NCBI GenBank assembly: GCA_018882895.1
Contig: VERF01000008.1
Span: 1 to 57,856 of the forward strand
Reading direction: 5' to 3'
Source: Candidatus Kapaibacterium sp.
GTDB lineage: Bacteria; Bacteroidota; Ignavibacteria; Kapaibacteriales; Kapaibacteriaceae
DNA: 57,856 nt
Shown here in pieces: positions 1 through 57,856 of this stretch. The notes under the pieces are model-generated. The model was not told the DNA's origin. It searched no databases and was given only the letters and a program-made list of their open reading frames with translations. A program made the translations under genes and the position numbers. Numbering within the stretch: the stretch's first letter is position 1; the number at the start of each line of letters is the position of its first letter.

Positions 1-125
1 AGAACCAATGACCTGTTCTCACGCTGATTCACAAACCGTCTGACAACCCCAAACAGGAACAATCAACCCCTGTCTACCAATGGCAGGAATAACACTAAAA
101 AGTGTCAACCGATTTTAGGAAGCTA

Positions 126-185
126 CAGGAAGCTTGCAGCGGGAAGCCTTGCGGCGGGAAGCCTTGCGGCGGGACGCTTCGCGGG
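126..185. repeat. 15-bp tandem repeat, about four units
   Basis: Two exact units (GGGAAGCCTTGCGGC at 141-155 and 156-170) are flanked by degenerate copies at 126-140 and 171-185. Translated, the repeat would give a monotonous Gly-Lys-Pro-Cys-Gly pattern, which argues against this stretch being the N-terminus of the following regulator. It lies in the leader region upstream of that gene. Confidence 0.8.
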
Positions 186-223
186 AAGGGGGCGAGACGA
201 ACGGACAAGATTATCGCAATTAG

Positions 224-235
224 GGCCAATTGGCC
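224..235. promoter_or_regulatory. Palindrome upstream of XRE regulator (candidate operator)
   Basis: GGCCAATTGGCC is a perfect 12-bp palindrome. TTA (220-222) and TAA (236-238) flank it as outer arms, with one unpaired G at 223. It ends about 35 bp before the likely start of the XRE gene at 270. Such regulators commonly bind palindromes in their own promoter, so autoregulation is a reasonable inference. No binding data exist here. Confidence 0.35.
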
Positions 236-269
236 TAAACAGTGCAGGCGGCTTGATTTAGCTTGTCAA

Positions 270-560
270 ATGCCTCGTCCACTGCGCGAACTACAGCTTC
301 CTTACGGTGTTCCGTCGGATCCTGTGGAGGCATTTGCGCTCGTGGTTCGGGAGCGACGACTGGAATTAGGGCTGACGCAGAGCGACCTGGAGGATGACGC
401 GTCGTTTGATCGTTCGTATGTGTCGAAGCTTGAACTTGCCAAGCGAACGCCTGATCTGCTGGCCATCTTTCACATTGCCGGCAAGCTGAAGTTAGAACCC
501 AACGAGCTCCTCAAACGCGTCGAGGGGAAGCTGGCAATGAAGCGCAAGCCCCTTACCTGA
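270..560 (+). CDS. XRE-family helix-turn-helix transcriptional regulator
   Basis: Small DNA-binding protein of 96 residues. The central part (about residues 18-80) reads as a Cro/CI-type helix-turn-helix: ERRLELGLTQSDLE, then DRSYVSKLELAKRTPDL, then a closing helix, the usual Q-x-x-L ... S-x-x-S-x-x-E pattern. An in-frame upstream ATG exists at 102, but the intervening sequence is a 15-bp tandem repeat plus a palindrome, so I choose ATG 270. No Shine-Dalgarno sequence is visible. The 3' end overlaps the convergent membrane-protein gene by 8 bp. A short-palindrome operator upstream suggests self-regulation (inference). Its target genes are unknown. Confidence 0.75.
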   Translation: MPRPLRELQLPYGVPSDPVEAFALVVRERRLELGLTQSDLEDDASFDRSYVSKLELAKRTPDLLAIFHIAGKLKLEPNELLKRVEGKLAMKRKPLT

Positions 561-933
561 CGAAGTATCGGGCGTTGTAGGAACCGAGTTCCTCGTAATT
601 CCAATTCCCGGCGCGGGCAAGCTTACCGAGTACATCTCGCGCATCATCCACCGAGATGTTGAGAGTGGTGGCAAACTGCTGGGCTTCGAACGAACCTGTT
701 GAGCCGGAAAGAGAAGCGATCGCGGCTTCGACCCGCGCATCGAACTTCTTCTGCAGCCGAAGTCCCGTAAGCAGAGTGGCAACGGCTGCTCCGATCATTA
801 CGAGCCCCATAACCAGGTTGCCCATTCCCACGTCGACATTGTCGCCCCGATAGGCGCCATAGGAAAAGACGAAGCCAAACACGGCAAACATCAAGAACAG
901 GGCCGACAGCATAAGGATGAGGCGATGAATCAT
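553..933 (-). CDS. Small two-helix membrane protein, function unknown
   Basis: About 126 residues from ATG 933. Two hydrophobic segments (residues about 4-27 and 36-56) are followed by a soluble C-terminal part of about 60 residues (SFEAQQFATTLNISVDDARDV and onward) that looks like a small winged-helix or SHOCT-like module. I do not recognise the family. The longer frame upstream to 1026 would run through the promoter region of the divergent carboxylase gene, so the internal ATG is preferred. A promoter-like TAATTTG lies only 6 bases before this ATG. The 3' end overlaps the XRE gene. Confidence 0.6.
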   Translation of the reverse strand: MIHRLILMLSALFLMFAVFGFVFSYGAYRGDNVDVGMGNLVMGLVMIGAAVATLLTGLRLQKKFDARVEAAIASLSGSTGSFEAQQFATTLNISVDDARDVLGKLARAGNWNYEELGSYNARYFVR

Positions 934-939
934 AGGGGG

Positions 940-946
940 CAAATTA
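940..946 (-). promoter_or_regulatory. -7-like element for membrane-protein gene
   Basis: Reads TAATTTG on the minus strand, followed by CCCCCT and then ATG (933). This resembles the Bacteroidota -7 box TAnnTTTG with one base fewer. If real, transcription would start at or next to the start codon. Confidence 0.35.
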
Positions 947-950
947 CTGC

Positions 951-958
951 CTATTTTC
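951..958 (+). promoter_or_regulatory. -7-like element for carboxylase gene
   Basis: TATTTTCG on the plus strand, one base off the TAnnTTTG consensus, 37 bp before the GTG start at 996. It is back-to-back with the minus-strand element at 940-946, giving a compact divergent promoter region. Confidence 0.25.
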
Positions 959-995
959 GAGCCGTCCGACCCCTGATTGAACCAAGGAGAAAGCC

Positions 996-2540
996 GTGAA
1001 CGAGAAGATCGACCAACTGCGTGCACTCAAGGCCGAGGCCCTGCTAGGGGGCGGGCAAAAGCGCATCGAGGCGCAGCATGCCAAGGGGAAGCTCACGGCC
1101 CGCGAACGGCTTGACGTGCTGCTCGACGAAGGCTCGTTCAGCGAGATGGACATGCTGGCACGCCATCGGTCAACGAAGTTCGGGCTGGAACAGCAGCGTC
1201 CGCTGGGCGATGGCGTGGTGACCGGTACCGGGCAGATTCACGGACGCACAGTCTGCGTGTTCTCGCAGGACTTCACCACCTTCGGTGGATCGTTGGGTGA
1301 GGTGCACGCTGAAAAAATCTGCAAGCTTCTCGACCTTGCCATGAAGATCGGTGCTCCGGTGATCGGACTGAACGACTCCGGTGGTGCACGCATCCAGGAA
1401 GGCGTTGTGGCGCTCGGTGGCTACGCCGACATCTTCCTGCGCAACACGATGGCCAGCGGCGTTGTGCCGCAGCTGAGCGTGATCCTTGGACCATGCGCCG
1501 GTGGAGCTGTGTACTCTCCTGCGCTTACGGACTTTGTGTTCATGACAAAGGGTTCGTCGTACATGTTTGTGACCGGACCCGAGGTGGTCAAAACCGTCAC
1601 GCACGAAGAGGTCAGCTTCGAAGAATTGGGCGGTGCCGATACGCATGCTTCGCGCAGTGGCGTTGCCCACTTTGCCTTCGACAACGAGGTCGAGACACTC
1701 CTTGCCGTGCGAAAGATAATGTCGTTTGTTCCTCTGAACAACCGTGAAAAGCCCCCTGTCAGACCTACCAACGATTCTGCCAATCGCTCGTGTGAGCGTC
1801 TGCGTCACATCATTCCGGCAAACCCGAATACGCCTTACGACATGAAAGATGTCATCCGCGAGGTGGTGGATGAAGCAGACTTCTTTGAGGTGCACGCCGA
1901 GTACGCCACAAACATCCTGTGCGGATTCGCCACGCTGGATGGTCATCCCATCGGGATCGTTGCAAACCAGCCGGCCTCGCTTGCCGGCGTGCTCGACATC
2001 AACAGCTCGGTGAAGGGGGCTCGCTTTGTCCGCTTCTGCGATGCATTCAACATCCCATTGGTTGTCTTCGAAGACGTGCCGGGCTTCCTGCCGGGCACGG
2101 ACCAGGAATGGCGCGGCATCATCCGTCACGGTGCAAAGCTGCTGTATGCCTTCTGCGAGGCCACCGTTCCGAAGATGACCGTGATCACCCGCAAGGCATA
2201 CGGCGGAGCGTACGATGTGATGAACTCCAAGCACATCCGCGGCGACTACAATATTGCCTGGCCAACCGCCGAGATCGCCGTGATGGGTGCGAAAGGGGCT
2301 GTGGAGATTCTGTATCGTAAAGACATTGACAAAGCCGACGATAAGGCAGCGCGTATGCAGGAACTTCAGGATCAGTACAACCAGGAGTTTGCAAACCCCT
2401 ACGAAGCCGCCGAACGCGGCTATGTGGACGACGTCATCGAACCTCAACAGACACGCCAAGAACTCATCAAGGCGCTACGGCGACTTCGCACAAAGAACGA
2501 TACGAACCCGTGGAAGAAGCACGGGAATATTCCTCTTTGA
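996..2540 (+). CDS. pccB: Propionyl-CoA/acyl-CoA carboxylase, carboxyltransferase (beta) subunit
   Basis: Transfers the carboxyl group from carboxybiotin to an acyl-CoA, most likely propionyl-CoA to give methylmalonyl-CoA. At 514 residues it is close to the usual PccB length. The N-half crotonase-like domain has GGARIQEG (129-136) and GPCAGG (165-170). The C-half domain carries the second acyl-CoA/biotin-site signature AYGGAYDVM (401-409) and the tail RKDI. The GTG start is supported by AAGGAGA at 984-990. The biotin carboxylase and biotin carrier partners are not in this window. Substrate choice (acetyl-, propionyl- or methylcrotonyl-CoA) cannot be fixed from sequence reading alone. The gene is followed by a repeat block and a convergent MarR gene. 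Confidence 0.93.
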
Positions 2541-2544
2541 CGGG

Positions 2545-2586
2545 TTTTAGGTTTTGGGTTTTAGGTTTTGGGTTTTAGGTTTTAGG
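2545..2586. repeat. Six tandem 7-bp units TTTTAGG/TTTTGGG (telomere-like)
   Basis: Six exact 7-bp units in the order A,G,A,G,A,A, where A is TTTTAGG and G is TTTTGGG. They begin four bases after the carboxylase stop codon, in the gap between two convergent genes. The plus strand carries regularly spaced runs of two or three G; on the RNA this is a U/G-rich tract. Confidence 0.9.
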
Positions 2587-2630
2587 TGCGCTCTTCGCCA
2601 AGGGTGGTGGGGATGACGACGAAGATGGAT

Positions 2631-2697
2631 CCCGGCCTACGCCGGGATGACGGGCCTACGCCGGGATGACGGGCCTACGCCGGGATGACGGGCCTAC
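2631..2697. repeat. 19-bp tandem repeat with hairpin core, next to MarR stop
   Basis: GCCTAC recurs exactly every 19 bp (2635, 2654, 2673, 2692), separated by GCCGGGATGACGG. The first unit can fold as CCCGGC-CTAC-GCCGGG (2631-2646). The last copy contains the stop codon of the minus-strand MarR gene. The block could terminate transcription from both sides and resembles REP-type extragenic repeats. Confidence 0.85.
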
Positions 2698-3152
2698 AGA
2701 CTCTCTCGCAACACATCACTGAGCCTTGCCAAGGCAGCGGCATCGGACTGGGACAGTGTATTGCGAAGGTGGCGTTCGAACTGTTGGAGGGTTGGAGCGA
2801 TTGACGCGAGCAGGTCAAGCCCCTTATCAGTTATGAACGTCAGGGACAGGCGCTTGTCTTCGTTGCTTTTGCCGCGCACAACGAGGCCTTGCTTAATGAG
2901 GCGGTCAATCAGGCGCGTCACATCCGGTGCTTGCTGGATCATACGGGAGGTGATCTCGTGTCGAGGGTGACCTTCGGGATGTACGCCGCGCAGGATGCGA
3001 AGCACGTTGTATTGCGGACCGGTGATCCCGTAGGGGGCGATCACTTCCTCCATTCGCCGGTTGAGTGCATCTGCGCAGGTGAGGATGCTGAGCATTGCCT
3101 CTTGCTGGGCGGAGCTGAAGGACCGCTGCTTGATTCGATCTTTAAGTGCCAT
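2694..3152 (-). CDS. MarR-family transcriptional regulator
   Basis: 152 residues, the usual MarR length. A winged helix-turn-helix spans about residues 45-110, with YNVLRILRG, then the recognition region [24 protein letters not shown] and a wing around [19 protein letters not shown]. These proteins bind DNA as dimers and usually repress nearby genes in response to small phenolic or oxidative ligands. The start codon lies inside the last codons of prfA (11-bp overlap), which points to translational coupling, an odd pairing of a regulator with a release factor. The stop codon sits in the 19-bp repeat block. Target genes are unknown. Confidence 0.85.
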
Positions 3153-4218
3153 GGTGCGACTCCTGTTCCGTGACGCGCAAAGACGTTATGAGATCTTCTA
3201 GGTCACCATCGACGATCGACTGCAGGGGATGGTTCTTTGCCTCACCTTCCAGACGGTGATCGGTGACGCGATTTTGCGGCCAATTGTATGTGCGGATCTT
3301 CTCGGATCGGTCGCCTGAGCGGACCATGTCCTTGCGAGCGCCGGCGATGGCGGACTGCTGACGCTCGAGTTCAAGGTCGTACAGTCGGGCGCGCAGCACC
3401 TTCATGGCCTTGTCCTTGTTCTTGAGCTGGGAACGCTCGTCCTGACATTGCACGACGATGCCCGTGGGGATGTGGACCAAGCGCACGGCCGTTTCCACCT
3501 TGTTGACGTTTTGGCCGCCCTTGCCCCCTGACCGGAAGATGTCAATGCGCAGGTCCGACTCGTTGATCTGCACGTCGACCTCTTCCGCCTCGGGAAGTAC
3601 GGCCACCGTTGCGGCAGAGGTATGGATGCGACCCTGCGCCTCGGTTTCCGGAACTCGCTGAACGCGATGAACGCCGCTCTCGAATTTCAGCACGCCATAG
3701 GCTTCATCGCCGTGCACCTCGAAGGTGATCTCCTTGAAGCCCCCTCGCTCACTCTCCGTCATGTCGATCGGCTCGATCGTCCAGCCCCGCCGCTCACAGT
3801 ATCGCTGATACATCCGATACAGGTCGCCCACGAAGAGCGCGGCCTCGTCGCCCCCTGTCCCGGCTCGAAGCTCCATGATACAGTCCTTGAGGTCGTTCGG
3901 GTCGCGCGGGATCAGCAGAACGGTAAGGCTCTCTTCCAGTTCAATGCGCCGTTCTTCAAGAGCACGAGTATCATCATAGGCCAGGTCGCGCAATTCAGAG
4001 TCGGTGGATGCGTCATCGATCAGCGCCCGATTGGCGCGGATCTGTTGCATCACGCCAAGGTAGGAGCGACCGGCTGTGATGATAGGCAGGAGGCTCTTGT
4101 ACTCGCGACTGGCCTCGCGCAGCAGTGTCGGGTTATTGACGGTGTGCGGGTCGTTAAGAGACTGTTCTACTTCGGCAAAACGGTCGATGAGGCTATGCAG
4201 ACGTTCTTCCACAGACAA
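3142..4218 (-). CDS. prfA: Peptide chain release factor 1
   Basis: Terminates translation at UAA and UAG. At 358 residues it is normal length. The catalytic GGQ is at 234-236, inside [17 protein letters not shown], and the stop-codon-reading P-x-T tripeptide is PET at 190-192 in [16 protein letters not shown], a common RF1 variant. The start is uncertain: the frame opens with TTG at 4218, which is itself inside a promoter-like TATTTTTG (4216-4223); a GTG two codons further in is the next option. Only about 20 bp separate it from the divergent lipoprotein gene. The prmC methyltransferase, which often follows prfA, is absent here and a MarR gene takes its place. Confidence 0.96.
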
Positions 4219-4238
4219 AAATATCGCAACTTGCTGTC

Positions 4239-6206
4239 ATGACTCTTCGTCACGCGCTTTTCGGACTCCTTTGCTCGGTCATTCTGTTGACCGGTTGTGC
4301 CGAAGAGGATCCCAACATCGTAAATCCCGTTCCCGGAGGCCGTCGCATTACCATGCGACTCTACAACCTCGTCCCCGATGGGCAGCAGCGTCGGCTGGTC
4401 ATGGAAGAGGGATTCGCCTCTGGTCGGGTTCCCATGTTTGCCTTTGGTGACACTGTTCAGTCACCCGGTGACTCAACACTTATTGAGATCCTGCGGGACA
4501 ATGACGTGGAGTTTCGCTCGGCGCGCCGTGTGCCGTTCATTCCAAACACGCCTTACAACCTCTATGCTGTCTCCGGCCGTTCAAAGCCGCAGGATTTCGA
4601 TACGGTCTTGTTCGCCAACGCCAGCACAACTGCCTCGGCCCGTGGATTTGCCCAGCTTCGGCTGCTGAACATGCATCCGGATGCTTCGAGATCATACGAG
4701 CTCCGCCTTGGTTGCCCAAGTGGTCCGCTGCTGGTGTCGGTGCCGGTGCTACACCGTCAGACGTCGCAGTTCACCGAGGTCTATCCGTCGAACACGGTGC
4801 TTTCACTCATTGAGCACAAGGCCGGTTTGACAACGGTACTCGGCACGTTTGAGACACCTTTGAAGGAGCGCCGCACCTATTCGCTCGTGGTTCATGCCGC
4901 TGAGACGGGGGATTCACCCGGACTGATGTTCGTTGAAGAATCTGATTTGTCAAGCAACGCCCTGAGAACATTCACGCCAGTGGCCAGTCGCACGGCAGAT
5001 GTTCGCGTTGTGAATCTCGGCTCGAGTGCGGTGGATGCGGACATGCCGGAACTCTCTGTATCTCTGGCAAAGGGGCTTGATGGTCGCCGCATCAGCGAGC
5101 GGGTTGCCGTTACCACGTGTCAGACATCGGTGCCCGACAAGGTCAGAGTGCGGTTTGCATCGGGATCGTCGCTGCTCGATAGCACTTCACTTGTGGTGCG
5201 TGACGTGTTCAGTGTCATCACGGCTGATTCCGGCGCCAGTGGGATGATGGTGGTGGCGCCAACGATCCAGCGACCCATCGGCTCGGCCGGTAAGGCCGTC
5301 GTCAGAGTTGTCCACGTTGCCGCAACCACGCCAAACGTGCGAGTATCTACCAGTACGCGCAGCTCCGCCACAGCCATCGGTGGGATCGAGCCGGCCATCA
5401 CGCTGGCCCAAAGGCTCGGTGTGCGCGGCATTTCCGCGCCGGTGACACTTGATCCGGGCCCAATGCCGATTACCATCACATCGGAGTCTACCCCCACGCG
5501 TATTCTGCGCCTCTCAACGGTCAACATTGAGCCGGACCGGTCGTATGACCTGATCCTGCATGAACGCCTTGGCGAGTTGCAAGTGGCAATCGTCGAGCAG
5601 GATGCTTCGAATAGCAGTGTCGGCAATACGCAGGATGCCTCGCTTGTAACCCTTGTAAATGGCGCCGTTGGACGTGAACAGGTCTCATTCCGCCTCGGAT
5701 CGGCTGTCACGAATGGCCGGCTCTTTTTTGGCAATACTGTTGCGACATGCTTGGAGCAGGCCGACGACCGATTCGAGATCGATGGTACGCAGGGACAGAT
5801 CGTCATGCGGAATGCCGACAGGACGTTGATGGTCTACAGTTTGCCCAACGGCAAGCCGGAGGTGTTCCAGTTTCGAACACTGCCCCTTGTGCCACAGGCC
5901 GGACGCACCGTTCGACGTGTGGTCAACGCCACCCAGGATATTCCACGGCTCACGGTGTCGGTGGACTCGATCGCCACCAGTGAGCTTGCTGACGTGCTGG
6001 CCCGTGACGTGCCGATCGGCGGAGTGTCCGAGCCGATGATCAGTAGGCAAGACCGACGCGGCACCTACTACTTTTTCGACACCGAAACGCGCAACCGGAT
6101 CTACACGCTGCCGGTGCAACTGGCCACGCTGGGCAACAACTTCACGTTGATCGTCATTGGTGAGAAATCCAAAGGCTACGACGTCATCGTGATGCAGGAG
6201 ATATGA
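4239..6206 (+). CDS. Large secreted lipoprotein with DUF4397-like repeats
   Basis: 655 residues. The N-terminus is a lipoprotein signal (MTLRHALFGLLCSVILLTGC), with Cys20 as the lipidation site. The body contains several related beta-rich modules that each open with a phrase such as LRLLNMHPDA, VRVVNLGSS, VVRVVHVAA or RRVVNATQD, in the manner of DUF4397 domains. I see no enzyme motif and no T9SS tail. It is the first gene of a plus-strand surface-protein run: its stop overlaps the earliest possible start of the next frame (ATGA at 6203-6206). Likely anchored in the outer membrane. Function unknown. Confidence 0.75.
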   Translation: MTLRHALFGLLCSVILLTGCAEEDPNIVNPVPGGRRITMRLYNLVPDGQQRRLVMEEGFASGRVPMFAFGDTVQSPGDSTLIEILRDNDVEFRSARRVPFIPNTPYNLYAVSGRSKPQDFDTVLFANASTTASARGFAQLRLLNMHPDASRSYELRLGCPSGPLLVSVPVLHRQTSQFTEVYPSNTVLSLIEHKAGLTTVLGTFETPLKERRTYSLVVHAAETGDSPGLMFVEESDLSSNALRTFTPVASRTADVRVVNLGSSAVDADMPELSVSLAKGLDGRRISERVAVTTCQTSVPDKVRVRFASGSSLLDSTSLVVRDVFSVITADSGASGMMVVAPTIQRPIGSAGKAVVRVVHVAATTPNVRVSTSTRSSATAIGGIEPAITLAQRLGVRGISAPVTLDPGPMPITITSESTPTRILRLSTVNIEPDRSYDLILHERLGELQVAIVEQDASNSSVGNTQDASLVTLVNGAVGREQVSFRLGSAVTNGRLFFGNTVATCLEQADDRFEIDGTQGQIVMRNADRTLMVYSLPNGKPEVFQFRTLPLVPQAGRTVRRVVNATQDIPRLTVSVDSIATSELADVLARDVPIGGVSEPMISRQDRRGTYYFFDTETRNRIYTLPVQLATLGNNFTLIVIGEKSKGYDVIVMQEI

Positions 6207-6221
6207 GGTCGCCAGTTGCGG

Positions 6222-6229
6222 TATATTTG
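6222..6229 (+). promoter_or_regulatory. -7-like element TATATTTG
   Basis: Perfect TAnnTTTG match located 6 bases before ATG 6236. It argues that this ATG, not the one at 6203, starts the next gene and that the gene can be transcribed separately, perhaps without a leader. Confidence 0.4.
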
Positions 6230-6235
6230 CGCCGT

Positions 6236-7009
6236 ATGTCCTTTAGCCCCCTGACAATTTTGGCAGCCGTTCGAGGCTCACTGGTGGCGCTCTTCGCGGT
6301 TGTGCTCTGCATGCCGTCGATCGCCGCAGAGTTCACCCTTCCGGATACGATCACCATCGCAGCTGGCCAGCGTCGCGAGATCCCGCTGCTGGGCGTGATC
6401 GAGGCCGGCGGTGCCACGACCATCAAGATCCGCTACACCCCCGGCGTGGTGCGGATCCTTTCGGCGCGTGGAGGTACCGAGGCCAGCCAGTATTGTGAGG
6501 ACATTCCGTTTCGTGACAGTATCGTTTCAGGCACAGAGGCATACGCGATCCTGTCGTGCGAATACAGCCGTCCGGCTATAGGCGATACGGTCTGCTTCCT
6601 CCTGCTCGAAGGCATTGGTGGTCCGGAGCGACTCGGACAGATCGATGTGCAGTCTGTTGTGGCCGAAGACGTTTCGTATCCCATAACGCGCTCCTCCGGT
6701 GGCGTGGTCAATAGGACCGGTCCGATCATTGGTGGACAACGGTCGGAGGTCTCGATCACCGGAAACTATCCGAATCCCTTTGCTCAGCGCACACGGATCG
6801 TCTTCCGAGTGCCGATCGATGAGCCGGTGTACCTTTCGATGCGAACGATTCAGGGTCGACTCATTCGCTCCTGGACGGTCAATGCGTCCGCGGGCGAGAA
6901 CAGTTACGATCTGACAATTCTCCCTTCGGAGGCCGCCTCGGGAATGTACATTCTTGAGCTCCGCTCGTTGGCTGGAACCGCCTACCACAGCATGAGGGTG
7001 CAGCCATAA
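6236..7009 (+). CDS. Secreted protein with T9SS type A sorting domain
   Basis: 257 residues from ATG 6236. An alternative start at 6203 adds 11 residues and would overlap the previous stop by 4 bp. Signal peptide about residues 1-31 (VALFAVVLCMPSIAA before EF). The middle, about 130 residues, looks like a cohesin-like or immunoglobulin-like beta domain (KIRYTPGVVRILSARGG). The last 80 residues are a T9SS C-terminal domain: SITGNYPNPFAQRTRIVF, then LRSLAGTAYHSMRV. Such tails direct export across the outer membrane and are normally cleaved. The gene lies directly upstream of the IgGFc-type barrel protein, sharing one base with its start. Confidence 0.75.
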   Translation: MSFSPLTILAAVRGSLVALFAVVLCMPSIAAEFTLPDTITIAAGQRREIPLLGVIEAGGATTIKIRYTPGVVRILSARGGTEASQYCEDIPFRDSIVSGTEAYAILSCEYSRPAIGDTVCFLLLEGIGGPERLGQIDVQSVVAEDVSYPITRSSGGVVNRTGPIIGGQRSEVSITGNYPNPFAQRTRIVFRVPIDEPVYLSMRTIQGRLIRSWTVNASAGENSYDLTILPSEAASGMYILELRSLAGTAYHSMRVQP

Positions 7010-9363
7010 TGCGCTACTTGGTTCTTGCATCCATACTCTTCGGGTTGACCGTTGCTTCGGCGCAAGTCGACGTTGAAAAGACCAGTTCAGAAGGACGAGA
7101 GTTCTGGTTGTGCTTCATGAAGAACTTCCGTGAAGCTGGCATCACAGATCAGTCTGGACGTCAGGGCGGTCTTCGTCTTCAGCTCTTTGTTACCAGTAGC
7201 TACGACGCCACAGTGCGTATCCGTGTTGAAGGGATTCAATTCGACAACACCGTTACGGTAAAGGCCAACACGGTTGTTAACGTCTCACTTCCCGCAATGG
7301 CTCAGGCCAGTGCCCACGAGAGTCCGGAGAGACTGGCGATCCATATCACATCCGACATGCCAGTGAGCGTCTACGGTCTGAGCAGTCGCTTCCAGACCAC
7401 GGACACCTATCTCGGATTGCCCACTAATATCTTGGGCACGGAATACCGCGTCATGGGCTACACCAAGATCCAGAACTCACCTGAGATGCTCTCCGAGCTG
7501 TCGATCGTTGCAACCGAGGATGACACTGAGGTGACAATCGTTCCGCGTGCCATTACGTCGACCGGACGTCCGGCCGGCGTGCCCTACACGACTCGCCTGC
7601 GCAAGGGCGACGTGTACTCGATCGTTGCCAGGTGGGAAGCTGCCGGATCCTGCGATCTAACCGGAACATACATTCGATCAAACAAAAAGATCTCCGTCTT
7701 CAGCGGCCATGCCTGCGCCTACATTCCTCCCAAGGTCGAAGCCTGTAACCACCTTATAGAACAGATCCCACCGATCTCGTCATGGGGCAAGCACTTCTAC
7801 CTCGGCATGCTCAAGGAGCGCTCGCGCTATACGTATCGCGTCGTGGCCTCTGCAGATAGCACCAAGGTGTTTGAGGATTCGAAGCTTATCGCCATCCTCA
7901 AGGCCGGTGAGTTCTATGAGAACTTGAATGCCTTCAAGAACACGCAGATCACGGCCAGCAGGCCCGTGCTTGTGGCTCAGTTCGCCCAAGGATTTAAGAA
8001 TGGTGACAGCGTTGGCGATCCAATGATGATCATCGTGACGCCAACACAGCAGTTTCGCACGGAGTATCGGTTCGCTACTCCGATCAATGGTGACTGGCAT
8101 CACTATGTGAATGTCATTACTCCGCGAGAGAGCATCAAGGACATCCGTTTGAACGGTCGTGCACTTGATTCCTCGCAGTTCCGACTCTTCGGCGAAAGCC
8201 GTTATGCCGTCGGTCAGATCCAGGTTCCATTCGGTACCCACGTTATCCGCGGCACGGTTCCTTTTGGTCTGTACTCCTACGGCTTCGGGTTTTTGAAAGC
8301 GGCGTTCGATGCCTATGGGAATATGGCTGGACAGTCCTTCTATGACGCAACGAAGTATGTGGATTCCTTGCCGCCCGACGCCGATGATCGATACGTCAAG
8401 GGTGACTATCAGGTGATCATTCGCGATGATCGCACTATGGACCTCGGCATTCGCTCGGTCAACATCGTGCAGGCGATCGGCCTCGAAGCCACGATTCCCT
8501 TCATAGATGAGGGGGCTCCCCAGGTTGTCGTCAAGGTCAAGCGTATGAGCGGCTCTGACGTGTCAAAACTCGTCCTGAAGGCCACAGATGCCGCTGGCAA
8601 CGTTAGCCTCTTTACGGTATGCCACCTTTACGACAACGTGTCATCGAAGTACGTGTTCAACCTCTCTCGCGGCATCGATCAGGAGTGCATCAGCGGTGGA
8701 GCATGGCATGCAGGTGCATTCATCAATGCCGGAAGCGCATTCCACAGTCTGAACACACGCTTTGCTGCCGTGCCATCGCAAGGAACATTCAACAGCGACG
8801 CTCAAGGGACGAACCTCGGACTTGGAGGAATGATCGGATATCGTCAGAGCGAGCAGCTGATCCTGCTGGGTGGACTGAGCTTCACCTCAGTTGGTGGCGA
8901 GCTGCTTGCGCCCGACACGGTGCCGATCCGGGTGTTCGATACCGCTTCGAAGGAGTTCCGTCAGTACCAGGAGGCCGATCGCATTGGCTTGTCCCTCTCG
9001 TACTTGCATGCACATGTTGGACTTGAGTTTTTCCCTCGCAAGTTCTTCTACGTCGGAACGGGTCTGCAGCTGTCGATGCTTCTTTCGAACTCCGTCGTTT
9101 CCGAAAGGTTCATCATGCGTCCGTCGGGATGGACATTCCCCGATGGTTCCACGGTCCAAACGCGCGATGTGACCGCGCTGCCGACACTCAACAGCATGCT
9201 CGTCTCCGGGTACGGTTGCCTTGGCTTCTTGTATCCAGTGAGCTACCGCATTTCGGTCTTTGCCGAGGCACGCTACACAACCATGCTGTCGCAGATGGCC
9301 TCCGAGTCGCCCTGGACGCTCCAGACCTTCGGTCTGCTGGCCGGTGCTCGCTATCGTTTCTGA
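7009..9363 (+). CDS. IgGFc-binding-type N-terminal protein fused to C-terminal outer-membrane barrel
   Basis: 784 residues with signal peptide (LVLASILFGLTVASAQ). Residues about 25-430 match the IgGFc-binding N-terminal layout known from vertebrate FCGBP and many bacterial surface proteins: GREFWLCFMKNF near the start, LPTNILGTEYRVMGY, then LIEQIPPISSWGK and SRPVLVAQFAQG. From about residue 575 the sequence becomes an alternating beta-strand pattern (LGLGGMIGYRQSEQLILLGG, VGLEFFPRKFFYVGTGLQ) and ends in GARYRF, as outer-membrane barrels do. So the protein appears to carry its own barrel anchor. Paralogous to 16815-19829, which instead has a T9SS tail. The ligand is unknown; adhesion is inferred. 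Confidence 0.75.
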   Translation: MRYLVLASILFGLTVASAQVDVEKTSSEGREFWLCFMKNFREAGITDQSGRQGGLRLQLFVTSSYDATVRIRVEGIQFDNTVTVKANTVVNVSLPAMAQASAHESPERLAIHITSDMPVSVYGLSSRFQTTDTYLGLPTNILGTEYRVMGYTKIQNSPEMLSELSIVATEDDTEVTIVPRAITSTGRPAGVPYTTRLRKGDVYSIVARWEAAGSCDLTGTYIRSNKKISVFSGHACAYIPPKVEACNHLIEQIPPISSWGKHFYLGMLKERSRYTYRVVASADSTKVFEDSKLIAILKAGEFYENLNAFKNTQITASRPVLVAQFAQGFKNGDSVGDPMMIIVTPTQQFRTEYRFATPINGDWHHYVNVITPRESIKDIRLNGRALDSSQFRLFGESRYAVGQIQVPFGTHVIRGTVPFGLYSYGFGFLKAAFDAYGNMAGQSFYDATKYVDSLPPDADDRYVKGDYQVIIRDDRTMDLGIRSVNIVQAIGLEATIPFIDEGAPQVVVKVKRMSGSDVSKLVLKATDAAGNVSLFTVCHLYDNVSSKYVFNLSRGIDQECISGGAWHAGAFINAGSAFHSLNTRFAAVPSQGTFNSDAQGTNLGLGGMIGYRQSEQLILLGGLSFTSVGGELLAPDTVPIRVFDTASKEFRQYQEADRIGLSLSYLHAHVGLEFFPRKFFYVGTGLQLSMLLSNSVVSERFIMRPSGWTFPDGSTVQTRDVTALPTLNSMLVSGYGCLGFLYPVSYRISVFAEARYTTMLSQMASESPWTLQTFGLLAGARYRF

Positions 9364-9371
9364 GGTCGACA

Positions 9372-10040
9372 ATGGGTCGGACCGGCTGGCTCGCCGTACT
9401 TGAAAAGGATCTTCGTTCTGAGGTCCGCACGCGCTATGGCATCACGTCGCTGACGCTTTTTGTTGTGACCTCCGTGATCCTCGTGGCTGTGTCGACAGCG
9501 GACGAGGTGATACCCCGACCGATCATTTCCGCCGTGCTTTGGGTTGTGATGTTCTTCACCGCCATGACAGGGCTGGCAAGGGGCTTCATCAGCGAAGAAG
9601 AACGAGGTACGGCTCTGTACCTGCGACTCAGTGCTGCGCCCCTTTCGATCTACATCGGCAAATTGGTTGCCAATACGGCACTGGCCGTTGTTTCGAATCT
9701 GCTTGCAGTGACGTTGATGACGCTCCTGGTTCCGTCGCTGACGGTCGGTGCCGTGACGCTGCTGATCGCCGTCGTGCTGCTGGCCAGCGTCGGACTTGCC
9801 GCTGTCACCACCATCACGTCCGCGATCGTGGCCAAGGCCGGATCCAAGCAGGCCCTTCTTCCGATCCTCGCATTCCCCGTTCTACTTCCGCTGATCATGC
9901 CGGGAGTGCAGGCCACGCTCATTGCGCTGGCCGGTCTCGGTTGGGAGGATGCCGGCGGCGACGTAGGTCTCATGGTTGCCCACGCGGGCATCATGGTAAC
10001 GATAGGCGGACTGGTCTTTGAGTCTGTTTGGATGGATTAG
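9372..10040 (+). CDS. ccmB: Heme exporter membrane protein CcmB
   Basis: 222 residues, the normal CcmB length, with six hydrophobic segments. Family features include the N-terminal LEKDLRSEVRTRYGI, the loop GLARGFISEEERGTALYLRLS and LPILAFPVLLPLIM. CcmB is the membrane partner of the CcmA ATPase in cytochrome c maturation system I. Neither ccmA nor ccmC is adjacent here. The frame extends upstream to 9129, but that part overlaps the preceding barrel gene and is not CcmB-like, so I use ATG 9372. It starts 8 bp after the barrel gene and its stop overlaps the stop of the convergent crtI. Confidence 0.88.
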   Translation: MGRTGWLAVLEKDLRSEVRTRYGITSLTLFVVTSVILVAVSTADEVIPRPIISAVLWVVMFFTAMTGLARGFISEEERGTALYLRLSAAPLSIYIGKLVANTALAVVSNLLAVTLMTLLVPSLTVGAVTLLIAVVLLASVGLAAVTTITSAIVAKAGSKQALLPILAFPVLLPLIMPGVQATLIALAGLGWEDAGGDVGLMVAHAGIMVTIGGLVFESVWMD

Positions 10041-11509
10041 GCCGAGATCATCCGAGCAGCAATGGTTCCGCTGCTCATCACGCCGGGAAGGCCCGCACCG
10101 GGATGTGTGCCGGCGCCGACGAAGTAAAGCCCCTCGATGTCCTCGCTCTTGTTGTGCGGACGCCACCATGCGCTCTGAAGCAGGATCGGCTCGACCGAGA
10201 ATGCACTGCCTAGGTACGAGTTGAGCGTGTCGCGGAAGTGAAGCGGATCGATAATGTGCTCGCTTACGATGTGCTTGGATAGATCCGGCATGTATCGACG
10301 CTCAAGCTCGGACACGATGCGATCACGATAGACCTTGCGCATCACATTCCAGTCTGTTTCCGATGCAAGATGCGGAACAGGTGAGAGCACGTACCAGGAG
10401 TCACATCCGGATGGAGCAAGTGATGGGTCCGTCGCCGTCGGCCGATGCAGATAGAGAGAGAAATCGTCCGCCAAATGCTTGCGCGTGAAGATGTCTTCGA
10501 CCAGTTCCTTGTAGCGCGGACCCATCAGGATCTCATGGTGTGCGATGTCGGGATACTGACGATCTGTTCCGAAATACATCACGAAGAGCGACATGGAGTA
10601 GCGCATCTTGGAGATCTTCGCATCCGTGTTGTGCTTGCGATAGGTCTTCGGAACAAGCGAAAGGTAGGCCTGGGCAACGTCGGCATTGCACACCACCACA
10701 TCCGAAGAGATCGTCTCTCCATTGGCCAGCCGAACGCCCTTGGCAAGGGGCTTACCCGACGTATCATCGATAAGGAGCTGCGCTACCTCACTGTCATATC
10801 GAATTGTGCCGCCGATGTCTTTGAACAACTGCACCAGTGCCTTGACGAGTGCGCCGGTGCCGCCCATTGCGAACCACACGCCCCATTCCTGTTCAAGCTT
10901 GTGAATGAGTGCATAGATGCTCGTGGTCTGAAACGGATTGCCCCCTACCAGAAGAGGGTGGAAGGAGAACACCTGACGCAGTCGGGGGTCTTTGATATGA
11001 GAGTTTACAAATGCCGCCACGCTGCGATCCGAACGCAGCTTTATTAGATCGGGTAGCACCTTCAGCATATCGGTCAGGTGCGTAAACGGCTGATCTATCA
11101 GATTGAATCCGGCACGGAAGATCGCCGCCGTCTTGGCATAGAATCGTTCGTACCCTTTGACGTCGGCCGGATTGAACGAACGTATCTGCTCAATGACCTC
11201 TTCGCGCTTACCGTTGTAGCGAAAGACTGTTCCGTCTTGAAACCGCACATTATAGAATGGGTCGATCGGAACGATCTTCACGTAATCGTCGGTCTTCTTG
11301 CCGCAGAGTTCGAACAGCTCGTGGATCAGCCACGGTGCGGTGATGATGGTCGGACCGCCGTCGAATACGAAGCCATCCTGCTCGTAGACGTAAGCCCGCC
11401 CGCCCGGCTTGTCGCGCTTCTCGACGATTTCCACGTCATAGCCCTTGGCCTGCAGGCGGATAGCAGCCGTCAGGCCGCCAAATCCGCTTCCGATAACGAT
11501 GACTTTCAC
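10037..11509 (-). CDS. crtI: Phytoene desaturase (CrtI-type FAD-dependent desaturase)
   Basis: 490 residues from GTG 11509; the frame continues upstream but the family N-terminus VKVIVIGSGFGGLTAAIRL begins here. The FAD-binding GxGxxG is at residues 7-12, and the C-terminal signature YFVGAGTHPGAGLPGVMSSG is intact. CrtI proteins desaturate phytoene towards neurosporene or lycopene; close relatives desaturate diapophytoene or act as isomerases, so exact product is not certain. No crtB, crtY or other carotenoid gene is in the window. A perfect TATGTTTG promoter box lies 34 bp upstream. Confidence 0.87.
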   Translation of the reverse strand: MKVIVIGSGFGGLTAAIRLQAKGYDVEIVEKRDKPGGRAYVYEQDGFVFDGGPTIITAPWLIHELFELCGKKTDDYVKIVPIDPFYNVRFQDGTVFRYNGKREEVIEQIRSFNPADVKGYERFYAKTAAIFRAGFNLIDQPFTHLTDMLKVLPDLIKLRSDRSVAAFVNSHIKDPRLRQVFSFHPLLVGGNPFQTTSIYALIHKLEQEWGVWFAMGGTGALVKALVQLFKDIGGTIRYDSEVAQLLIDDTSGKPLAKGVRLANGETISSDVVVCNADVAQAYLSLVPKTYRKHNTDAKISKMRYSMSLFVMYFGTDRQYPDIAHHEILMGPRYKELVEDIFTRKHLADDFSLYLHRPTATDPSLAPSGCDSWYVLSPVPHLASETDWNVMRKVYRDRIVSELERRYMPDLSKHIVSEHIIDPLHFRDTLNSYLGSAFSVEPILLQSAWWRPHNKSEDIEGLYFVGAGTHPGAGLPGVMSSGTIAARMISA

Positions 11510-11542
11510 GGTACGAGTCCCATCAGTGAGGTTGGTAGGGGA

Positions 11543-11550
11543 CAAACATA
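11543..11550 (-). promoter_or_regulatory. -7-like element TATGTTTG for crtI
   Basis: Perfect TAnnTTTG on the minus strand, 33 bases before the GTG start, so a leader of roughly 25-28 nt is expected. No clear TTG element is visible at the usual upstream distance. Confidence 0.4.
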
Positions 11551-11577
11551 CGGGGCCTCGCAGAGGGTTCCGTAGGA

Positions 11578-12735
11578 ATGACCGATTTTTGCCAAATGTC
11601 ACGTCTGTACGCGCTCGACCTTGCCCGCTTCGTTGCGATGCTCCTGATGATTCAGGGTCACGTACTCGACGCATTGGTCATGCCGACGGTGATCGATGTG
11701 ACGCAGCCACCCTGGAGTGTGTGGAGTTGGATAAGGGGGCTAACCGCGCCCGTGTTCCTTACAGTCTCGGGCGCTGTGCATGTGTTTGCCGCAAAGCGTG
11801 CCACCGATGGAATGATCACCGAGTCGACGCTTGAGAAGCGCATGCGATGGGCCGTCACAATCTTGGTGATCGGATACCTTCTGGTGTTTCCCGGAAAGCG
11901 CATCATCGATCTGCCATACGTTGCCACCGAAGGTTGGATCGCCTTCTTCGCCGTCAACATCTTACAGCTCGTAGGGGTTGTCATGATCGTGTTCGTTGCC
12001 GTCATGCAAACCACGAAGTCAGTGGCCGACATGGGACGCCGGGCCATGATCGCATCTGCGTTGATACTGCTCTGTTCGCCCCTTGCCCATCTGGAGGGAG
12101 TACATTCGATACTGCCATTGTGGCTGCGCCCGTATCTGACGTCGCAGTATGGCTCGTTGTTCCCCTTCTTTCCGTTCGGTACGTACCTCTTTCTGGGCGT
12201 GGTCGTTGGTGCCAGACTTCATGCGATCACCCCAGAAGACCGTGATACTGAGCTGACGCGACTGGGGTTGCGAATAGGTTTGCCCCTTGCTCTGCTCGGC
12301 TATGGACTTCTGTATGGTCTGGTTGCCATGGGCGTGCCGCAACGGTCCATCGACAACGCCGATAGCGTCCTGCTGGTGGCTGCGCGATTCGGCATGGTGC
12401 TGGTGGTCTTCGCCGGTGCAGTACAGCTTCTCAAGGCCACCTGGTCCATGCGCTCCGCCTACATCTTGTTTGGCTCGAAGTCGCTCTACATCTACGTGAT
12501 CCATGTTGTGCTGCTCTTCGGCACACCGTGGTGGGATGGTATTGGTCGTACCCGTAACAAGAGTATGGGGCTTGCCGACGGCCTCGTGGCACTGATGATC
12601 ATCGTCAGCGTGACGCTTCTGATGGCCTGGCTGATTGACAGATACCAGAGAGCCGCAATCTCGGGTCGAACTCGACAGATCCTGCGGCGAGGTATGGTGA
12701 CGGTGCTTATCGTCCTGTTTTCGATCGCGTGGTAG
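11578..12735 (+). CDS. Acyltransferase-3/DUF1624-like multi-pass membrane protein
   Basis: 385 residues with about ten membrane segments. The opening RLYALDLARFVAMLLMIQGH, with a conserved His at its end, is typical of the acyltransferase-3 and heparan-alpha-glucosaminide acetyltransferase-like (DUF1624) superfamily, which moves acyl groups onto extracytoplasmic sugars. The late segment SKSLYIYVIHVVLLFG is also typical. ATG 11596 is an alternative start. A second member of the same group lies at 52669-53745. The 3' end overlaps the convergent TetR gene by 29 bp. The substrate is unknown. Confidence 0.7.
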   Translation: MTDFCQMSRLYALDLARFVAMLLMIQGHVLDALVMPTVIDVTQPPWSVWSWIRGLTAPVFLTVSGAVHVFAAKRATDGMITESTLEKRMRWAVTILVIGYLLVFPGKRIIDLPYVATEGWIAFFAVNILQLVGVVMIVFVAVMQTTKSVADMGRRAMIASALILLCSPLAHLEGVHSILPLWLRPYLTSQYGSLFPFFPFGTYLFLGVVVGARLHAITPEDRDTELTRLGLRIGLPLALLGYGLLYGLVAMGVPQRSIDNADSVLLVAARFGMVLVVFAGAVQLLKATWSMRSAYILFGSKSLYIYVIHVVLLFGTPWWDGIGRTRNKSMGLADGLVALMIIVSVTLLMAWLIDRYQRAAISGRTRQILRRGMVTVLIVLFSIAW

Positions 12736-13393
12736 CGCCAAAGCCCTTGCGGAGCTTGGTTCCGAGGCGTTCTTCAAGAAGGACTCTCGACTCTGGAGCC
12801 AGCAGACCCAGCCCGATGACGCTCTGACGGAATGTGAACGCTTTATCGAGAGGGAAGCCCCTTCCCTCCAATACCCACGTCAAGAAGATGCCATCCGACA
12901 TGCCCGCTTCCAGGTCTGTGAATGCACTTACATCGACGTCGCGAAACCAACCGGCACGCACGAGCTCGCGCGTCAAGTCACGTCCTATCGACCGGAGAAA
13001 CTCGCGTGTGGCGTTGATGCGATCGAGAAACGCCGGATTGTCCGTGCGCAGCGCATGAGCCCAGAATTCAAGAAGCAAGGGGGCCTGCGATGCCCTCGAC
13101 TGGTAGAACTCGACGGCGCTGTCGCGCACGGCGTCGACCTTTGACAACGCATCCGTGGCCGCATCGACGCGGCGGCGCACGAGGTCCTCGTACTGACTCA
13201 TCCACGCGTCATAGACAGCCAGAAAGAGCTGTTCTTTCGTGGCAAAGTACTCGTAGATCGTGCCCTTGCCAATGCCGGCGGCAGTGGCAATGTCGGCCAT
13301 CTTGGAGGCGTGATATCCTGTCTGAGAAAACACCTCCGCAGCATGACCTACGATCTGTGCGCGTTTGGCGGCCTTATCAACGATCGCTGGCAT
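12707..13393 (-). CDS. TetR-family transcriptional regulator
   Basis: 228 residues. The N-terminal helix-turn-helix is clear: AEVFSQTGYHASKMADIATA, then AGIGKGTIYEYFATKEQLFLAV (residues about 18-60). The rest is an alpha-helical ligand-binding domain. This type often represses an adjacent transporter or lipid-metabolism gene. It is downstream of fsa and the thioredoxin-fold gene on the same strand, with a 25-bp gap, so it may share their transcript. Its end overlaps the convergent membrane acyltransferase gene by 29 bp, so the two genes may interfere with each other's transcription (inference). Confidence 0.87.
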   Translation of the reverse strand: MPAIVDKAAKRAQIVGHAAEVFSQTGYHASKMADIATAAGIGKGTIYEYFATKEQLFLAVYDAWMSQYEDLVRRRVDAATDALSKVDAVRDSAVEFYQSRASQAPLLLEFWAHALRTDNPAFLDRINATREFLRSIGRDLTRELVRAGWFRDVDVSAFTDLEAGMSDGIFLTWVLEGRGFPLDKAFTFRQSVIGLGLLAPESRVLLEERLGTKLRKGFGATTRSKTGR

Positions 13394-13418
13394 TACGCAG
13401 ATGAAGTAGGTAGGGGGC

Positions 13419-13922
13419 TTACAGAAACTTGGAAATGCTCTCGATCACGGAGTTGACGCTTTCGGTCGACCCCTTGCCCCATGTATGTAGGCGCACGGTT
13501 CCCGATGCATCGATGAAGAGCACGTTCGGCACTCCGGAGGTGAACTTGTAGTACTCGAACACGTCTCCCTCGAAGTCGAGCAGGATCGGCGTCTTGTACG
13601 CATCGCGGAAACGCGAGCGCAGGTAACCTTCAAGAAAGCCTGGCGCCATCGATACGTCGGCAAGCGCAACGAACTGTACGCGATCCTTGAAGCGAGCCAC
13701 CAGAGGATCGGTCCACGCAGCCGTATGGTCGCTACCCTTCCAGTCGCTCATGACCATTACGGTGGGGCGGCCTTTACAGTTCTTGGTCCACGACCATTCT
13801 TTCTCGTACTGGTCGAGCAGCACGAATTCCTTGGCCCGCTTTCCCACGGCCTGGTCGCTCGAAACAGCAACAAGTGATGCGGCGATGGCGACCACAAGTG
13901 TGGTGATGATAAGGAGTCGCAT
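13419..13922 (-). CDS. Secreted thioredoxin-fold protein lacking the CxxC motif
   Basis: 167 residues from ATG 13922. A signal peptide (LLIITTLVVAIAASLVAV) is followed by AKEFVLLDQYEKEWSW, then PTVMVMSDWKGSDHTAAW, then SGVPNVLFIDASGTVRLHTWG. The order of elements, including the cis-proline-like GVPNVLFID, matches the thioredoxin/TlpA/AhpC fold. Where redox members have C-x-x-C this one has SDWKG, so it is unlikely to do disulfide exchange by the usual route. It begins 4 bp after the fsa stop and is probably in the same operon. Role unknown. Confidence 0.65.
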   Translation of the reverse strand: MRLLIITTLVVAIAASLVAVSSDQAVGKRAKEFVLLDQYEKEWSWTKNCKGRPTVMVMSDWKGSDHTAAWTDPLVARFKDRVQFVALADVSMAPGFLEGYLRSRFRDAYKTPILLDFEGDVFEYYKFTSGVPNVLFIDASGTVRLHTWGKGSTESVNSVIESISKFL

Positions 13923-13926
13923 ATCG

Positions 13927-14577
13927 TTACATCGAGAACTTGGCAGCATCCTTCAGGAAGGCCTCAAGTCCGGCGTCAGTCAGTGGATGCTTCATCGACT
14001 GCATGAGCACCTTATAGGGCACCGTAGCAATGTGGGCTCCGGCCTTGGCACATTCCAGAAGATGGATCGGCGTGCGGATCGATGCAGCGATGATCTGTGA
14101 CTCCAGGCCTTGAGCATCCCAGATCTCACAGGTGTCCTGCAGTGCCACGAGGCTGTCAGTGCCGATGTCATCGAGTCGACCCAGGAACAGACTCACGTAA
14201 GTGGCTCCCGCATTGGCGGCGATGAGTGCCTGATTGGCCGTGAAGAGCAGTGTGACGTTGGTAGGAATGCCCTGATCGCTGAGCTTGCGCACGGCTGATA
14301 GGCCTGCCGGGATGAATGGAATCTTGATGGTGGCATCAGGGAACCACGACAGGATCTGGTCGGCCTCGCGAAGCATGCCGTCTGTGTCGGTGCTGATGAC
14401 CTCCACGCTGGTGTGGCCACCAACGGATTCGTGGATCTGCAGGATGAGGTCCTTGATGTTCGTCGAAGGATCTTCCTTGGCAAGCAGAGATGGATTCGTG
14501 GTCACACCGCTGATGAAGCCCATTGATGCGGCGTGTTGGATTTCTTTGAGGTTGGCGCTGTCTACATAGATCTGCAT
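13927..14577 (-). CDS. fsa: Transaldolase / fructose-6-phosphate aldolase family (FSA/TalC)
   Basis: 216 residues, typical of the short FSA/TalC group. It starts MQIYVDSANLKEI and has GVTTNPSLLAKE (24-35) and the Schiff-base lysine at position 85 in ATIKIPFIP, the same position as in E. coli FSA. Members either interconvert sugar phosphates as transaldolase (pentose phosphate pathway) or cleave fructose 6-phosphate; sequence reading does not separate these reliably. Start chosen at ATG 14577, with AAAGGAG 9 nt upstream. A long upstream extension of the frame has no similarity. Confidence 0.9.
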   Translation of the reverse strand: MQIYVDSANLKEIQHAASMGFISGVTTNPSLLAKEDPSTNIKDLILQIHESVGGHTSVEVISTDTDGMLREADQILSWFPDATIKIPFIPAGLSAVRKLSDQGIPTNVTLLFTANQALIAANAGATYVSLFLGRLDDIGTDSLVALQDTCEIWDAQGLESQIIAASIRTPIHLLECAKAGAHIATVPYKVLMQSMKHPLTDAGLEAFLKDAAKFSM

Positions 14578-14606
14578 GGGCTGTAATCTCCTTTGTGATG
14601 TGGGGG

Positions 14607-14614
14607 CAAAAATA
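14607..14614 (-). promoter_or_regulatory. -7-like element TATTTTTG for fsa
   Basis: Perfect TAnnTTTG on the minus strand in the 47-bp gap between the MqnA-like gene and fsa, giving an expected leader of about 23 nt that includes the AAAGGAG ribosome site. Confidence 0.45.
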
Positions 14615-14624
14615 CGGTAGAAGC

Positions 14625-15380
14625 TCAGTCGCGACCGTAGAGCTTTACTGCGGGGATCTCCGGAAGCAGCTGGCGGAAGTAGAGCGCATTCAATGTGGCA
14701 ACCAGACCCTCCTCTACAGAGTCGCTCCAACGGTAGAGGATCGCCCCCTCCCGAGGTGCATGCTCCGACGTCACAGGAACGAGTTCACTGACGGGTCGCT
14801 GCTGCAGAGCTGCGTCGGCCGCATCGGCTACCAACGCATCGAAGTTCTCAATCTCGGAATCAACACGGATGGTCCAGATGGCAATTGGCAAGGGGGCTTC
14901 TGCCAAGTCAAACCACTCCTCACCGAGGTCGAGCGACTGCATAGCACTTGATGGGGGAGCTCCAAACACGCAGTCGGCCGTCTCGCCTGCTTGAGCCGGG
15001 CGCAGCTCTACGTCGAACTTCTCCGAAAGGGTCATGTGCATGATGGTTGACATGAACGAACCCTGTCCACCGGCAGCCTTTGACTCGGGCTGATATGTGA
15101 GAAGGTCTGCCGCTCCGGGGGTGAAGTCGGCCCCAAACACATGCGTGTAGTCCTGCAGCGCCAGGCAGGGTCCGCCCACGATGCGATAGTCCACCCGTCC
15201 GACACCCGATCCGTACCCAAGTGGTGAGACGAGGGCAGCGTCGACCATGCTGGCCAGCAAGAGCTCGCCGCATTCTTCAAGTGAGCATCTGCGAAGCGCG
15301 ATCCCGCGCGAAGCGCAGGCCGCATCAATGTTTCGCAGCAGGGGGCCGAAAAGATCTTCGTTCGCAATGGCGATCGTCAT
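14625..15380 (-). CDS. MqnA/MqnD-family protein (periplasmic-binding fold), possible menaquinone biosynthesis enzyme
   Basis: 251 residues. Features resembling chorismate dehydratase MqnA include DAALVSPLGYG, PSSAMQSLDLGEEW, the late LPIAIWTI and the C-terminal NALYFRQLLPEIP. MqnA and MqnD act in the futalosine route to menaquinone. The sequence is divergent and no other mqn gene is nearby, so the enzyme identity is tentative; a substrate-binding protein of the same fold is the alternative. No signal peptide is seen, which favours a cytoplasmic enzyme. Its ATG overlaps the stop of the upstream SpoU gene (ATGA). Confidence 0.55.
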   Translation of the reverse strand: MTIAIANEDLFGPLLRNIDAACASRGIALRRCSLEECGELLLASMVDAALVSPLGYGSGVGRVDYRIVGGPCLALQDYTHVFGADFTPGAADLLTYQPESKAAGGQGSFMSTIMHMTLSEKFDVELRPAQAGETADCVFGAPPSSAMQSLDLGEEWFDLAEAPLPIAIWTIRVDSEIENFDALVADAADAALQQRPVSELVPVTSEHAPREGAILYRWSDSVEEGLVATLNALYFRQLLPEIPAVKLYGRD

Positions 15381-15919
15381 GCAGATTCCTCAAGGTAACG
15401 GGCTGTGATCGACGAGAGCAGAACGCCGGCAGCAACCGAAACGTTCAGCGAGTGTTTGGTGCCATACATCGGTATCTCGATGGCCATGTCGCATCGGCTC
15501 AGCAGATCATCGGGTACGCCTGTGAGTTCGTTGCCCATGATCAGCACCAGCGGAAAGTCGGCTCGGGTGAGCTTTGACGCCTCGATGGAGCCCTCGGCGA
15601 TCTCAGCGGCAGCGATGCGTTGGCCCTGCCGGCGAAGCTCGTCGATGAGCTCCGTGGCCGATCGATGGTAGGAGTGCGGGACCACCAGCTCTGCGCCCAG
15701 CGCGGTCTTTGAGATCTCGGGGCGGGGCGGCGCCGGAGTAAAGCCGGTCAGATACACGTGGTCGACGCGAAATGCGTCACAGGTGCGGAAGATCGAGCCA
15801 ACGTTATAGAGACTCCTCACGTCATGAAGCACTATGCTTACGGGATGTCGAGGTGTTTCCGAGGCCTGCTCTGACGTCAGGCGCCGTTGTGTCAGTTCTT
15901 CATGAGTGAGCTTACGCAC
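15377..15919 (-). CDS. SpoU/TrmH-family RNA 2'-O-methyltransferase
   Basis: 180 residues from GTG 15919 (VRKLTHEELTQRR), matching the usual start of the short TrmH-like group. The SPOUT-fold motifs are present: HDVRSLYNVGSIFRTCDAF (motif 1), LIMGNELTGV (motif 2), and IPMYGTKHSLNVSVAAGVLL (motif 3). It methylates a ribose in tRNA or rRNA using S-adenosylmethionine. Whether the target is tRNA G18, U34/C34 or rRNA cannot be told. The frame continues upstream to 16132, but that part overlaps the divergent phosphatase gene and is rejected. Confidence 0.88.
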   Translation of the reverse strand: MRKLTHEELTQRRLTSEQASETPRHPVSIVLHDVRSLYNVGSIFRTCDAFRVDHVYLTGFTPAPPRPEISKTALGAELVVPHSYHRSATELIDELRRQGQRIAAAEIAEGSIEASKLTRADFPLVLIMGNELTGVPDDLLSRCDMAIEIPMYGTKHSLNVSVAAGVLLSSITARYLEESA

Positions 15920-15931
15920 ATGCGAATATCG

Positions 15932-15938
15932 TACTTTG
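15932..15938 (+). promoter_or_regulatory. -7-like element TACTTTG for phosphatase operon
   Basis: TACTTTG lies 7 bases before ATG 15946, in the 26-bp gap between divergent genes. It would drive the operon from 15946 to 23267 with almost no 5' leader. Confidence 0.35.
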
Positions 15939-15945
15939 CTGCCGC

Positions 15946-16818
15946 ATGAACCGTCGACACTTTCTCGCATCGATGATCGCTGCTGTGCCCCTTTCAACAA
16001 GGGGGTGGGCGCGCGTGCTTGGTGCCGAAGAAACTGTCTTCCTGGTGGTTGGCGACTGGGGAACGGGCGGAACGCTACAACGTCGCATTGCGGCTTCCAT
16101 GACTCGTGTAGCCAGGAGCAGTGGCGCCTCATTCGTTGTCAGCACGGGCGACAACATCTATCCCGACGGCGTCGATTCGGCCACCGATCCGCAGTGGAAG
16201 ACCAAGTATGAGAACATCTACAAGGATCTTGCGCTTCCTTGGTGGGCCGTGTTAGGAAATCATGACCATCGGGGAGAACCTGATGCGCAGATCCAGTACG
16301 CGAGAACAAATCCGCGCTGGAACATGCCGGGCCGAACCTGGTGCAAGGATATTCCCGCAGGTGCGGCCGCTGGAGCCTCGATCCTCGGGATCGACACCAC
16401 GCCGATGGTGCAGGGGGCTTCCGGATGGAAGGAGCAGCTGACATGGCTCGACCAAACCCTATCTGCGCGTTCCGGGCGTGCCACCATGGTGGTCGGCCAT
16501 CACCCCTTGCGCAGCTACGGACATTACGGCGACACTTCTGTACTTGTAAAGAACCTCAAGCCCCTTCTCGACAAGCATTCGGTGAAGGCCTACATGTGTG
16601 GACACGAGCATGACATGCAGCTGGTCCGAAATCCTGATGATCGGTTCAGCTGTCTGGTCTCGGGTGGCGGCGGCGGCGAGCGTGCCGCGAAGTCCGGCGA
16701 GCATTCTAGGATTGCGTATACTGGCGGTGGATTCGCTCTGATGCGGCTTGGTACGGCGGAACTTTCGGCGGAAATGTTTGATTCACACGGGGTGACCCGA
16801 GGACGATTTGTATTGTGA
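15946..16818 (+). CDS. Exported metallophosphoesterase (purple acid phosphatase-like)
   Basis: 290 residues. The N-terminus MNRRHFLASMIAAVPL looks like a Tat-type or Sec signal with a twin arginine. Metal-binding motifs appear in the standard order: GDWG (35-38), GDNIYPDG, GNHDH, GHHPLRSYG and GHEHDMQ. The spacing and the Tyr in GDNIYPDG recall tartrate-resistant/purple acid phosphatases with a two-metal centre. Likely releases phosphate from extracytoplasmic esters. First gene of a plus-strand run; its stop overlaps the GTG start of the next gene (GTGA). It may also serve a surface-linked role, given that neighbour. Confidence 0.85.
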   Translation: MNRRHFLASMIAAVPLSTRGWARVLGAEETVFLVVGDWGTGGTLQRRIAASMTRVARSSGASFVVSTGDNIYPDGVDSATDPQWKTKYENIYKDLALPWWAVLGNHDHRGEPDAQIQYARTNPRWNMPGRTWCKDIPAGAAAGASILGIDTTPMVQGASGWKEQLTWLDQTLSARSGRATMVVGHHPLRSYGHYGDTSVLVKNLKPLLDKHSVKAYMCGHEHDMQLVRNPDDRFSCLVSGGGGGERAAKSGEHSRIAYTGGGFALMRLGTAELSAEMFDSHGVTRGRFVL

Positions 16819-19800
16819 AACGACTCCATGCATCCACGGCTGTCATGGCCATTTTCTGGCTTCTGTGCAGCGTCTCGTTGACGGCGCAGGACGTGCCGGA
16901 CAGTAAGGGTCGTGACTTCTGGTTCACGTTCCTGCCGAATTTCCACAACGGCGAACGTCAGGGTCTAAATGATCCGGTGAGCCAGCGGGAACATGAACTG
17001 CAGATCTACATCGGAGCAGAACGCCCCACAAAGGGCACGATCTCGTGGCGGACTGAGAACGGCACCGAACGGTCGCAGAACTTCTTGATCACCAACCCGG
17101 CAAGTCTGTTCCGTTTTGCGACCTTCTACCAAGGCATTGAGCTAAGGGGCATGTCGCGTAGTGGTGGGACACTCGACTTTCTCAATTCACAGAACGAACG
17201 CGTCGCACCGCAGCATTTTCACATTGTTGCCGACGATGATGTGACCGTGTATGCTCTGAACCAAGCGCCGCTGACGAGTGAGGCGTTTCTGGTGCTGCCC
17301 ACCGATGCCGTTGCCAACGACTATGTGGTGATGTCCTATCCGACGGATGTCTCGGGAAGTGGAGCACCGAACCCCAATACTACACCGTCACAGTTCGCCA
17401 TTGTGGCCACTGCCGACAGTACGGTGGTGACCATTGAGCCGACGGTGCCGACCCCACGCAACACGTCGGGGCGTCCCTACTCGGTCACCCTTCAGCAAGG
17501 CGAGTCGTTTCTGGTGCAGGCCGACCCACGCGAGATCGCAAGGGGCGACCTGACGGGCACGCGTGTCCGTTCCACGCAGCCCGTGGCGGTCTTTGCAGGA
17601 CACAACCGCGCCATCATTCCAACCCAGGCAAGCAGCCAGCTCACGTCGAGAGACTGTCTTATCGAACAGATGAATCCGGTGCGCACGTGGGGCAAGAGCG
17701 CCTTTGTGACACCTCTTGCGCCACCGACGGATGATCAGGGCGTTGGCTATGACATTTTCCGCGTGGTTGCCGGGTTTGACTCAACTGAGGTCTACGTTGA
17801 CGGTTCGCTGCGTGGCATGTTAATGGCAGGAGATCTCTATGAGGGCCAGCTTCTTGGCGGGTATGAGATCACCACGTCGCGTCCGGCACTGACGGCGCAG
17901 TACAAGAAGTCGTCCGGCGTCAATACATCAGGCGGTGGTGGCCCCGACACCCTCGAGTACGCCGATCCGTTCATGATGCTCGTGCCTCCGGCAGAGCAGT
18001 TCATGACTTCATACCGGTTCATCAACATTCAGTCGTATATCTATGACCTCATAGGTGCGCGGCTGGTTATCACCGACTCGGTGTACAAGGAGCAGTGGCT
18101 GAACGTTGTGATCCCCTCGGCGAAGATCGGATCCCTGGTGCTCGATGGGGCTCCCGTCGGCCCGGGTCGATTCCGTCCTATCGGTTCCTCCGGATTCAGC
18201 TACGCGCAGATTCCTATGCGCGATGGAGTGCACGAGATCAGCGCCGACACATTGTTCGGTATCTATGTGTACGGATACGGTGCGGCTGTGTCATATGGTT
18301 ACATCGGTGGAATGGCCTTCCGGCCGCTTGACGTCTATCCTCCGGAAATCAGTGCGTTTCCGGCCTGCGGCGGATTCCGCGGCATGATCGTCGACACCGT
18401 CATTGCAGACACAAAGGTGCGCGAGGTGAACGTGCTGGCTGACACCAACGCTGTACTGGAACTTGAGGCGTTCAACCCGCCACAGGCCATCGTTCCATAC
18501 ACCGTGAGGCTGCGCGACCCATTCCGCGACGGAAGCATTACGTTCTCTGCCGTAGACGGTGTTAAGCAAAGGCAACGTTTCAGTCTGCAGGTGCCGGGCT
18601 TCACGGTTGCCATCTCTGGCGCAGGTCCAAGTACGACGCTGTCTCAGCGCACGTCGGTGGTGGCCGTTGGCCGTGAACGATGCGACTCGATCGAGATCGA
18701 GAACTACGGCAAGTTCCCGCGAACATTTACCGTTTCGTTCACGGGCGCAACGCGAGTTGATGCCACTCAGCCCCTTACCCTTGGTCCGGGCGAGCGTCGC
18801 ATGCTTCGGTACTGCCGCGCCGGTACGGCTCCGCAGATAACGCTAGACACAATGGTCTTCTCCGACTCATGCCTGCGGCGTCCGGTGGTGGAGATGACCT
18901 TCGAGGAGCGGCTCGATGACAAGGGTCCACTTGTTCAGCGTGATCCCGATCCGTGCGACAGTGTCACAGTTGTGACGATATCCGATGAACGTTCATCAGA
19001 TCTTGGACTTCAATCGGCAAGGATCCTGGACTCGGTGCTTGTCAACTGTACGATTGACACGGTCCTCAATGAAGTTCTTGAGCGGCAGTATGCCATCCGC
19101 GCGCTCGACGCCTATGCGGATGTCATTTACGGATTTGAAGCAATTGACTCTGTTGGAAACATATCGCGGGTGATCGACACCATCCCGGGATTCAACATGT
19201 CAATTGGCGGAACTCTTGATCGGGTTGTTCGTCATGCGTTCGACACCACCATCATCGGTAGATTCTCGTGTGATACGATCCCACTTGAGAACTTTGGCAT
19301 CAGCTCATTGTCCGTCGAGAATGTCTACCTGCGCGGCAACACGCTGTTTAGTGCTCCGCAGTCACAGTTCTCGCTAAGTATCGCCGCCAATGGTGGTAAG
19401 AGTGCGCTGATCGTCTGCTTCAGCCCGCTGTTGGGTGATACCACGAAGACCTTCACCGACACGATCGACTTCAACGTCAACTGCAAGGTGCGCCGCCTGA
19501 TTCTCGTTGGTGTTGGGCGCTCCGAGTACTTTTCGGGGATAAGTCGCTGCGATGCCCCGGTCACCGTCAGGGCGCGCAAACTCCTGGGAGCGCTTGTGAC
19601 GCCCCAGCCGGCTTCCGACCGAATGACGGTGACGTTTGACGAGGCCGATGTGAGGTCGGCCACGATCCGCCTGGTAGACCTAACCGGAATTGTCCGCTGG
19701 GAGCGAACGTGGTCCGGCGAACCTACCCGTGCGCTGGAAATCGACTGTTCGGACGTCCCGAATGGCCTGTATTCCTGCCAGATCACCACCACGGGCACGC

Positions 19801-19829
19801 AGTCCGTGCCGGTGGTCATCTCCCGATAA
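16815..19829 (+). CDS. IgGFc-binding-type surface protein with T9SS sorting domain
   Basis: 1004 residues from GTG 16815. Signal peptide (AVMAIFWLLCSVSLTAQ), then an IgGFc-binding-type N-terminal region (residues about 27-500) with GRDFWFTFLPNF, LIEQMNPVRTWGK and SRPALTAQYKKS. Several beta-rich modules follow, with recurring Cys-Asp-(Ser/Thr) openings such as RCDSIEIENYG, PCDSVTVVTI and SCDTIPLENFG. The last 75 residues are a T9SS tail: PQPASDRMTVTFDEADVRSA, ending QSVPVVISR. Clearly paralogous to 7009-9363 over the first half but attached by a different route. Probably an adhesin (inference). Confidence 0.8.
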   Translation: MKRLHASTAVMAIFWLLCSVSLTAQDVPDSKGRDFWFTFLPNFHNGERQGLNDPVSQREHELQIYIGAERPTKGTISWRTENGTERSQNFLITNPASLFRFATFYQGIELRGMSRSGGTLDFLNSQNERVAPQHFHIVADDDVTVYALNQAPLTSEAFLVLPTDAVANDYVVMSYPTDVSGSGAPNPNTTPSQFAIVATADSTVVTIEPTVPTPRNTSGRPYSVTLQQGESFLVQADPREIARGDLTGTRVRSTQPVAVFAGHNRAIIPTQASSQLTSRDCLIEQMNPVRTWGKSAFVTPLAPPTDDQGVGYDIFRVVAGFDSTEVYVDGSLRGMLMAGDLYEGQLLGGYEITTSRPALTAQYKKSSGVNTSGGGGPDTLEYADPFMMLVPPAEQFMTSYRFINIQSYIYDLIGARLVITDSVYKEQWLNVVIPSAKIGSLVLDGAPVGPGRFRPIGSSGFSYAQIPMRDGVHEISADTLFGIYVYGYGAAVSYGYIGGMAFRPLDVYPPEISAFPACGGFRGMIVDTVIADTKVREVNVLADTNAVLELEAFNPPQAIVPYTVRLRDPFRDGSITFSAVDGVKQRQRFSLQVPGFTVAISGAGPSTTLSQRTSVVAVGRERCDSIEIENYGKFPRTFTVSFTGATRVDATQPLTLGPGERRMLRYCRAGTAPQITLDTMVFSDSCLRRPVVEMTFEERLDDKGPLVQRDPDPCDSVTVVTISDERSSDLGLQSARILDSVLVNCTIDTVLNEVLERQYAIRALDAYADVIYGFEAIDSVGNISRVIDTIPGFNMSIGGTLDRVVRHAFDTTIIGRFSCDTIPLENFGISSLSVENVYLRGNTLFSAPQSQFSLSIAANGGKSALIVCFSPLLGDTTKTFTDTIDFNVNCKVRRLILVGVGRSEYFSGISRCDAPVTVRARKLLGALVTPQPASDRMTVTFDEADVRSATIRLVDLTGIVRWERTWSGEPTRALEIDCSDVPNGLYSCQITTTGTQSVPVVISR

Positions 19830-19907
19830 AGCACACTCACGAAGCACCCTGTGCGTCAATTGTCGGAATTCGTTTCCGTAGTTTCGCGCGTTCTACGCAA
19901 AGCATCC

Positions 19908-21521
19908 ATGAAGAAACCCACCGTTCGCTATTCGATCATCACCGCCGTAGCCGTCTTCTTCGGCATCGGTCTTGGCTTCGTGGTGCAGCCTGTGCTGTCC
20001 GGCGACTCGGTCATGGACCAGACGAGAAAGTTCTCCGACGTGCTATCCATGGCCGTAAAGAACTACGTCGAGGACGTTGACACGCAGAAACTGACTGAAG
20101 CGGCGATCCGTGGTATGCTCAAGGAGCTCGACCCTCACTCGGTCTATATCACGGCTAAGGAGATGGTGAAGGTCGAGGAAGATTTCCGCGGTTCATTCGA
20201 AGGGATCGGCGTAGAATTCGACGTCATCAATGACACCATCACGGTCGTGACGCCGATCATCGGCGGGCCCAGCGAGGCGCTGGGGATCATGGCCGGAGAT
20301 AAGATCGTGAAGATCAACGACACGTCGTCCGTCAAGACCACGCGCGAGCAGGTTCCGAAGAAATTGCGCGGTCCGAAGGGCACCGTGGTAAAGCTCCACG
20401 TCAAGCGTTCCGGTGAGAAGGACCTTCTCGTGTTCGACGTTACCCGCGACAAGATCCCAGTCAACTCGGTTGATGCCTTCTTCATGATCGAGGGCACGGA
20501 TGTCGGGTACATCACGGTCAATCGATTCATGGCCACGACGCACGACGAGATCATGAATGCCGCCCGCACTCTTCGCGGTCAAGGCATGAAGAAGCTGCTC
20601 TTTGACCTGCGATATAATCCGGGCGGGTATCTTGATCAGGCATTCAAGATCTCGGATGAGCTGATTCCAGACGGAAAGAAACTCGTGTACACGAAGGGTC
20701 GCCGTCCGGAGTTCGACGAAGATTTCTGGTCATCCCCGGGTGGTGCCCTCGAAGACATTCCACTGATCGTTCTGATAAACGGCGGTTCTGCATCGGCCAG
20801 CGAGATTGTTTCCGGTGCGGTTCAGGACTTGGACCGCGGACTCGTTGTTGGCGAGACATCATTCGGTAAGGGGCTTGTACAACGCCAATATCCACTTGGT
20901 GATGGGTCGGCATTTCGATTGACGATCTCCCGCTACTACACTCCATCGGGTCGTCTGATCCAGCGTCCTTATGACGACAAGGAGAAGTACTACATGGGCG
21001 AGGGTCGCGAAGAGGGCGAGGAAGGCGACAACATCGATCACAACTCGGATGATAGTACCAAGTCACGGCCGAAGTTCAAGACGGCCAGCGGCAGGACCGT
21101 GCTGGGTGGCGGCGGCATCACGCCGGACTACATCGTCAAGCAGGACACGATCAACGCACTCTCCCGGGTGATCCGCTCAAAGAACCTTTTCTGGGAAATG
21201 GCCGATCAGATCATGCGAACGCGCGGCAAGGATATTCGTGCGACATACGGATCTGACATGAAGAAGTTCATCCGTGAATTCTCGGTCACCGACGAAGACC
21301 TGGCTCGCCTTAAGACCGTGGCTGAGGAAAAATCTATCACGTGGAACGACGAACAGTTCGCAGGTGACAAGGAGTATCTCAGGACGGCTATCAAGGCGTA
21401 CGTCGGCCGTACCGTATTCAACAACAACGGTTTCACTTCCGTGATGCTCTCCATGGACAAGCAGGTGAAGAAGGCCCTGACGCTCTTCCCCGAAGCCATG
21501 AAGATCGCTCGTGCCCGCTGA
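19908..21521 (+). CDS. ctpA: C-terminal processing protease CtpA (S41 family)
   Basis: 537 residues from ATG 19908; a GTG at 19851 would add 19 residues before the signal anchor. A membrane segment (SIITAVAVFFGIGLGFVV) is followed by a PDZ domain (about residues 90-180) and the S41 core. Catalytic Ser296 lies in GGSASASEIVSGA and Lys321 in SFGKGLVQ, 25 residues apart as expected. Cleaves C-terminal ends of periplasmic proteins. The C-terminal 150 residues, after an acidic EGREEGEEGD stretch, form the extension found in Bacteroidota CtpA proteins. It lies between a T9SS cargo gene and a DUF3108 gene. Confidence 0.94.
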   Translation: MKKPTVRYSIITAVAVFFGIGLGFVVQPVLSGDSVMDQTRKFSDVLSMAVKNYVEDVDTQKLTEAAIRGMLKELDPHSVYITAKEMVKVEEDFRGSFEGIGVEFDVINDTITVVTPIIGGPSEALGIMAGDKIVKINDTSSVKTTREQVPKKLRGPKGTVVKLHVKRSGEKDLLVFDVTRDKIPVNSVDAFFMIEGTDVGYITVNRFMATTHDEIMNAARTLRGQGMKKLLFDLRYNPGGYLDQAFKISDELIPDGKKLVYTKGRRPEFDEDFWSSPGGALEDIPLIVLINGGSASASEIVSGAVQDLDRGLVVGETSFGKGLVQRQYPLGDGSAFRLTISRYYTPSGRLIQRPYDDKEKYYMGEGREEGEEGDNIDHNSDDSTKSRPKFKTASGRTVLGGGGITPDYIVKQDTINALSRVIRSKNLFWEMADQIMRTRGKDIRATYGSDMKKFIREFSVTDEDLARLKTVAEEKSITWNDEQFAGDKEYLRTAIKAYVGRTVFNNNGFTSVMLSMDKQVKKALTLFPEAMKIARAR

Positions 21522-21564
21522 TAGCGCCATCAGCAATGACATCCATTCACACGGAATGCATCGT

Positions 21565-22350
21565 ATGAAGTTTCTCTGTTTACTGTGGATCAGTGCGATC
21601 CTTCTTGCCGGATCGGTCCGTGGTTCGGCGCAGGATGTCATCTTCCCCGGCGAGGAACTCACCTATCGCGTGTCTTACCTGAACGTCACACTTGGCACGA
21701 TCAAGTCTGTTTGTGAGGGATACACTACGCGAAATGGAGAGCGCGCGGCGAAGGTAAAGGTGTATATCAAGTCGAGTCCCAACATCCCATTCGTATCGCT
21801 AAACTCCATCTATGAATCATGGATGGATACGTCGATCACTTATTCGCGCCACTTCACTGCCAACACAGAGATCGATGGAGGGAAGTGGGAGTACGACCAG
21901 TATGTGCTGGACTATCCGGCCCGTTCGTTGGTGATGGACAAGTTCCGCGATAAGCAGAAGGTCTCGTCAAAGTCATACACGATCGGCAAGCGCTACAATG
22001 ATGGCAGTTCGCTGCTGTTCACGGCGCGGAATCTCGTTAGCGCAAAGAAGACAATCCGCCTGCCGACCCTGATCATGGACGACACCGTCAACACAGTTGT
22101 CAACTTCCGCGGAACGAAGGGTTCAGTTGAGGTCGACGCGGTGAACTACCCTGTCAAGACCCTGTATCTGGACGGTGTAGCCAACTGGACGGGTATCTAT
22201 GGCCTGAGCGGCATCTTCGAGGGGTGGTTCAGCGACGATGCCGCACGTGTTCCGATCAAGGCCAAGATGAAGGTATACGTCGGCTCGGTCACCATCGAGC
22301 TGCAGTCATGGAAACGGGGCTCATGGACGCCCCCTCGCGCTGACTCCTGA
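21565..22350 (+). CDS. DUF3108 family exported protein
   Basis: 261 residues from ATG 21565, with a signal peptide (FLCLLWISAILLAGSVRGSAQ). The body follows the DUF3108 pattern: FPGEELTYRVSYLNVTLGTI at the start, then YESWMDTSITYSRHFT, and LWFxx-like DGVANWTG and KMKVYVGSVTIEL near the end. Family members are periplasmic beta-rich proteins of unknown function, frequently found beside envelope genes. An upstream GTG at 21511 would overlap ctpA by 11 bp. It is followed two bases later by the kinase-like gene. Confidence 0.8.
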   Translation: MKFLCLLWISAILLAGSVRGSAQDVIFPGEELTYRVSYLNVTLGTIKSVCEGYTTRNGERAAKVKVYIKSSPNIPFVSLNSIYESWMDTSITYSRHFTANTEIDGGKWEYDQYVLDYPARSLVMDKFRDKQKVSSKSYTIGKRYNDGSSLLFTARNLVSAKKTIRLPTLIMDDTVNTVVNFRGTKGSVEVDAVNYPVKTLYLDGVANWTGIYGLSGIFEGWFSDDAARVPIKAKMKVYVGSVTIELQSWKRGSWTPPRADS

Positions 22351-22352
22351 TC

Positions 22353-23267
22353 ATGCGTCTGCTGGTGATCGACGGTGGTGCCACGGCAACCGATGTTGCG
22401 CTGTGTGATCAGAACACCGTGATCGCCCGTACCGAATTCCCGTCGCTCAAACCATCACGAGGGGATCTCAAAACCGATCAGCTCTGCTTGCTGCTAGGTT
22501 CCTTTCTTGCTGCGAACACGCCCCTTGCAGAGGGTGACGTTTGGCAACCGGATGCGATGATAATCGGTATGGCCGGCGTCTGGTCGGACCGTGAGAGATA
22601 CGAGTACTCCGAAGCATTCAATCAGGCATGGACGCAGTATGTGTCCGTAGAACGCATACCACTGGTACTGCTCTCGGATGCAGAGCTTCTGCTTGCGGCG
22701 GCCCACGGTGCCGACGCAGGAGCTGTATTGATCGCAGGAACGGGGTCGATGATGCTCATGCGACGGAGCGATGGCCTGCTGCAACGAGTCGGGGGCTGGG
22801 GTCCGGCCGTCGACGATATGGGAGGGGGCATGTGGCTTGGGCGCCGCGCCGTTCGGGCCGTTGCCCGTATGCTTGATGGACGTGGGCCGGACACGCTGCT
22901 GATTCGTCCGGTGGCAAACTATCTCCGGGTTGATGACGAGGATGCCGACGCGGTGCGTGACGCGCTGCGCCGTGCGGATCCTTCCCGAATGTCGCGCTTG
23001 GCCACAGCCGTCTTGTACTATGCCGACGAGGCAGACGCGGTCTCTATGGAGATCCGTAGGGAAGGGGCGCTTGAGTTAGCGCTCATGCTAACGGTCGTAC
23101 CGTCTGATCTTGATGCTGTGATCTACGGCTCGTTGTTTGAGAACGCTGCTTACCGTGAACTCGTCGAACGGTTTGCCGCTCGCCCCCTGCCGCGATTGCC
23201 GGATGTGATCGCTGCACTTGCCGAACGGATCCATGCGGCCGGCCAGCTGCCAATGCAGCCAATGTGA
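22353..23267 (+). CDS. BadF/BadG-type ATPase, N-acetylglucosamine kinase-like
   Basis: 304 residues of the ASKHA fold. It opens with the phosphate-1 motif MRLLVIDGGATATDVAL (DGG at 7-9), has a second phosphate-binding stretch GAVLIAGTGSMMLMR and the GGWGPAVDDMGGGMWLGRRA signature typical of the NAG-kinase/BadF subgroup, and ends with an adenosine-site-like YGSLFENAAYRELV. This group phosphorylates amino sugars, which suits cell-wall sugar salvage alongside the convergent LD-carboxypeptidase. The substrate is not established. Its start is 2 bp after the DUF3108 stop. Confidence 0.8.
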   Translation: MRLLVIDGGATATDVALCDQNTVIARTEFPSLKPSRGDLKTDQLCLLLGSFLAANTPLAEGDVWQPDAMIIGMAGVWSDRERYEYSEAFNQAWTQYVSVERIPLVLLSDAELLLAAAHGADAGAVLIAGTGSMMLMRRSDGLLQRVGGWGPAVDDMGGGMWLGRRAVRAVARMLDGRGPDTLLIRPVANYLRVDDEDADAVRDALRRADPSRMSRLATAVLYYADEADAVSMEIRREGALELALMLTVVPSDLDAVIYGSLFENAAYRELVERFAARPLPRLPDVIAALAERIHAAGQLPMQPM

Positions 23268-23275
23268 CGAGCCGG

Positions 23276-24217
23276 TTATCGAACTGCTGCTTCGAGCAGC
23301 GTCAGTGAGCCGCCCCGTGCCGATCGCAGCATTACCTCGGCGCCGATCGGAAGCGTGAACTTCTCGGCGTGATGACCGTACTTGAGTCCACTTAAGATCG
23401 GGCCCGATGAGATGTCCGTACGCTCACGCAGCACCTCTGCAACGTCACGATGCGGCGTCGACACCGTCGACGCATCAGGTTGCGACCACGAGCCGTAGAT
23501 GGTGCCGGCTGCCGGCAACGTACGAGTCGACTGTGCAAGGTGAACAAGCATCCGATCGATGCGATAGGTGGCCTCGCCAACATCTTCAAGAACAAGGATG
23601 GAATCCTTCACGGGCGGAAGGTAGCCCGTACCGATGAGGCTGACCAGCACGCTCAGATTGCCGCCCATGAGCCGGCCACGCGCCTGGCCACGTCGAATGA
23701 TCTCCAGAGGCCAGGACTGCTTTAGAGAGCCCATCGGACGTCGTGATGTGAGGATCTGCCAGAACTGCTCCTCTGATTCAGCATCGAATCCGTCGGCCAT
23801 GTCGACGCTCGGCATGGCACCACTGAACGTGATCAGTCCGGTGCGCTTCAGCATCGCCAGCTGCAGCACCGTCACGTCACTGAAGCCGACAAAGATCTTG
23901 GGATGCCGACGAATGATCGAGAAATCCACAAGTGGCAACAGGCGGGCGCAGCCGTAACCGCCGCGTGCGCAGAAGATCGCCGACACCTGTGGGTCCATGA
24001 ACATCTCATGCAGATCCTCCACGCGCTGCACATCCGTGCCGGCCAGATATCCGCCGTGGGATGCCAGGGCGTGACGTCCGAGCTTGACGGTGTAGCCGAG
24101 AGACTCGAGATACGCCACACCGCGCTCGAGCCTCGCTGCATCGCGCTGCGGAGAAGAAGGAGAGATGATGCCGATCGTGGCATTGCGCTCTAGTGCTGGC
24201 GGTTGAATGACCCTCAT
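23276..24217 (-). CDS. ldcA: LD-carboxypeptidase (S66 family)
   Basis: 313 residues. Removes the terminal D-alanine from murein tetrapeptides during cell-wall recycling. Catalytic Ser113 in FVGFSDVT, Glu211 in LVLEDVGEATYRID and His282 in KYGHHAEK are in the expected order. The N-terminal GIISPSSP and the ARGGYGCARLL loop are also typical. No signal peptide, consistent with a cytoplasmic enzyme. Divergent from the glycine-rich cargo gene with a 38-bp gap, and convergent with the kinase-like gene (8 bp apart). Confidence 0.93.
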   Translation of the reverse strand: MRVIQPPALERNATIGIISPSSPQRDAARLERGVAYLESLGYTVKLGRHALASHGGYLAGTDVQRVEDLHEMFMDPQVSAIFCARGGYGCARLLPLVDFSIIRRHPKIFVGFSDVTVLQLAMLKRTGLITFSGAMPSVDMADGFDAESEEQFWQILTSRRPMGSLKQSWPLEIIRRGQARGRLMGGNLSVLVSLIGTGYLPPVKDSILVLEDVGEATYRIDRMLVHLAQSTRTLPAAGTIYGSWSQPDASTVSTPHRDVAEVLRERTDISSGPILSGLKYGHHAEKFTLPIGAEVMLRSARGGSLTLLEAAVR

Positions 24218-24234
24218 AAGGATACCAAGTTGGG

Positions 24235-24241
24235 TAATTTG
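24235..24241 (+). promoter_or_regulatory. -7-like element TAATTTG
   Basis: TAATTTG lies 14 bases before ATG 24256 in the gap between divergent ldcA and the glycine-rich protein gene. Confidence 0.3.
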
Positions 24242-24255
24242 CGCTATTCCGCAAG

Positions 24256-26820
24256 ATGCGAGCCCCCTACCACACGGTCCTCCCTTTGATGTTCATCCTG
24301 GCCACCTGCCTGGATGCACAGGAGCGCTCGCAGCCAACGTTTGACCAGCTCCGTGGCGTGGTCAACCGCTACCTCGAGGTCACCGAAGTGGTGCCGTGCC
24401 GCCGAAGCGCGCGTGTGGCTGACTCGGCAACGATCCTTTCGAGTGGTGACCGCGTGGTGATGATACAGATGCAAGGGGCACGCATTGACGAAGCGAATGA
24501 CTCCACGTACGGAACCATTCTTGATCTCAACGGTGCCGGATCGGTGGAGTACCTCGTGGTGGAACGCATCGGGGGCGACTCGATCATCTTCACCACTCCG
24601 TGGGTGCATAGCTATGATGTGCGTGGCCGGGTGCAGCTTGTGCGCGTATCACGTCACGTAGATGCGCAGATCGCCGCAACTGTCGTGCCTCAGCCGTGGA
24701 ATGGCCGGACCGGGGGTGTGGTAGCGATCGACGTCGACAAGACGCTGGCGCTCGACGCGGATGTTTCGGCCACGGCATTGGGCTTTCGTGGGGGACGCGT
24801 CTCGGCAAAGAAGGACATCTGCAACGGACGTGTCTGGTCAGCCCCTTATGCATCGGGTGACGGAGGACAGAAGGGCGAGGGTATCGCTTCGACCATTTCC
24901 GGACTTGATGTTTGCGCGCGCGGCGCCGCTGCAAATGGCGGCGGTGGCGGCAATGGAGCAAATGCCGGCGGTGCCGGCGGTGGTGGTGGTGGCAGAGGTG
25001 GCAACGGTGGAGACGCCTCGTCGCTATGCGATCCCTACATCGGTGCAGGAGGTAAGCCCGGTGCGGGCATGGCCTCTCGCATCGTTGAACAGCGCCTGAT
25101 GCTGGGAGGGGGCGGCGGTGGCGGTCACCAGAACAATGATCAGGGGACGCCGGGTGCCAACGGCGGGGGCATCGTCATGATCCGTGCTCAACTCATCGCC
25201 GTTTCAACGGGGCGCATCCTGAGTCAGGGAGAGACCGTCCGCGACACATCGGCATGGCGCAATGGTGTGCCGCAGCAGCCGGGCGACGGAACAGGTGGCG
25301 GCGGTGGCGGCGGCAGCGTCATGGTCGATGCAGCAACCATTATCGGAAACCTGTTGGTGAACGTGCGCGGCGGAGCCGGAGGCCATGTAGGCGCACGATA
25401 TCAGCCCAATGGCCCGGGTGGCGGTGGGGGCGGGGGAGTGGTTCTCATACCGCGACCTCATCCGAACATCACGGTCCTTGCCGCCGGTGGCAGTCCGGGT
25501 GTGCATGTGTCGTTCGAGACGGGGCCGACTGTGTTTCGTCGACCCTGGGGTGCAACGGCCGGAGATTCCGGCGTCACAGTATCCCCGTTCACATGGCGAG
25601 TGCCCACGAATCCGACCCTCTCGGTCAGCGGCGCCGATACGATCTGTTCCGGATCATCGGTGGTGCTGACGGCGAGCGACGGTTTCGCAGCGTACCGATG
25701 GAGCACGGGGCAAAGCGGACGCAGCATCACGGTCACAACGCAGGGCGCTTACACGGTCACGGCAACCGACAGTGCCGGATGCACGCGCACTCCCGTTACG
25801 GTGGATGTCGGCGTGAAGACAGTTCGCTTCGATGTTGACAAGCTGGTAAACTTCGGTACAACAGAGGTCGGACTCAATCTCCGCTCCGGACTGGTGATGC
25901 GAAACACCGGTCTTGATGCCATCACGATATCGGGTGTTGCCACGCCCCCTGACGTGCAGTTGATCGGAGTGAACTTTCCTTTGGTGATTCCTTCCGGTGA
26001 TTCCGTGCGGATCGAGCTGGAGTTCATCGCCTCTCGGGTGATGACGCTGCGTGATAGTCTTCGTATCAGCATCACCGCGCCGTGCACGGCCAGCACAGCC
26101 GCTACGCTTGCGGCAGAGGTCACGTCAGACCGTGTTGAGTTTTTGCTTCCCGATGTTGCTGCGAATCGTCCGGCTGCCAGCGTGTCGATCCCGATCCGGG
26201 CGCAACTGAATTCGCCGACACCTGACCTGCGAGGAATCGGGCTGAGGGTCACGGTCGGCATCGATGCACGGTTGTTTGCGCCATCTGGCGCCACGGGCGC
26301 AACGGTGGTATCCGACACAGTGAACAAGGCCCGTTCCCTTCGGATGATCGAACTTGAGATCGCGGCGGCCGACGTGTCGTCAACGCCATCCGTGCTTGCC
26401 ACATTGAATGGGACCGCTCTGCTGGCCACGATCACCGACGCGCCGATCACCATTGAGCGGGTCATCTGGAATCGACCCTTTGGTGGACCCGTTTGGCGAG
26501 CCGATACCGGACGTCTCAGCGTGGGCATAGTGTGCGGTTCAGCGCGCCGTGCCGTGCGATTCCTTGCCGACGGACTTCTTACGTTGCGACCGAACCCTGC
26601 TGATGATCACGTCACCATTGACGTCGGTACAACGTCCACTGCCCTTTGGCACTGGTCGATCATTGATCTTCTTGGCACCACTATCGCCGGCGGAACATTG
26701 AACGACTGCGAGGAACGAACCCTGACGCTTGCGCTGTCGGGAGTGCCGGCAGGGGGCTATGTGGTGCGCTTAGCAACGGATAACGGGGTGGTGTATCGCC
26801 CCCTGATCATTCAGCGCTGA
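24256..26820 (+). CDS. Glycine-rich secreted protein with T9SS sorting domain
   Basis: 854 residues with a signal peptide (TVLPLMFILATCLDAQ). Residues about 45-220 form a beta-rich domain (VVMIQMQGARIDEANDSTYG). Between about 225 and 410 there are four Gly-rich blocks; the first (227-252) is almost only Gly, Ala and Asn. A module with CSGSSVVLTASDGFAAYRWS (PKD/Ig-like, as in gliding proteins) and an ASH/choice-of-anchor-like module (VNFGTTEVGLNL) follow. The end is a T9SS tail: LTLRPNPADDHVTIDV to YRPLIIQR. Likely a surface or matrix protein. The last 10 bp overlap the convergent kmo gene. Confidence 0.75.
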   Translation: MRAPYHTVLPLMFILATCLDAQERSQPTFDQLRGVVNRYLEVTEVVPCRRSARVADSATILSSGDRVVMIQMQGARIDEANDSTYGTILDLNGAGSVEYLVVERIGGDSIIFTTPWVHSYDVRGRVQLVRVSRHVDAQIAATVVPQPWNGRTGGVVAIDVDKTLALDADVSATALGFRGGRVSAKKDICNGRVWSAPYASGDGGQKGEGIASTISGLDVCARGAAANGGGGGNGANAGGAGGGGGGRGGNGGDASSLCDPYIGAGGKPGAGMASRIVEQRLMLGGGGGGGHQNNDQGTPGANGGGIVMIRAQLIAVSTGRILSQGETVRDTSAWRNGVPQQPGDGTGGGGGGGSVMVDAATIIGNLLVNVRGGAGGHVGARYQPNGPGGGGGGGVVLIPRPHPNITVLAAGGSPGVHVSFETGPTVFRRPWGATAGDSGVTVSPFTWRVPTNPTLSVSGADTICSGSSVVLTASDGFAAYRWSTGQSGRSITVTTQGAYTVTATDSAGCTRTPVTVDVGVKTVRFDVDKLVNFGTTEVGLNLRSGLVMRNTGLDAITISGVATPPDVQLIGVNFPLVIPSGDSVRIELEFIASRVMTLRDSLRISITAPCTASTAATLAAEVTSDRVEFLLPDVAANRPAASVSIPIRAQLNSPTPDLRGIGLRVTVGIDARLFAPSGATGATVVSDTVNKARSLRMIELEIAAADVSSTPSVLATLNGTALLATITDAPITIERVIWNRPFGGPVWRADTGRLSVGIVCGSARRAVRFLADGLLTLRPNPADDHVTIDVGTTSTALWHWSIIDLLGTTIAGGTLNDCEERTLTLALSGVPAGGYVVRLATDNGVVYRPLIIQR

Positions 26821-28193
26821 CGGGGCGAACCGGACGCGATAACGATATCGGGTCGTGTCTCCATCACTGCACGAATCTCCGCCTGCGCCTCTGCCGACGT
26901 CCAATCGGCGATGACCGACGGAATCGACATGATCTGCTCCATCATCACGTCCTGCTCCCTGCCAATACGCAGTGCTTCGTTATAGGGGATGTCGCTGGAG
27001 AAGGTGACCATCGTATAGAGCGGAATGAGCTTAGACGGGTACTCGGCGTGAATGCGTGCTTCGATCTTCTTGCGCCAGAGGAAGCGTGCATCGGCCACCT
27101 TGTCGCGCATCTCAACAAAGTTCTCCAGCGCAAGATCGGCGATTGCATCGCCGGCGGGTTTGCGCAGGCGCTCATACTCACGCAGTGCCGAGGCCCAATC
27201 GTCGCCGTGGACGTCGATGCACTCCATCAGCACTCGACAATCTTCGAAGCCGCAGTTCATGCCCTGACCATAGAAGGGCACGATCGCATGGGCAGCATCG
27301 CCGATCAGCGCGACGCGGTCGTTGACCACCCACGGGCTGCACCGGACGGTGACGAGTGACGATTCGGGGTTGGTAGCAAAGTCCTCCAGCAGCGATGGCA
27401 TCAGCGGAACGGCACTTGGGAAGTACTCATCAAAGAAGGCCTGCACCTGCTCCGATGTTGTGAGCTGCTCAAACGAAACCGGCCCTTTGTGTGCCAGGAA
27501 CAACGTCAACGTGAAGCTTCCGTCAGGATTTGGTAGCCCGATCATCATGAAACTGTGTCGCGGCCAGATGTGAAGGACGTTTCGCTCAATGCGGAAGCCG
27601 CCTGTCTGATCTGCCGGAATGTGCAGCTCCTTGTAGCTGTGCTCGATGTAGGACTGCGAGTAGTTGAAGCGATCGCTGATCTGCATCCGTCCGCGCACCT
27701 GGCTAAAGGCCCCGTCAGCACCAAAGAGAACATCACCCTCAACCTTCAGTGTGCTGCCATCGCCGCACGCAAAGGTTGCGCCGGCATTGTCAAAATCAAC
27801 ATGCGTGCAGGCTGCACTGAAGACGAGCTCGACGCCCTCGCGCTCGGCCGCGCTCAGGAGGGTCTTGTTGAGTTCGCCGCGCGATACGCTGTTGATGAAC
27901 TGGCCCTCCGTTCCGTATGGCTGGTAGGTCTGACTACCTTGCTGGTCGTGCATCATGCGTCCGTGCATCGGGATGGCGATGGCGCGGATGTCATCATCGA
28001 GTCCGGCAAGCGACAGCGCCCGCAGGCCGCGATCCGACATGGCCAAGTTGATGGAACGTCCGGCATAGGCTGAAGCCGAACGCGGGTCAGGACGTCTCTC
28101 GATAAGCCGAACGCGCATACCGCGGCGTGCAAGGAGTGTTGCCAGGAGTGAGCCGACGAGGCCGCCTCCAACGATGTTGATCGTCTTTGTCAT
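26811..28193 (-). CDS. kmo: Kynurenine 3-monooxygenase
   Basis: 460 residues. FAD-dependent hydroxylase converting L-kynurenine to 3-hydroxykynurenine in tryptophan breakdown or de novo NAD synthesis. The Rossmann motif GGGLVG (9-14), AGRSINLAMSDRG, MHGRMMHDQQG, QFINSVSRGELN and the second FAD motif LIGDAAHAIVPFYGQGMN are all in place and characteristic of KMO rather than of other aromatic hydroxylases. No kynureninase or tryptophan dioxygenase gene lies in the window. It is the last gene of a nine-gene minus-strand run, 18 bp after a lipoprotein gene. The convergent neighbour overlaps by 10 bp. Confidence 0.93.
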   Translation of the reverse strand: MTKTINIVGGGLVGSLLATLLARRGMRVRLIERRPDPRSASAYAGRSINLAMSDRGLRALSLAGLDDDIRAIAIPMHGRMMHDQQGSQTYQPYGTEGQFINSVSRGELNKTLLSAAEREGVELVFSAACTHVDFDNAGATFACGDGSTLKVEGDVLFGADGAFSQVRGRMQISDRFNYSQSYIEHSYKELHIPADQTGGFRIERNVLHIWPRHSFMMIGLPNPDGSFTLTLFLAHKGPVSFEQLTTSEQVQAFFDEYFPSAVPLMPSLLEDFATNPESSLVTVRCSPWVVNDRVALIGDAAHAIVPFYGQGMNCGFEDCRVLMECIDVHGDDWASALREYERLRKPAGDAIADLALENFVEMRDKVADARFLWRKKIEARIHAEYPSKLIPLYTMVTFSSDIPYNEALRIGREQDVMMEQIMSIPSVIADWTSAEAQAEIRAVMETRPDIVIASGSPRQR

Positions 28194-28211
28194 GTATTCC
28201 GTGAAATGAGG

Positions 28212-28808
28212 TCAGATGACGGTTGCGAACCAGGGATCACCCACAAAAATGTTCGATGCATCCGGAACAGACACGATCAACCATTCAGTGCAGTGACGTC
28301 GAGTGAAGAATGTGCCGCATTCGGTATGATGCACGCGCAGGGTCATGACGTGTCCGAGGTTCTTGATCTCCAGCACAAAGGGCTTGCCTATCGGGGCGTT
28401 CGTTGAGACCACGTCGCGACGTCCGTCGTATTCGACCACCGTGCTGTCACCGGCGATGGTGATGACGATACCGCGGTCACTCATCACTGAATCGTCATAC
28501 GGAGTGGTCCGCGTCTGAATGGTCAGGGGGCTTGCCGACCGACGAATGATCTCGGTGGAGAACACGCCGTGCGTTACGCGTTCGGCTCGCATGCCAATGC
28601 GGGCAGGACCTTTGATATCGAAGCCATTCTCGAACGTTCTCTTGACGGTGTTGGGCCGCGTAAGCACAACGGTACGGATCGGATAGGCAAAGGGATCTTG
28701 CATGGTGAAGTGCGACCATGAGCACGACGTCAGCAGGGTGCCTCCGACGGCGGCAAGCACCAACATCAGTAACCGGCCCAGCTGTGCCGGGGATCTTCGA
28801 CTACTCAT
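28212..28808 (-). CDS. Lipoprotein of unknown function
   Basis: 198 residues from ATG 28808. The lipobox is in LAAVGGTLLTSCSWS. No family recognised. The mature part is beta-rich and contains two Cys pairs around HTECGTFFTRRHCTEW. The ATG lies inside the end of the upstream gene (ATGAGTAG), so translation is probably coupled. The frame can be read further upstream to 28871 but that overlaps the neighbour without similarity. Presumably anchored in a cell membrane. Confidence 0.65.
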   Translation of the reverse strand: MSSRRSPAQLGRLLMLVLAAVGGTLLTSCSWSHFTMQDPFAYPIRTVVLTRPNTVKRTFENGFDIKGPARIGMRAERVTHGVFSTEIIRRSASPLTIQTRTTPYDDSVMSDRGIVITIAGDSTVVEYDGRRDVVSTNAPIGKPFVLEIKNLGHVMTLRVHHTECGTFFTRRHCTEWLIVSVPDASNIFVGDPWFATVI

Positions 28809-30210
28809 GCGGATAGCCCTTCCCATAGCGGAGCTCTTTACGCGAGAACAGGTGATCGAACAACGACGCACCTACGCCTAAGTAGATAGCCCCGAAATGC
28901 GGATCGACCAGACGTCGCTGATCGATCGAGAATCCGAACTCCTCCAACCCCGGCACTCGCGAACCAGTGTTTCCGTTGGCCCATCCTGCGGTAACGTGCA
29001 CGGCCATCTGATCAGCGATCGGGAAGGCCATCCTCACCCCGGCATGGAAGAACGATGAGGGGGCGAAGTTGACCTCCGCAAACGGTTCAACGCGGAAGCT
29101 CTGACTCAATGGCGTCCAGTGATAGGTGAGCCGCAGAGGCAGAACGCCGATGCCAAACTCCGTCGAACCAAGGAAAACGATGTTGGCAAGTGCCGTACCG
29201 AGCGAGAGTCTATAATCGAAGATCGGCAGAGCAATGTCGGCAATGCCGAAGCGAGCTGTGAGCCCCTTCATCAGCAGCGCATCGGCACCGGACTTGCGTG
29301 GGGCGAAGATCGAGCGGTCGGCCTGGCTTCCCACAAAAACGATCTCGGCAGCGCCGATCTCCCAGGCAGAATGCTCGTGATACTTCCATTCGGTGTCAAG
29401 CTCTTCTTCGCGATTGAGGAAGTCCATCACCGATACACCAAGTCCGGCATACGGCACGGTGATCGTTTCGGATGGTGAGTCGAGAATGGATGATCCGAAG
29501 GCATAACCGACGTAGGCGCGCAGGTTCACGCCGCCGATGCTGCCCACATCGGCCGAGACGGACGTGTTGACGTATTGTGAGGGCAGCAGTGACAGCGACA
29601 CTGAAGGTCGGATCGAGATGTACGGGATCTTGCTGCTCAAGTAGAATCGCTTTGTAAGCGTCAGGGCACCTGCGCCGACAAGACGTCGGTCGGCATCCGG
29701 ACGGATGATCTCAAGGCCGGTGATGCCCCATGTCCAGTCCGGTGCATGATCGAACCAGTCGAGCTTCCACTCCATCAGCCCCATGCGGAACATATAACCG
29801 TCGAAGATCTGTGACGTGTCCTCGGAGTCCTCTCCGAAGAGCAACTCGTTGACGTCGCGATACAACCCAAAAAGACCCGTCCGTGTACTTTCTGAACCCG
29901 CTGCCGCAGAGCCCAGTAGGCTGACCCCTTCGAAGAGACTCCAGCGAATGAAGTTGGGATACTCCCGAACCTTTATGCTGTCGGCATACCCGATGGTGCG
30001 TACCCGATTCTCTACGCGTGAGCTCGGGGCGATGATCCCGTTGTCGCGCTCTCCAGGCGGATTGGTCACGCGCTGCGTCACCATCGTGTCGATCGTCGTG
30101 GTGGTGTACACATCACGCTCTGTGCGAGTGATCGTGCCGCATCCGGTGGCTACCAGTGCGATGAAGCAGGCCAGCAGCAGGGGGCGATGTAGATAGGTTT
30201 TCAGCGACAT
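28801..30210 (-). CDS. Lipoprotein with barrel-like C-terminal part
   Basis: 469 residues. Signal and lipobox in LLACFIALVATGCGTITRTE. The rest alternates hydrophobic and polar residues as in outer-membrane beta-barrels (VNLRAYVGYAFGSSIL, ADIALPIFDYRLSLGTALA, MAVHVTAGWANGN). I cannot name the family. Overlaps the FAH-family gene upstream by 10 bp and its downstream lipoprotein partner by 8 bp, so the three are translationally linked. A lipidated N-terminus together with a barrel-like body is uncommon; the protein may be peripheral rather than a true barrel. Confidence 0.6.
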   Translation of the reverse strand: MSLKTYLHRPLLLACFIALVATGCGTITRTERDVYTTTTIDTMVTQRVTNPPGERDNGIIAPSSRVENRVRTIGYADSIKVREYPNFIRWSLFEGVSLLGSAAAGSESTRTGLFGLYRDVNELLFGEDSEDTSQIFDGYMFRMGLMEWKLDWFDHAPDWTWGITGLEIIRPDADRRLVGAGALTLTKRFYLSSKIPYISIRPSVSLSLLPSQYVNTSVSADVGSIGGVNLRAYVGYAFGSSILDSPSETITVPYAGLGVSVMDFLNREEELDTEWKYHEHSAWEIGAAEIVFVGSQADRSIFAPRKSGADALLMKGLTARFGIADIALPIFDYRLSLGTALANIVFLGSTEFGIGVLPLRLTYHWTPLSQSFRVEPFAEVNFAPSSFFHAGVRMAFPIADQMAVHVTAGWANGNTGSRVPGLEEFGFSIDQRRLVDPHFGAIYLGVGASLFDHLFSRKELRYGKGYPHE

Positions 30211-30857
30211 GTCATTGCAAGCAGTGATGAACCATCAAGAGTAGCGCGAACGACGTCGCCCGAGTGGAGCGGTCCCACACCCTGGGGTGTGCCGGTGAAG
30301 ATACAGTCGCCCCTTCGCAAAGAGAAGATCCCCGAAACGAACGAGATCAGCTGGTCGACCGAGCGCTCCATGTCGGCCGTCGAGCCGTGCTGACGTAGTT
30401 CGTCGTTGACGTGCAGGCCTAGCTGCCACGGTCCGCGTCCGCAATCGGACGTCGGGATTATGGGGCTTACCGGTGCCGAGCCTTTCCAGCTCTTGGCCAG
30501 GGACCACGGGTGACCCTTGGACTTGGCAACCGATTGAATGTCGCGGGCTGTAAGGTCCAACCCCACGCCAACGCCGGCAACGGCATTCCACGCTGAAGAG
30601 ACATCGCATGCATCAACGTCAGAACCGATCACCACGACCAGTTCGACCTCGTGATGAACATCCTGCGAGAACGCCGGCAGAACGATATCCGACGTGTGAG
30701 GAAGGTAGGCCGAAGGGGGCTTGATGAACACGATCGGATCATCCACCACCGGCGCTCCCATCTCTATTGCGTGTGCCGCGTAGTTTCTTCCGATGCAGTA
30801 CATCGTGCCAACAGGGATGCTGCTCCCATCGGTAAAGAGCCAGGAGCGTTCTGTCAT
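30201..30857 (-). CDS. Fumarylacetoacetate hydrolase (FAH) family protein
   Basis: 218 residues, the short single-domain FAH form. Motifs: YCIGRNYAAHAIEMG, IVFIKPPSAY, the metal-binding HHEVELVVVIG and D-x-T-x-R-D-like LDLTARDIQ, and FTGTPQGVGPL. Short FAH proteins hydrolyse acylpyruvates or decarboxylate oxaloacetate, and some are unassigned. Its first ATG overlaps the PBP stop by 4 bp (ATGA) and its stop overlaps the next gene, so it belongs in the operon despite having no envelope function. Possibly aids aromatic or keto-acid breakdown with kmo (inference). Confidence 0.85.
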   Translation of the reverse strand: MTERSWLFTDGSSIPVGTMYCIGRNYAAHAIEMGAPVVDDPIVFIKPPSAYLPHTSDIVLPAFSQDVHHEVELVVVIGSDVDACDVSSAWNAVAGVGVGLDLTARDIQSVAKSKGHPWSLAKSWKGSAPVSPIIPTSDCGRGPWQLGLHVNDELRQHGSTADMERSVDQLISFVSGIFSLRRGDCIFTGTPQGVGPLHSGDVVRATLDGSSLLAMTCR

Positions 30858-33076
30858 CGTGGACCTGCCGAATCGGTTGGTGTATCAGATGTTTCTTCAC
30901 GTGCCGGATTCATGATGTCGACGTCGGTGACCTGATCGGTCGAGTCCCTTTCCATGGCAAAGGAACGTCGATGCCACGGACACGTCGGGTCGGCATAGAC
31001 CTTCTGCATCAACCGTCCCCATGCCGGCGCCGCGGCGCGGCCGCCCTGACCATAGTCGCCGGTGAAGCGGACACGCTGATCGTCGAATCCAACCCACACT
31101 CCGCAGACAAGCTCCGGCGTCATTCCAACGAACCACGCATCGGCAAAGTCATTGGTAGTGCCCGTCTTGCCTGCCGCCTCGCCCGCATAGAAGCGTCGAA
31201 TACTTGATGCCGTGCCACCGTCAACAACGCCGCGCATCATTGAGATCATAGCGCCCGCTACTTCGGGCGAACATGCTTCGTTGACGACGCGGCGTGAAGG
31301 CTTGGCCTCGTATAGCACGTTGCCCATCCGGTCTTCGATGCGCGTGATGTAGGTGGGCTGCAGATGCATGCCTTGGTTGACGAACGTGCCGTATGCCGAC
31401 GTGATCTCAAGGGGCGAAACCTCCACCGAGCCCAGGGCGATCGACGGAACTGCCTGCATGGCAGAGGTGATGCCCATCTTGCGACACAGCTCGATGACGT
31501 TCGACGGGGTGGTGTAACCCGGCATCGTGACAAGGCGTGCAGCAACCGTGTTGGTAGAGAATTTCAATGCTGTGCGCAGCGGAATCGGACCGCCGCCTTT
31601 GCGTGATCCATTAGGAGCCCACACCGTTCCGTCCTCGAGCGTCCAACTGAAAGGGCCGCTCTCAATGAGAGATTCCGGGGTAAGCTCCGGCTGCTGCTCA
31701 AGAGCACTGGCGTATACGAACGCCTTGAATGACGAGCCGGGCTGACGACGGATCTGTGTCACATGGTTCAGTGAGTAGCGACTTGCCGAGTTCAGGCGCA
31801 TACTCTGGGGAGAGGCGCCCACCATGGCGACGATCTTGCCGGAGCGCGGCTCGATGACCACCAGGCCGGTCTGGATCGTGGTGATAATGCGCTTGACGCT
31901 GTCGACAAATCGTCGGTCGGCACGCAGACGCTTGGCCACGGCGGGACGGACATCGCTTCGTGCGCCAATGTATGAGGCGTGACGTCGGATGGCATGGTCG
32001 ATCAGCTGACCAAGCAGCGGACCTCTTCCGCGCCAGGACCATGATGCATCGAACACGCGCTGGTACTCGGCCATATGTTCGGCCACCGCATCGTTGGCTG
32101 CACGCTGCGCCCGTGAGTCCAGCGTCGTGTGGATCACCAGCCCGTCACGATAGACGTCGTGACCTTCCAGTGCGCGCTGAAGCTCTTCGTTGCGCGTCAG
32201 ATCCTGACGTACCATTTCAACGAAGTGCGGCGCGATTCCCCGGAACACGGTGGCGATGGCCGGCTTACGGAGTGCTTCAGAGGTTGCCTCGGCCCAGCGA
32301 GCATCGGTCAGATAGCCTTGCTCGAGCATCATCCCAAGAATGAGGTTGCGGCGCTCGACGCCGAGCGAATCGTCAGAGCCGTACTTCTCCGGTGCTTTGA
32401 AAAGGCCGACGAGGTAGGCACACTCAGCCGTGGTCAGCTTCATTGGTTCTTTGTTGAAGTACGAGTGTGCCGCCACGCGCAGTCCGTATGCACCGCGTCC
32501 GTAGTACACGGTGTTGGCATACATCTCAAGGATCTCGTTCTTGGTGTAGGCCCGTTCAATCTGCAGAGCCGTCCATGCCTCGCGGATCTTTCGATAGACG
32601 GTCTGCTCCTGCGTGAAGTACAGGTTGCGTGCCAGCTGCTGAGTGATGGTCGACGCTCCTTCCTTGGCCCGCAGAGCGAAGACGTTCTTGACGGCGGCCT
32701 TGAAGATCCGCGTCAGGTGCACACCCCAGTGATCATAGAATGCGCGGTCCTCCGTGGCGATCAGGGCATGCACAAAGGCCTGCGGAATCGAGTCGAAGGC
32801 AAGGTTTGTGCGTCTCGTGGTCGCATACAGGTCGAGCATCACACCGTCGGCACTGTAGACCTGCGTCGCCAATTCCTGTGGCGGGTTTTCGAGCTGTTCA
32901 AGCGTTGGCAAACCGCTGCTGAGCGAGTAGGCGATGATGCCGACGATCAACAGCGTGAGCGCTACCAGGCCGATGCCCGCGACGCGGGCAGCTCGATCCG
33001 GAGTGATGGAGGAAGGAATGCGCACGGGGTTTATTGGACCTTTACGAGTTCGACGCGACGACAGCGTCGGCGCCAT
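30854..33076 (-). CDS. mrcA: Class A penicillin-binding protein (PBP1A-type)
   Basis: 740 residues. One N-terminal membrane anchor (VALTLLIVGIIAYSL), a GT51 glycosyltransferase domain with catalytic Glu109 in ATEDRAFYDHWG, and a transpeptidase domain with SSFK (448-451), STN (507-509) and KTG (637-639). Builds glycan strands and crosslinks them. The ATG at 33076 lies 46 bp inside the upstream gene; GTG 33025, after that gene's stop, is an equally plausible start and keeps all motifs. There is an unusual stretch of about 60 residues between the two domains (WSWRGRGPLLGQL to RADRRFVDS). Part of the trmB-to-kmo gene run. Confidence 0.95.
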   Translation of the reverse strand: MAPTLSSRRTRKGPINPVRIPSSITPDRAARVAGIGLVALTLLIVGIIAYSLSSGLPTLEQLENPPQELATQVYSADGVMLDLYATTRRTNLAFDSIPQAFVHALIATEDRAFYDHWGVHLTRIFKAAVKNVFALRAKEGASTITQQLARNLYFTQEQTVYRKIREAWTALQIERAYTKNEILEMYANTVYYGRGAYGLRVAAHSYFNKEPMKLTTAECAYLVGLFKAPEKYGSDDSLGVERRNLILGMMLEQGYLTDARWAEATSEALRKPAIATVFRGIAPHFVEMVRQDLTRNEELQRALEGHDVYRDGLVIHTTLDSRAQRAANDAVAEHMAEYQRVFDASWSWRGRGPLLGQLIDHAIRRHASYIGARSDVRPAVAKRLRADRRFVDSVKRIITTIQTGLVVIEPRSGKIVAMVGASPQSMRLNSASRYSLNHVTQIRRQPGSSFKAFVYASALEQQPELTPESLIESGPFSWTLEDGTVWAPNGSRKGGGPIPLRTALKFSTNTVAARLVTMPGYTTPSNVIELCRKMGITSAMQAVPSIALGSVEVSPLEITSAYGTFVNQGMHLQPTYITRIEDRMGNVLYEAKPSRRVVNEACSPEVAGAMISMMRGVVDGGTASSIRRFYAGEAAGKTGTTNDFADAWFVGMTPELVCGVWVGFDDQRVRFTGDYGQGGRAAAPAWGRLMQKVYADPTCPWHRRSFAMERDSTDQVTDVDIMNPAREETSDTPTDSAGPR

Positions 33077-34716
33077 GATTCGACGGGTTCGTCGGGCCGA
33101 CGCGTCAGAAGCTGCTTTTCTCCTGCAGTACGGCCCTCGAGAATGTCGGCCTGCAAGCCCCCTTCGACGAGTCTGTCAATGATGAATTGGACGCGTTTCT
33201 TTCCGAGTTCGAGGTTGCTCTCATCGGTATCGACGTCGTCCGTGTGACCGGTAAGGACAAGCTTCTTGATCCGTCCCGTGCCGGACTTCACATTGCGCAC
33301 CAGATCGGCAACGTCGCGCTTCCACGACCGATCGAGCTCCATGCCGTTGGAATCGAGTGTGAACGGATATGGGTCGTCGAACACCGACGTCGGAAAGTTG
33401 ACGCGCAGCGTGTAGGTTGACGAAAGGCCAAGGGGCTTCTCTGGCTGCACGATGCGACCCTGCTCACTGGCAGGGATCGTGGTGACAAACGTGTCGAAGA
33501 AGAGTTCGGCGTTCTGGGCGGTGATCTCGACCGGTCGTTCGACCGGTACGCGCAGGCGGTAGTTGCCCGCCGTATCGGTGCGCGTACTGGCAATGACCTC
33601 GGTCGACTGTGGCAGTCGGGCGATGACCTCGGCGTCGGCCACCGGCAGATTCGTCGAGCTGTTGATGACCGTGCCCGACACGGTAGCCGTCGGCACGTCG
33701 GCCATGGGGGCGTCGGATTGACCCGTGCGGCGCCTGTGAAGCACCAGCACGTCGAAGTCACGCCGCGATGCCTCACGTCCGTCGGACCGCGTCGATGCTA
33801 CGTAGAACGTCGAATCCTCGAGCATTACGGGATAGATCTCGTCGGCTGCGGAGTTGATCGGCGTGCCAACGTTCCTGAGGCCGTCGACTCTCAGTGAATC
33901 GGCCTCCTCAAGTAGCCGCGCCTCGTGAATGTCGTAACCTCCGTGTGAGCTGTGTCCGGCGCTGCTCAGCAGCAGCGTGCCGGAGGCAGTGATCGACGGC
34001 GTCAGTTCATCGCACGGGGTGTTTGCCGCATGCAGGGGGCGGGCCGGTCCGACCACTCCTTGCCGCAGAGGCGCATACCATAGGTCAGCCCCACCGATCG
34101 ATGTCTCCCGATCCGAGGCGAATACAATCCAGCGTCCGTCCGGCGTTACCGCCGGATGGCCGTCCCAGGCCACCGGTTCGTCGATCATCGGCTGAGGCTC
34201 GATCTCGATGCTCTCGCCCAGTACGCTAGCGCGGCTCACGGCCGCGTCACCCATGATGCGCCCTTCCGGAAACGAGGTAATAACAACACGTTGGCGCTCA
34301 GCGCCACCCTCAGCTGCAGCATCGACCGAGCGTTCGATACGAGTCACCTGGCTTCGACGCACCACAAGGGGCTTTGCATCTCGCGCCGTGGCACCCTCGA
34401 TCAGAAGGGCCGTCACAGCGGTCAGCGGTGTAAGTCCAAACTCCTCGGCGGGAGTGCTTGCCCCCTGAACCCGACTCATGGACCAGTACAACGTTCCTTC
34501 AGTCTGTGGCCGCGCCGTATCGATCCTCCGCAACGGCGGAGCCACGGCCACGCATGGCGGCGGCGGCGGTGGTGGGGCAGGGGGCTCGGCATTGCGTGCA
34601 TAGCGCGTGTAGGTGCAGGCGCTCAGCATCAACGTTCCAGCTGCAAGGGCAATGCTAAAGAAACGCGACGTGTTCCATCGATAGCGCCGTGTTGAGCTTA
34701 TCGATGTATTCGGCAT
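33031..34716 (-). CDS. OmpA-like lipoprotein with PD40 repeats and carboxypeptidase-regulatory domain
   Basis: 561 residues from ATG 34716. A signal with lipobox (LAAGTLMLSACTYTRY) is followed by a Pro-rich linker, WD40-like PD40 repeats (HPAVTPDGRWIVFASDRE and TPSITASGTLLLSSAG), a carboxypeptidase-regulatory-like domain (VSGTVINSSTNLPVADAEV), and a C-terminal OmpA domain (LVLTGHTDDVDTDESNLELG) that holds peptidoglycan. This layout is common for PorE-like/gliding-linked lipoproteins of Bacteroidota. The start overlaps aat by 62 bp. Neighbour of PBP1A, fitting a link between outer membrane and wall. Confidence 0.85.
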   Translation of the reverse strand: MPNTSISSTRRYRWNTSRFFSIALAAGTLMLSACTYTRYARNAEPPAPPPPPPPCVAVAPPLRRIDTARPQTEGTLYWSMSRVQGASTPAEEFGLTPLTAVTALLIEGATARDAKPLVVRRSQVTRIERSVDAAAEGGAERQRVVITSFPEGRIMGDAAVSRASVLGESIEIEPQPMIDEPVAWDGHPAVTPDGRWIVFASDRETSIGGADLWYAPLRQGVVGPARPLHAANTPCDELTPSITASGTLLLSSAGHSSHGGYDIHEARLLEEADSLRVDGLRNVGTPINSAADEIYPVMLEDSTFYVASTRSDGREASRRDFDVLVLHRRRTGQSDAPMADVPTATVSGTVINSSTNLPVADAEVIARLPQSTEVIASTRTDTAGNYRLRVPVERPVEITAQNAELFFDTFVTTIPASEQGRIVQPEKPLGLSSTYTLRVNFPTSVFDDPYPFTLDSNGMELDRSWKRDVADLVRNVKSGTGRIKKLVLTGHTDDVDTDESNLELGKKRVQFIIDRLVEGGLQADILEGRTAGEKQLLTRRPDEPVESWRRRCRRVELVKVQ

Positions 34717-35230
34717 CGGGAATTTCGATCGCCCCGAGCGAGGCCGTAAAATCATTGATGTATTGCGTGTCCAGCAGGACGAAGTGACGGTAACGAAGAT
34801 GATCCACGAGCGCTGCGAAGGCGATCTTCGAGGCGTTGGATCGGAGCGAGAACATGGATTCACCGAAGAAAGCTGCATGAATTGCAACGCCGTAGAGTCC
34901 GCCGACGAGTTCGTCGTTTAACCACGTCTCCACGCTGTGAGCATATCCCATTGCGTGAAGTTCTTCGTATGCCTCGATGATCTCCGGCGTTATCCACGTC
35001 TGATCGCGCTGAGAACACCGTAATATAACCGTAGAAAAGGCCTCGTTGATCGTCGTCCGAACCAGCCCCCTGGCCATCTCCTTTCTCACCGAAGTCGACA
35101 CTCGGGTGGCCTCCAGCGGAATGACAGCCCGCAACTCGGGTCGATGCCAGTAAACCTCGCCGTCGGCCTCGTCGCCCATCGGAAAGAACCCCTTCTGGTA
35201 GCCCATCAGGATGATACTCGGGTCGAGCAT
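34655..35230 (-). CDS. aat: Leucyl/phenylalanyl-tRNA--protein transferase
   Basis: 191 residues from ATG 35230. Adds Leu or Phe to N-terminal Arg or Lys of proteins to mark them for ClpAP. Family blocks: MGYQKGFFPMGD, the substrate-site region WITPEIIEAYEELHAMGYAHS, VGGLYGVAIHAAFFGESMFS and ASLGAIEIP. It is about 30-40 residues shorter than E. coli Aat, lacking most of the first N-terminal segment; the upstream frame overlaps trmB and shows no similarity. ATG overlaps the trmB stop (ATGA). Confidence 0.88.
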   Translation of the reverse strand: MLDPSIILMGYQKGFFPMGDEADGEVYWHRPELRAVIPLEATRVSTSVRKEMARGLVRTTINEAFSTVILRCSQRDQTWITPEIIEAYEELHAMGYAHSVETWLNDELVGGLYGVAIHAAFFGESMFSLRSNASKIAFAALVDHLRYRHFVLLDTQYINDFTASLGAIEIPDAEYIDKLNTALSMEHVAFL

Positions 35231-35934
35231 CAGTCCGGATTCCTCAGCGCAGAATACCTCACGTAGGGGATCGATCGCGAGTCGCAGAACAACTGCTGAT
35301 CGGTGCAGAATGGGAACGGCCACGTCTGGTCGGACTCGTCCGGACCCAATGTGAAGTGGGCTGACTCGGCGATGACCTCCCGCTGGTGCGCATCCACGTC
35401 GGGCCGGTCGGTGGCCAGCCAAAGACGTCCGCCCGGCATGATCACGCGATGCAGCATGGCCAGGAACTCCGTGGTGAAGGCCCGGCGCTTGTGATGCCGC
35501 TTCTTTGGCCACGGGTCGGGAAAGAAGTACACCGCGTATTGGATGGACTTCGGCGCAATCCAGTCCAGACCGTTGGCAAGCGAGTACCACTCGGCGTGGG
35601 CGTTGGCAATGCCCTCACCGTGGGCGATCTCGTTGATGTAGTCGGGCAGCACCTGCCGAACCTCGATGCCGAGAATGTTCAGCTCGGGATGACTCAGTGC
35701 GTGGCGCAGCAAGAAGGCGCCTCGGCCACACCCGAGGTCCAGCACGTCGGCCGGACGTCCATTGCCGAACCACGAGCCCCATTCGGCATTCTCCCGCGTT
35801 GGCGGGTACCAAGGGGCGATCACATGCTGCTGGCTGGCCGGCATATAGACCTGCGGATTGGCGTGGTGGCGGATTCTGGGGATCGGGTACTTGGCCCAAG
35901 CGATCTGCGGGGTTTCGTTCTGTCTTCTGTCCAT
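35230..35934 (-). CDS. trmB: tRNA (guanine-N7)-methyltransferase
   Basis: 234 residues from ATG 35934. Makes m7G46 in tRNA using S-adenosylmethionine. SAM motif VLDLGCGRGAFLLRHA, followed by NILGIEVR, and the TrmB signature FFPDPWPKKRHHKRR. The C-terminal region has the DRPDVDAHQREVI and RYSAL-type elements. The start codon is only 8 bases after the TAGATTTG box. First gene of a nine-gene run ending with kmo, and divergent from secD. Confidence 0.92.
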   Translation of the reverse strand: MDRRQNETPQIAWAKYPIPRIRHHANPQVYMPASQQHVIAPWYPPTRENAEWGSWFGNGRPADVLDLGCGRGAFLLRHALSHPELNILGIEVRQVLPDYINEIAHGEGIANAHAEWYSLANGLDWIAPKSIQYAVYFFPDPWPKKRHHKRRAFTTEFLAMLHRVIMPGGRLWLATDRPDVDAHQREVIAESAHFTLGPDESDQTWPFPFCTDQQLFCDSRSIPYVRYSALRNPD

Positions 35935-35942
35935 AGGCGCTA

Positions 35943-35950
35943 CAAATCTA
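35943..35950 (-). promoter_or_regulatory. -7-like element TAGATTTG for the trmB-kmo gene run
   Basis: Perfect TAnnTTTG on the minus strand, 8 bases before trmB ATG 35934. It would drive up to nine genes, and the transcript would start at or a few bases before the start codon. Confidence 0.45.
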
Positions 35951-36009
35951 CCATTACGTATATTCGCCGTTCTTCCTACCGCCCAAGCGGTGTGGAAAGG
36001 CATTGCCGA

Positions 36010-36016
36010 TAGTTTG
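36010..36016 (+). promoter_or_regulatory. -7-like element TAGTTTG for secDF-purA
   Basis: TAGTTTG, 13 bases before the TTG start of secD, with GGAGGA between. It lies within TGCCGATAGTTT (36004-36015), a 12-mer repeated exactly at 45684-45695 upstream of the TonB receptor gene. Confidence 0.35.
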
Positions 36017-36029
36017 ACGTGGAGGACTC

Positions 36030-38090
36030 TTGAGTTCGAAAAATCTGGGCAAATGGTTGCTCATCGTACTGCCGCTGGCGGCAGCAGGCTTGCTGTTGTG
36101 GCCTACGATCAACTACTCGCTACTCTCGTCGGAGCGCGCCGAGCTGGAGGCAGACACCTCCCGCACCGGGCGTGAGGCGCTGGTACGCTGGGACGTAGAC
36201 AACAAGGAGGCATACGAAAGTGCCCGTGCCGGCCGCATGAAGCTGGGCCTGGACTTGCGTGGGGGCGCGTATCTGACGCTCGAGGTTGACGTTCTGAAGC
36301 TCATCGAATCGTCAGCCGACGCTGAATCGATTGATGACGACTTCCGGGCGATCATCGAGGAGACGCGTAAGGCAACTGCCAACTCCGATGTGGACGTTCT
36401 GACGGTCTTCCTTGAGAAGTTCCGTGCTCGCGGCAAGCAGCTGATCAACTACTTCCCGGCAGCCGAGCTGACTGAGCAGGCTGTTGAGGAAAAGCTCCGC
36501 CGTGACGCGTCGGGATCGGTCGATCAGGCCATGGAAGTGCTTTCGCAGCGTATCAACAAGTATGGCGTGTCGGAAGTCAGCATCCAGAAGCAGGGATCGC
36601 GCCGACTTGTTATCGAGCTTCCTGACGAAAAGGACACCGTCCAGATGCGCGAACTTCTCCAGCAGACAGCCCGCCTGGAGTTCAAGCGGGTGTTGATGGA
36701 TCGCAGCCTGGTGCGTGCCTTCTACGCCATCGATGGCGCATACAAGGCATATAAGTCGGGCGTGGCACCGGTGGTCGACACCGCCAAGCCTGCCACTGAC
36801 ACGGCCACGACGGCCGCAGCCGATACGACGAAGAAGGCCGATACGGCCAAGACAGCCGCTGCAGATACCGGCAAGAACGCAAAGGATCCCTATAAGGGGC
36901 TGAGCGACGACGAGAAGGGTCGCCGCATCAAGGCAGACTTCCCGTTCAGCTACATGCTCTTCGGAAGCGTGGCTGCGAATGAGCAGTCCCAGCCGCAGCA
37001 GTTCGACCTCGTGGGTCTGAAGATCAACGGCGTCACACCAGATCAGCTTCCTGAAAAGGGGCTGTACCAGTTCCGCATTCCGGCACAAAGCCTGCAGGAA
37101 TTCCTCAAGATCCTTGCCATCCCGCAGGTTCGCGCTGCCATTCCTGCCGAGCTTGACGTGCTGGTGTCGGCCAATGGCAATGCCACCAAGCCGGGCGTTC
37201 AGCCCGACTACTACGACGTCTACGGCGTTGCCCGCGAGGCTGATCTGATGGGCGATGTGATCGAGGACGCCTATCCGAGCTTCGATAACTCCAACCAGCC
37301 GGTTGTGATGATGAACATGAACACCGAGGGTTCTGATCAGTGGGCGCGCATCACGGGTGCCAACATCGGAAACCGCATCGCCGTTGTGATGGACGATCGC
37401 GTGTGGTCGGCCCCGACCGTTCAGGGTAAGATCCCGAACGGCTCGTCTCAGATCTCCGGTTCGTTCCGCACCGAAGATGCCATGCGTCTTGCCGTGGTTC
37501 TGAAGGCCGGCGCCCTCAAGGCCCCTGTCCAGATCATCGAAGAACGCGTTGTCGGCCCGTCCCTCGGTGAAGATTCGATCCGCCGTGGTCTGACCAGTAC
37601 GGGCATCTCGTTTGCCCTCATCATCCTGTTCATGATGGCCTACTACGCCGTCGGCGGCGCCATTGCCGATGTCGCCCTCCTGATGAACATCCTTCTGACG
37701 GTTGCCGGTCTGGCAGCCTTCGGCGGTACGCTCACGCTCCCGGGCATTGCCGGTCTGATCCTTTCGACAGCCATGGCCGTGGACGCCAACATCCTCATCT
37801 TCGAGCGTATGCGTGAGGAAATCTATGCCGGCAAGTCGCTCAAGACGGCCGTCGATCAGGGCTTTGCTCGCGCTTGGAGCGCCATTCTTGACTCGAACCT
37901 GACGAATATCGCGGGCGCCGTTCCGTTGATCATCTGGGGATCCGGACCGATCAAGGGATTTGCCATCACCCTTCTCGTGGGTGCCATCATCACGCTGTTC
38001 ACCGCCGTTGTGGTGACGCGTGCCATCTTCCAGCTGCTGATCGCCAGCGGCGCGACGACCCTCAACATTGGACAGAAGAGGACGGCCTAA
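36030..38090 (+). CDS. secD: Protein translocase subunit SecD
   Basis: 686 residues from TTG 36030, with GGAGGA ending 3 nt before it. Uses the proton gradient to help pull proteins across the inner membrane. N-terminal helix (LLIVLPLAAAGLLLWP), the conserved KLGLDLRGGAYLTLEVD, the periplasmic P1 domain, GPSLGEDSIRRGL, and a C-terminal six-helix region with MAVDANILIFERMREE. Residues about 248-290 are an Ala/Thr/Lys/Asp low-complexity insert (TDTATTAAADTTKKADTAKT) in the periplasmic part. Followed by secF one base after the stop. Confidence 0.95.
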   Translation: MSSKNLGKWLLIVLPLAAAGLLLWPTINYSLLSSERAELEADTSRTGREALVRWDVDNKEAYESARAGRMKLGLDLRGGAYLTLEVDVLKLIESSADAESIDDDFRAIIEETRKATANSDVDVLTVFLEKFRARGKQLINYFPAAELTEQAVEEKLRRDASGSVDQAMEVLSQRINKYGVSEVSIQKQGSRRLVIELPDEKDTVQMRELLQQTARLEFKRVLMDRSLVRAFYAIDGAYKAYKSGVAPVVDTAKPATDTATTAAADTTKKADTAKTAAADTGKNAKDPYKGLSDDEKGRRIKADFPFSYMLFGSVAANEQSQPQQFDLVGLKINGVTPDQLPEKGLYQFRIPAQSLQEFLKILAIPQVRAAIPAELDVLVSANGNATKPGVQPDYYDVYGVAREADLMGDVIEDAYPSFDNSNQPVVMMNMNTEGSDQWARITGANIGNRIAVVMDDRVWSAPTVQGKIPNGSSQISGSFRTEDAMRLAVVLKAGALKAPVQIIEERVVGPSLGEDSIRRGLTSTGISFALIILFMMAYYAVGGAIADVALLMNILLTVAGLAAFGGTLTLPGIAGLILSTAMAVDANILIFERMREEIYAGKSLKTAVDQGFARAWSAILDSNLTNIAGAVPLIIWGSGPIKGFAITLLVGAIITLFTAVVVTRAIFQLLIASGATTLNIGQKRTA

Positions 38091-38091
38091 A

Positions 38092-39072
38092 ATGGATCTG
38101 ATCAAGAAGACCAACATTGACTTTGTCACCAACCGCAACTTCTTCCTGCGGTTGTCGATCCTTGCCAGCGTCATCGGCATGCTTGTGGTGCTCGCACCGG
38201 AGATTCCGGGCCTGGGCATCCCTCGTCTGATCGAGCCGGGTATCGACTTCACGGGGGGTACGCAGACGACGGTTTCGTTTGCCAATACCGCAACGTCTGC
38301 CGAACAGGTCCGCGGCGCTCTTGCCAAGGCCGGCTACAGTAGCGCCGAGATCAAGTCATTCGGCAAGGACGGAGACTTCCTTATCCGTATCAATGATGTT
38401 CAGGACGAGGCATCGAAGGTGTCGGCCGACCTCGTGACGAAGCTCAATACCGCCTTCTCGAAGAACGGTGAGAAGGCCGTCATCCTTCTCGGAGCCGACA
38501 ACGTAGGCGCCAAGGTGTCGGCCGAACTTGCAGCCGATGCAGCCATCTCGCTCATCATCGCCACGATCATCATCCTTCTCTACGTGGCCTTCCGCTTCGA
38601 GTTCGTCTATGGTCTTTCGGCCGTCATTGCTCTTGCGCATGACGTCACGGTCGCATTCGTGATCTCTGTGCTGGTCAACAAGCTTGGCATTCTGAACCTA
38701 GAACTCTCGATCAACTCGCTGGCCGCCTATCTGACGATCCTTGGCTACTCCATCAACGACAAGGTGGTGGTGTTTGACCGGATCCGTGAGAACCGTGAGC
38801 GGCATCGTGGAATGCCCCTTGCCGAACTGGTGAACCTCTCACTGAATGAGACGCTCAGCCGCACGCTCATCACGGGTGTCTCGGTGCTTGGCGCTCTGCT
38901 TGTGATGGTGTTCCTTGGCGGAGATGTGCTCGAAGGCTTCGCCTTCACGATGTTCGTCGGTATCGTCGTCGGTACCTACTCGTCGATCTATGTCGCATCG
39001 TCCTTCCTGATCTGGTACACCGAGCGCGTCAAGCACAAGAGCGTCGGCTCGGTTGTCCATACCGAAGCCTGA
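38092..39072 (+). CDS. secF: Protein translocase subunit SecF
   Basis: 326 residues from ATG 38092, one base after the secD stop TAA. N-terminal TM helix (LRLSILASVIGMLVVLAP), GIDFTGGTQTTVSF, then a five-helix core with FEFVYGLSAVIALAHDVTVA and the signature SINDKVVVFDRIRENRE. Forms a complex with SecD and SecYEG. SecD and SecF are separate genes here, not the single fused SecDF found in many Bacteroidota. purA follows 12 bp later. Confidence 0.95.
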   Translation: MDLIKKTNIDFVTNRNFFLRLSILASVIGMLVVLAPEIPGLGIPRLIEPGIDFTGGTQTTVSFANTATSAEQVRGALAKAGYSSAEIKSFGKDGDFLIRINDVQDEASKVSADLVTKLNTAFSKNGEKAVILLGADNVGAKVSAELAADAAISLIIATIIILLYVAFRFEFVYGLSAVIALAHDVTVAFVISVLVNKLGILNLELSINSLAAYLTILGYSINDKVVVFDRIRENRERHRGMPLAELVNLSLNETLSRTLITGVSVLGALLVMVFLGGDVLEGFAFTMFVGIVVGTYSSIYVASSFLIWYTERVKHKSVGSVVHTEA

Positions 39073-39084
39073 TCGGTCTCCTGA

Positions 39085-40353
<1,269 letters not shown>

Positions 40354-40439
40354 GGTCACCCTGACGGGAACCTTCCCGACGAAGCATTGTTATTCATCGG
40401 CGGAACCGTGCCTTTTGGTTATGTTCCGACCGATAAACC

Positions 40440-43400
40440 ATGAAGTTCGTCGCAACCATCGTTGTCGCTCTCGTTGGGTTCTGTTCGCTTGGCGCACAGA
40501 CTGCCCAGCGCTGGAAGGAAGTCATACTTCCGGCACCGTATGATGGGGGCTACTATCTCGACATCTTCTTCCTGCCGTCGAACCCGAATCTTGGCTGGGC
40601 GTGCGATCAGTTTAGGGGCTATGTGGTGCGCACCACCGATGGTGGCAACACCTGGCAGGGGAGCAGCGTCTCCGGTGGTACTAGCTGTCACTTGGAGTAC
40701 ATCCAGTTTCTGGACGCGAATGTTGGCTATGCCTCCGGTCCGTGCGGCATGTACAAATCCATCGACGGCGGTCGCACGTGGACGTCGATAAAGCCGGCCG
40801 GCTCTCCGACGATATGGGGCGGGTGGTTCAAGAATGCGAATGAAGGTTGGTTTGTGGGAGGGGGCTGCGGATCGTGTACCTTCCTGCGCACGGTTGACGG
40901 AGGAACTACATTCACTTCGGTGACCGAAACAAGCGTTGGCCGATCGGTGATGAGCGACCCTTACTGGGCACCCGACATGGCCCCCGGCGAGGTCTTCGCC
41001 GTTGGCAGTGGCACCTTGTGGCGATCCGGCGATGATGGCGTAACCTGGCAGTTCTTTGCCAACACCGGCACCAACGCCCCCTGGCACGAAGAACTCGCGA
41101 TGGTTGGTCAATCGGTGCTCATTCCCAATGATCGAGAACGTTGTGGAAGTGCGGCACCGACCACGCTTGGTATGCGCTTCAGCACCAATCGCGGCACGAC
41201 GTGGCGGGATTTCGTCACCGGCGAAAGCATGTATGGAACGTTCCTGCACGATGCGCAACGCGGTTGGGCAGCCGGCACCAATGAGGCCGTCTACTACACA
41301 TCGAACTCCGGTCAGGCTTGGACGAAACGCTCTTGTGGCTTGAACGGAGCCGACTTGGATGACGTGTTCTTTATCGACGATAACAATGGCTGGGTGGTTG
41401 GTGACGGCATCTTCCGAACAGCCCCGGCACTGCGGACGCAAAGTGACTCGGCGTTGCAGTTCCGTCTGGTCTGTTCAGACTCCGCGGGCATTGACACCGT
41501 GCGTGTTCAGAACGTCAACTGGTTTGCGTCTCCATGGTCGGCATCCATCATCGGAACCGATGCAGCGATGTTCAGCATCGCCAACGCCCCGTTGAGTGCG
41601 ACCATTGGCACCTGCGAGTTCCGCAACATCGTCGTGCGCTACAAACCCACCACGCGGACAACGCACACGGCTGTGCTGGCGATCACGTTTCAACAGCCGG
41701 ACACGACATTATACGTCACGCTTGAGGGACAACCATTCACGCCAACGGCTGCTCCGTTCGACACGTTGGTGACGTACACGGCGCCGGTGGGGCAGCCCCT
41801 TGCCAAGACGCTTCTGTGGCGGTCCACCTCGGCAACGATGCTTGAGTCGATCGTGTCGATCACCTATGCATGGGGCGATAGCACGGTGACGATGACGGCC
41901 GCAAGGTATCCTGAGATCGTTCGCACCGACGTGACGCTCACTTACATAAATGCAATTCCGCGAGATACGGGGTGGACCCAGACGCGGTTTCGCGTGAAGC
42001 TTGCTCCATGTATGCGCGACACGTTCATCACGGTGCGCATCTATGGGGTTTCGCCAATCATCACCTGTCCGGCAGGTGTCTTGGCAAATGCTTCGTGTAA
42101 ACAGCGCGACACGCTTCGTATTCCGATCTCGAACACGGGTAACGAAACGCTGGAGATTTCTACGCTGCGCATCAGTACCGTGCAGACCAATGCGTTTACC
42201 CTTATCGGCTTCGTCAGTGGTCGAGCCGGCGCACCGTGGAAGATGACCGTTGGCCAAAAGGACACGCTCCTGATCGCCTACGTGCCGGATCGAGGACGCG
42301 ACGCTGCAACACTTGAAATCGTCAATAACGACCTGACGCGCAAGCGTGGGGTAAAGACACCGTGGATCGTCAATCTCCAAGGTAACTCCGACCGACCGCG
42401 GTTGACCGTTGACAAGCGTACCATCGACCTCGGTTCGATATGCGGTGGGGCAATCATATCGCGCACAATCAACGTAACGAACATTGGTCTGGTTGCCGGA
42501 TCGGTGTCGGCCACCAAGGGGTCTTCACTCGTCGAACTGGAGCCATCAGGTACGGTCGCCGTGTCGCCCGGACAGGTCCGCCAGCTAACCGTCACTGTTA
42601 ACGCCACACGTGAGGGGCGGTTCACGGACACGGTCATGGTCCGCATAGCCCCTTGCGACACTCTTATCCCGGTCGTCATCACCGGGATGGTCGAGGCTCC
42701 GGAGATCAGGATCACACCATCGATCATTGCCGATACCGGCGCGCCGAACGAGATCCTGCGTGGTCGCGCGGTCATCACACTGGTGCAGGGCCAGGGTGTG
42801 TCGGTGCGAGACATCCGCATCACTCCACTGCCGGCGCAACTGAAGTTCATCCTTCCTCAGCTTCCAATTACGTTGGCCGGAAGTGACAGCATTGTGGTCG
42901 ATTTCACGTATTCGTCCGCGACACCTTCGGAGTATCGTGGAGTTATAGAAGTAGTAGCCGCAACGTCATGCTCCACCACAGCCTCGTCAGAGATCCGGTT
43001 CAGCGTTGTGAGCAATGACGTGCGATTCACACCCAATCCCGTCGAGTGGGAGTACCTCTGCACGAACGCAAGGCAAGAACAGAAGATTACCATCGAGGCC
43101 CGTGGGTCGCTCCCGGTCACCGTCCTGAGCGCACGGCGTCGCGGCGCTACGTCGCCGTTCTTTGTAACCGGACCATCCTTCCCACTCACGGTCAACCCGG
43201 GCACGCCCCGTGCCATCACCGTGCTGTTTGATCCGCCAACTACGGGCGTCTACTCCGACACGATCGACATTGACACGGACGTTGAGGGGGCCGATCCGGC
43301 CATCGCATTGAAGGGGGCCTACCAGACGGCCGACATTCAGGCGGACCCATCGGTGGTGAGCACTGTCCAACCGTGCGATCCCGATCAGGTCTTTTGGGTG

Positions 43401-44672
43401 CGTGTTTCCAACATCGGAGGCGCACCAACGCGTATCAGCGCCACGGCGAGTGCAACGCTGGCCAAGGCCACGATCACGCCAATGATGCTGAACGTGCCGC
43501 CCCTTGGCACCGACTCCGTGCAAGTGCGAATCCGGCCATCAGACTATGCTCCCGGTACGGCTCTGCTCGGACATGTCATCTTCAAAGAGGATGTCTGCGG
43601 CGATGCTGACTCGACGTCTGTCTCCGTATTCATCGCGGATCTGAAATCTCTTCGACTGCAGCCGGATCCGCTCGATGTGGGTGTTATCATCGTCGGCTCT
43701 CGGGCCGTTGGTTCGGTAACCATCGAGAATCCGGGAGCTGACACCGTTACGATCACTCGGGCAGTCCTTGAGCCCGCGACATCGGTGTGGACCCTTCGCA
43801 GCGGCCTTGTCGGACAGCGCATCGCCCCTTCTGCGAGCATCTTCGCCGATGTGGAGTTCATACCGACGGCGGCCGGACGCGTCACGACGCGTCTCGTGGT
43901 TGAATCTCAAGGGGCATGTGCTGACACCGCTGCGTCGAGCCTCGTCGGCGAAGGTCGCGAGCCCCGTGTACCAATCACCTATCGAGTACCGCTACGGGTG
44001 GACGAGTATGTTGTCGGCCCGTCGACGCGTCTTGACATTCCCGTGCATCTCGATGCGAATGTGAGCGATGCCCTCATAGATACGCTACAGTGGACGGTGC
44101 GATACCATGCCGTCAACCTAGTTGTCGATTCAATCATCTCAGGCACCGCGCCGGATGTCGACCTAACAGCCAGCATCGAGACCGGAGCGATCCGCTTCCT
44201 GGCTGTGCGCCGAGGTCCGCTGTTTGGTTCGATGGGTTCGCTTGGCATCATCCGTGCCACTTCGCGCTCGGCGATTCCCGACTCAACGCCGCTGTCGATC
44301 ACTGACATGCGAGCCGTGAGCAAGGAGCTCACCGAACTGGTGAACAATGACGGGTACGTGATCGTCGATGCCTGTGGACCAAGGAACCTCATCACCTTTG
44401 CCGAAAAGACGAAGTTTCGCCTCGCGCCGCCGCTCCCGATCACCGGAGCAGTGCTGACCATCAATGCGGAGGCAGAGCAAAATGATGTGGCCTACGTCGA
44501 TGTCACCGATGCCCTTGGTCAGGTGGTAGCTTCCCATTCGGGCATTCCCGTTGTGAGGGGGCCATCCACGCTCCAACTGGATATCTCATCGCTATCGAGC
44601 GGCACCTATTTCGTGGTCGTGCGCTCCAATTCGCGCGGTTCCATCACGGCTTTCGTTCCGGTGGTTCGCTGA
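40440..44672 (+). CDS. Giant secreted protein: BNR/YCF48-like N-terminus, ASH-type repeats, T9SS tail
   Basis: 1410 residues with signal peptide (VATIVVALVGFCSLGAQ). Residues about 25-320 contain Asp-box repeats (DGGNTWQG, DGGRTWTS, DGGTTFTS, DDGVTWQF, NRGTTWRD, NSGQAWTK), as in sialidase-like/YCF48 beta-propellers. The middle has many ASH/choice-of-anchor-D-like modules, each with a Cys near an Asp-(Ser/Thr) phrase (APCMRDTFI, CKQRDTLRIPISNTG, APCDTLIPV, QPCDPDQVFWVRVSN). C-terminal T9SS domain ends ITAFVPVVR. The 3' end overlaps the convergent gene by 29 bp. Probable surface or extracellular scaffold. Confidence 0.8.
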   Translation: MKFVATIVVALVGFCSLGAQTAQRWKEVILPAPYDGGYYLDIFFLPSNPNLGWACDQFRGYVVRTTDGGNTWQGSSVSGGTSCHLEYIQFLDANVGYASGPCGMYKSIDGGRTWTSIKPAGSPTIWGGWFKNANEGWFVGGGCGSCTFLRTVDGGTTFTSVTETSVGRSVMSDPYWAPDMAPGEVFAVGSGTLWRSGDDGVTWQFFANTGTNAPWHEELAMVGQSVLIPNDRERCGSAAPTTLGMRFSTNRGTTWRDFVTGESMYGTFLHDAQRGWAAGTNEAVYYTSNSGQAWTKRSCGLNGADLDDVFFIDDNNGWVVGDGIFRTAPALRTQSDSALQFRLVCSDSAGIDTVRVQNVNWFASPWSASIIGTDAAMFSIANAPLSATIGTCEFRNIVVRYKPTTRTTHTAVLAITFQQPDTTLYVTLEGQPFTPTAAPFDTLVTYTAPVGQPLAKTLLWRSTSATMLESIVSITYAWGDSTVTMTAARYPEIVRTDVTLTYINAIPRDTGWTQTRFRVKLAPCMRDTFITVRIYGVSPIITCPAGVLANASCKQRDTLRIPISNTGNETLEISTLRISTVQTNAFTLIGFVSGRAGAPWKMTVGQKDTLLIAYVPDRGRDAATLEIVNNDLTRKRGVKTPWIVNLQGNSDRPRLTVDKRTIDLGSICGGAIISRTINVTNIGLVAGSVSATKGSSLVELEPSGTVAVSPGQVRQLTVTVNATREGRFTDTVMVRIAPCDTLIPVVITGMVEAPEIRITPSIIADTGAPNEILRGRAVITLVQGQGVSVRDIRITPLPAQLKFILPQLPITLAGSDSIVVDFTYSSATPSEYRGVIEVVAATSCSTTASSEIRFSVVSNDVRFTPNPVEWEYLCTNARQEQKITIEARGSLPVTVLSARRRGATSPFFVTGPSFPLTVNPGTPRAITVLFDPPTTGVYSDTIDIDTDVEGADPAIALKGAYQTADIQADPSVVSTVQPCDPDQVFWVRVSNIGGAPTRISATASATLAKATITPMMLNVPPLGTDSVQVRIRPSDYAPGTALLGHVIFKEDVCGDADSTSVSVFIADLKSLRLQPDPLDVGVIIVGSRAVGSVTIENPGADTVTITRAVLEPATSVWTLRSGLVGQRIAPSASIFADVEFIPTAAGRVTTRLVVESQGACADTAASSLVGEGREPRVPITYRVPLRVDEYVVGPSTRLDIPVHLDANVSDALIDTLQWTVRYHAVNLVVDSIISGTAPDVDLTASIETGAIRFLAVRRGPLFGSMGSLGIIRATSRSAIPDSTPLSITDMRAVSKELTELVNNDGYVIVDACGPRNLITFAEKTKFRLAPPLPITGAVLTINAEAEQNDVAYVDVTDALGQVVASHSGIPVVRGPSTLQLDISSLSSGTYFVVVRSNSRGSITAFVPVVR

Positions 44673-45723
44673 TCGTTCCGAGCAGCTCCCGCAAACCCGC
44701 GCGGGCACCATCCTGCAGCATCAGCTTCGTGTCGTCGGCGATCGCACTGGTGGCCTTCTTATCAGTCGTGACGGCCCCCTTCTGTCCGATGGTCTGCAGA
44801 TACAGGGTAAGCTCTGCCGAATTTCCCTTTCGCTGATAGCGTCCGGTGATGATCCTATCGATATCGAACGCCCGCAGCGTGGTCAGCTCGGCGGAGCTGA
44901 CGGGGTTGTAGTTCTCGACGAGATAGAGTCCGGCCTTGGCATAGATCGAATCACGCGTATCGGTGTCGATCACGATGAGGTCGTCTCGGAATCGCAGTGC
45001 GGCGATCATTGTCTGCACAAGATCGAATGACGCGACCACCTTCTCTTTAAAGGTCGACCACGGTATCACGTCAGGGGGCTGCTGCGCAAACGCGACGCCT
45101 CCGATGCAAAGAAGGGCGGCAGGTCTGATGCGAAGAGCTTCATCGGCAGTGGCGTACAGTGAAGAATCTCGTAACGCAATGCACAGTGCCCGCTGCATCG
45201 AGCTCAGGATCGCCGGGTCATAGATCATCTTTCCGGTGGTGTCACTCTGCAGGTAGGTGACGCCGTAGCCGTGTCCATTGGTTGTGAACGTGAACCCATC
45301 GCCCCCTGCGATCACCAACTCCGAGCGAATCAGATTGGCGATGCGCGCAACGGAAGCAAAGACGATCAGTTCGGCTCCGAGCGAATCTGCCACGCGCTGG
45401 TAGGTGACGGAGTCTCCGAGGGTGCGTGCGAGAGAATCGCGGACCTCGAGCGGAACAACAGTATAGAGCTTGGTTGACTCAAAGGCGAGTGCCAACCCGG
45501 CCATGAGCTTGTCCGGCGCCAGACCCGCATCTGAGGTGTCCGTATCGATCCGCGCGATCATCACGCGTTGGGTTTGAGCATGCACGGAGGCAGGGGAACA
45601 CGGCAGCATGCAGACCGCAAAGACAGCGGCTGCAAGGCAATGTAACGGATAGGTAATACAGGCGTAACACCCACCTAACAGGCTGCCGATAGTTTCGAAG
45701 ACGTTCGTTCTGTTCCCGATCAT
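44644..45723 (-). CDS. Secreted protein of unknown function (TolB-N/CsgG-like fold possible)
   Basis: 359 residues from ATG 45723, which is 16 bp from the divergent TonB receptor start. A hydrophobic signal-like stretch (CLAAAVFAVCMLPCSPASVHAQ) starts only after about 25 residues, so the true start may lie further in. The mature part has VMIARIDTD, then VTYQRVADSLGAELIVFASV, then RIITGRYQRKGNSAELTLYLQ; such nucleotide-binding-like repeats occur in TolB N-terminal and CsgG-type periplasmic domains. No catalytic motif seen. The end overlaps the giant protein gene by 29 bp. Confidence 0.55.
   Translation of the reverse strand: MIGNRTNVFETIGSLLGGCYACITYPLHCLAAAVFAVCMLPCSPASVHAQTQRVMIARIDTDTSDAGLAPDKLMAGLALAFESTKLYTVVPLEVRDSLARTLGDSVTYQRVADSLGAELIVFASVARIANLIRSELVIAGGDGFTFTTNGHGYGVTYLQSDTTGKMIYDPAILSSMQRALCIALRDSSLYATADEALRIRPAALLCIGGVAFAQQPPDVIPWSTFKEKVVASFDLVQTMIAALRFRDDLIVIDTDTRDSIYAKAGLYLVENYNPVSSAELTTLRAFDIDRIITGRYQRKGNSAELTLYLQTIGQKGAVTTDKKATSAIADDTKLMLQDGARAGLRELLGTISEPPERKP
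45691..45698 (+). promoter_or_regulatory. Promoter-like AGTTTCGA within repeated 12-mer, upstream of TonB receptor
   Basis: Part of TGCCGATAGTTT (45684-45695), identical to the sequence before secD. Here TAGTTTCG matches TAnnTTTG at all fixed positions but one. The gene start is about 42 bp downstream. Confidence 0.25.
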
Positions 45724-45739
45724 AAGGTCGATCAATCCC

Positions 45740-48568
45740 ATGAAAACAGTGGTTTTTCTTGTTGCGCTGGCAATTGCACAGGCGCTGGCCGTTGCGCAAA
45801 ACGGCATCATCGAAGGCAAAGTTACAGATGCCGCCACCGGCGAGGCACTTCGCCAGGCCAGCATTTCGGTAGTTGACACGAAGAAGGGGGCTTACTCAGA
45901 CACCAAGGGCTCTTTCAAGATCAAGAATGTGGCACCTGGCACCTACTCTCTTCGCGTCACCTACGTCGGCTACGATCCACGTATCGTCGAGAACGTTACC
46001 GTTGCACCGGGAGCCACCGCAACGGTGACCGTTTTGGTGAACGCGACATCTCGCGCTGCCAAGGAAGTTGTGGTTGCTGCCGAGAAGATCAACGACAATG
46101 CGGCTGCATTGTTGATCGAACGCAAGAACGCTTCGCAGGTGAGCGACGGGATCGGCCGCGAGGAGATGTCGAAGCTTCCTGACAGTGATGCCGGACAGGC
46201 GCTGAAGCGAGTATCTGGCGTTACGTTGCTTGATGGCAAGTACGTGTACGTGCGCGGCGTCAGCGACCGCTACAGCAACACGACGCTCAATGGGGCGGCT
46301 CTGACGTCGACCGAGCCGGATCGCAAGGCCTTTGCCTTTGACATGTTCCCGACCGAACTTCTTGAGAACGCCAACATCGTCAAGTCCTTCACGCCGGACC
46401 TTCCCGGCAATTTCGCCGGCGGTCTGGTGCAGCTCAACACGGTCGACTTTCCGTCGGGCAAGGGGCTGAAGGTTTCGGCATCGCAGGGATTCAATGACTT
46501 CGTCACCTTCAAGGGCGATGCCTTCTTCCAGAGTCAGTCGGTAGCGGGCGACAACTTTGCTTTGGGTGCTCCCGGACGTGCCCTTCCTGCGAACTTCCCA
46601 CAGAACCGCCTCGAGATGAATCAACTGCTGCGCGACGTGCGCTCAGGCAACCAGGAAGCCATCAACCGGATGGATGGATTCGGTCGAACGTTCAACAACG
46701 GCAACTGGTCGAGCTCCGCAGCAACCGCAATGACAAACGGCGGTCTGTCGCTGACATACACGGACATCGTTGCCATCGATGATGAGCAGGAGATCGGCTT
46801 TGTTGCATCGGGCAACTACGGCACGTCGTGGCAGAACAACGTCATCACCCGTGCGGGTGTCTTGTCGAACCCGCAGGACTTCCTCTTCAAGTTCGACGGC
46901 GTGCAGTCGACGCGCTCCGTCTCCTGGGGTGGCCTATTCAACGTGGCCTATCGTGTTGGAAGCGGCGGTCGCATCAGCTTCAAGAATGCCTACAACCGCT
47001 CGGCCGATTTCGAGAACATTGCACTTAACGGTACCAACTTCGCACAGTCCCAGGCACAGAGGCTGTTCTCGTTCCAGTATGTGGAAAAGCAACTCTACTC
47101 TGGAGCTCTGACGGGAGAGCACACGATCGGCATGTTCAACAATGCACTGATCGACTGGAAGCTTGGCTATTCGAACTCGACGCGTTCAGAGCCTGACTTC
47201 AGGCGCTTGCAGTTCCTTCGTGACGCGTTCGATCCAACGCAACCGTACACGGCTGCCTTCGACTTGTCGCCGCAAGGGGCCGGCTCGCGCGCCGGACGCT
47301 TCTTCTCCGACCTCGACGATCATGCCGTCAGCGGATCGGTGAACGTGTCTCTTCCGATCACCACCGACATCAAGATCAAGTTCGGCGGTCTCTTTGAAAA
47401 CCGCTCGCGCACATTCAATGCCCGTTCGATCACGATCGTACAAGGGGCTGAGAATGACATCTCCGGCAACATGACCATCACCGATGCGGAGGCGTATCCT
47501 GACCTTGGAAAGTTCTTTGCCGACAGCAACTTCAGCGTTGAAAAGCAGCGTCTGAGCTACTCGGAAGACTCCAAGCTTTCGGATCAGTACGACGCAATGG
47601 AGAGCCTTGGTGCCGGCTACGTCATGTTTGATGCGCCATTCCAGGTCATGGGGCTCGACATTCGCCTCATCACCGGTGCACGCGTTGAAAAGAATGTGCA
47701 GCTCCTGAACTCCTTCACCGTTACGGATGACCGCGTCAACGTTAACCGCGACCTCCTGGACATTCTTCCGGCCTTCAATCTGATCTTCCGTCCGATCGAG
47801 AACTTGAACATTCGCACGTCGGCATCGCAGACCTTGGCGCGCCCGTCCTTGCGTGAGTTCGCCCCCTTCCAGTTCTATGACTTCGGCATGCAGGCAACAG
47901 TGTCGGGCAATCCGAACCTTGTGCGCGCCCTGATCCTGAACTACGACTTGCGCGTTGAGTACTTCCCGGCCGCCGGCGAAGTCCTTTCGGCTGGTGTCTT
48001 CTACAAGCGATTCGACAATGCGATCGAAGAGACGCTCTTCCCACAGCAGTCCGAGCTTGTTCGCTCCTACGCCAACGCCAGTGGCCCGGCCAACAACGTC
48101 GGCATCGAACTCGAAGCGCGTAAGTCACTGGGCTTCTTTGGACAGGCACTCCGCGACTTCATGTTCTCGATTAACGCGGCCTTCATCGACTCGCGTATCA
48201 CCGTGCAGCAGGCGGGTGTGAACGATTCACGTTCGATGTGGGGACAGAGCCCCTACACGGTCAACACGACGCTTTCGTATTTCAATCCTGACACGAAGAC
48301 CGCCGTCACGCTAGCCTACAACACGTATGGTCGCCGCATCATCCAAGTGAACCTCGTTGGCGTCTTCCAGGGCAACCCACACGTGTATGAACTGCCTCGT
48401 CACGTGATCGACTTCTCGGTCATCCAGCCGATCGGTGACGCGCTCGAACTGAAGATGAGCATCCGCGATCTGCTGAATCAGCCTCTGAAGTGGGAGCAGA
48501 ACGGTGCGCTCATCCAATCCAACATTCGAGGCATGGGCATGAGCCTTGGCCTTGGTTACCGCTTGTAA
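45740..48568 (+). CDS. TonB-dependent outer-membrane receptor
   Basis: 942 residues. Signal peptide (FLVALAIAQALAVAQ), then a carboxypeptidase-regulatory-like domain (IIEGKVTDAATGEALRQASI), a plug with VSGVTLLDGKYVYVRGVSDR and LNGAALTSTEPDRKAFAFDM, and a barrel ending SLGLGYRL. The plug wording resembles the large TonB-receptor subclass with RGxxDRYxxxxLNG motifs. Imports a nutrient (unknown) using TonB energy. The next gene starts 28 bp later on the same strand with GGAG before it, so the two are probably cotranscribed. Confidence 0.92.
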   Translation: MKTVVFLVALAIAQALAVAQNGIIEGKVTDAATGEALRQASISVVDTKKGAYSDTKGSFKIKNVAPGTYSLRVTYVGYDPRIVENVTVAPGATATVTVLVNATSRAAKEVVVAAEKINDNAAALLIERKNASQVSDGIGREEMSKLPDSDAGQALKRVSGVTLLDGKYVYVRGVSDRYSNTTLNGAALTSTEPDRKAFAFDMFPTELLENANIVKSFTPDLPGNFAGGLVQLNTVDFPSGKGLKVSASQGFNDFVTFKGDAFFQSQSVAGDNFALGAPGRALPANFPQNRLEMNQLLRDVRSGNQEAINRMDGFGRTFNNGNWSSSAATAMTNGGLSLTYTDIVAIDDEQEIGFVASGNYGTSWQNNVITRAGVLSNPQDFLFKFDGVQSTRSVSWGGLFNVAYRVGSGGRISFKNAYNRSADFENIALNGTNFAQSQAQRLFSFQYVEKQLYSGALTGEHTIGMFNNALIDWKLGYSNSTRSEPDFRRLQFLRDAFDPTQPYTAAFDLSPQGAGSRAGRFFSDLDDHAVSGSVNVSLPITTDIKIKFGGLFENRSRTFNARSITIVQGAENDISGNMTITDAEAYPDLGKFFADSNFSVEKQRLSYSEDSKLSDQYDAMESLGAGYVMFDAPFQVMGLDIRLITGARVEKNVQLLNSFTVTDDRVNVNRDLLDILPAFNLIFRPIENLNIRTSASQTLARPSLREFAPFQFYDFGMQATVSGNPNLVRALILNYDLRVEYFPAAGEVLSAGVFYKRFDNAIEETLFPQQSELVRSYANASGPANNVGIELEARKSLGFFGQALRDFMFSINAAFIDSRITVQQAGVNDSRSMWGQSPYTVNTTLSYFNPDTKTAVTLAYNTYGRRIIQVNLVGVFQGNPHVYELPRHVIDFSVIQPIGDALELKMSIRDLLNQPLKWEQNGALIQSNIRGMGMSLGLGYRL

Positions 48569-48596
48569 TAACGATCATTACCACACGGAGAAATCC

Positions 48597-51500
48597 ATGC
48601 GTCTCGTAGTCTCACTGTTTGCTCTGCTTGTCGTGCTAAGCTCGACTGTTCTGGCACAGAATCCTTCTTCATGCGTAATCCGTATGCCCAATGGCGGAGA
48701 GATATTCCGTCCGGGAACCACGCAGGAGATGCGCTGGGATACGGCAGGCACATTTCGTGCTCGGTGGAGGTTCCTTTTCGGTACGACTCCGGCCGGACCA
48801 TGGACGCCTTTGACTGGTTTGACCAATGTGCTCGACTCGGGTGCAACGCGCGGACAGTCAGTGCCAACCTCCGGTGGCTGGCGCGTACCGAACGTGCCTA
48901 CCACCTCGGGCTACATCCGCATGGAGCTGATCGCAGATCCGAACGTGTTCGATATCACCGACAACCCGTTCACGATCGAAGAGCCCCGTACCATTCAGCC
49001 TGATTCGATCCTTGCCGGCGAGATCACTCGTTCGATCACGCTTCGGGCCACGAAGATCTACGGTCTGAGCGGCTATGTATATGTGAACAACGGTGCAACC
49101 GTAACAGTCGAACCCGGAACGATCATTGTTGGCGATCAGCCCGGTTCCAACTCAGCGCTGGTGATCAACCGCGGCGGTAGGATCATCGCTAACGGAACCA
49201 AGGACCGTCCTATCGTCTTCACCTCACGTGCCGCCCCGGGTCAGCGCGCCCGCGGTGACTGGGGAGGCATCCTCATCTGTGGCAAAGCTCGCGTGAATCA
49301 GCCTGCAGGGCAGGCCGCTCTCGAAGGCGGCGTGGCCGATCAAGCGGCAGGGGGCAAGGGCTGGTATGGTGGAACAGAGGATGACGACACAAGCGGCATC
49401 CTGCGCTATGTGCGAATCGAATTCGCAGGTATCGCCACACAACCAAACTCTGAGCTCAACTCACTTACGCTCGGCGGGGTAGGTCGTGGCACCACGATCG
49501 AGTACGTGCAGTGTTCGTACGGCAACGACGATGCCTTCGAATGGTTCGGCGGCTCGGTCAACGGCAAGTACCTTATTGCTTACGGAACGCTGGATGATGA
49601 CTTCGACTGTGATAACGGCTTCTCCGGCAAGGTGCAATTCGGTATCGTCAAGCGCTTCCGCACCGTGGCTGACGTATCGACATCGCAGGCGTTTGAGATC
49701 GACAACGATGCAACGTCCTCTTTCAACAACCCTCGCACGGTGCCGATCTTCTCGAACTTCACCGTGATCGGACCTTTACAGGATACAGCCTGGACAGTTG
49801 GAAGCGGCCTGAACCAGTATAGTTCGCGCTATGGGGCAGCTGCTCAGATCCGTCGCAACGCCCGCGCTAGCATCTTCAACACGGTCTTCGTAGGATGGCC
49901 ACGCGGATTTGAGATCGCCCAGGCACCGACGATGGTTGCTGCCAATGGAGATACGCTGATGGTGCGCAACAACAGCTGGTTTGGTGTGAAGGGGGCTACG
50001 CTGACGCTGGCCAGTGGCACGCCTCCGGCAGGTATGGATGCAACGTGGCTTTCCAAGAGCGGCTTCAACAATGAGGTCGACAAGGGCAACCCGAACAACG
50101 CCTTCATCGCCAACGCATGGCCGAACGACAACACGTTTGATCCTCGACCCCTGTCTGTGGCAACATACCTCACGACGGGAAGCTTCGACAATGGTTCACC
50201 ACTGGTGCCGATCGCTGACGCGTACTTCGAGCGAGTTTCATACCGCGGTGCATTTGCCAGCGGTGCGGCTCGTTGGGATGAAGGTTGGGCAGAATATGAT
50301 CCAGTCAACCGTGAGTATCGTGCTCAGCCCCTTGTCCGCCTCGTATCCCCCGGTGCCGCTGCCGGCGAGAAGTACCAGCAGGGTCAGAAGCTGAACATCA
50401 CCTGGGACACATCGGGCGCTAGCGGTAACGCCTTCAAGTTCGAGTTTGCCACGTCGGCCACGGGCCCATGGCAGCCGATCGCCGGTGCCGAGAACGTGAC
50501 CGACGCCGGTGCAACACGCGGTATGCTGAAGGACGGCTTTACGGTGCCGAACATCGTCACCACAACAGGCTACATCCGCATGACGCTGGTGAGCGACCCG
50601 TCGGTGTTCGACATATCGGACGCGCCGTTTGCCATTGAAGCCCCCGTTGTTCCGGAACCAGCCGTGCGCCTCATCGAACCAGGCGGAAACAACAAGGTGT
50701 TCCGCGTGGGCCAATCGGTTGACGTTCGTTGGGATACCACCAATACGTTCCGCAGCCGCTGGCGTTTTGAGTTTGGCAAGAGCGTTGACGGGCCGTGGAA
50801 GGTCATCGCCGGTTTGGCGAATGTGCTCGACAGTGCAACACGTCGCGGTGTCTTTGCAGGCGGCATTGTCTTCCGTCCGGAAGATCAAACCAAGACCGGA
50901 TATGTGAAGATGACGCTTCTGAGTGACACGACGAAGTTCGACGTCAACGATCAGCCGTTCGAAGTTGTAGCACCTGCGCCGATCAAGGTCGACTCCGTCC
51001 TCGAAGGCGAGATCACAGGTCGCGTGCGCTTGGTCAACACCAAGATCTACGGCCTGAAGGGATACGTATACGTCAACGACGGTGCCACACTCGAGATTGA
51101 AAAGGGCACCATTGTTGTCGGTGATGAAGTCGGCAACAACTCGGCGATCGTGATCAACCGTGGCGGCAAGATCCTTGCCGAAGGAACAGCTCAGGATCCG
51201 ATCATCTTCACCTCCCGCGCCGTACCGGGTCAGCGTGCCCGTGGCGACTGGGGTGGCATTCTTATCTGCGGCAAGGCCCGGATCAATCAGCCGGCCGGTC
51301 AGGCCGCTCTCGAAGGGGGCGTTGCATCGCAGACAGCCGGCGGCAAGGGCTGGTACGGCGGAACGGATGACGACGACAACAGTGGCGTGCTCAAGTATGT
51401 GCGCATTGAGTTTGCCGGCATCGCTACGCAGCCGAACTCGGAGCTGAACTCACTCACCATGGGTGGCGTGGGCCGTGGCACTACGATCGAGTACGTGCAG

Positions 51501-52595
51501 GTGTCGTACGGTAACGACGATGGCTTTGAGTGGTTTGGCGGAGCGGTCAACTCCAAGTATCTGATCTCGACAGGAATTCTCGATGATGACTTCGACACAG
51601 ATAACGGTTTCTCCGGCAAGGTTCAGTTCGGTGTGTCTCAGCGCTATCGCACAGTGGCCGACGTGTCGACGTCGCAGGCGTTTGAGTCGGACAACGATGC
51701 TCAGGCATCATACAACCAGCCATTTACCTCGGCGACGTTCAGCAACATCACGGCCATCGGTCCAATTCAGGATACGGCCTGGACGCCGGGATCGGGCGCC
51801 AATCAGTACAGCACGCGCTTTGGTGCAGCTGCACAGATCCGTCGCAACTCTCGTCAGGCCATTCACAACTCTGTCTTCATTGGCTGGCCGCGTGGCTTTG
51901 AGTTTGCACAGGTGCCAACAATGATCGCTGCGGCGGGAGATACGATCGAGATCCGCAATAATTCGTGGTATGGCGTCAAGGGCGCCGTGCTGACGCTTGC
52001 CGGCGGAACTGCTCCGGCCGGCATCGATGCGAGCTGGCTTGCAAAGCCTGCTTATGGTAATGTTGTTGACAAGAGTTCGCCGGCAGGAGCGATGCTTGAG
52101 AATCCGTTCCCAACAAATGTCGACTTCAATCCGGCGATCAAGACGGGAAGCCCCCTTGAAGCATCAGCAAAGTTCGAAGGAAAGTCAGCCGACGCATTCT
52201 TTGATAAGGTTACCCACCGCGGTGCCTTCGGCATGCAGCGCTGGGATCTTCCGTGGTCGGAGTACGACCCGGTCAACCGCGAGTATCGCGCCAAGAATCC
52301 AACGTCCGTGCGCGAGGACGACCAAGTACGTGCCGGTATCACCGGCAGCGTATTCCCTAACCCGTCGATGGATGCCTCGACTGTCCGCTACCAGCTGGCA
52401 AGCGCAGACGTGGTGACCATCCGGCTGACCGACGCAACGGGCTCCGTTGCAGGCACGTTCATTGCGAACGTGGCGCAGCAGGCCGGTGTGTATGAGTTCC
52501 GACTCATCACGGCCGACCTTGCTTCCGGTCTTTACTACCTGACGATCTCTGGTGAGCGCGGAACAATGACGACCCCCGTCACGGTTACCCGCTGA
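48597..52595 (+). CDS. Large T9SS-exported protein with duplicated beta-helix-like module
   Basis: 1332 residues from ATG 48597; GGAG lies about 6 nt upstream. Layout: signal peptide (LFALLVVLSSTVLAQ), Ig-like domain 1, beta-rich module 1 (about residues 136-576), Ig-like domains 2 and 3, beta-rich module 2 (about 799-1233), and a T9SS tail (VFPNPSMDASTVRYQLASAD ... VTVTR). Both large modules carry DWGGILICGKAR, YVRIEFAG, NSELNSLTxGGVGRGTTIEY, DDDFDxDNGFSGKVQF and DPVNREYRA. The pattern resembles known Bacteroidota proteins encoded next to TonB receptors. Probable surface ligand-binding partner (inference). Confidence 0.8.
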   Translation: MRLVVSLFALLVVLSSTVLAQNPSSCVIRMPNGGEIFRPGTTQEMRWDTAGTFRARWRFLFGTTPAGPWTPLTGLTNVLDSGATRGQSVPTSGGWRVPNVPTTSGYIRMELIADPNVFDITDNPFTIEEPRTIQPDSILAGEITRSITLRATKIYGLSGYVYVNNGATVTVEPGTIIVGDQPGSNSALVINRGGRIIANGTKDRPIVFTSRAAPGQRARGDWGGILICGKARVNQPAGQAALEGGVADQAAGGKGWYGGTEDDDTSGILRYVRIEFAGIATQPNSELNSLTLGGVGRGTTIEYVQCSYGNDDAFEWFGGSVNGKYLIAYGTLDDDFDCDNGFSGKVQFGIVKRFRTVADVSTSQAFEIDNDATSSFNNPRTVPIFSNFTVIGPLQDTAWTVGSGLNQYSSRYGAAAQIRRNARASIFNTVFVGWPRGFEIAQAPTMVAANGDTLMVRNNSWFGVKGATLTLASGTPPAGMDATWLSKSGFNNEVDKGNPNNAFIANAWPNDNTFDPRPLSVATYLTTGSFDNGSPLVPIADAYFERVSYRGAFASGAARWDEGWAEYDPVNREYRAQPLVRLVSPGAAAGEKYQQGQKLNITWDTSGASGNAFKFEFATSATGPWQPIAGAENVTDAGATRGMLKDGFTVPNIVTTTGYIRMTLVSDPSVFDISDAPFAIEAPVVPEPAVRLIEPGGNNKVFRVGQSVDVRWDTTNTFRSRWRFEFGKSVDGPWKVIAGLANVLDSATRRGVFAGGIVFRPEDQTKTGYVKMTLLSDTTKFDVNDQPFEVVAPAPIKVDSVLEGEITGRVRLVNTKIYGLKGYVYVNDGATLEIEKGTIVVGDEVGNNSAIVINRGGKILAEGTAQDPIIFTSRAVPGQRARGDWGGILICGKARINQPAGQAALEGGVASQTAGGKGWYGGTDDDDNSGVLKYVRIEFAGIATQPNSELNSLTMGGVGRGTTIEYVQVSYGNDDGFEWFGGAVNSKYLISTGILDDDFDTDNGFSGKVQFGVSQRYRTVADVSTSQAFESDNDAQASYNQPFTSATFSNITAIGPIQDTAWTPGSGANQYSTRFGAAAQIRRNSRQAIHNSVFIGWPRGFEFAQVPTMIAAAGDTIEIRNNSWYGVKGAVLTLAGGTAPAGIDASWLAKPAYGNVVDKSSPAGAMLENPFPTNVDFNPAIKTGSPLEASAKFEGKSADAFFDKVTHRGAFGMQRWDLPWSEYDPVNREYRAKNPTSVREDDQVRAGITGSVFPNPSMDASTVRYQLASADVVTIRLTDATGSVAGTFIANVAQQAGVYEFRLITADLASGLYYLTISGERGTMTTPVTVTR
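49002..50325 (+). repeat. First copy of large internal coding repeat
   Basis: About 440 codons with high protein similarity and, in blocks such as 49230-49330 and 49440-49520, strong nucleotide similarity to 50991-52295. It lies inside one reading frame and marks an internal gene duplication. Confidence 0.85.
50991..52295 (+). repeat. Second copy of large internal coding repeat
   Basis: About 435 codons, the partner of 49002-50325. The two are separated by about 660 bp coding for two Ig-like domains, each with a conserved WDT and a GY(I/V)(R/K)MTL phrase. Confidence 0.85.
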
Positions 52596-52622
52596 TCACC
52601 GATCGTGAACAGAACGCCGCTG

Positions 52623-52648
52623 CGGCCGGCCTCGAAAGGGGCTGGCCG
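52623..52648. terminator. Hairpin between convergent genes
   Basis: A 9-bp stem with one G-U pair (CGGCCGGCC at 52623-52631 and GGCTGGCCG at 52640-52648) with an 8-nt loop, in the 73-bp gap between the convergent ends of the T9SS gene and the acyltransferase gene. A short T-rich tail (TTGTCGGTTT) follows on the plus strand. Confidence 0.5.
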
Positions 52649-52668
52649 TTGTCGGTTTAAGGCGGTGT

Positions 52669-53745
52669 TCAGCGCTTGTGGATGAAGTAGATGACGATGG
52701 CGATGACCGTCAGACGGATGATCTTGGCTGCCACATCGGGTTTGTCGCGCTTAAGCCCATGCCATGCAAGCATCAGCGCCGAGAACACGGCGCTGACGAG
52801 AACCCAGATCAGAAACGTCAGCCCATAACCAACCTCATGCGTGCCAAGAACGTTGTCCATCCACGGCGCAAGTGAGCCGTAGACGATCAGCAGATGCCCA
52901 ACGTACATGAACAGCGACTCGTTGCCGAGGGTGACAAGGAAACGTCCGACGCGTGTGGTCGGAATGCTGCTCTCCCAGCGGTAGAGAATTCCCAGCAGCA
53001 GAAGCGTCGCGAAAACACGAAACAGCAGGCCCTCCGGTGATCGCCACCAGAATCCATCCCATGGCATGCTGGGACCATAGAGCAGATTCAGGAAAAGCAC
53101 CACCGGCCCGACAAGCCCCATGACAATGAACAGGCGGGCAAGTCGGTCTCGATCCGACGTTTGCATGAACCATCCCGTGACGGCGGCACCGGTGAAGAGG
53201 TAACCGCTCCATGGTAGCAGAGGGAACTGACTCAGCTCGCTCTTTGGCACCATCCACGAGATGCTGAAGATGATCGCAGCGATGACGCCATAGGCGATGG
53301 TAGCGCGTGAAAGGTCACGCAGTACAAGGAAGACACCCAGGGCAGCCAGCGATGCGTAGACGATAACATGCAAGACGTCCAGTTGCGCCCACTTCATCCA
53401 CGTAGAGGCTGGTGCATGAAGCATTTGTCCGAGCGAGTAGATCGGTGCGTGCAGCAGGTATGCGCAGAAGAGCACAAAGCTCAGACGGCGCAGATATGTC
53501 ATGAGCTCAGGTCCAAACTCAAGGTACTTCGTGCCGCGCCGTGACAGAGCGATCCAAAGTCCGGCGCCGGCACAGAATATGAACGTCGGTGCCACATAGC
53601 CGTTGGACAGGTTGAGGATGTTGAAGAACATCGATTGACGAAGCTGCGGGTCGAGGATCACATTGGTAACGTGAACCTGGATCATCCACAGCACGGCGAT
53701 GCCACGTGCGGCATCAAGAAAGGCAAAGCGCTGTGTAGCAGCCAT
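52669..53745 (-). CDS. Acyltransferase-3/DUF1624-like multi-pass membrane protein
   Basis: 358 residues from ATG 53745. It starts AATQRFAFLDAARGIAVLWM, with the following IQVHVTN histidine, and has about ten membrane segments; the late LGNESLFMYVGHLLIVYG segment also matches the family. Related in layout to 11578-12735. May acylate a cell-surface sugar. The longer frame to 53958 would cover a small gene and the divergent promoter region and is not used. It begins 2 bp after the stop codon of the 38-residue gene. Confidence 0.75.
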   Translation of the reverse strand: MAATQRFAFLDAARGIAVLWMIQVHVTNVILDPQLRQSMFFNILNLSNGYVAPTFIFCAGAGLWIALSRRGTKYLEFGPELMTYLRRLSFVLFCAYLLHAPIYSLGQMLHAPASTWMKWAQLDVLHVIVYASLAALGVFLVLRDLSRATIAYGVIAAIIFSISWMVPKSELSQFPLLPWSGYLFTGAAVTGWFMQTSDRDRLARLFIVMGLVGPVVLFLNLLYGPSMPWDGFWWRSPEGLLFRVFATLLLLGILYRWESSIPTTRVGRFLVTLGNESLFMYVGHLLIVYGSLAPWMDNVLGTHEVGYGLTFLIWVLVSAVFSALMLAWHGLKRDKPDVAAKIIRLTVIAIVIYFIHKR

Positions 53746-53747
53746 GA

Positions 53748-53864
53748 TCAACGCTCCTCGGGACTGCGTCCGGTGAGTCGACGCCAAAAGCCGATAAGGT
53801 AGGGGGCAAGTAGGATCCCGACCACGATGATCGTACCGATAATGATAAATGGGCGCTGCAGCAT
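53748..53864 (-). CDS. 38-residue membrane protein upstream of acyltransferase-like gene
   Basis: Reads MLQRPFIIIGTIIVVGIL and continues LAPYLIGFWRR, LTGRSPEER, stop. One hydrophobic helix is flanked by basic residues on the cytoplasmic side (Lys/Arg-rich tail). Its stop TGA is followed by TC and then the ATG of the acyltransferase gene, so coupling is likely. No match known to me. Coding is supported by its tight spacing and good membrane-protein composition, but the length is too short to be certain. Confidence 0.5.
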   Translation of the reverse strand: MLQRPFIIIGTIIVVGILLAPYLIGFWRRLTGRSPEER

Positions 53865-53883
53865 GTCGGGAAGATAGGGATGG

Positions 53884-53891
53884 TATTTTTG
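53884..53891 (+). promoter_or_regulatory. -7-like element TATTTTTG for ppx
   Basis: Perfect TAnnTTTG, 17 bases before ATG 53909, leaving room for the GGAG at 53894-53897 in the leader. Confidence 0.4.
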
Positions 53892-53908
53892 ACGGAGAAC
53901 AATACTCC

Positions 53909-55468
53909 ATGAGCAACATCGAAACATCCGGTAAGATCGCAGCCATTGACGTCGGCACGAATTCCTTTCACATGGTCGTGGCCAGCCTTACCGACGCAGG
54001 AATGCTTCGCATCCATGCACGCTCGAAGGACACCGTGAGACTTGGATCGTCTGCGGGCGATATGAAGCGTCTGTCGGATGAGGCCATGGAGCGCGGTCTG
54101 CGCGCGATGGTGCGTCTTGTCGATGAGGCACGTCAGCACGATGCAACCGTGCGGGCCATTGCCACAAGTGCCGTGCGCGAAGCCCTGAACAAGGATGTGT
54201 TTGTAGACCGGGTGTTTAGGCAGACCGGCGTACATATTGACGTGATCCCCGGCATCGAGGAAGGTCGACTCATCTTTCTCGGCGTCCGCAATGCGCTTAG
54301 CATCGCCGATAAGCGAGTGTTCGCGTTCGACATTGGAGGGGGCTCCACCGAGACCATCACCGGACATGATGGCGAGCCCGTCTTCATTCATTCGGCCAAG
54401 CTTGGACACATTCGACTGACGCAAAGGTTCTTCCCCGATGCGACGGTGACCAACGAGCAGATCAATGAATGTCGGGCCTGGATCCGCGGCGAATGGCAGC
54501 CGGCCTTTCAGTCGCACATAGCATATGGGTTCGATGAGGCCATTGCGTGTTCTGGCACCGTCATGGCGCTTGCATCGGTCATCCTTGCTTCTGCCGGACG
54601 TCGCATGCCCGAGACCATGAACGGGTTGACGCTTGGGCGCGACGAGGTTCTTTCGGCCATCGATACTGTGCTTAAGGCCCGGACTCTCGAGCAAAGACTG
54701 GCAATCCCGGGGCTTGATGCGAAGCGTGCCGACGTGATCGTGGCCGGAGCGCTGATGATCGAGTACCTCATTAAGGGGCTTGGCATTTCCTCGCTCACGC
54801 TATCGGGCTACGCGCTTCGGGAGGGGATCGTATTTGACACGGTGCAGCAGGCGCGCGACATCAGTCTGACGCACCACCTGTCTCGTCTGCGGTACCAAAG
54901 CGTCCTGAACGTCTGTGAACTCTACCGCGTCAACCGGCACCATTCCGAACACGTCAAGCATCTGAGCGTTCAGCTCTTTGATGCTCTCATTCCGCTGCAC
55001 GGCATGGGCGACAAGGAGCGGGAGCTTTTGGAGGCGGCAGCGCTTTTGCATGACGTTGGCTACCACATTGCCGCAGACCAGCATCACAAGCATAGCGAGT
55101 ACATCATCCGCAACTGCGTCATGCCCGGCTTTACCACCGACGAGACCGTACTCATCTCATCCATTGCCCGTTACCACCGCAAGAGTCATCCCAAGCGTAA
55201 GCACCCCGTGTTTGCCTCGCTTAGTGGTGCCGACCAGAATCTTGTTGCCGTGCTGGCGTCGATCCTGCGCATCGCCGAGGGTCTGGACCGTCGGCAGCAG
55301 TCCGTTGTCAGGGGGCTGGAGGCACGCATCGGCCCTGACGGCATCGAGATCGTTCTGCAGGTACTAACGGACGTGCCCGACGTGGAGCTTTGGAGCGCCG
55401 AGCGGCGCACCGGGCTTCTGCAGGAGATATTCCGCAGGCCGGTCCGGTTCACCGTCACTCGAATGTGA
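53909..55468 (+). CDS. ppx: Exopolyphosphatase / guanosine pentaphosphatase (Ppx/GppA) with HD domain
   Basis: 519 residues from ATG 53909. N-terminal ASKHA domain with AAIDVGTNSFHMVV (phosphate-1) and FDIGGGSTETI (phosphate-2), typical of Ppx/GppA; a C-terminal HD region with HSEHVKHLSVQL and LLHDVGYH follows. Degrades polyphosphate from the end or converts pppGpp to ppGpp; motifs alone do not decide. The gene stands between a membrane acyltransferase (divergent) and htrA. Confidence 0.92.
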   Translation: MSNIETSGKIAAIDVGTNSFHMVVASLTDAGMLRIHARSKDTVRLGSSAGDMKRLSDEAMERGLRAMVRLVDEARQHDATVRAIATSAVREALNKDVFVDRVFRQTGVHIDVIPGIEEGRLIFLGVRNALSIADKRVFAFDIGGGSTETITGHDGEPVFIHSAKLGHIRLTQRFFPDATVTNEQINECRAWIRGEWQPAFQSHIAYGFDEAIACSGTVMALASVILASAGRRMPETMNGLTLGRDEVLSAIDTVLKARTLEQRLAIPGLDAKRADVIVAGALMIEYLIKGLGISSLTLSGYALREGIVFDTVQQARDISLTHHLSRLRYQSVLNVCELYRVNRHHSEHVKHLSVQLFDALIPLHGMGDKERELLEAAALLHDVGYHIAADQHHKHSEYIIRNCVMPGFTTDETVLISSIARYHRKSHPKRKHPVFASLSGADQNLVAVLASILRIAEGLDRRQQSVVRGLEARIGPDGIEIVLQVLTDVPDVELWSAERRTGLLQEIFRRPVRFTVTRM

Positions 55469-55528
55469 CCGCAATAGAGACCTTTTTCCTTCGTCAGTTC
55501 TGGCCGAATGAATCAACAGGAGCATCAT

Positions 55529-57094
55529 ATGTCACGTCGATCTCTCGGCACCGCCCTTGCCCTCATTGGAGTGGGCGTCGTGGCGGGCGTCATCCTCATG
55601 ACCACTTTTTCGACCAATGCAATCGAGCAGCTGTTTGCTGCCGACATTGAGCTTGGGGCTGCATCGCCCCCTGCCATGGCGCCTGCGGCCGTGAAGGCAC
55701 TCAATGAACAGTTCGTGAACCTTGCCGCTGCCGTCACGCCAACGGTCGTCTCCATCACGGTCAAGTCCGATCGCAAGGGCATGTCCATGCGCGGCATGCC
55801 GGAGGAGTTCTTCCGGTTCTTTGGTCCGGACATGGGCGGACCCAATTCCGAGGAAGAGATGCCACAGCTTCCGGAGTCGGAAGCCGGCGGCTCGGGCGTC
55901 GTCATCACCGGCGACGGCTACGTGGTGACCAACAACCACGTGGTGGAGAATGCCAAGGAAGGGGGCATCACGGTCACAACAACGGACCAGAAGCAGTACA
56001 AGGCAAAGCTGGTCGGGCGCGACCCGCTGACGGACCTTGCCGTGCTGAAGATCGACGGACGATTCTCACCGGCCCACCTGGCGCAACGCTCTGACATTCG
56101 CATTGGCGAATGGGTTGTGGCCGTGGGAAGTCCGCTCGGACTCAAGTCCACCATCACCACGGGTATCATCTCGGCAATGGGCCGCTCGATCGGTATCGTG
56201 GGAACCAACGAAATGGGCAACCAGCGCAGCCGTTATGCAGCTGAGAACTTCATCCAGACGGATGCTGCGATCAATCCCGGCAACTCGGGTGGTGGACTCT
56301 TCAACATCAACGGCAGTCTGGTCGGCATCAACACGGCCATTGCCTCGCAGTCCGGAGTGAATGCCGGCTATGGCTTTGCCATTCCGATCGACATGGTGCG
56401 CAGTGTGGTGCTGGATCTGATCGACGATGGAAAGATCGAGCGCGGATACATCGGTGTTGAGATCACCAGTGTTGACGAGGCAACGGCCAAGGCCGTCGGA
56501 CTCTCAAAGGTCGCCGGCGTAAGCGTCAACAAAATCGTCAAGGGCGGTGCTGCCGAATCAGCGGGCATCGAAGTGGGCGACGTGATCCTGGACGTGGATG
56601 GCAAGAGCGTCAAGACCTCCAGTGATCTGCAGAACGAGATCGTTCTGCGCCGCGCCGGAGACAAGGTAAACCTGAAGATTTGGCGCGATGGACGTGAGAT
56701 CACAAAGTCGGTGAAGCTCAAGGCACCGGACGGCGCGGACGTGGCCTCTCGGTCGACCAATGACGAAGAGAGCAATGCGCCCGCCGATGACTCTGATCCG
56801 GTAACGATCAAGGGGCTTGGCTTTACGGCTGCGGCGCTGACGAGTGAGCAGCGCTCAACCTTCAACGTCAAGCAGGGCGTGTTCGTCAGCAAGGTCGACC
56901 GGTTCGGACAGATGGCCCGCCGTGGCCTGCGTCAGGGCACGGTCATCCTCAAGGCCGATGGTCAGGAGATCAAGTCTCCGTCCCAGCTCAAGCGCGTGAT
57001 CTTTGCCAAGCAGGCCGGTGACGGAATGATGTTCGTCATCAAGGATGCGGACGGATCCAAGCAGGCCATCACCATCGAAGTTCCCGAACTCTGA
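55529..57094 (+). CDS. htrA: HtrA/DegP-type periplasmic serine protease
   Basis: 521 residues from ATG 55529, which has AGGAG 6 nt upstream; ATG 55508 would add 7 residues. N-terminal membrane anchor or signal (LALIGVGVVAGVILMTTF). Protease domain with His137 (TNNHVV), Asp169 (DPLTDLAV) and Ser253 (NPGNSGGGL). Two PDZ domains (about residues 310-410 and 435-520). Degrades or refolds damaged periplasmic proteins. A Met-rich, acidic loop (KGMSMRGMPEEFFRFFG) precedes the protease core. It follows ppx by 60 bp. Confidence 0.95.
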   Translation: MSRRSLGTALALIGVGVVAGVILMTTFSTNAIEQLFAADIELGAASPPAMAPAAVKALNEQFVNLAAAVTPTVVSITVKSDRKGMSMRGMPEEFFRFFGPDMGGPNSEEEMPQLPESEAGGSGVVITGDGYVVTNNHVVENAKEGGITVTTTDQKQYKAKLVGRDPLTDLAVLKIDGRFSPAHLAQRSDIRIGEWVVAVGSPLGLKSTITTGIISAMGRSIGIVGTNEMGNQRSRYAAENFIQTDAAINPGNSGGGLFNINGSLVGINTAIASQSGVNAGYGFAIPIDMVRSVVLDLIDDGKIERGYIGVEITSVDEATAKAVGLSKVAGVSVNKIVKGGAAESAGIEVGDVILDVDGKSVKTSSDLQNEIVLRRAGDKVNLKIWRDGREITKSVKLKAPDGADVASRSTNDEESNAPADDSDPVTIKGLGFTAAALTSEQRSTFNVKQGVFVSKVDRFGQMARRGLRQGTVILKADGQEIKSPSQLKRVIFAKQAGDGMMFVIKDADGSKQAITIEVPEL

Positions 57095-57113
57095 TGAAGC
57101 CGTAGATTAGGGC

Positions 57114-57856
57114 ATGAGTTCCAAGATCATCTCAATCGGCGCCGTCGTCATGATCATCATGACGGCGGCGTTCGTCGTTTCGGCGCAAACCTACCTCGGC
57201 CCGGTCATCGGCACGGTGGTCACCACCTCGTCGCGTGCCGACGTTTCATCATACGGCACACCGAGCCGGTACTTCTATGGCGGTCGTTTGGTGATGCCCG
57301 TGCGTCGGGGCACCGAGCTTGCCATCACGCTCGGCCTCCGTCAGGAGGAAGGGGGCTTCTTGTCGGCCTTCACCAAGAACTCCATAGGCGGCAACCGCGG
57401 CATCGTCGACGTCGTAGAAAATCCAATCAGCGGTCCCAGCGTCGTATCGTCGCTCTCCACCTCTTCCGTTGAACTCAACGCATCGCTGCGCATTCCGCTG
57501 GCGCGGTTCGACACTGCCGGATCGTATCTCGGCGTACACCTCGGGGCCATGGCAGACATGCTGACGTCGGCCGACCAGGTCGATGACTACACGCGCATTC
57601 TGCAGGGCGACAGGGGGCAGATTCCCGACCGTGTGCAGACGACGTATGACTCGCAGATCGGCGGCGGCGCCGTGCTTGGCGCGCTCATGGTGTTAAAGAC
57701 TGACATCGGACGTCTCGTCATCGAGATGTCCTACATCCTGCGTCAGCCCGAAACACTCGCCATTCCTTCGCCCCGCATCGGCGGAGCGAAGGAGCAATAC
57801 GTGGGCTGGCTCGTTGGCAATGGGCTGCGTTTGTCGGCCGGACTCGAGCTCGGACT
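57114..57856 (+). CDS. Exported outer-membrane beta-barrel-like protein (partial, runs off the window)
   Basis: An open frame from ATG 57114 to the window end, 247 codons so far. Signal peptide (VVMIIMTAAFVVSAQ), then repeated amphipathic strands (YFYGGRLVMPVRRGTELAIT, SLRIPLARFDTAGSYLGVHL, IGGGAVLGALMVLKTDIGRL, VIEMSYILR). No stop is reached, so total length and the C-terminus are unknown. Starts 19 bp after htrA and is probably in its operon. Similar in style to porin-like Bacteroidota proteins, but I cannot name the family. Confidence 0.7.
   Translation, partial: MSSKIISIGAVVMIIMTAAFVVSAQTYLGPVIGTVVTTSSRADVSSYGTPSRYFYGGRLVMPVRRGTELAITLGLRQEEGGFLSAFTKNSIGGNRGIVDVVENPISGPSVVSSLSTSSVELNASLRIPLARFDTAGSYLGVHLGAMADMLTSADQVDDYTRILQGDRGQIPDRVQTTYDSQIGGGAVLGALMVLKTDIGRLVIEMSYILRQPETLAIPSPRIGGAKEQYVGWLVGNGLRLSAGLELG

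Follow-up and report, generated by a model that had tools for sequence, protein, structure and literature searches.

What does a TonB-dependent receptor do together with the large secreted protein encoded directly behind it, and which substrate do the two serve? The question is raised by a locus of Candidatus Kapaibacterium sp., in which an earlier note had described a receptor gene, a 28-bp gap and a gene for a 1332-residue secreted partner as a candidate uptake system. The stretch analysed here (the window, 57,856 nucleotides) is contig C64 of a 131-contig, 2.57-Mb genome. The described coordinates and lengths were borne out, the ATG of the partner gene (48597) lying 28 bp past the receptor stop codon (Table 1).

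Table 1. Features of the receptor–partner locus, in positions of the window.
Feature	Position	Strand	Basis
Candidate PHO box, four pentamers TAACG/TAATA/TAACA/TAACA, 11-bp period, reading towards receptor	45643..45680	+	pattern search
Candidate -7 element TAGTTTCG	45690..45697	+	9 nt 3' of array
TonB-dependent receptor, 942 aa	45740..48568	+	ORF, Pfam, NCBIfam, model, Foldseek
CarbopepD_reg_2 (PF13715), receptor N-terminal domain	45809..46075	+	Pfam
Plug domain (PF07715), receptor residues 130-224	46127..46411	+	Pfam
Secreted partner, 1332 aa	48597..52595	+	ORF
Ig-sized domain 1	48672..48986	+	partner self-alignment
Predicted beta-helix module M1	48987..50321	+	alignment; model pLDDT 94.3; fold matches
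Ig-sized domain 2	50325..50648	+	partner self-alignment
Ig-sized domain 3	50652..50972	+	partner self-alignment
Predicted beta-helix module M2	50976..52292	+	sequence alignment with related modules; fold modelled for M1
T9SS type A sorting tail	52293..52592	+	TIGR04183 above cut-off; 40/40 related partner tails match, E <= 0.01

The receptor consists of CarbopepD_reg_2, Plug and TonB barrel domains (Pfam). Its model is that of a TonB transporter (pLDDT 87.9), and all 50 Foldseek matches listed are TonB-dependent transporters; the best of them are mostly transporters of iron, haem or siderophores, at 10–13% identity, which counts against a phosphate role. The score against TIGR01782 (TonB-Xanth-Caul) is 232.7 bits, below the cut-off of 310 though nearly the full model is covered, while TIGR04056 (35 bits, cut-off 368.25) indicates that the receptor is not of the SusC/RagA type. 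The name Omp121 proved wrong for this receptor, Omp121 being SusC-type. A PDB sequence search with the receptor gave four sequences, whose chains match its first domain only. Across 47 receptors 32 columns are invariant, nine of them basic and six acidic, a composition that is no test of the ligand.

The partner comprises an N-terminal signal followed by Ig1-M1-Ig2-Ig3-M2 and a C-terminal tail. Its proposed export by the type IX secretion system (T9SS) is supported by the tail, which passes TIGR04183 for T9SS type A (28.5 bits, cut-off 23) and stays below the cut-off of the Pfam tail model PF18962 (24.1 against 27). Each of the 40 tails scanned in related partners hits the T9SS tail model at E ≤ 0.01, the broken L086 gene being counted via its C-terminal piece, and the machinery is present in the genome, SprA scoring 908.9 bits with neighbouring pieces (cut-off 200). 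The three Ig-sized domains, of about 105 residues each, are 41–47% identical to one another. The two domains that had been described as Ig-like between the modules correspond to the Ig-sized Ig2 and Ig3; a third, however, precedes M1, hence the order given above. No Pfam domain was found in the partner above cut-off.

The M1 model is a parallel beta-helix (pLDDT 94.3), and the module is predicted to be right-handed, the handedness being taken from fold matches. VIA-align superimposed it on 7o0y_A, a NosDFY chain (Z 22.6, rmsd 3.2, 270 residues), a match tied with alginate epimerases and phage tailspikes. Foldseek results for M1 were weak, with one match at E ≤ 0.001, and a PDB sequence search with the module, as one sequence or as a 31-member profile, returned none. 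Invariant across 31 modules (A1 first-row numbering) are the acids E108, D129, E151, D176, D177 and E180, and further D198, D199, D202, D204, E232, D234, W87 and R284, among others; the segment DWGGILICGKAR singled out in the earlier note is part of this conserved core. The conserved charges of the module are mostly acidic, which counts against phosphate capture, since phosphate would be repelled unless a cation served as a bridge. The invariant acidic cluster may be such a cation site.

The pair thus described shares with SusC/SusD the combination of a TonB porter and an exported surface partner. The partner differs in its predicted beta-helix fold and in having no match to PF07980 at E 0.01, so that its description as not SusD-like holds, and the receptor fails TIGR04056. 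A SusCD-like polysaccharide locus was rejected on these two model results. The Pfam scan of seven window proteins revealed no sugar enzyme. As far as sequence can tell, the view of the locus as a porter with an exported, non-SusD surface partner is supported.

Pairing of the two genes is well supported by the genomes of the order. In 99 genomes, the present one included, the partner is the next gene downstream of the receptor on the same strand at 80 of 87 receptor places; these are 87 of 91 receptor rows, four fragments (two from G008, one from G063 and one from G009) having been left out, and the count took in 89 chosen module rows, not all. The module was found in 86 of the 99 genomes, in three of them weakly, the receptor (E ≤ 1e-30) in 84, and both genes in 82. 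The receptor is absent from 14 genomes, in which the module is absent too or, in three, gives a weak partial match; in the three genomes with one gene alone, that gene lies at a contig end. Among the seven non-adjacent places, five are at a contig start and that of G020 is a partial match. The real exception is G043, with the partner inverted and three genes in between, a neighbourhood common to G036. Relatives with the two genes consistently far apart, which would have spoken against the earlier proposal, were therefore not what this survey found. The flanks of the pair vary among the families of the order (40 loci and the window), indicating that the pair travels as a unit. SusD is present in 30 of the 99 genomes versus 82 with the receptor–partner pair. 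The two proteins may also be physical partners.

The family extends beyond the order. A scan of 84,980 species genomes yielded at least 588 stretches encoding a relative; the best 80, which partly overlap with the 99 genomes of the order, were examined as named loci. These best 80 of at least 588 carry the labels Bacteroidota, Ignavibacteria-, Chlorobi- or Kryptonia-type, plain "bacterium" and, in one case, a "Bradyrhizobiaceae" bin; the module occurs in Parabacteroides, Chryseobacterium, Pedobacter, Hymenobacter and others among the matches listed. A receptor gene directly adjoins 69 of the 83 module genes of these best 80 stretches (68 upstream on the same strand, one downstream), six lie at a contig end, and eight are otherwise placed, five of these with the receptor two genes away. 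Anchoring, assigned by a simple pattern for lipobox or T9SS tail, differs among the 78 complete partners of the same best 80 stretches: 50 have a lipobox without tail, 23 a tail without lipobox, three neither and two both. The module is therefore brought out by at least two routes.

Plasmid records with the module number 21, of which 16 are proteobacterial (Pseudoalteromonas, Alteromonas, Marinobacter, Sphingomonas and Indioceanicola). In all five plasmid loci inspected the receptor is the neighbouring gene; type II secretion (T2SS) genes follow the pair in two alphaproteobacterial loci, and ExbB, ExbD and TonB genes lie one gene upstream in a Pseudoalteromonas locus. The modules of Sphingomonas and Indioceanicola match the window module (E 4e-34 and 1e-50) and their receptors match the window receptor (E 2e-21 and 2e-60). 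Two proteobacterial lipoprotein partners carry two modules. On these sequence matches, the receptor–partner family reaches Proteobacteria.

A first indication of the substrate comes from the DNA upstream of the receptor gene, where an array of the form TAACG-N6-TAATA-N6-TAACA-N6-TAACA lies 9 nt ahead of TAGTTTCG. The exact pattern TAAYA-N6-TAAYA-N6-TAAYA occurs once in the 2.57-Mb genome (45654–45680) and in none of 100 window shuffles. Sites with one mismatch in the same genome are an overlapping unit, one on contig C19 and one in the gap above the operon porin-PstS-PstC-PstA-PstB-PhoU on contig C38, whose five Pst/PhoU genes pass NCBIfam cut-offs and whose porin belongs to PF07396. In 23 genomes of the family, 13 exact arrays were found, nine before the receptor gene and four in the gap between porin and pfkA, compared with one site for the reversed-pattern control; pst genes behind the porin of this gap were observed in the present genome only. 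Arrays with one mismatch precede the receptor gene on the plus strand in 11 of 18 usable upstream regions of the family, G022 being left out (shuffles 0), in 8 of 35 from the rest of the order (shuffles 0.145), and in 21 of 56 from other Bacteroidota, where four of 56 have them on the minus strand (shuffles 0.05). Other Bacteroidota genes, used as a control, have an array in 2 of 709 cases on the plus and 1 of 709 on the minus strand.

PhoB and PhoP sites are direct repeats with an 11-bp period, and the -7 consensus of Bacteroidota is TAnnTTTG. A -7-like element occurs at like spacing in most of the 17 array-bearing upstream regions. The name "PHO box" was chosen because of the repeat spacing of 11 bp, the nearby pst genes and a presumed likeness to the Bacillus PhoP box. 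The receptor gene and the pst operon have this candidate operator in common, its orientation differing between the two, and the regulator would be of the PhoB type. Two results count against this interpretation: seven of the 18 usable family upstream regions have no array, and the array on the porin side is placed differently from that on the receptor side. Its reading direction is away from the porin in G000, G005 and G008, where TAGGTTTG lies 3 nt from it; in G003 and G010 it points at the porin and is located between a -7-like element and the ATG. Arrays also precede pstS in L204 and, in L180, a PF07396 porin gene adjacent to pst genes.

A second indication is given by the neighbours of related pairs. 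Flank genes were predicted as the longest ORFs, a simple rule, and PstS, PstC/A, PstB, PhoU, PHO4, DUF47 and adjacent PhoB/PhoR-type pairs were counted, the phosphate-gene seeds having been Pfam-checked in L204 and L154. Such genes or a regulator pair occur in 18 of the 69 loci L136–L204 (from the best 80 of at least 588), nine with transport genes, eleven with the regulator pair and two with both, and in one of the 11 loci L125–L135 from the same best 80 of at least 588; the other 51 of the 69 have no phosphate gene within the examined flank. Controls gave none, neither at 40 SusD loci from 17 genomes nor at 40 round-number positions from 13 of those genomes, whereas the pairs of the 17 control-giving genomes have phosphate genes in 4 of 17 cases. 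The difference between 18/69 (from the best 80 of at least 588) and 0/80 is significant by Fisher's test (p 2.5e-7), with the qualification that arrangements are shared among related genera and the 18 loci are therefore not 18 independent events. A pst operon adjoins the pair in L132, L180, L195 and L204 in differing arrangements, so that one inherited accident is hardly the explanation. In the window, the Pfam scan of seven proteins found no phosphate transporter.

Two published systems resemble the pair. According to the accessible part of the account (PMC2996285), Caulobacter crescentus ElpS (CC0170) and the receptor CC0171 adjoin T2SS (gsp) genes, and ElpS is a surface-exposed lipoprotein made in low phosphate and released in a T2SS-dependent manner. 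As in the window, the module gene stands beside the receptor gene, and the order partner-receptor-gsp of the Sphingomonas and Indioceanicola plasmids is that published for CC0170-CC0171-gsp; the likeness of the window pair to ElpS and CC0171 was set by relatives and arrangement. The window pair differs in its T9SS tail, two modules, Ig-sized spacers and leading receptor gene, while ElpS is described as a T2SS-released lipoprotein; the seven window proteins scanned include no T2SS genes alongside the pair. Three statements in the same part of PMC2996285 count against a phosphate role: CC0171 is reported as constitutive, phosphatase activity was the same after elpS had been deleted, and intracellular phosphate did not change in Caulobacter shifted to poor medium.

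In Flavobacterium johnsoniae, as reported in the accessible part of PMC8115612, the TonB-dependent transporter (TBDT) Fjoh_0545 and the lipoprotein FII (Fjoh_0546) form PUSIV in a phoBR operon and rise in low phosphate (FC column 8.02 and 9.91), PUSIII comprises the TBDT Fjoh_3857 and FI (Fjoh_3856), and FI–FIII show 31–36% identity to the Caulobacter low-phosphate lipoprotein. In PUSIV/PUSIII a TBDT thus stands beside an IPR011050 lipoprotein and phoBR, and a similar order is present in Chryseobacterium and Flavobacteriia loci among the matches listed. FI and FII are described as lipoproteins, whereas the window partner is a putative T9SS cargo; likened by arrangement, they would belong to one family. 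The PhoB regulon as listed in a 2024 study includes T2SS, Pst and a variety of TonB receptors (accessible part of PMC11208175). The accessible parts of PMC5399024, PMC12872454, PMC9123166 and PMC12611786 contain no direct link to the pair. Literature searches gave nothing on the pair for Kapabacteria and no title on a Bacteroidota Pho box, both among the matches listed, and a phrase search of open-licence papers found none on TonB-dependent or outer-membrane phosphate uptake. The ElpS/FI/FII kind of protein is thus already published, as uncharacterised; the form with T9SS tail, two modules and Ig-sized spacers is new.

The pair is best explained as a Pho-regulated TonB-dependent phosphorus uptake system, to which we assign a probability of about 70%. 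This reading draws on the gene pairing, the T9SS tail, the predicted beta-helix, the array common to the pst promoter region and the phosphate neighbours. The link to phosphate control is well supported, and a TonB receptor under such control is most naturally read as an importer of phosphorus. The earlier note had left the substrate open between iron, phosphate and sugar; the evidence favours phosphorus as the substrate class. Under low phosphate, a PhoB-type regulator would bind the array and switch on the pair together with the porin-pst operon. The receptor would sit in the outer membrane, and the partner would be exported via Sec and then T9SS and stay at the cell surface. There its two beta-helix modules, set apart by Ig-sized spacers, may capture phosphate itself or a compound containing phosphorus, possibly with a cation in the invariant acidic cluster as mediator. 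In a surface complex with the receptor, the partner would feed it the ligand for import with TonB energy, and PstSCAB would take over in the periplasm.

A possible, though more doubtful, alternative makes organic phosphorus or phosphorylated surface polymers the target of the pair: the modules would bind a glycan, lipid or nucleic acid that contains phosphorus, or cut it, and the receptor would import the fragments. A role of this kind is proposed for FI/FII in the accessible part of PMC8115612. The fold is common to polygalacturonases, alginate epimerases and lyases (Z 18.8–22.6, 6–14% identity, among the matches listed), and a calcineurin-like phosphoesterase cluster occurs in 5/80 loci and an alpha-amylase cluster in four Chryseobacterium loci, both from the best 80 of at least 588; because flank genes were clustered and the representatives alone named, enzymes may be missed. 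While overproduction of ElpS raised alkaline phosphatase activity in the supernatant, refolded and immunoprecipitated ElpS had no phosphatase activity (accessible part of PMC2996285). The beta-helix fold, moreover, is common and shows no function, and nine of the 69 loci (from the best 80 of at least 588) have genes for the transport of inorganic phosphate (Pst, PHO4, PhoU or DUF47) as neighbours.

The array could also be the site of another OmpR-family regulator, or be used by different regulators at the two promoters. The differing orientation and spacing at the receptor and porin promoters would fit this, as would the grounds on which the PhoB name was chosen; we consider it unlikely, the arrays before the pst-linked porin in L180 and before pstS in L204 speaking against it. 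It is even harder to believe that the receptor acts on the partner rather than on a solute, exporting or anchoring the beta-helix protein or signalling its presence. The tight one-to-one pairing would suit such a role, and in Myxococcus the secretion of PopC is said to require Oar (accessible part of PMC6434023). The partner, however, has its own export signal (T9SS tail or lipobox), SprA is encoded in the genome, and ElpS was still produced when cc0171 was deleted, according to the accessible part of PMC2996285. We give very little credence to the uptake of iron, a vitamin or a sugar by a system whose lid is unusual: the structural matches of the receptor to iron, haem and siderophore transporters point that way, whereas exact arrays in the 23 family genomes stand solely before the receptor gene or beside the porin-pst head, phosphate genes are neighbours at 18 of the 69 loci (from the best 80 of at least 588), and the highlighted F. 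johnsoniae TBDTs were induced under phosphate depletion only, as stated in the accessible part of PMC8115612.

A phosphorus uptake system at this locus would bear on a poorly understood step, the passage of phosphate over the outer membrane in bacteria rich in TonB receptors. The array common to the pst region would give the receptor–partner family a substrate class and Bacteroidota a candidate PHO-box consensus, and ElpS, FI and FII, published without an assigned role, would become a testable transport system. More tentatively, Bacteroidota and several Proteobacteria might possess an energised outer-membrane pump for inorganic phosphate, in which a cation-bridged beta-helix surface protein feeds a TonB receptor. 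Such a pump would be an alternative to the phosphate porins of the OprO/OprP type (PF07396), an outer-membrane phosphate route whose gene lies beside a related array here; these porins are passive, whereas the pair would be energised. Its partner protein would be delivered by the route of each lineage (T9SS tail, surface lipoprotein or T2SS-associated lipoprotein) and would have been repeatedly lengthened by module duplication, from one to four copies.

The history of this duplication can be followed in the partner itself. A blastp self-comparison returned the full-length match only, and the halves were then aligned directly. M1 (445 residues) and M2 (439 residues) are identical at 306 of 438 aligned residues (70%), which confirms the module of about 440 residues occurring twice. 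The repeat is also visible in the DNA, as had been noted, as a 300-nt block at 78% and a 150-nt block at 70%. Its description as recent did not survive: DNA identity of M1 and M2 is 67.4%, third-position identity 44.7% and dS 1.46 (Nei-Gojobori). A maximum-likelihood tree built from 55 modules places M1 of the window with M1 of G005 and G013, and M2 of the window with the M2 modules of these two; both groupings have starred support. Since G013 represents a genus other than that of the window and each copy groups with its same-position module, the two copies predate the split of the genera, and a recent duplication is rejected on dS and tree together. The central region, with 82–90% residue identity in four 40-codon blocks, fits purifying selection; local conversion between M1 and M2 may also have acted. 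Copies within one protein join each other in G012, G017, G021, G027, G029, G030b, G031, G033, G037 and G093, which indicates repeated duplication, conversion, or both. The number of modules in the order is one in many relatives, three in G037 and four in G050, G055 and G076.

A short way upstream of the receptor-partner pair, the window encodes a second large T9SS-type cargo of 1410 residues; in Pfam and NCBIfam-type profile scans it shows a T9SS tail together with Ig domains of the HYDIN/ASH type and BNR/Ycf48-like domains. The divergent gene preceding the receptor has no match in Pfam or NCBIfam; its listed GTG start falls inside the overlapping receptor gene and is unlikely to be the true one. 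The repeat array, a candidate PHO box, lies within the open frame of this divergent gene. Another copy of the array, with one mismatch, lies on contig C19 of the same genome (G000, locus L296), with an open frame ending on either side of it, and may be a chance occurrence.

The second gene 3' of the pair, within conserved local synteny, is of the Ppx/GppA type, which could indicate a link to polyphosphate or be a coincidence. A recurrent protein of 728–749 residues adjoins phoB/phoR-type genes at three loci; a Pfam scan of the L204 copy gave no match.

Coordinates of the additional features
Feature	Location	Strand	Remark
Second T9SS-type cargo	window 40440-44672		
Divergent gene	window 44644-45879	-	conserved within genus
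Ppx/GppA-type gene	window 53849-55468		
Further array copy	G000:C19:8436-8462		
728–749 residue protein	L173:13494-15680		
728–749 residue protein	L198:15308-17545		
728–749 residue protein	L204:9156-11405		
Module protein	L209:7860-9293		NZ_CP110137.1

Partner proteins in two genomes of the same order (L111 of G050 and L113 of G055) comprise four tandem modules and reach about 2320 residues. The module protein of L209 is named "cell shape-determining protein MreB" in the public record, which looks like a misannotation.
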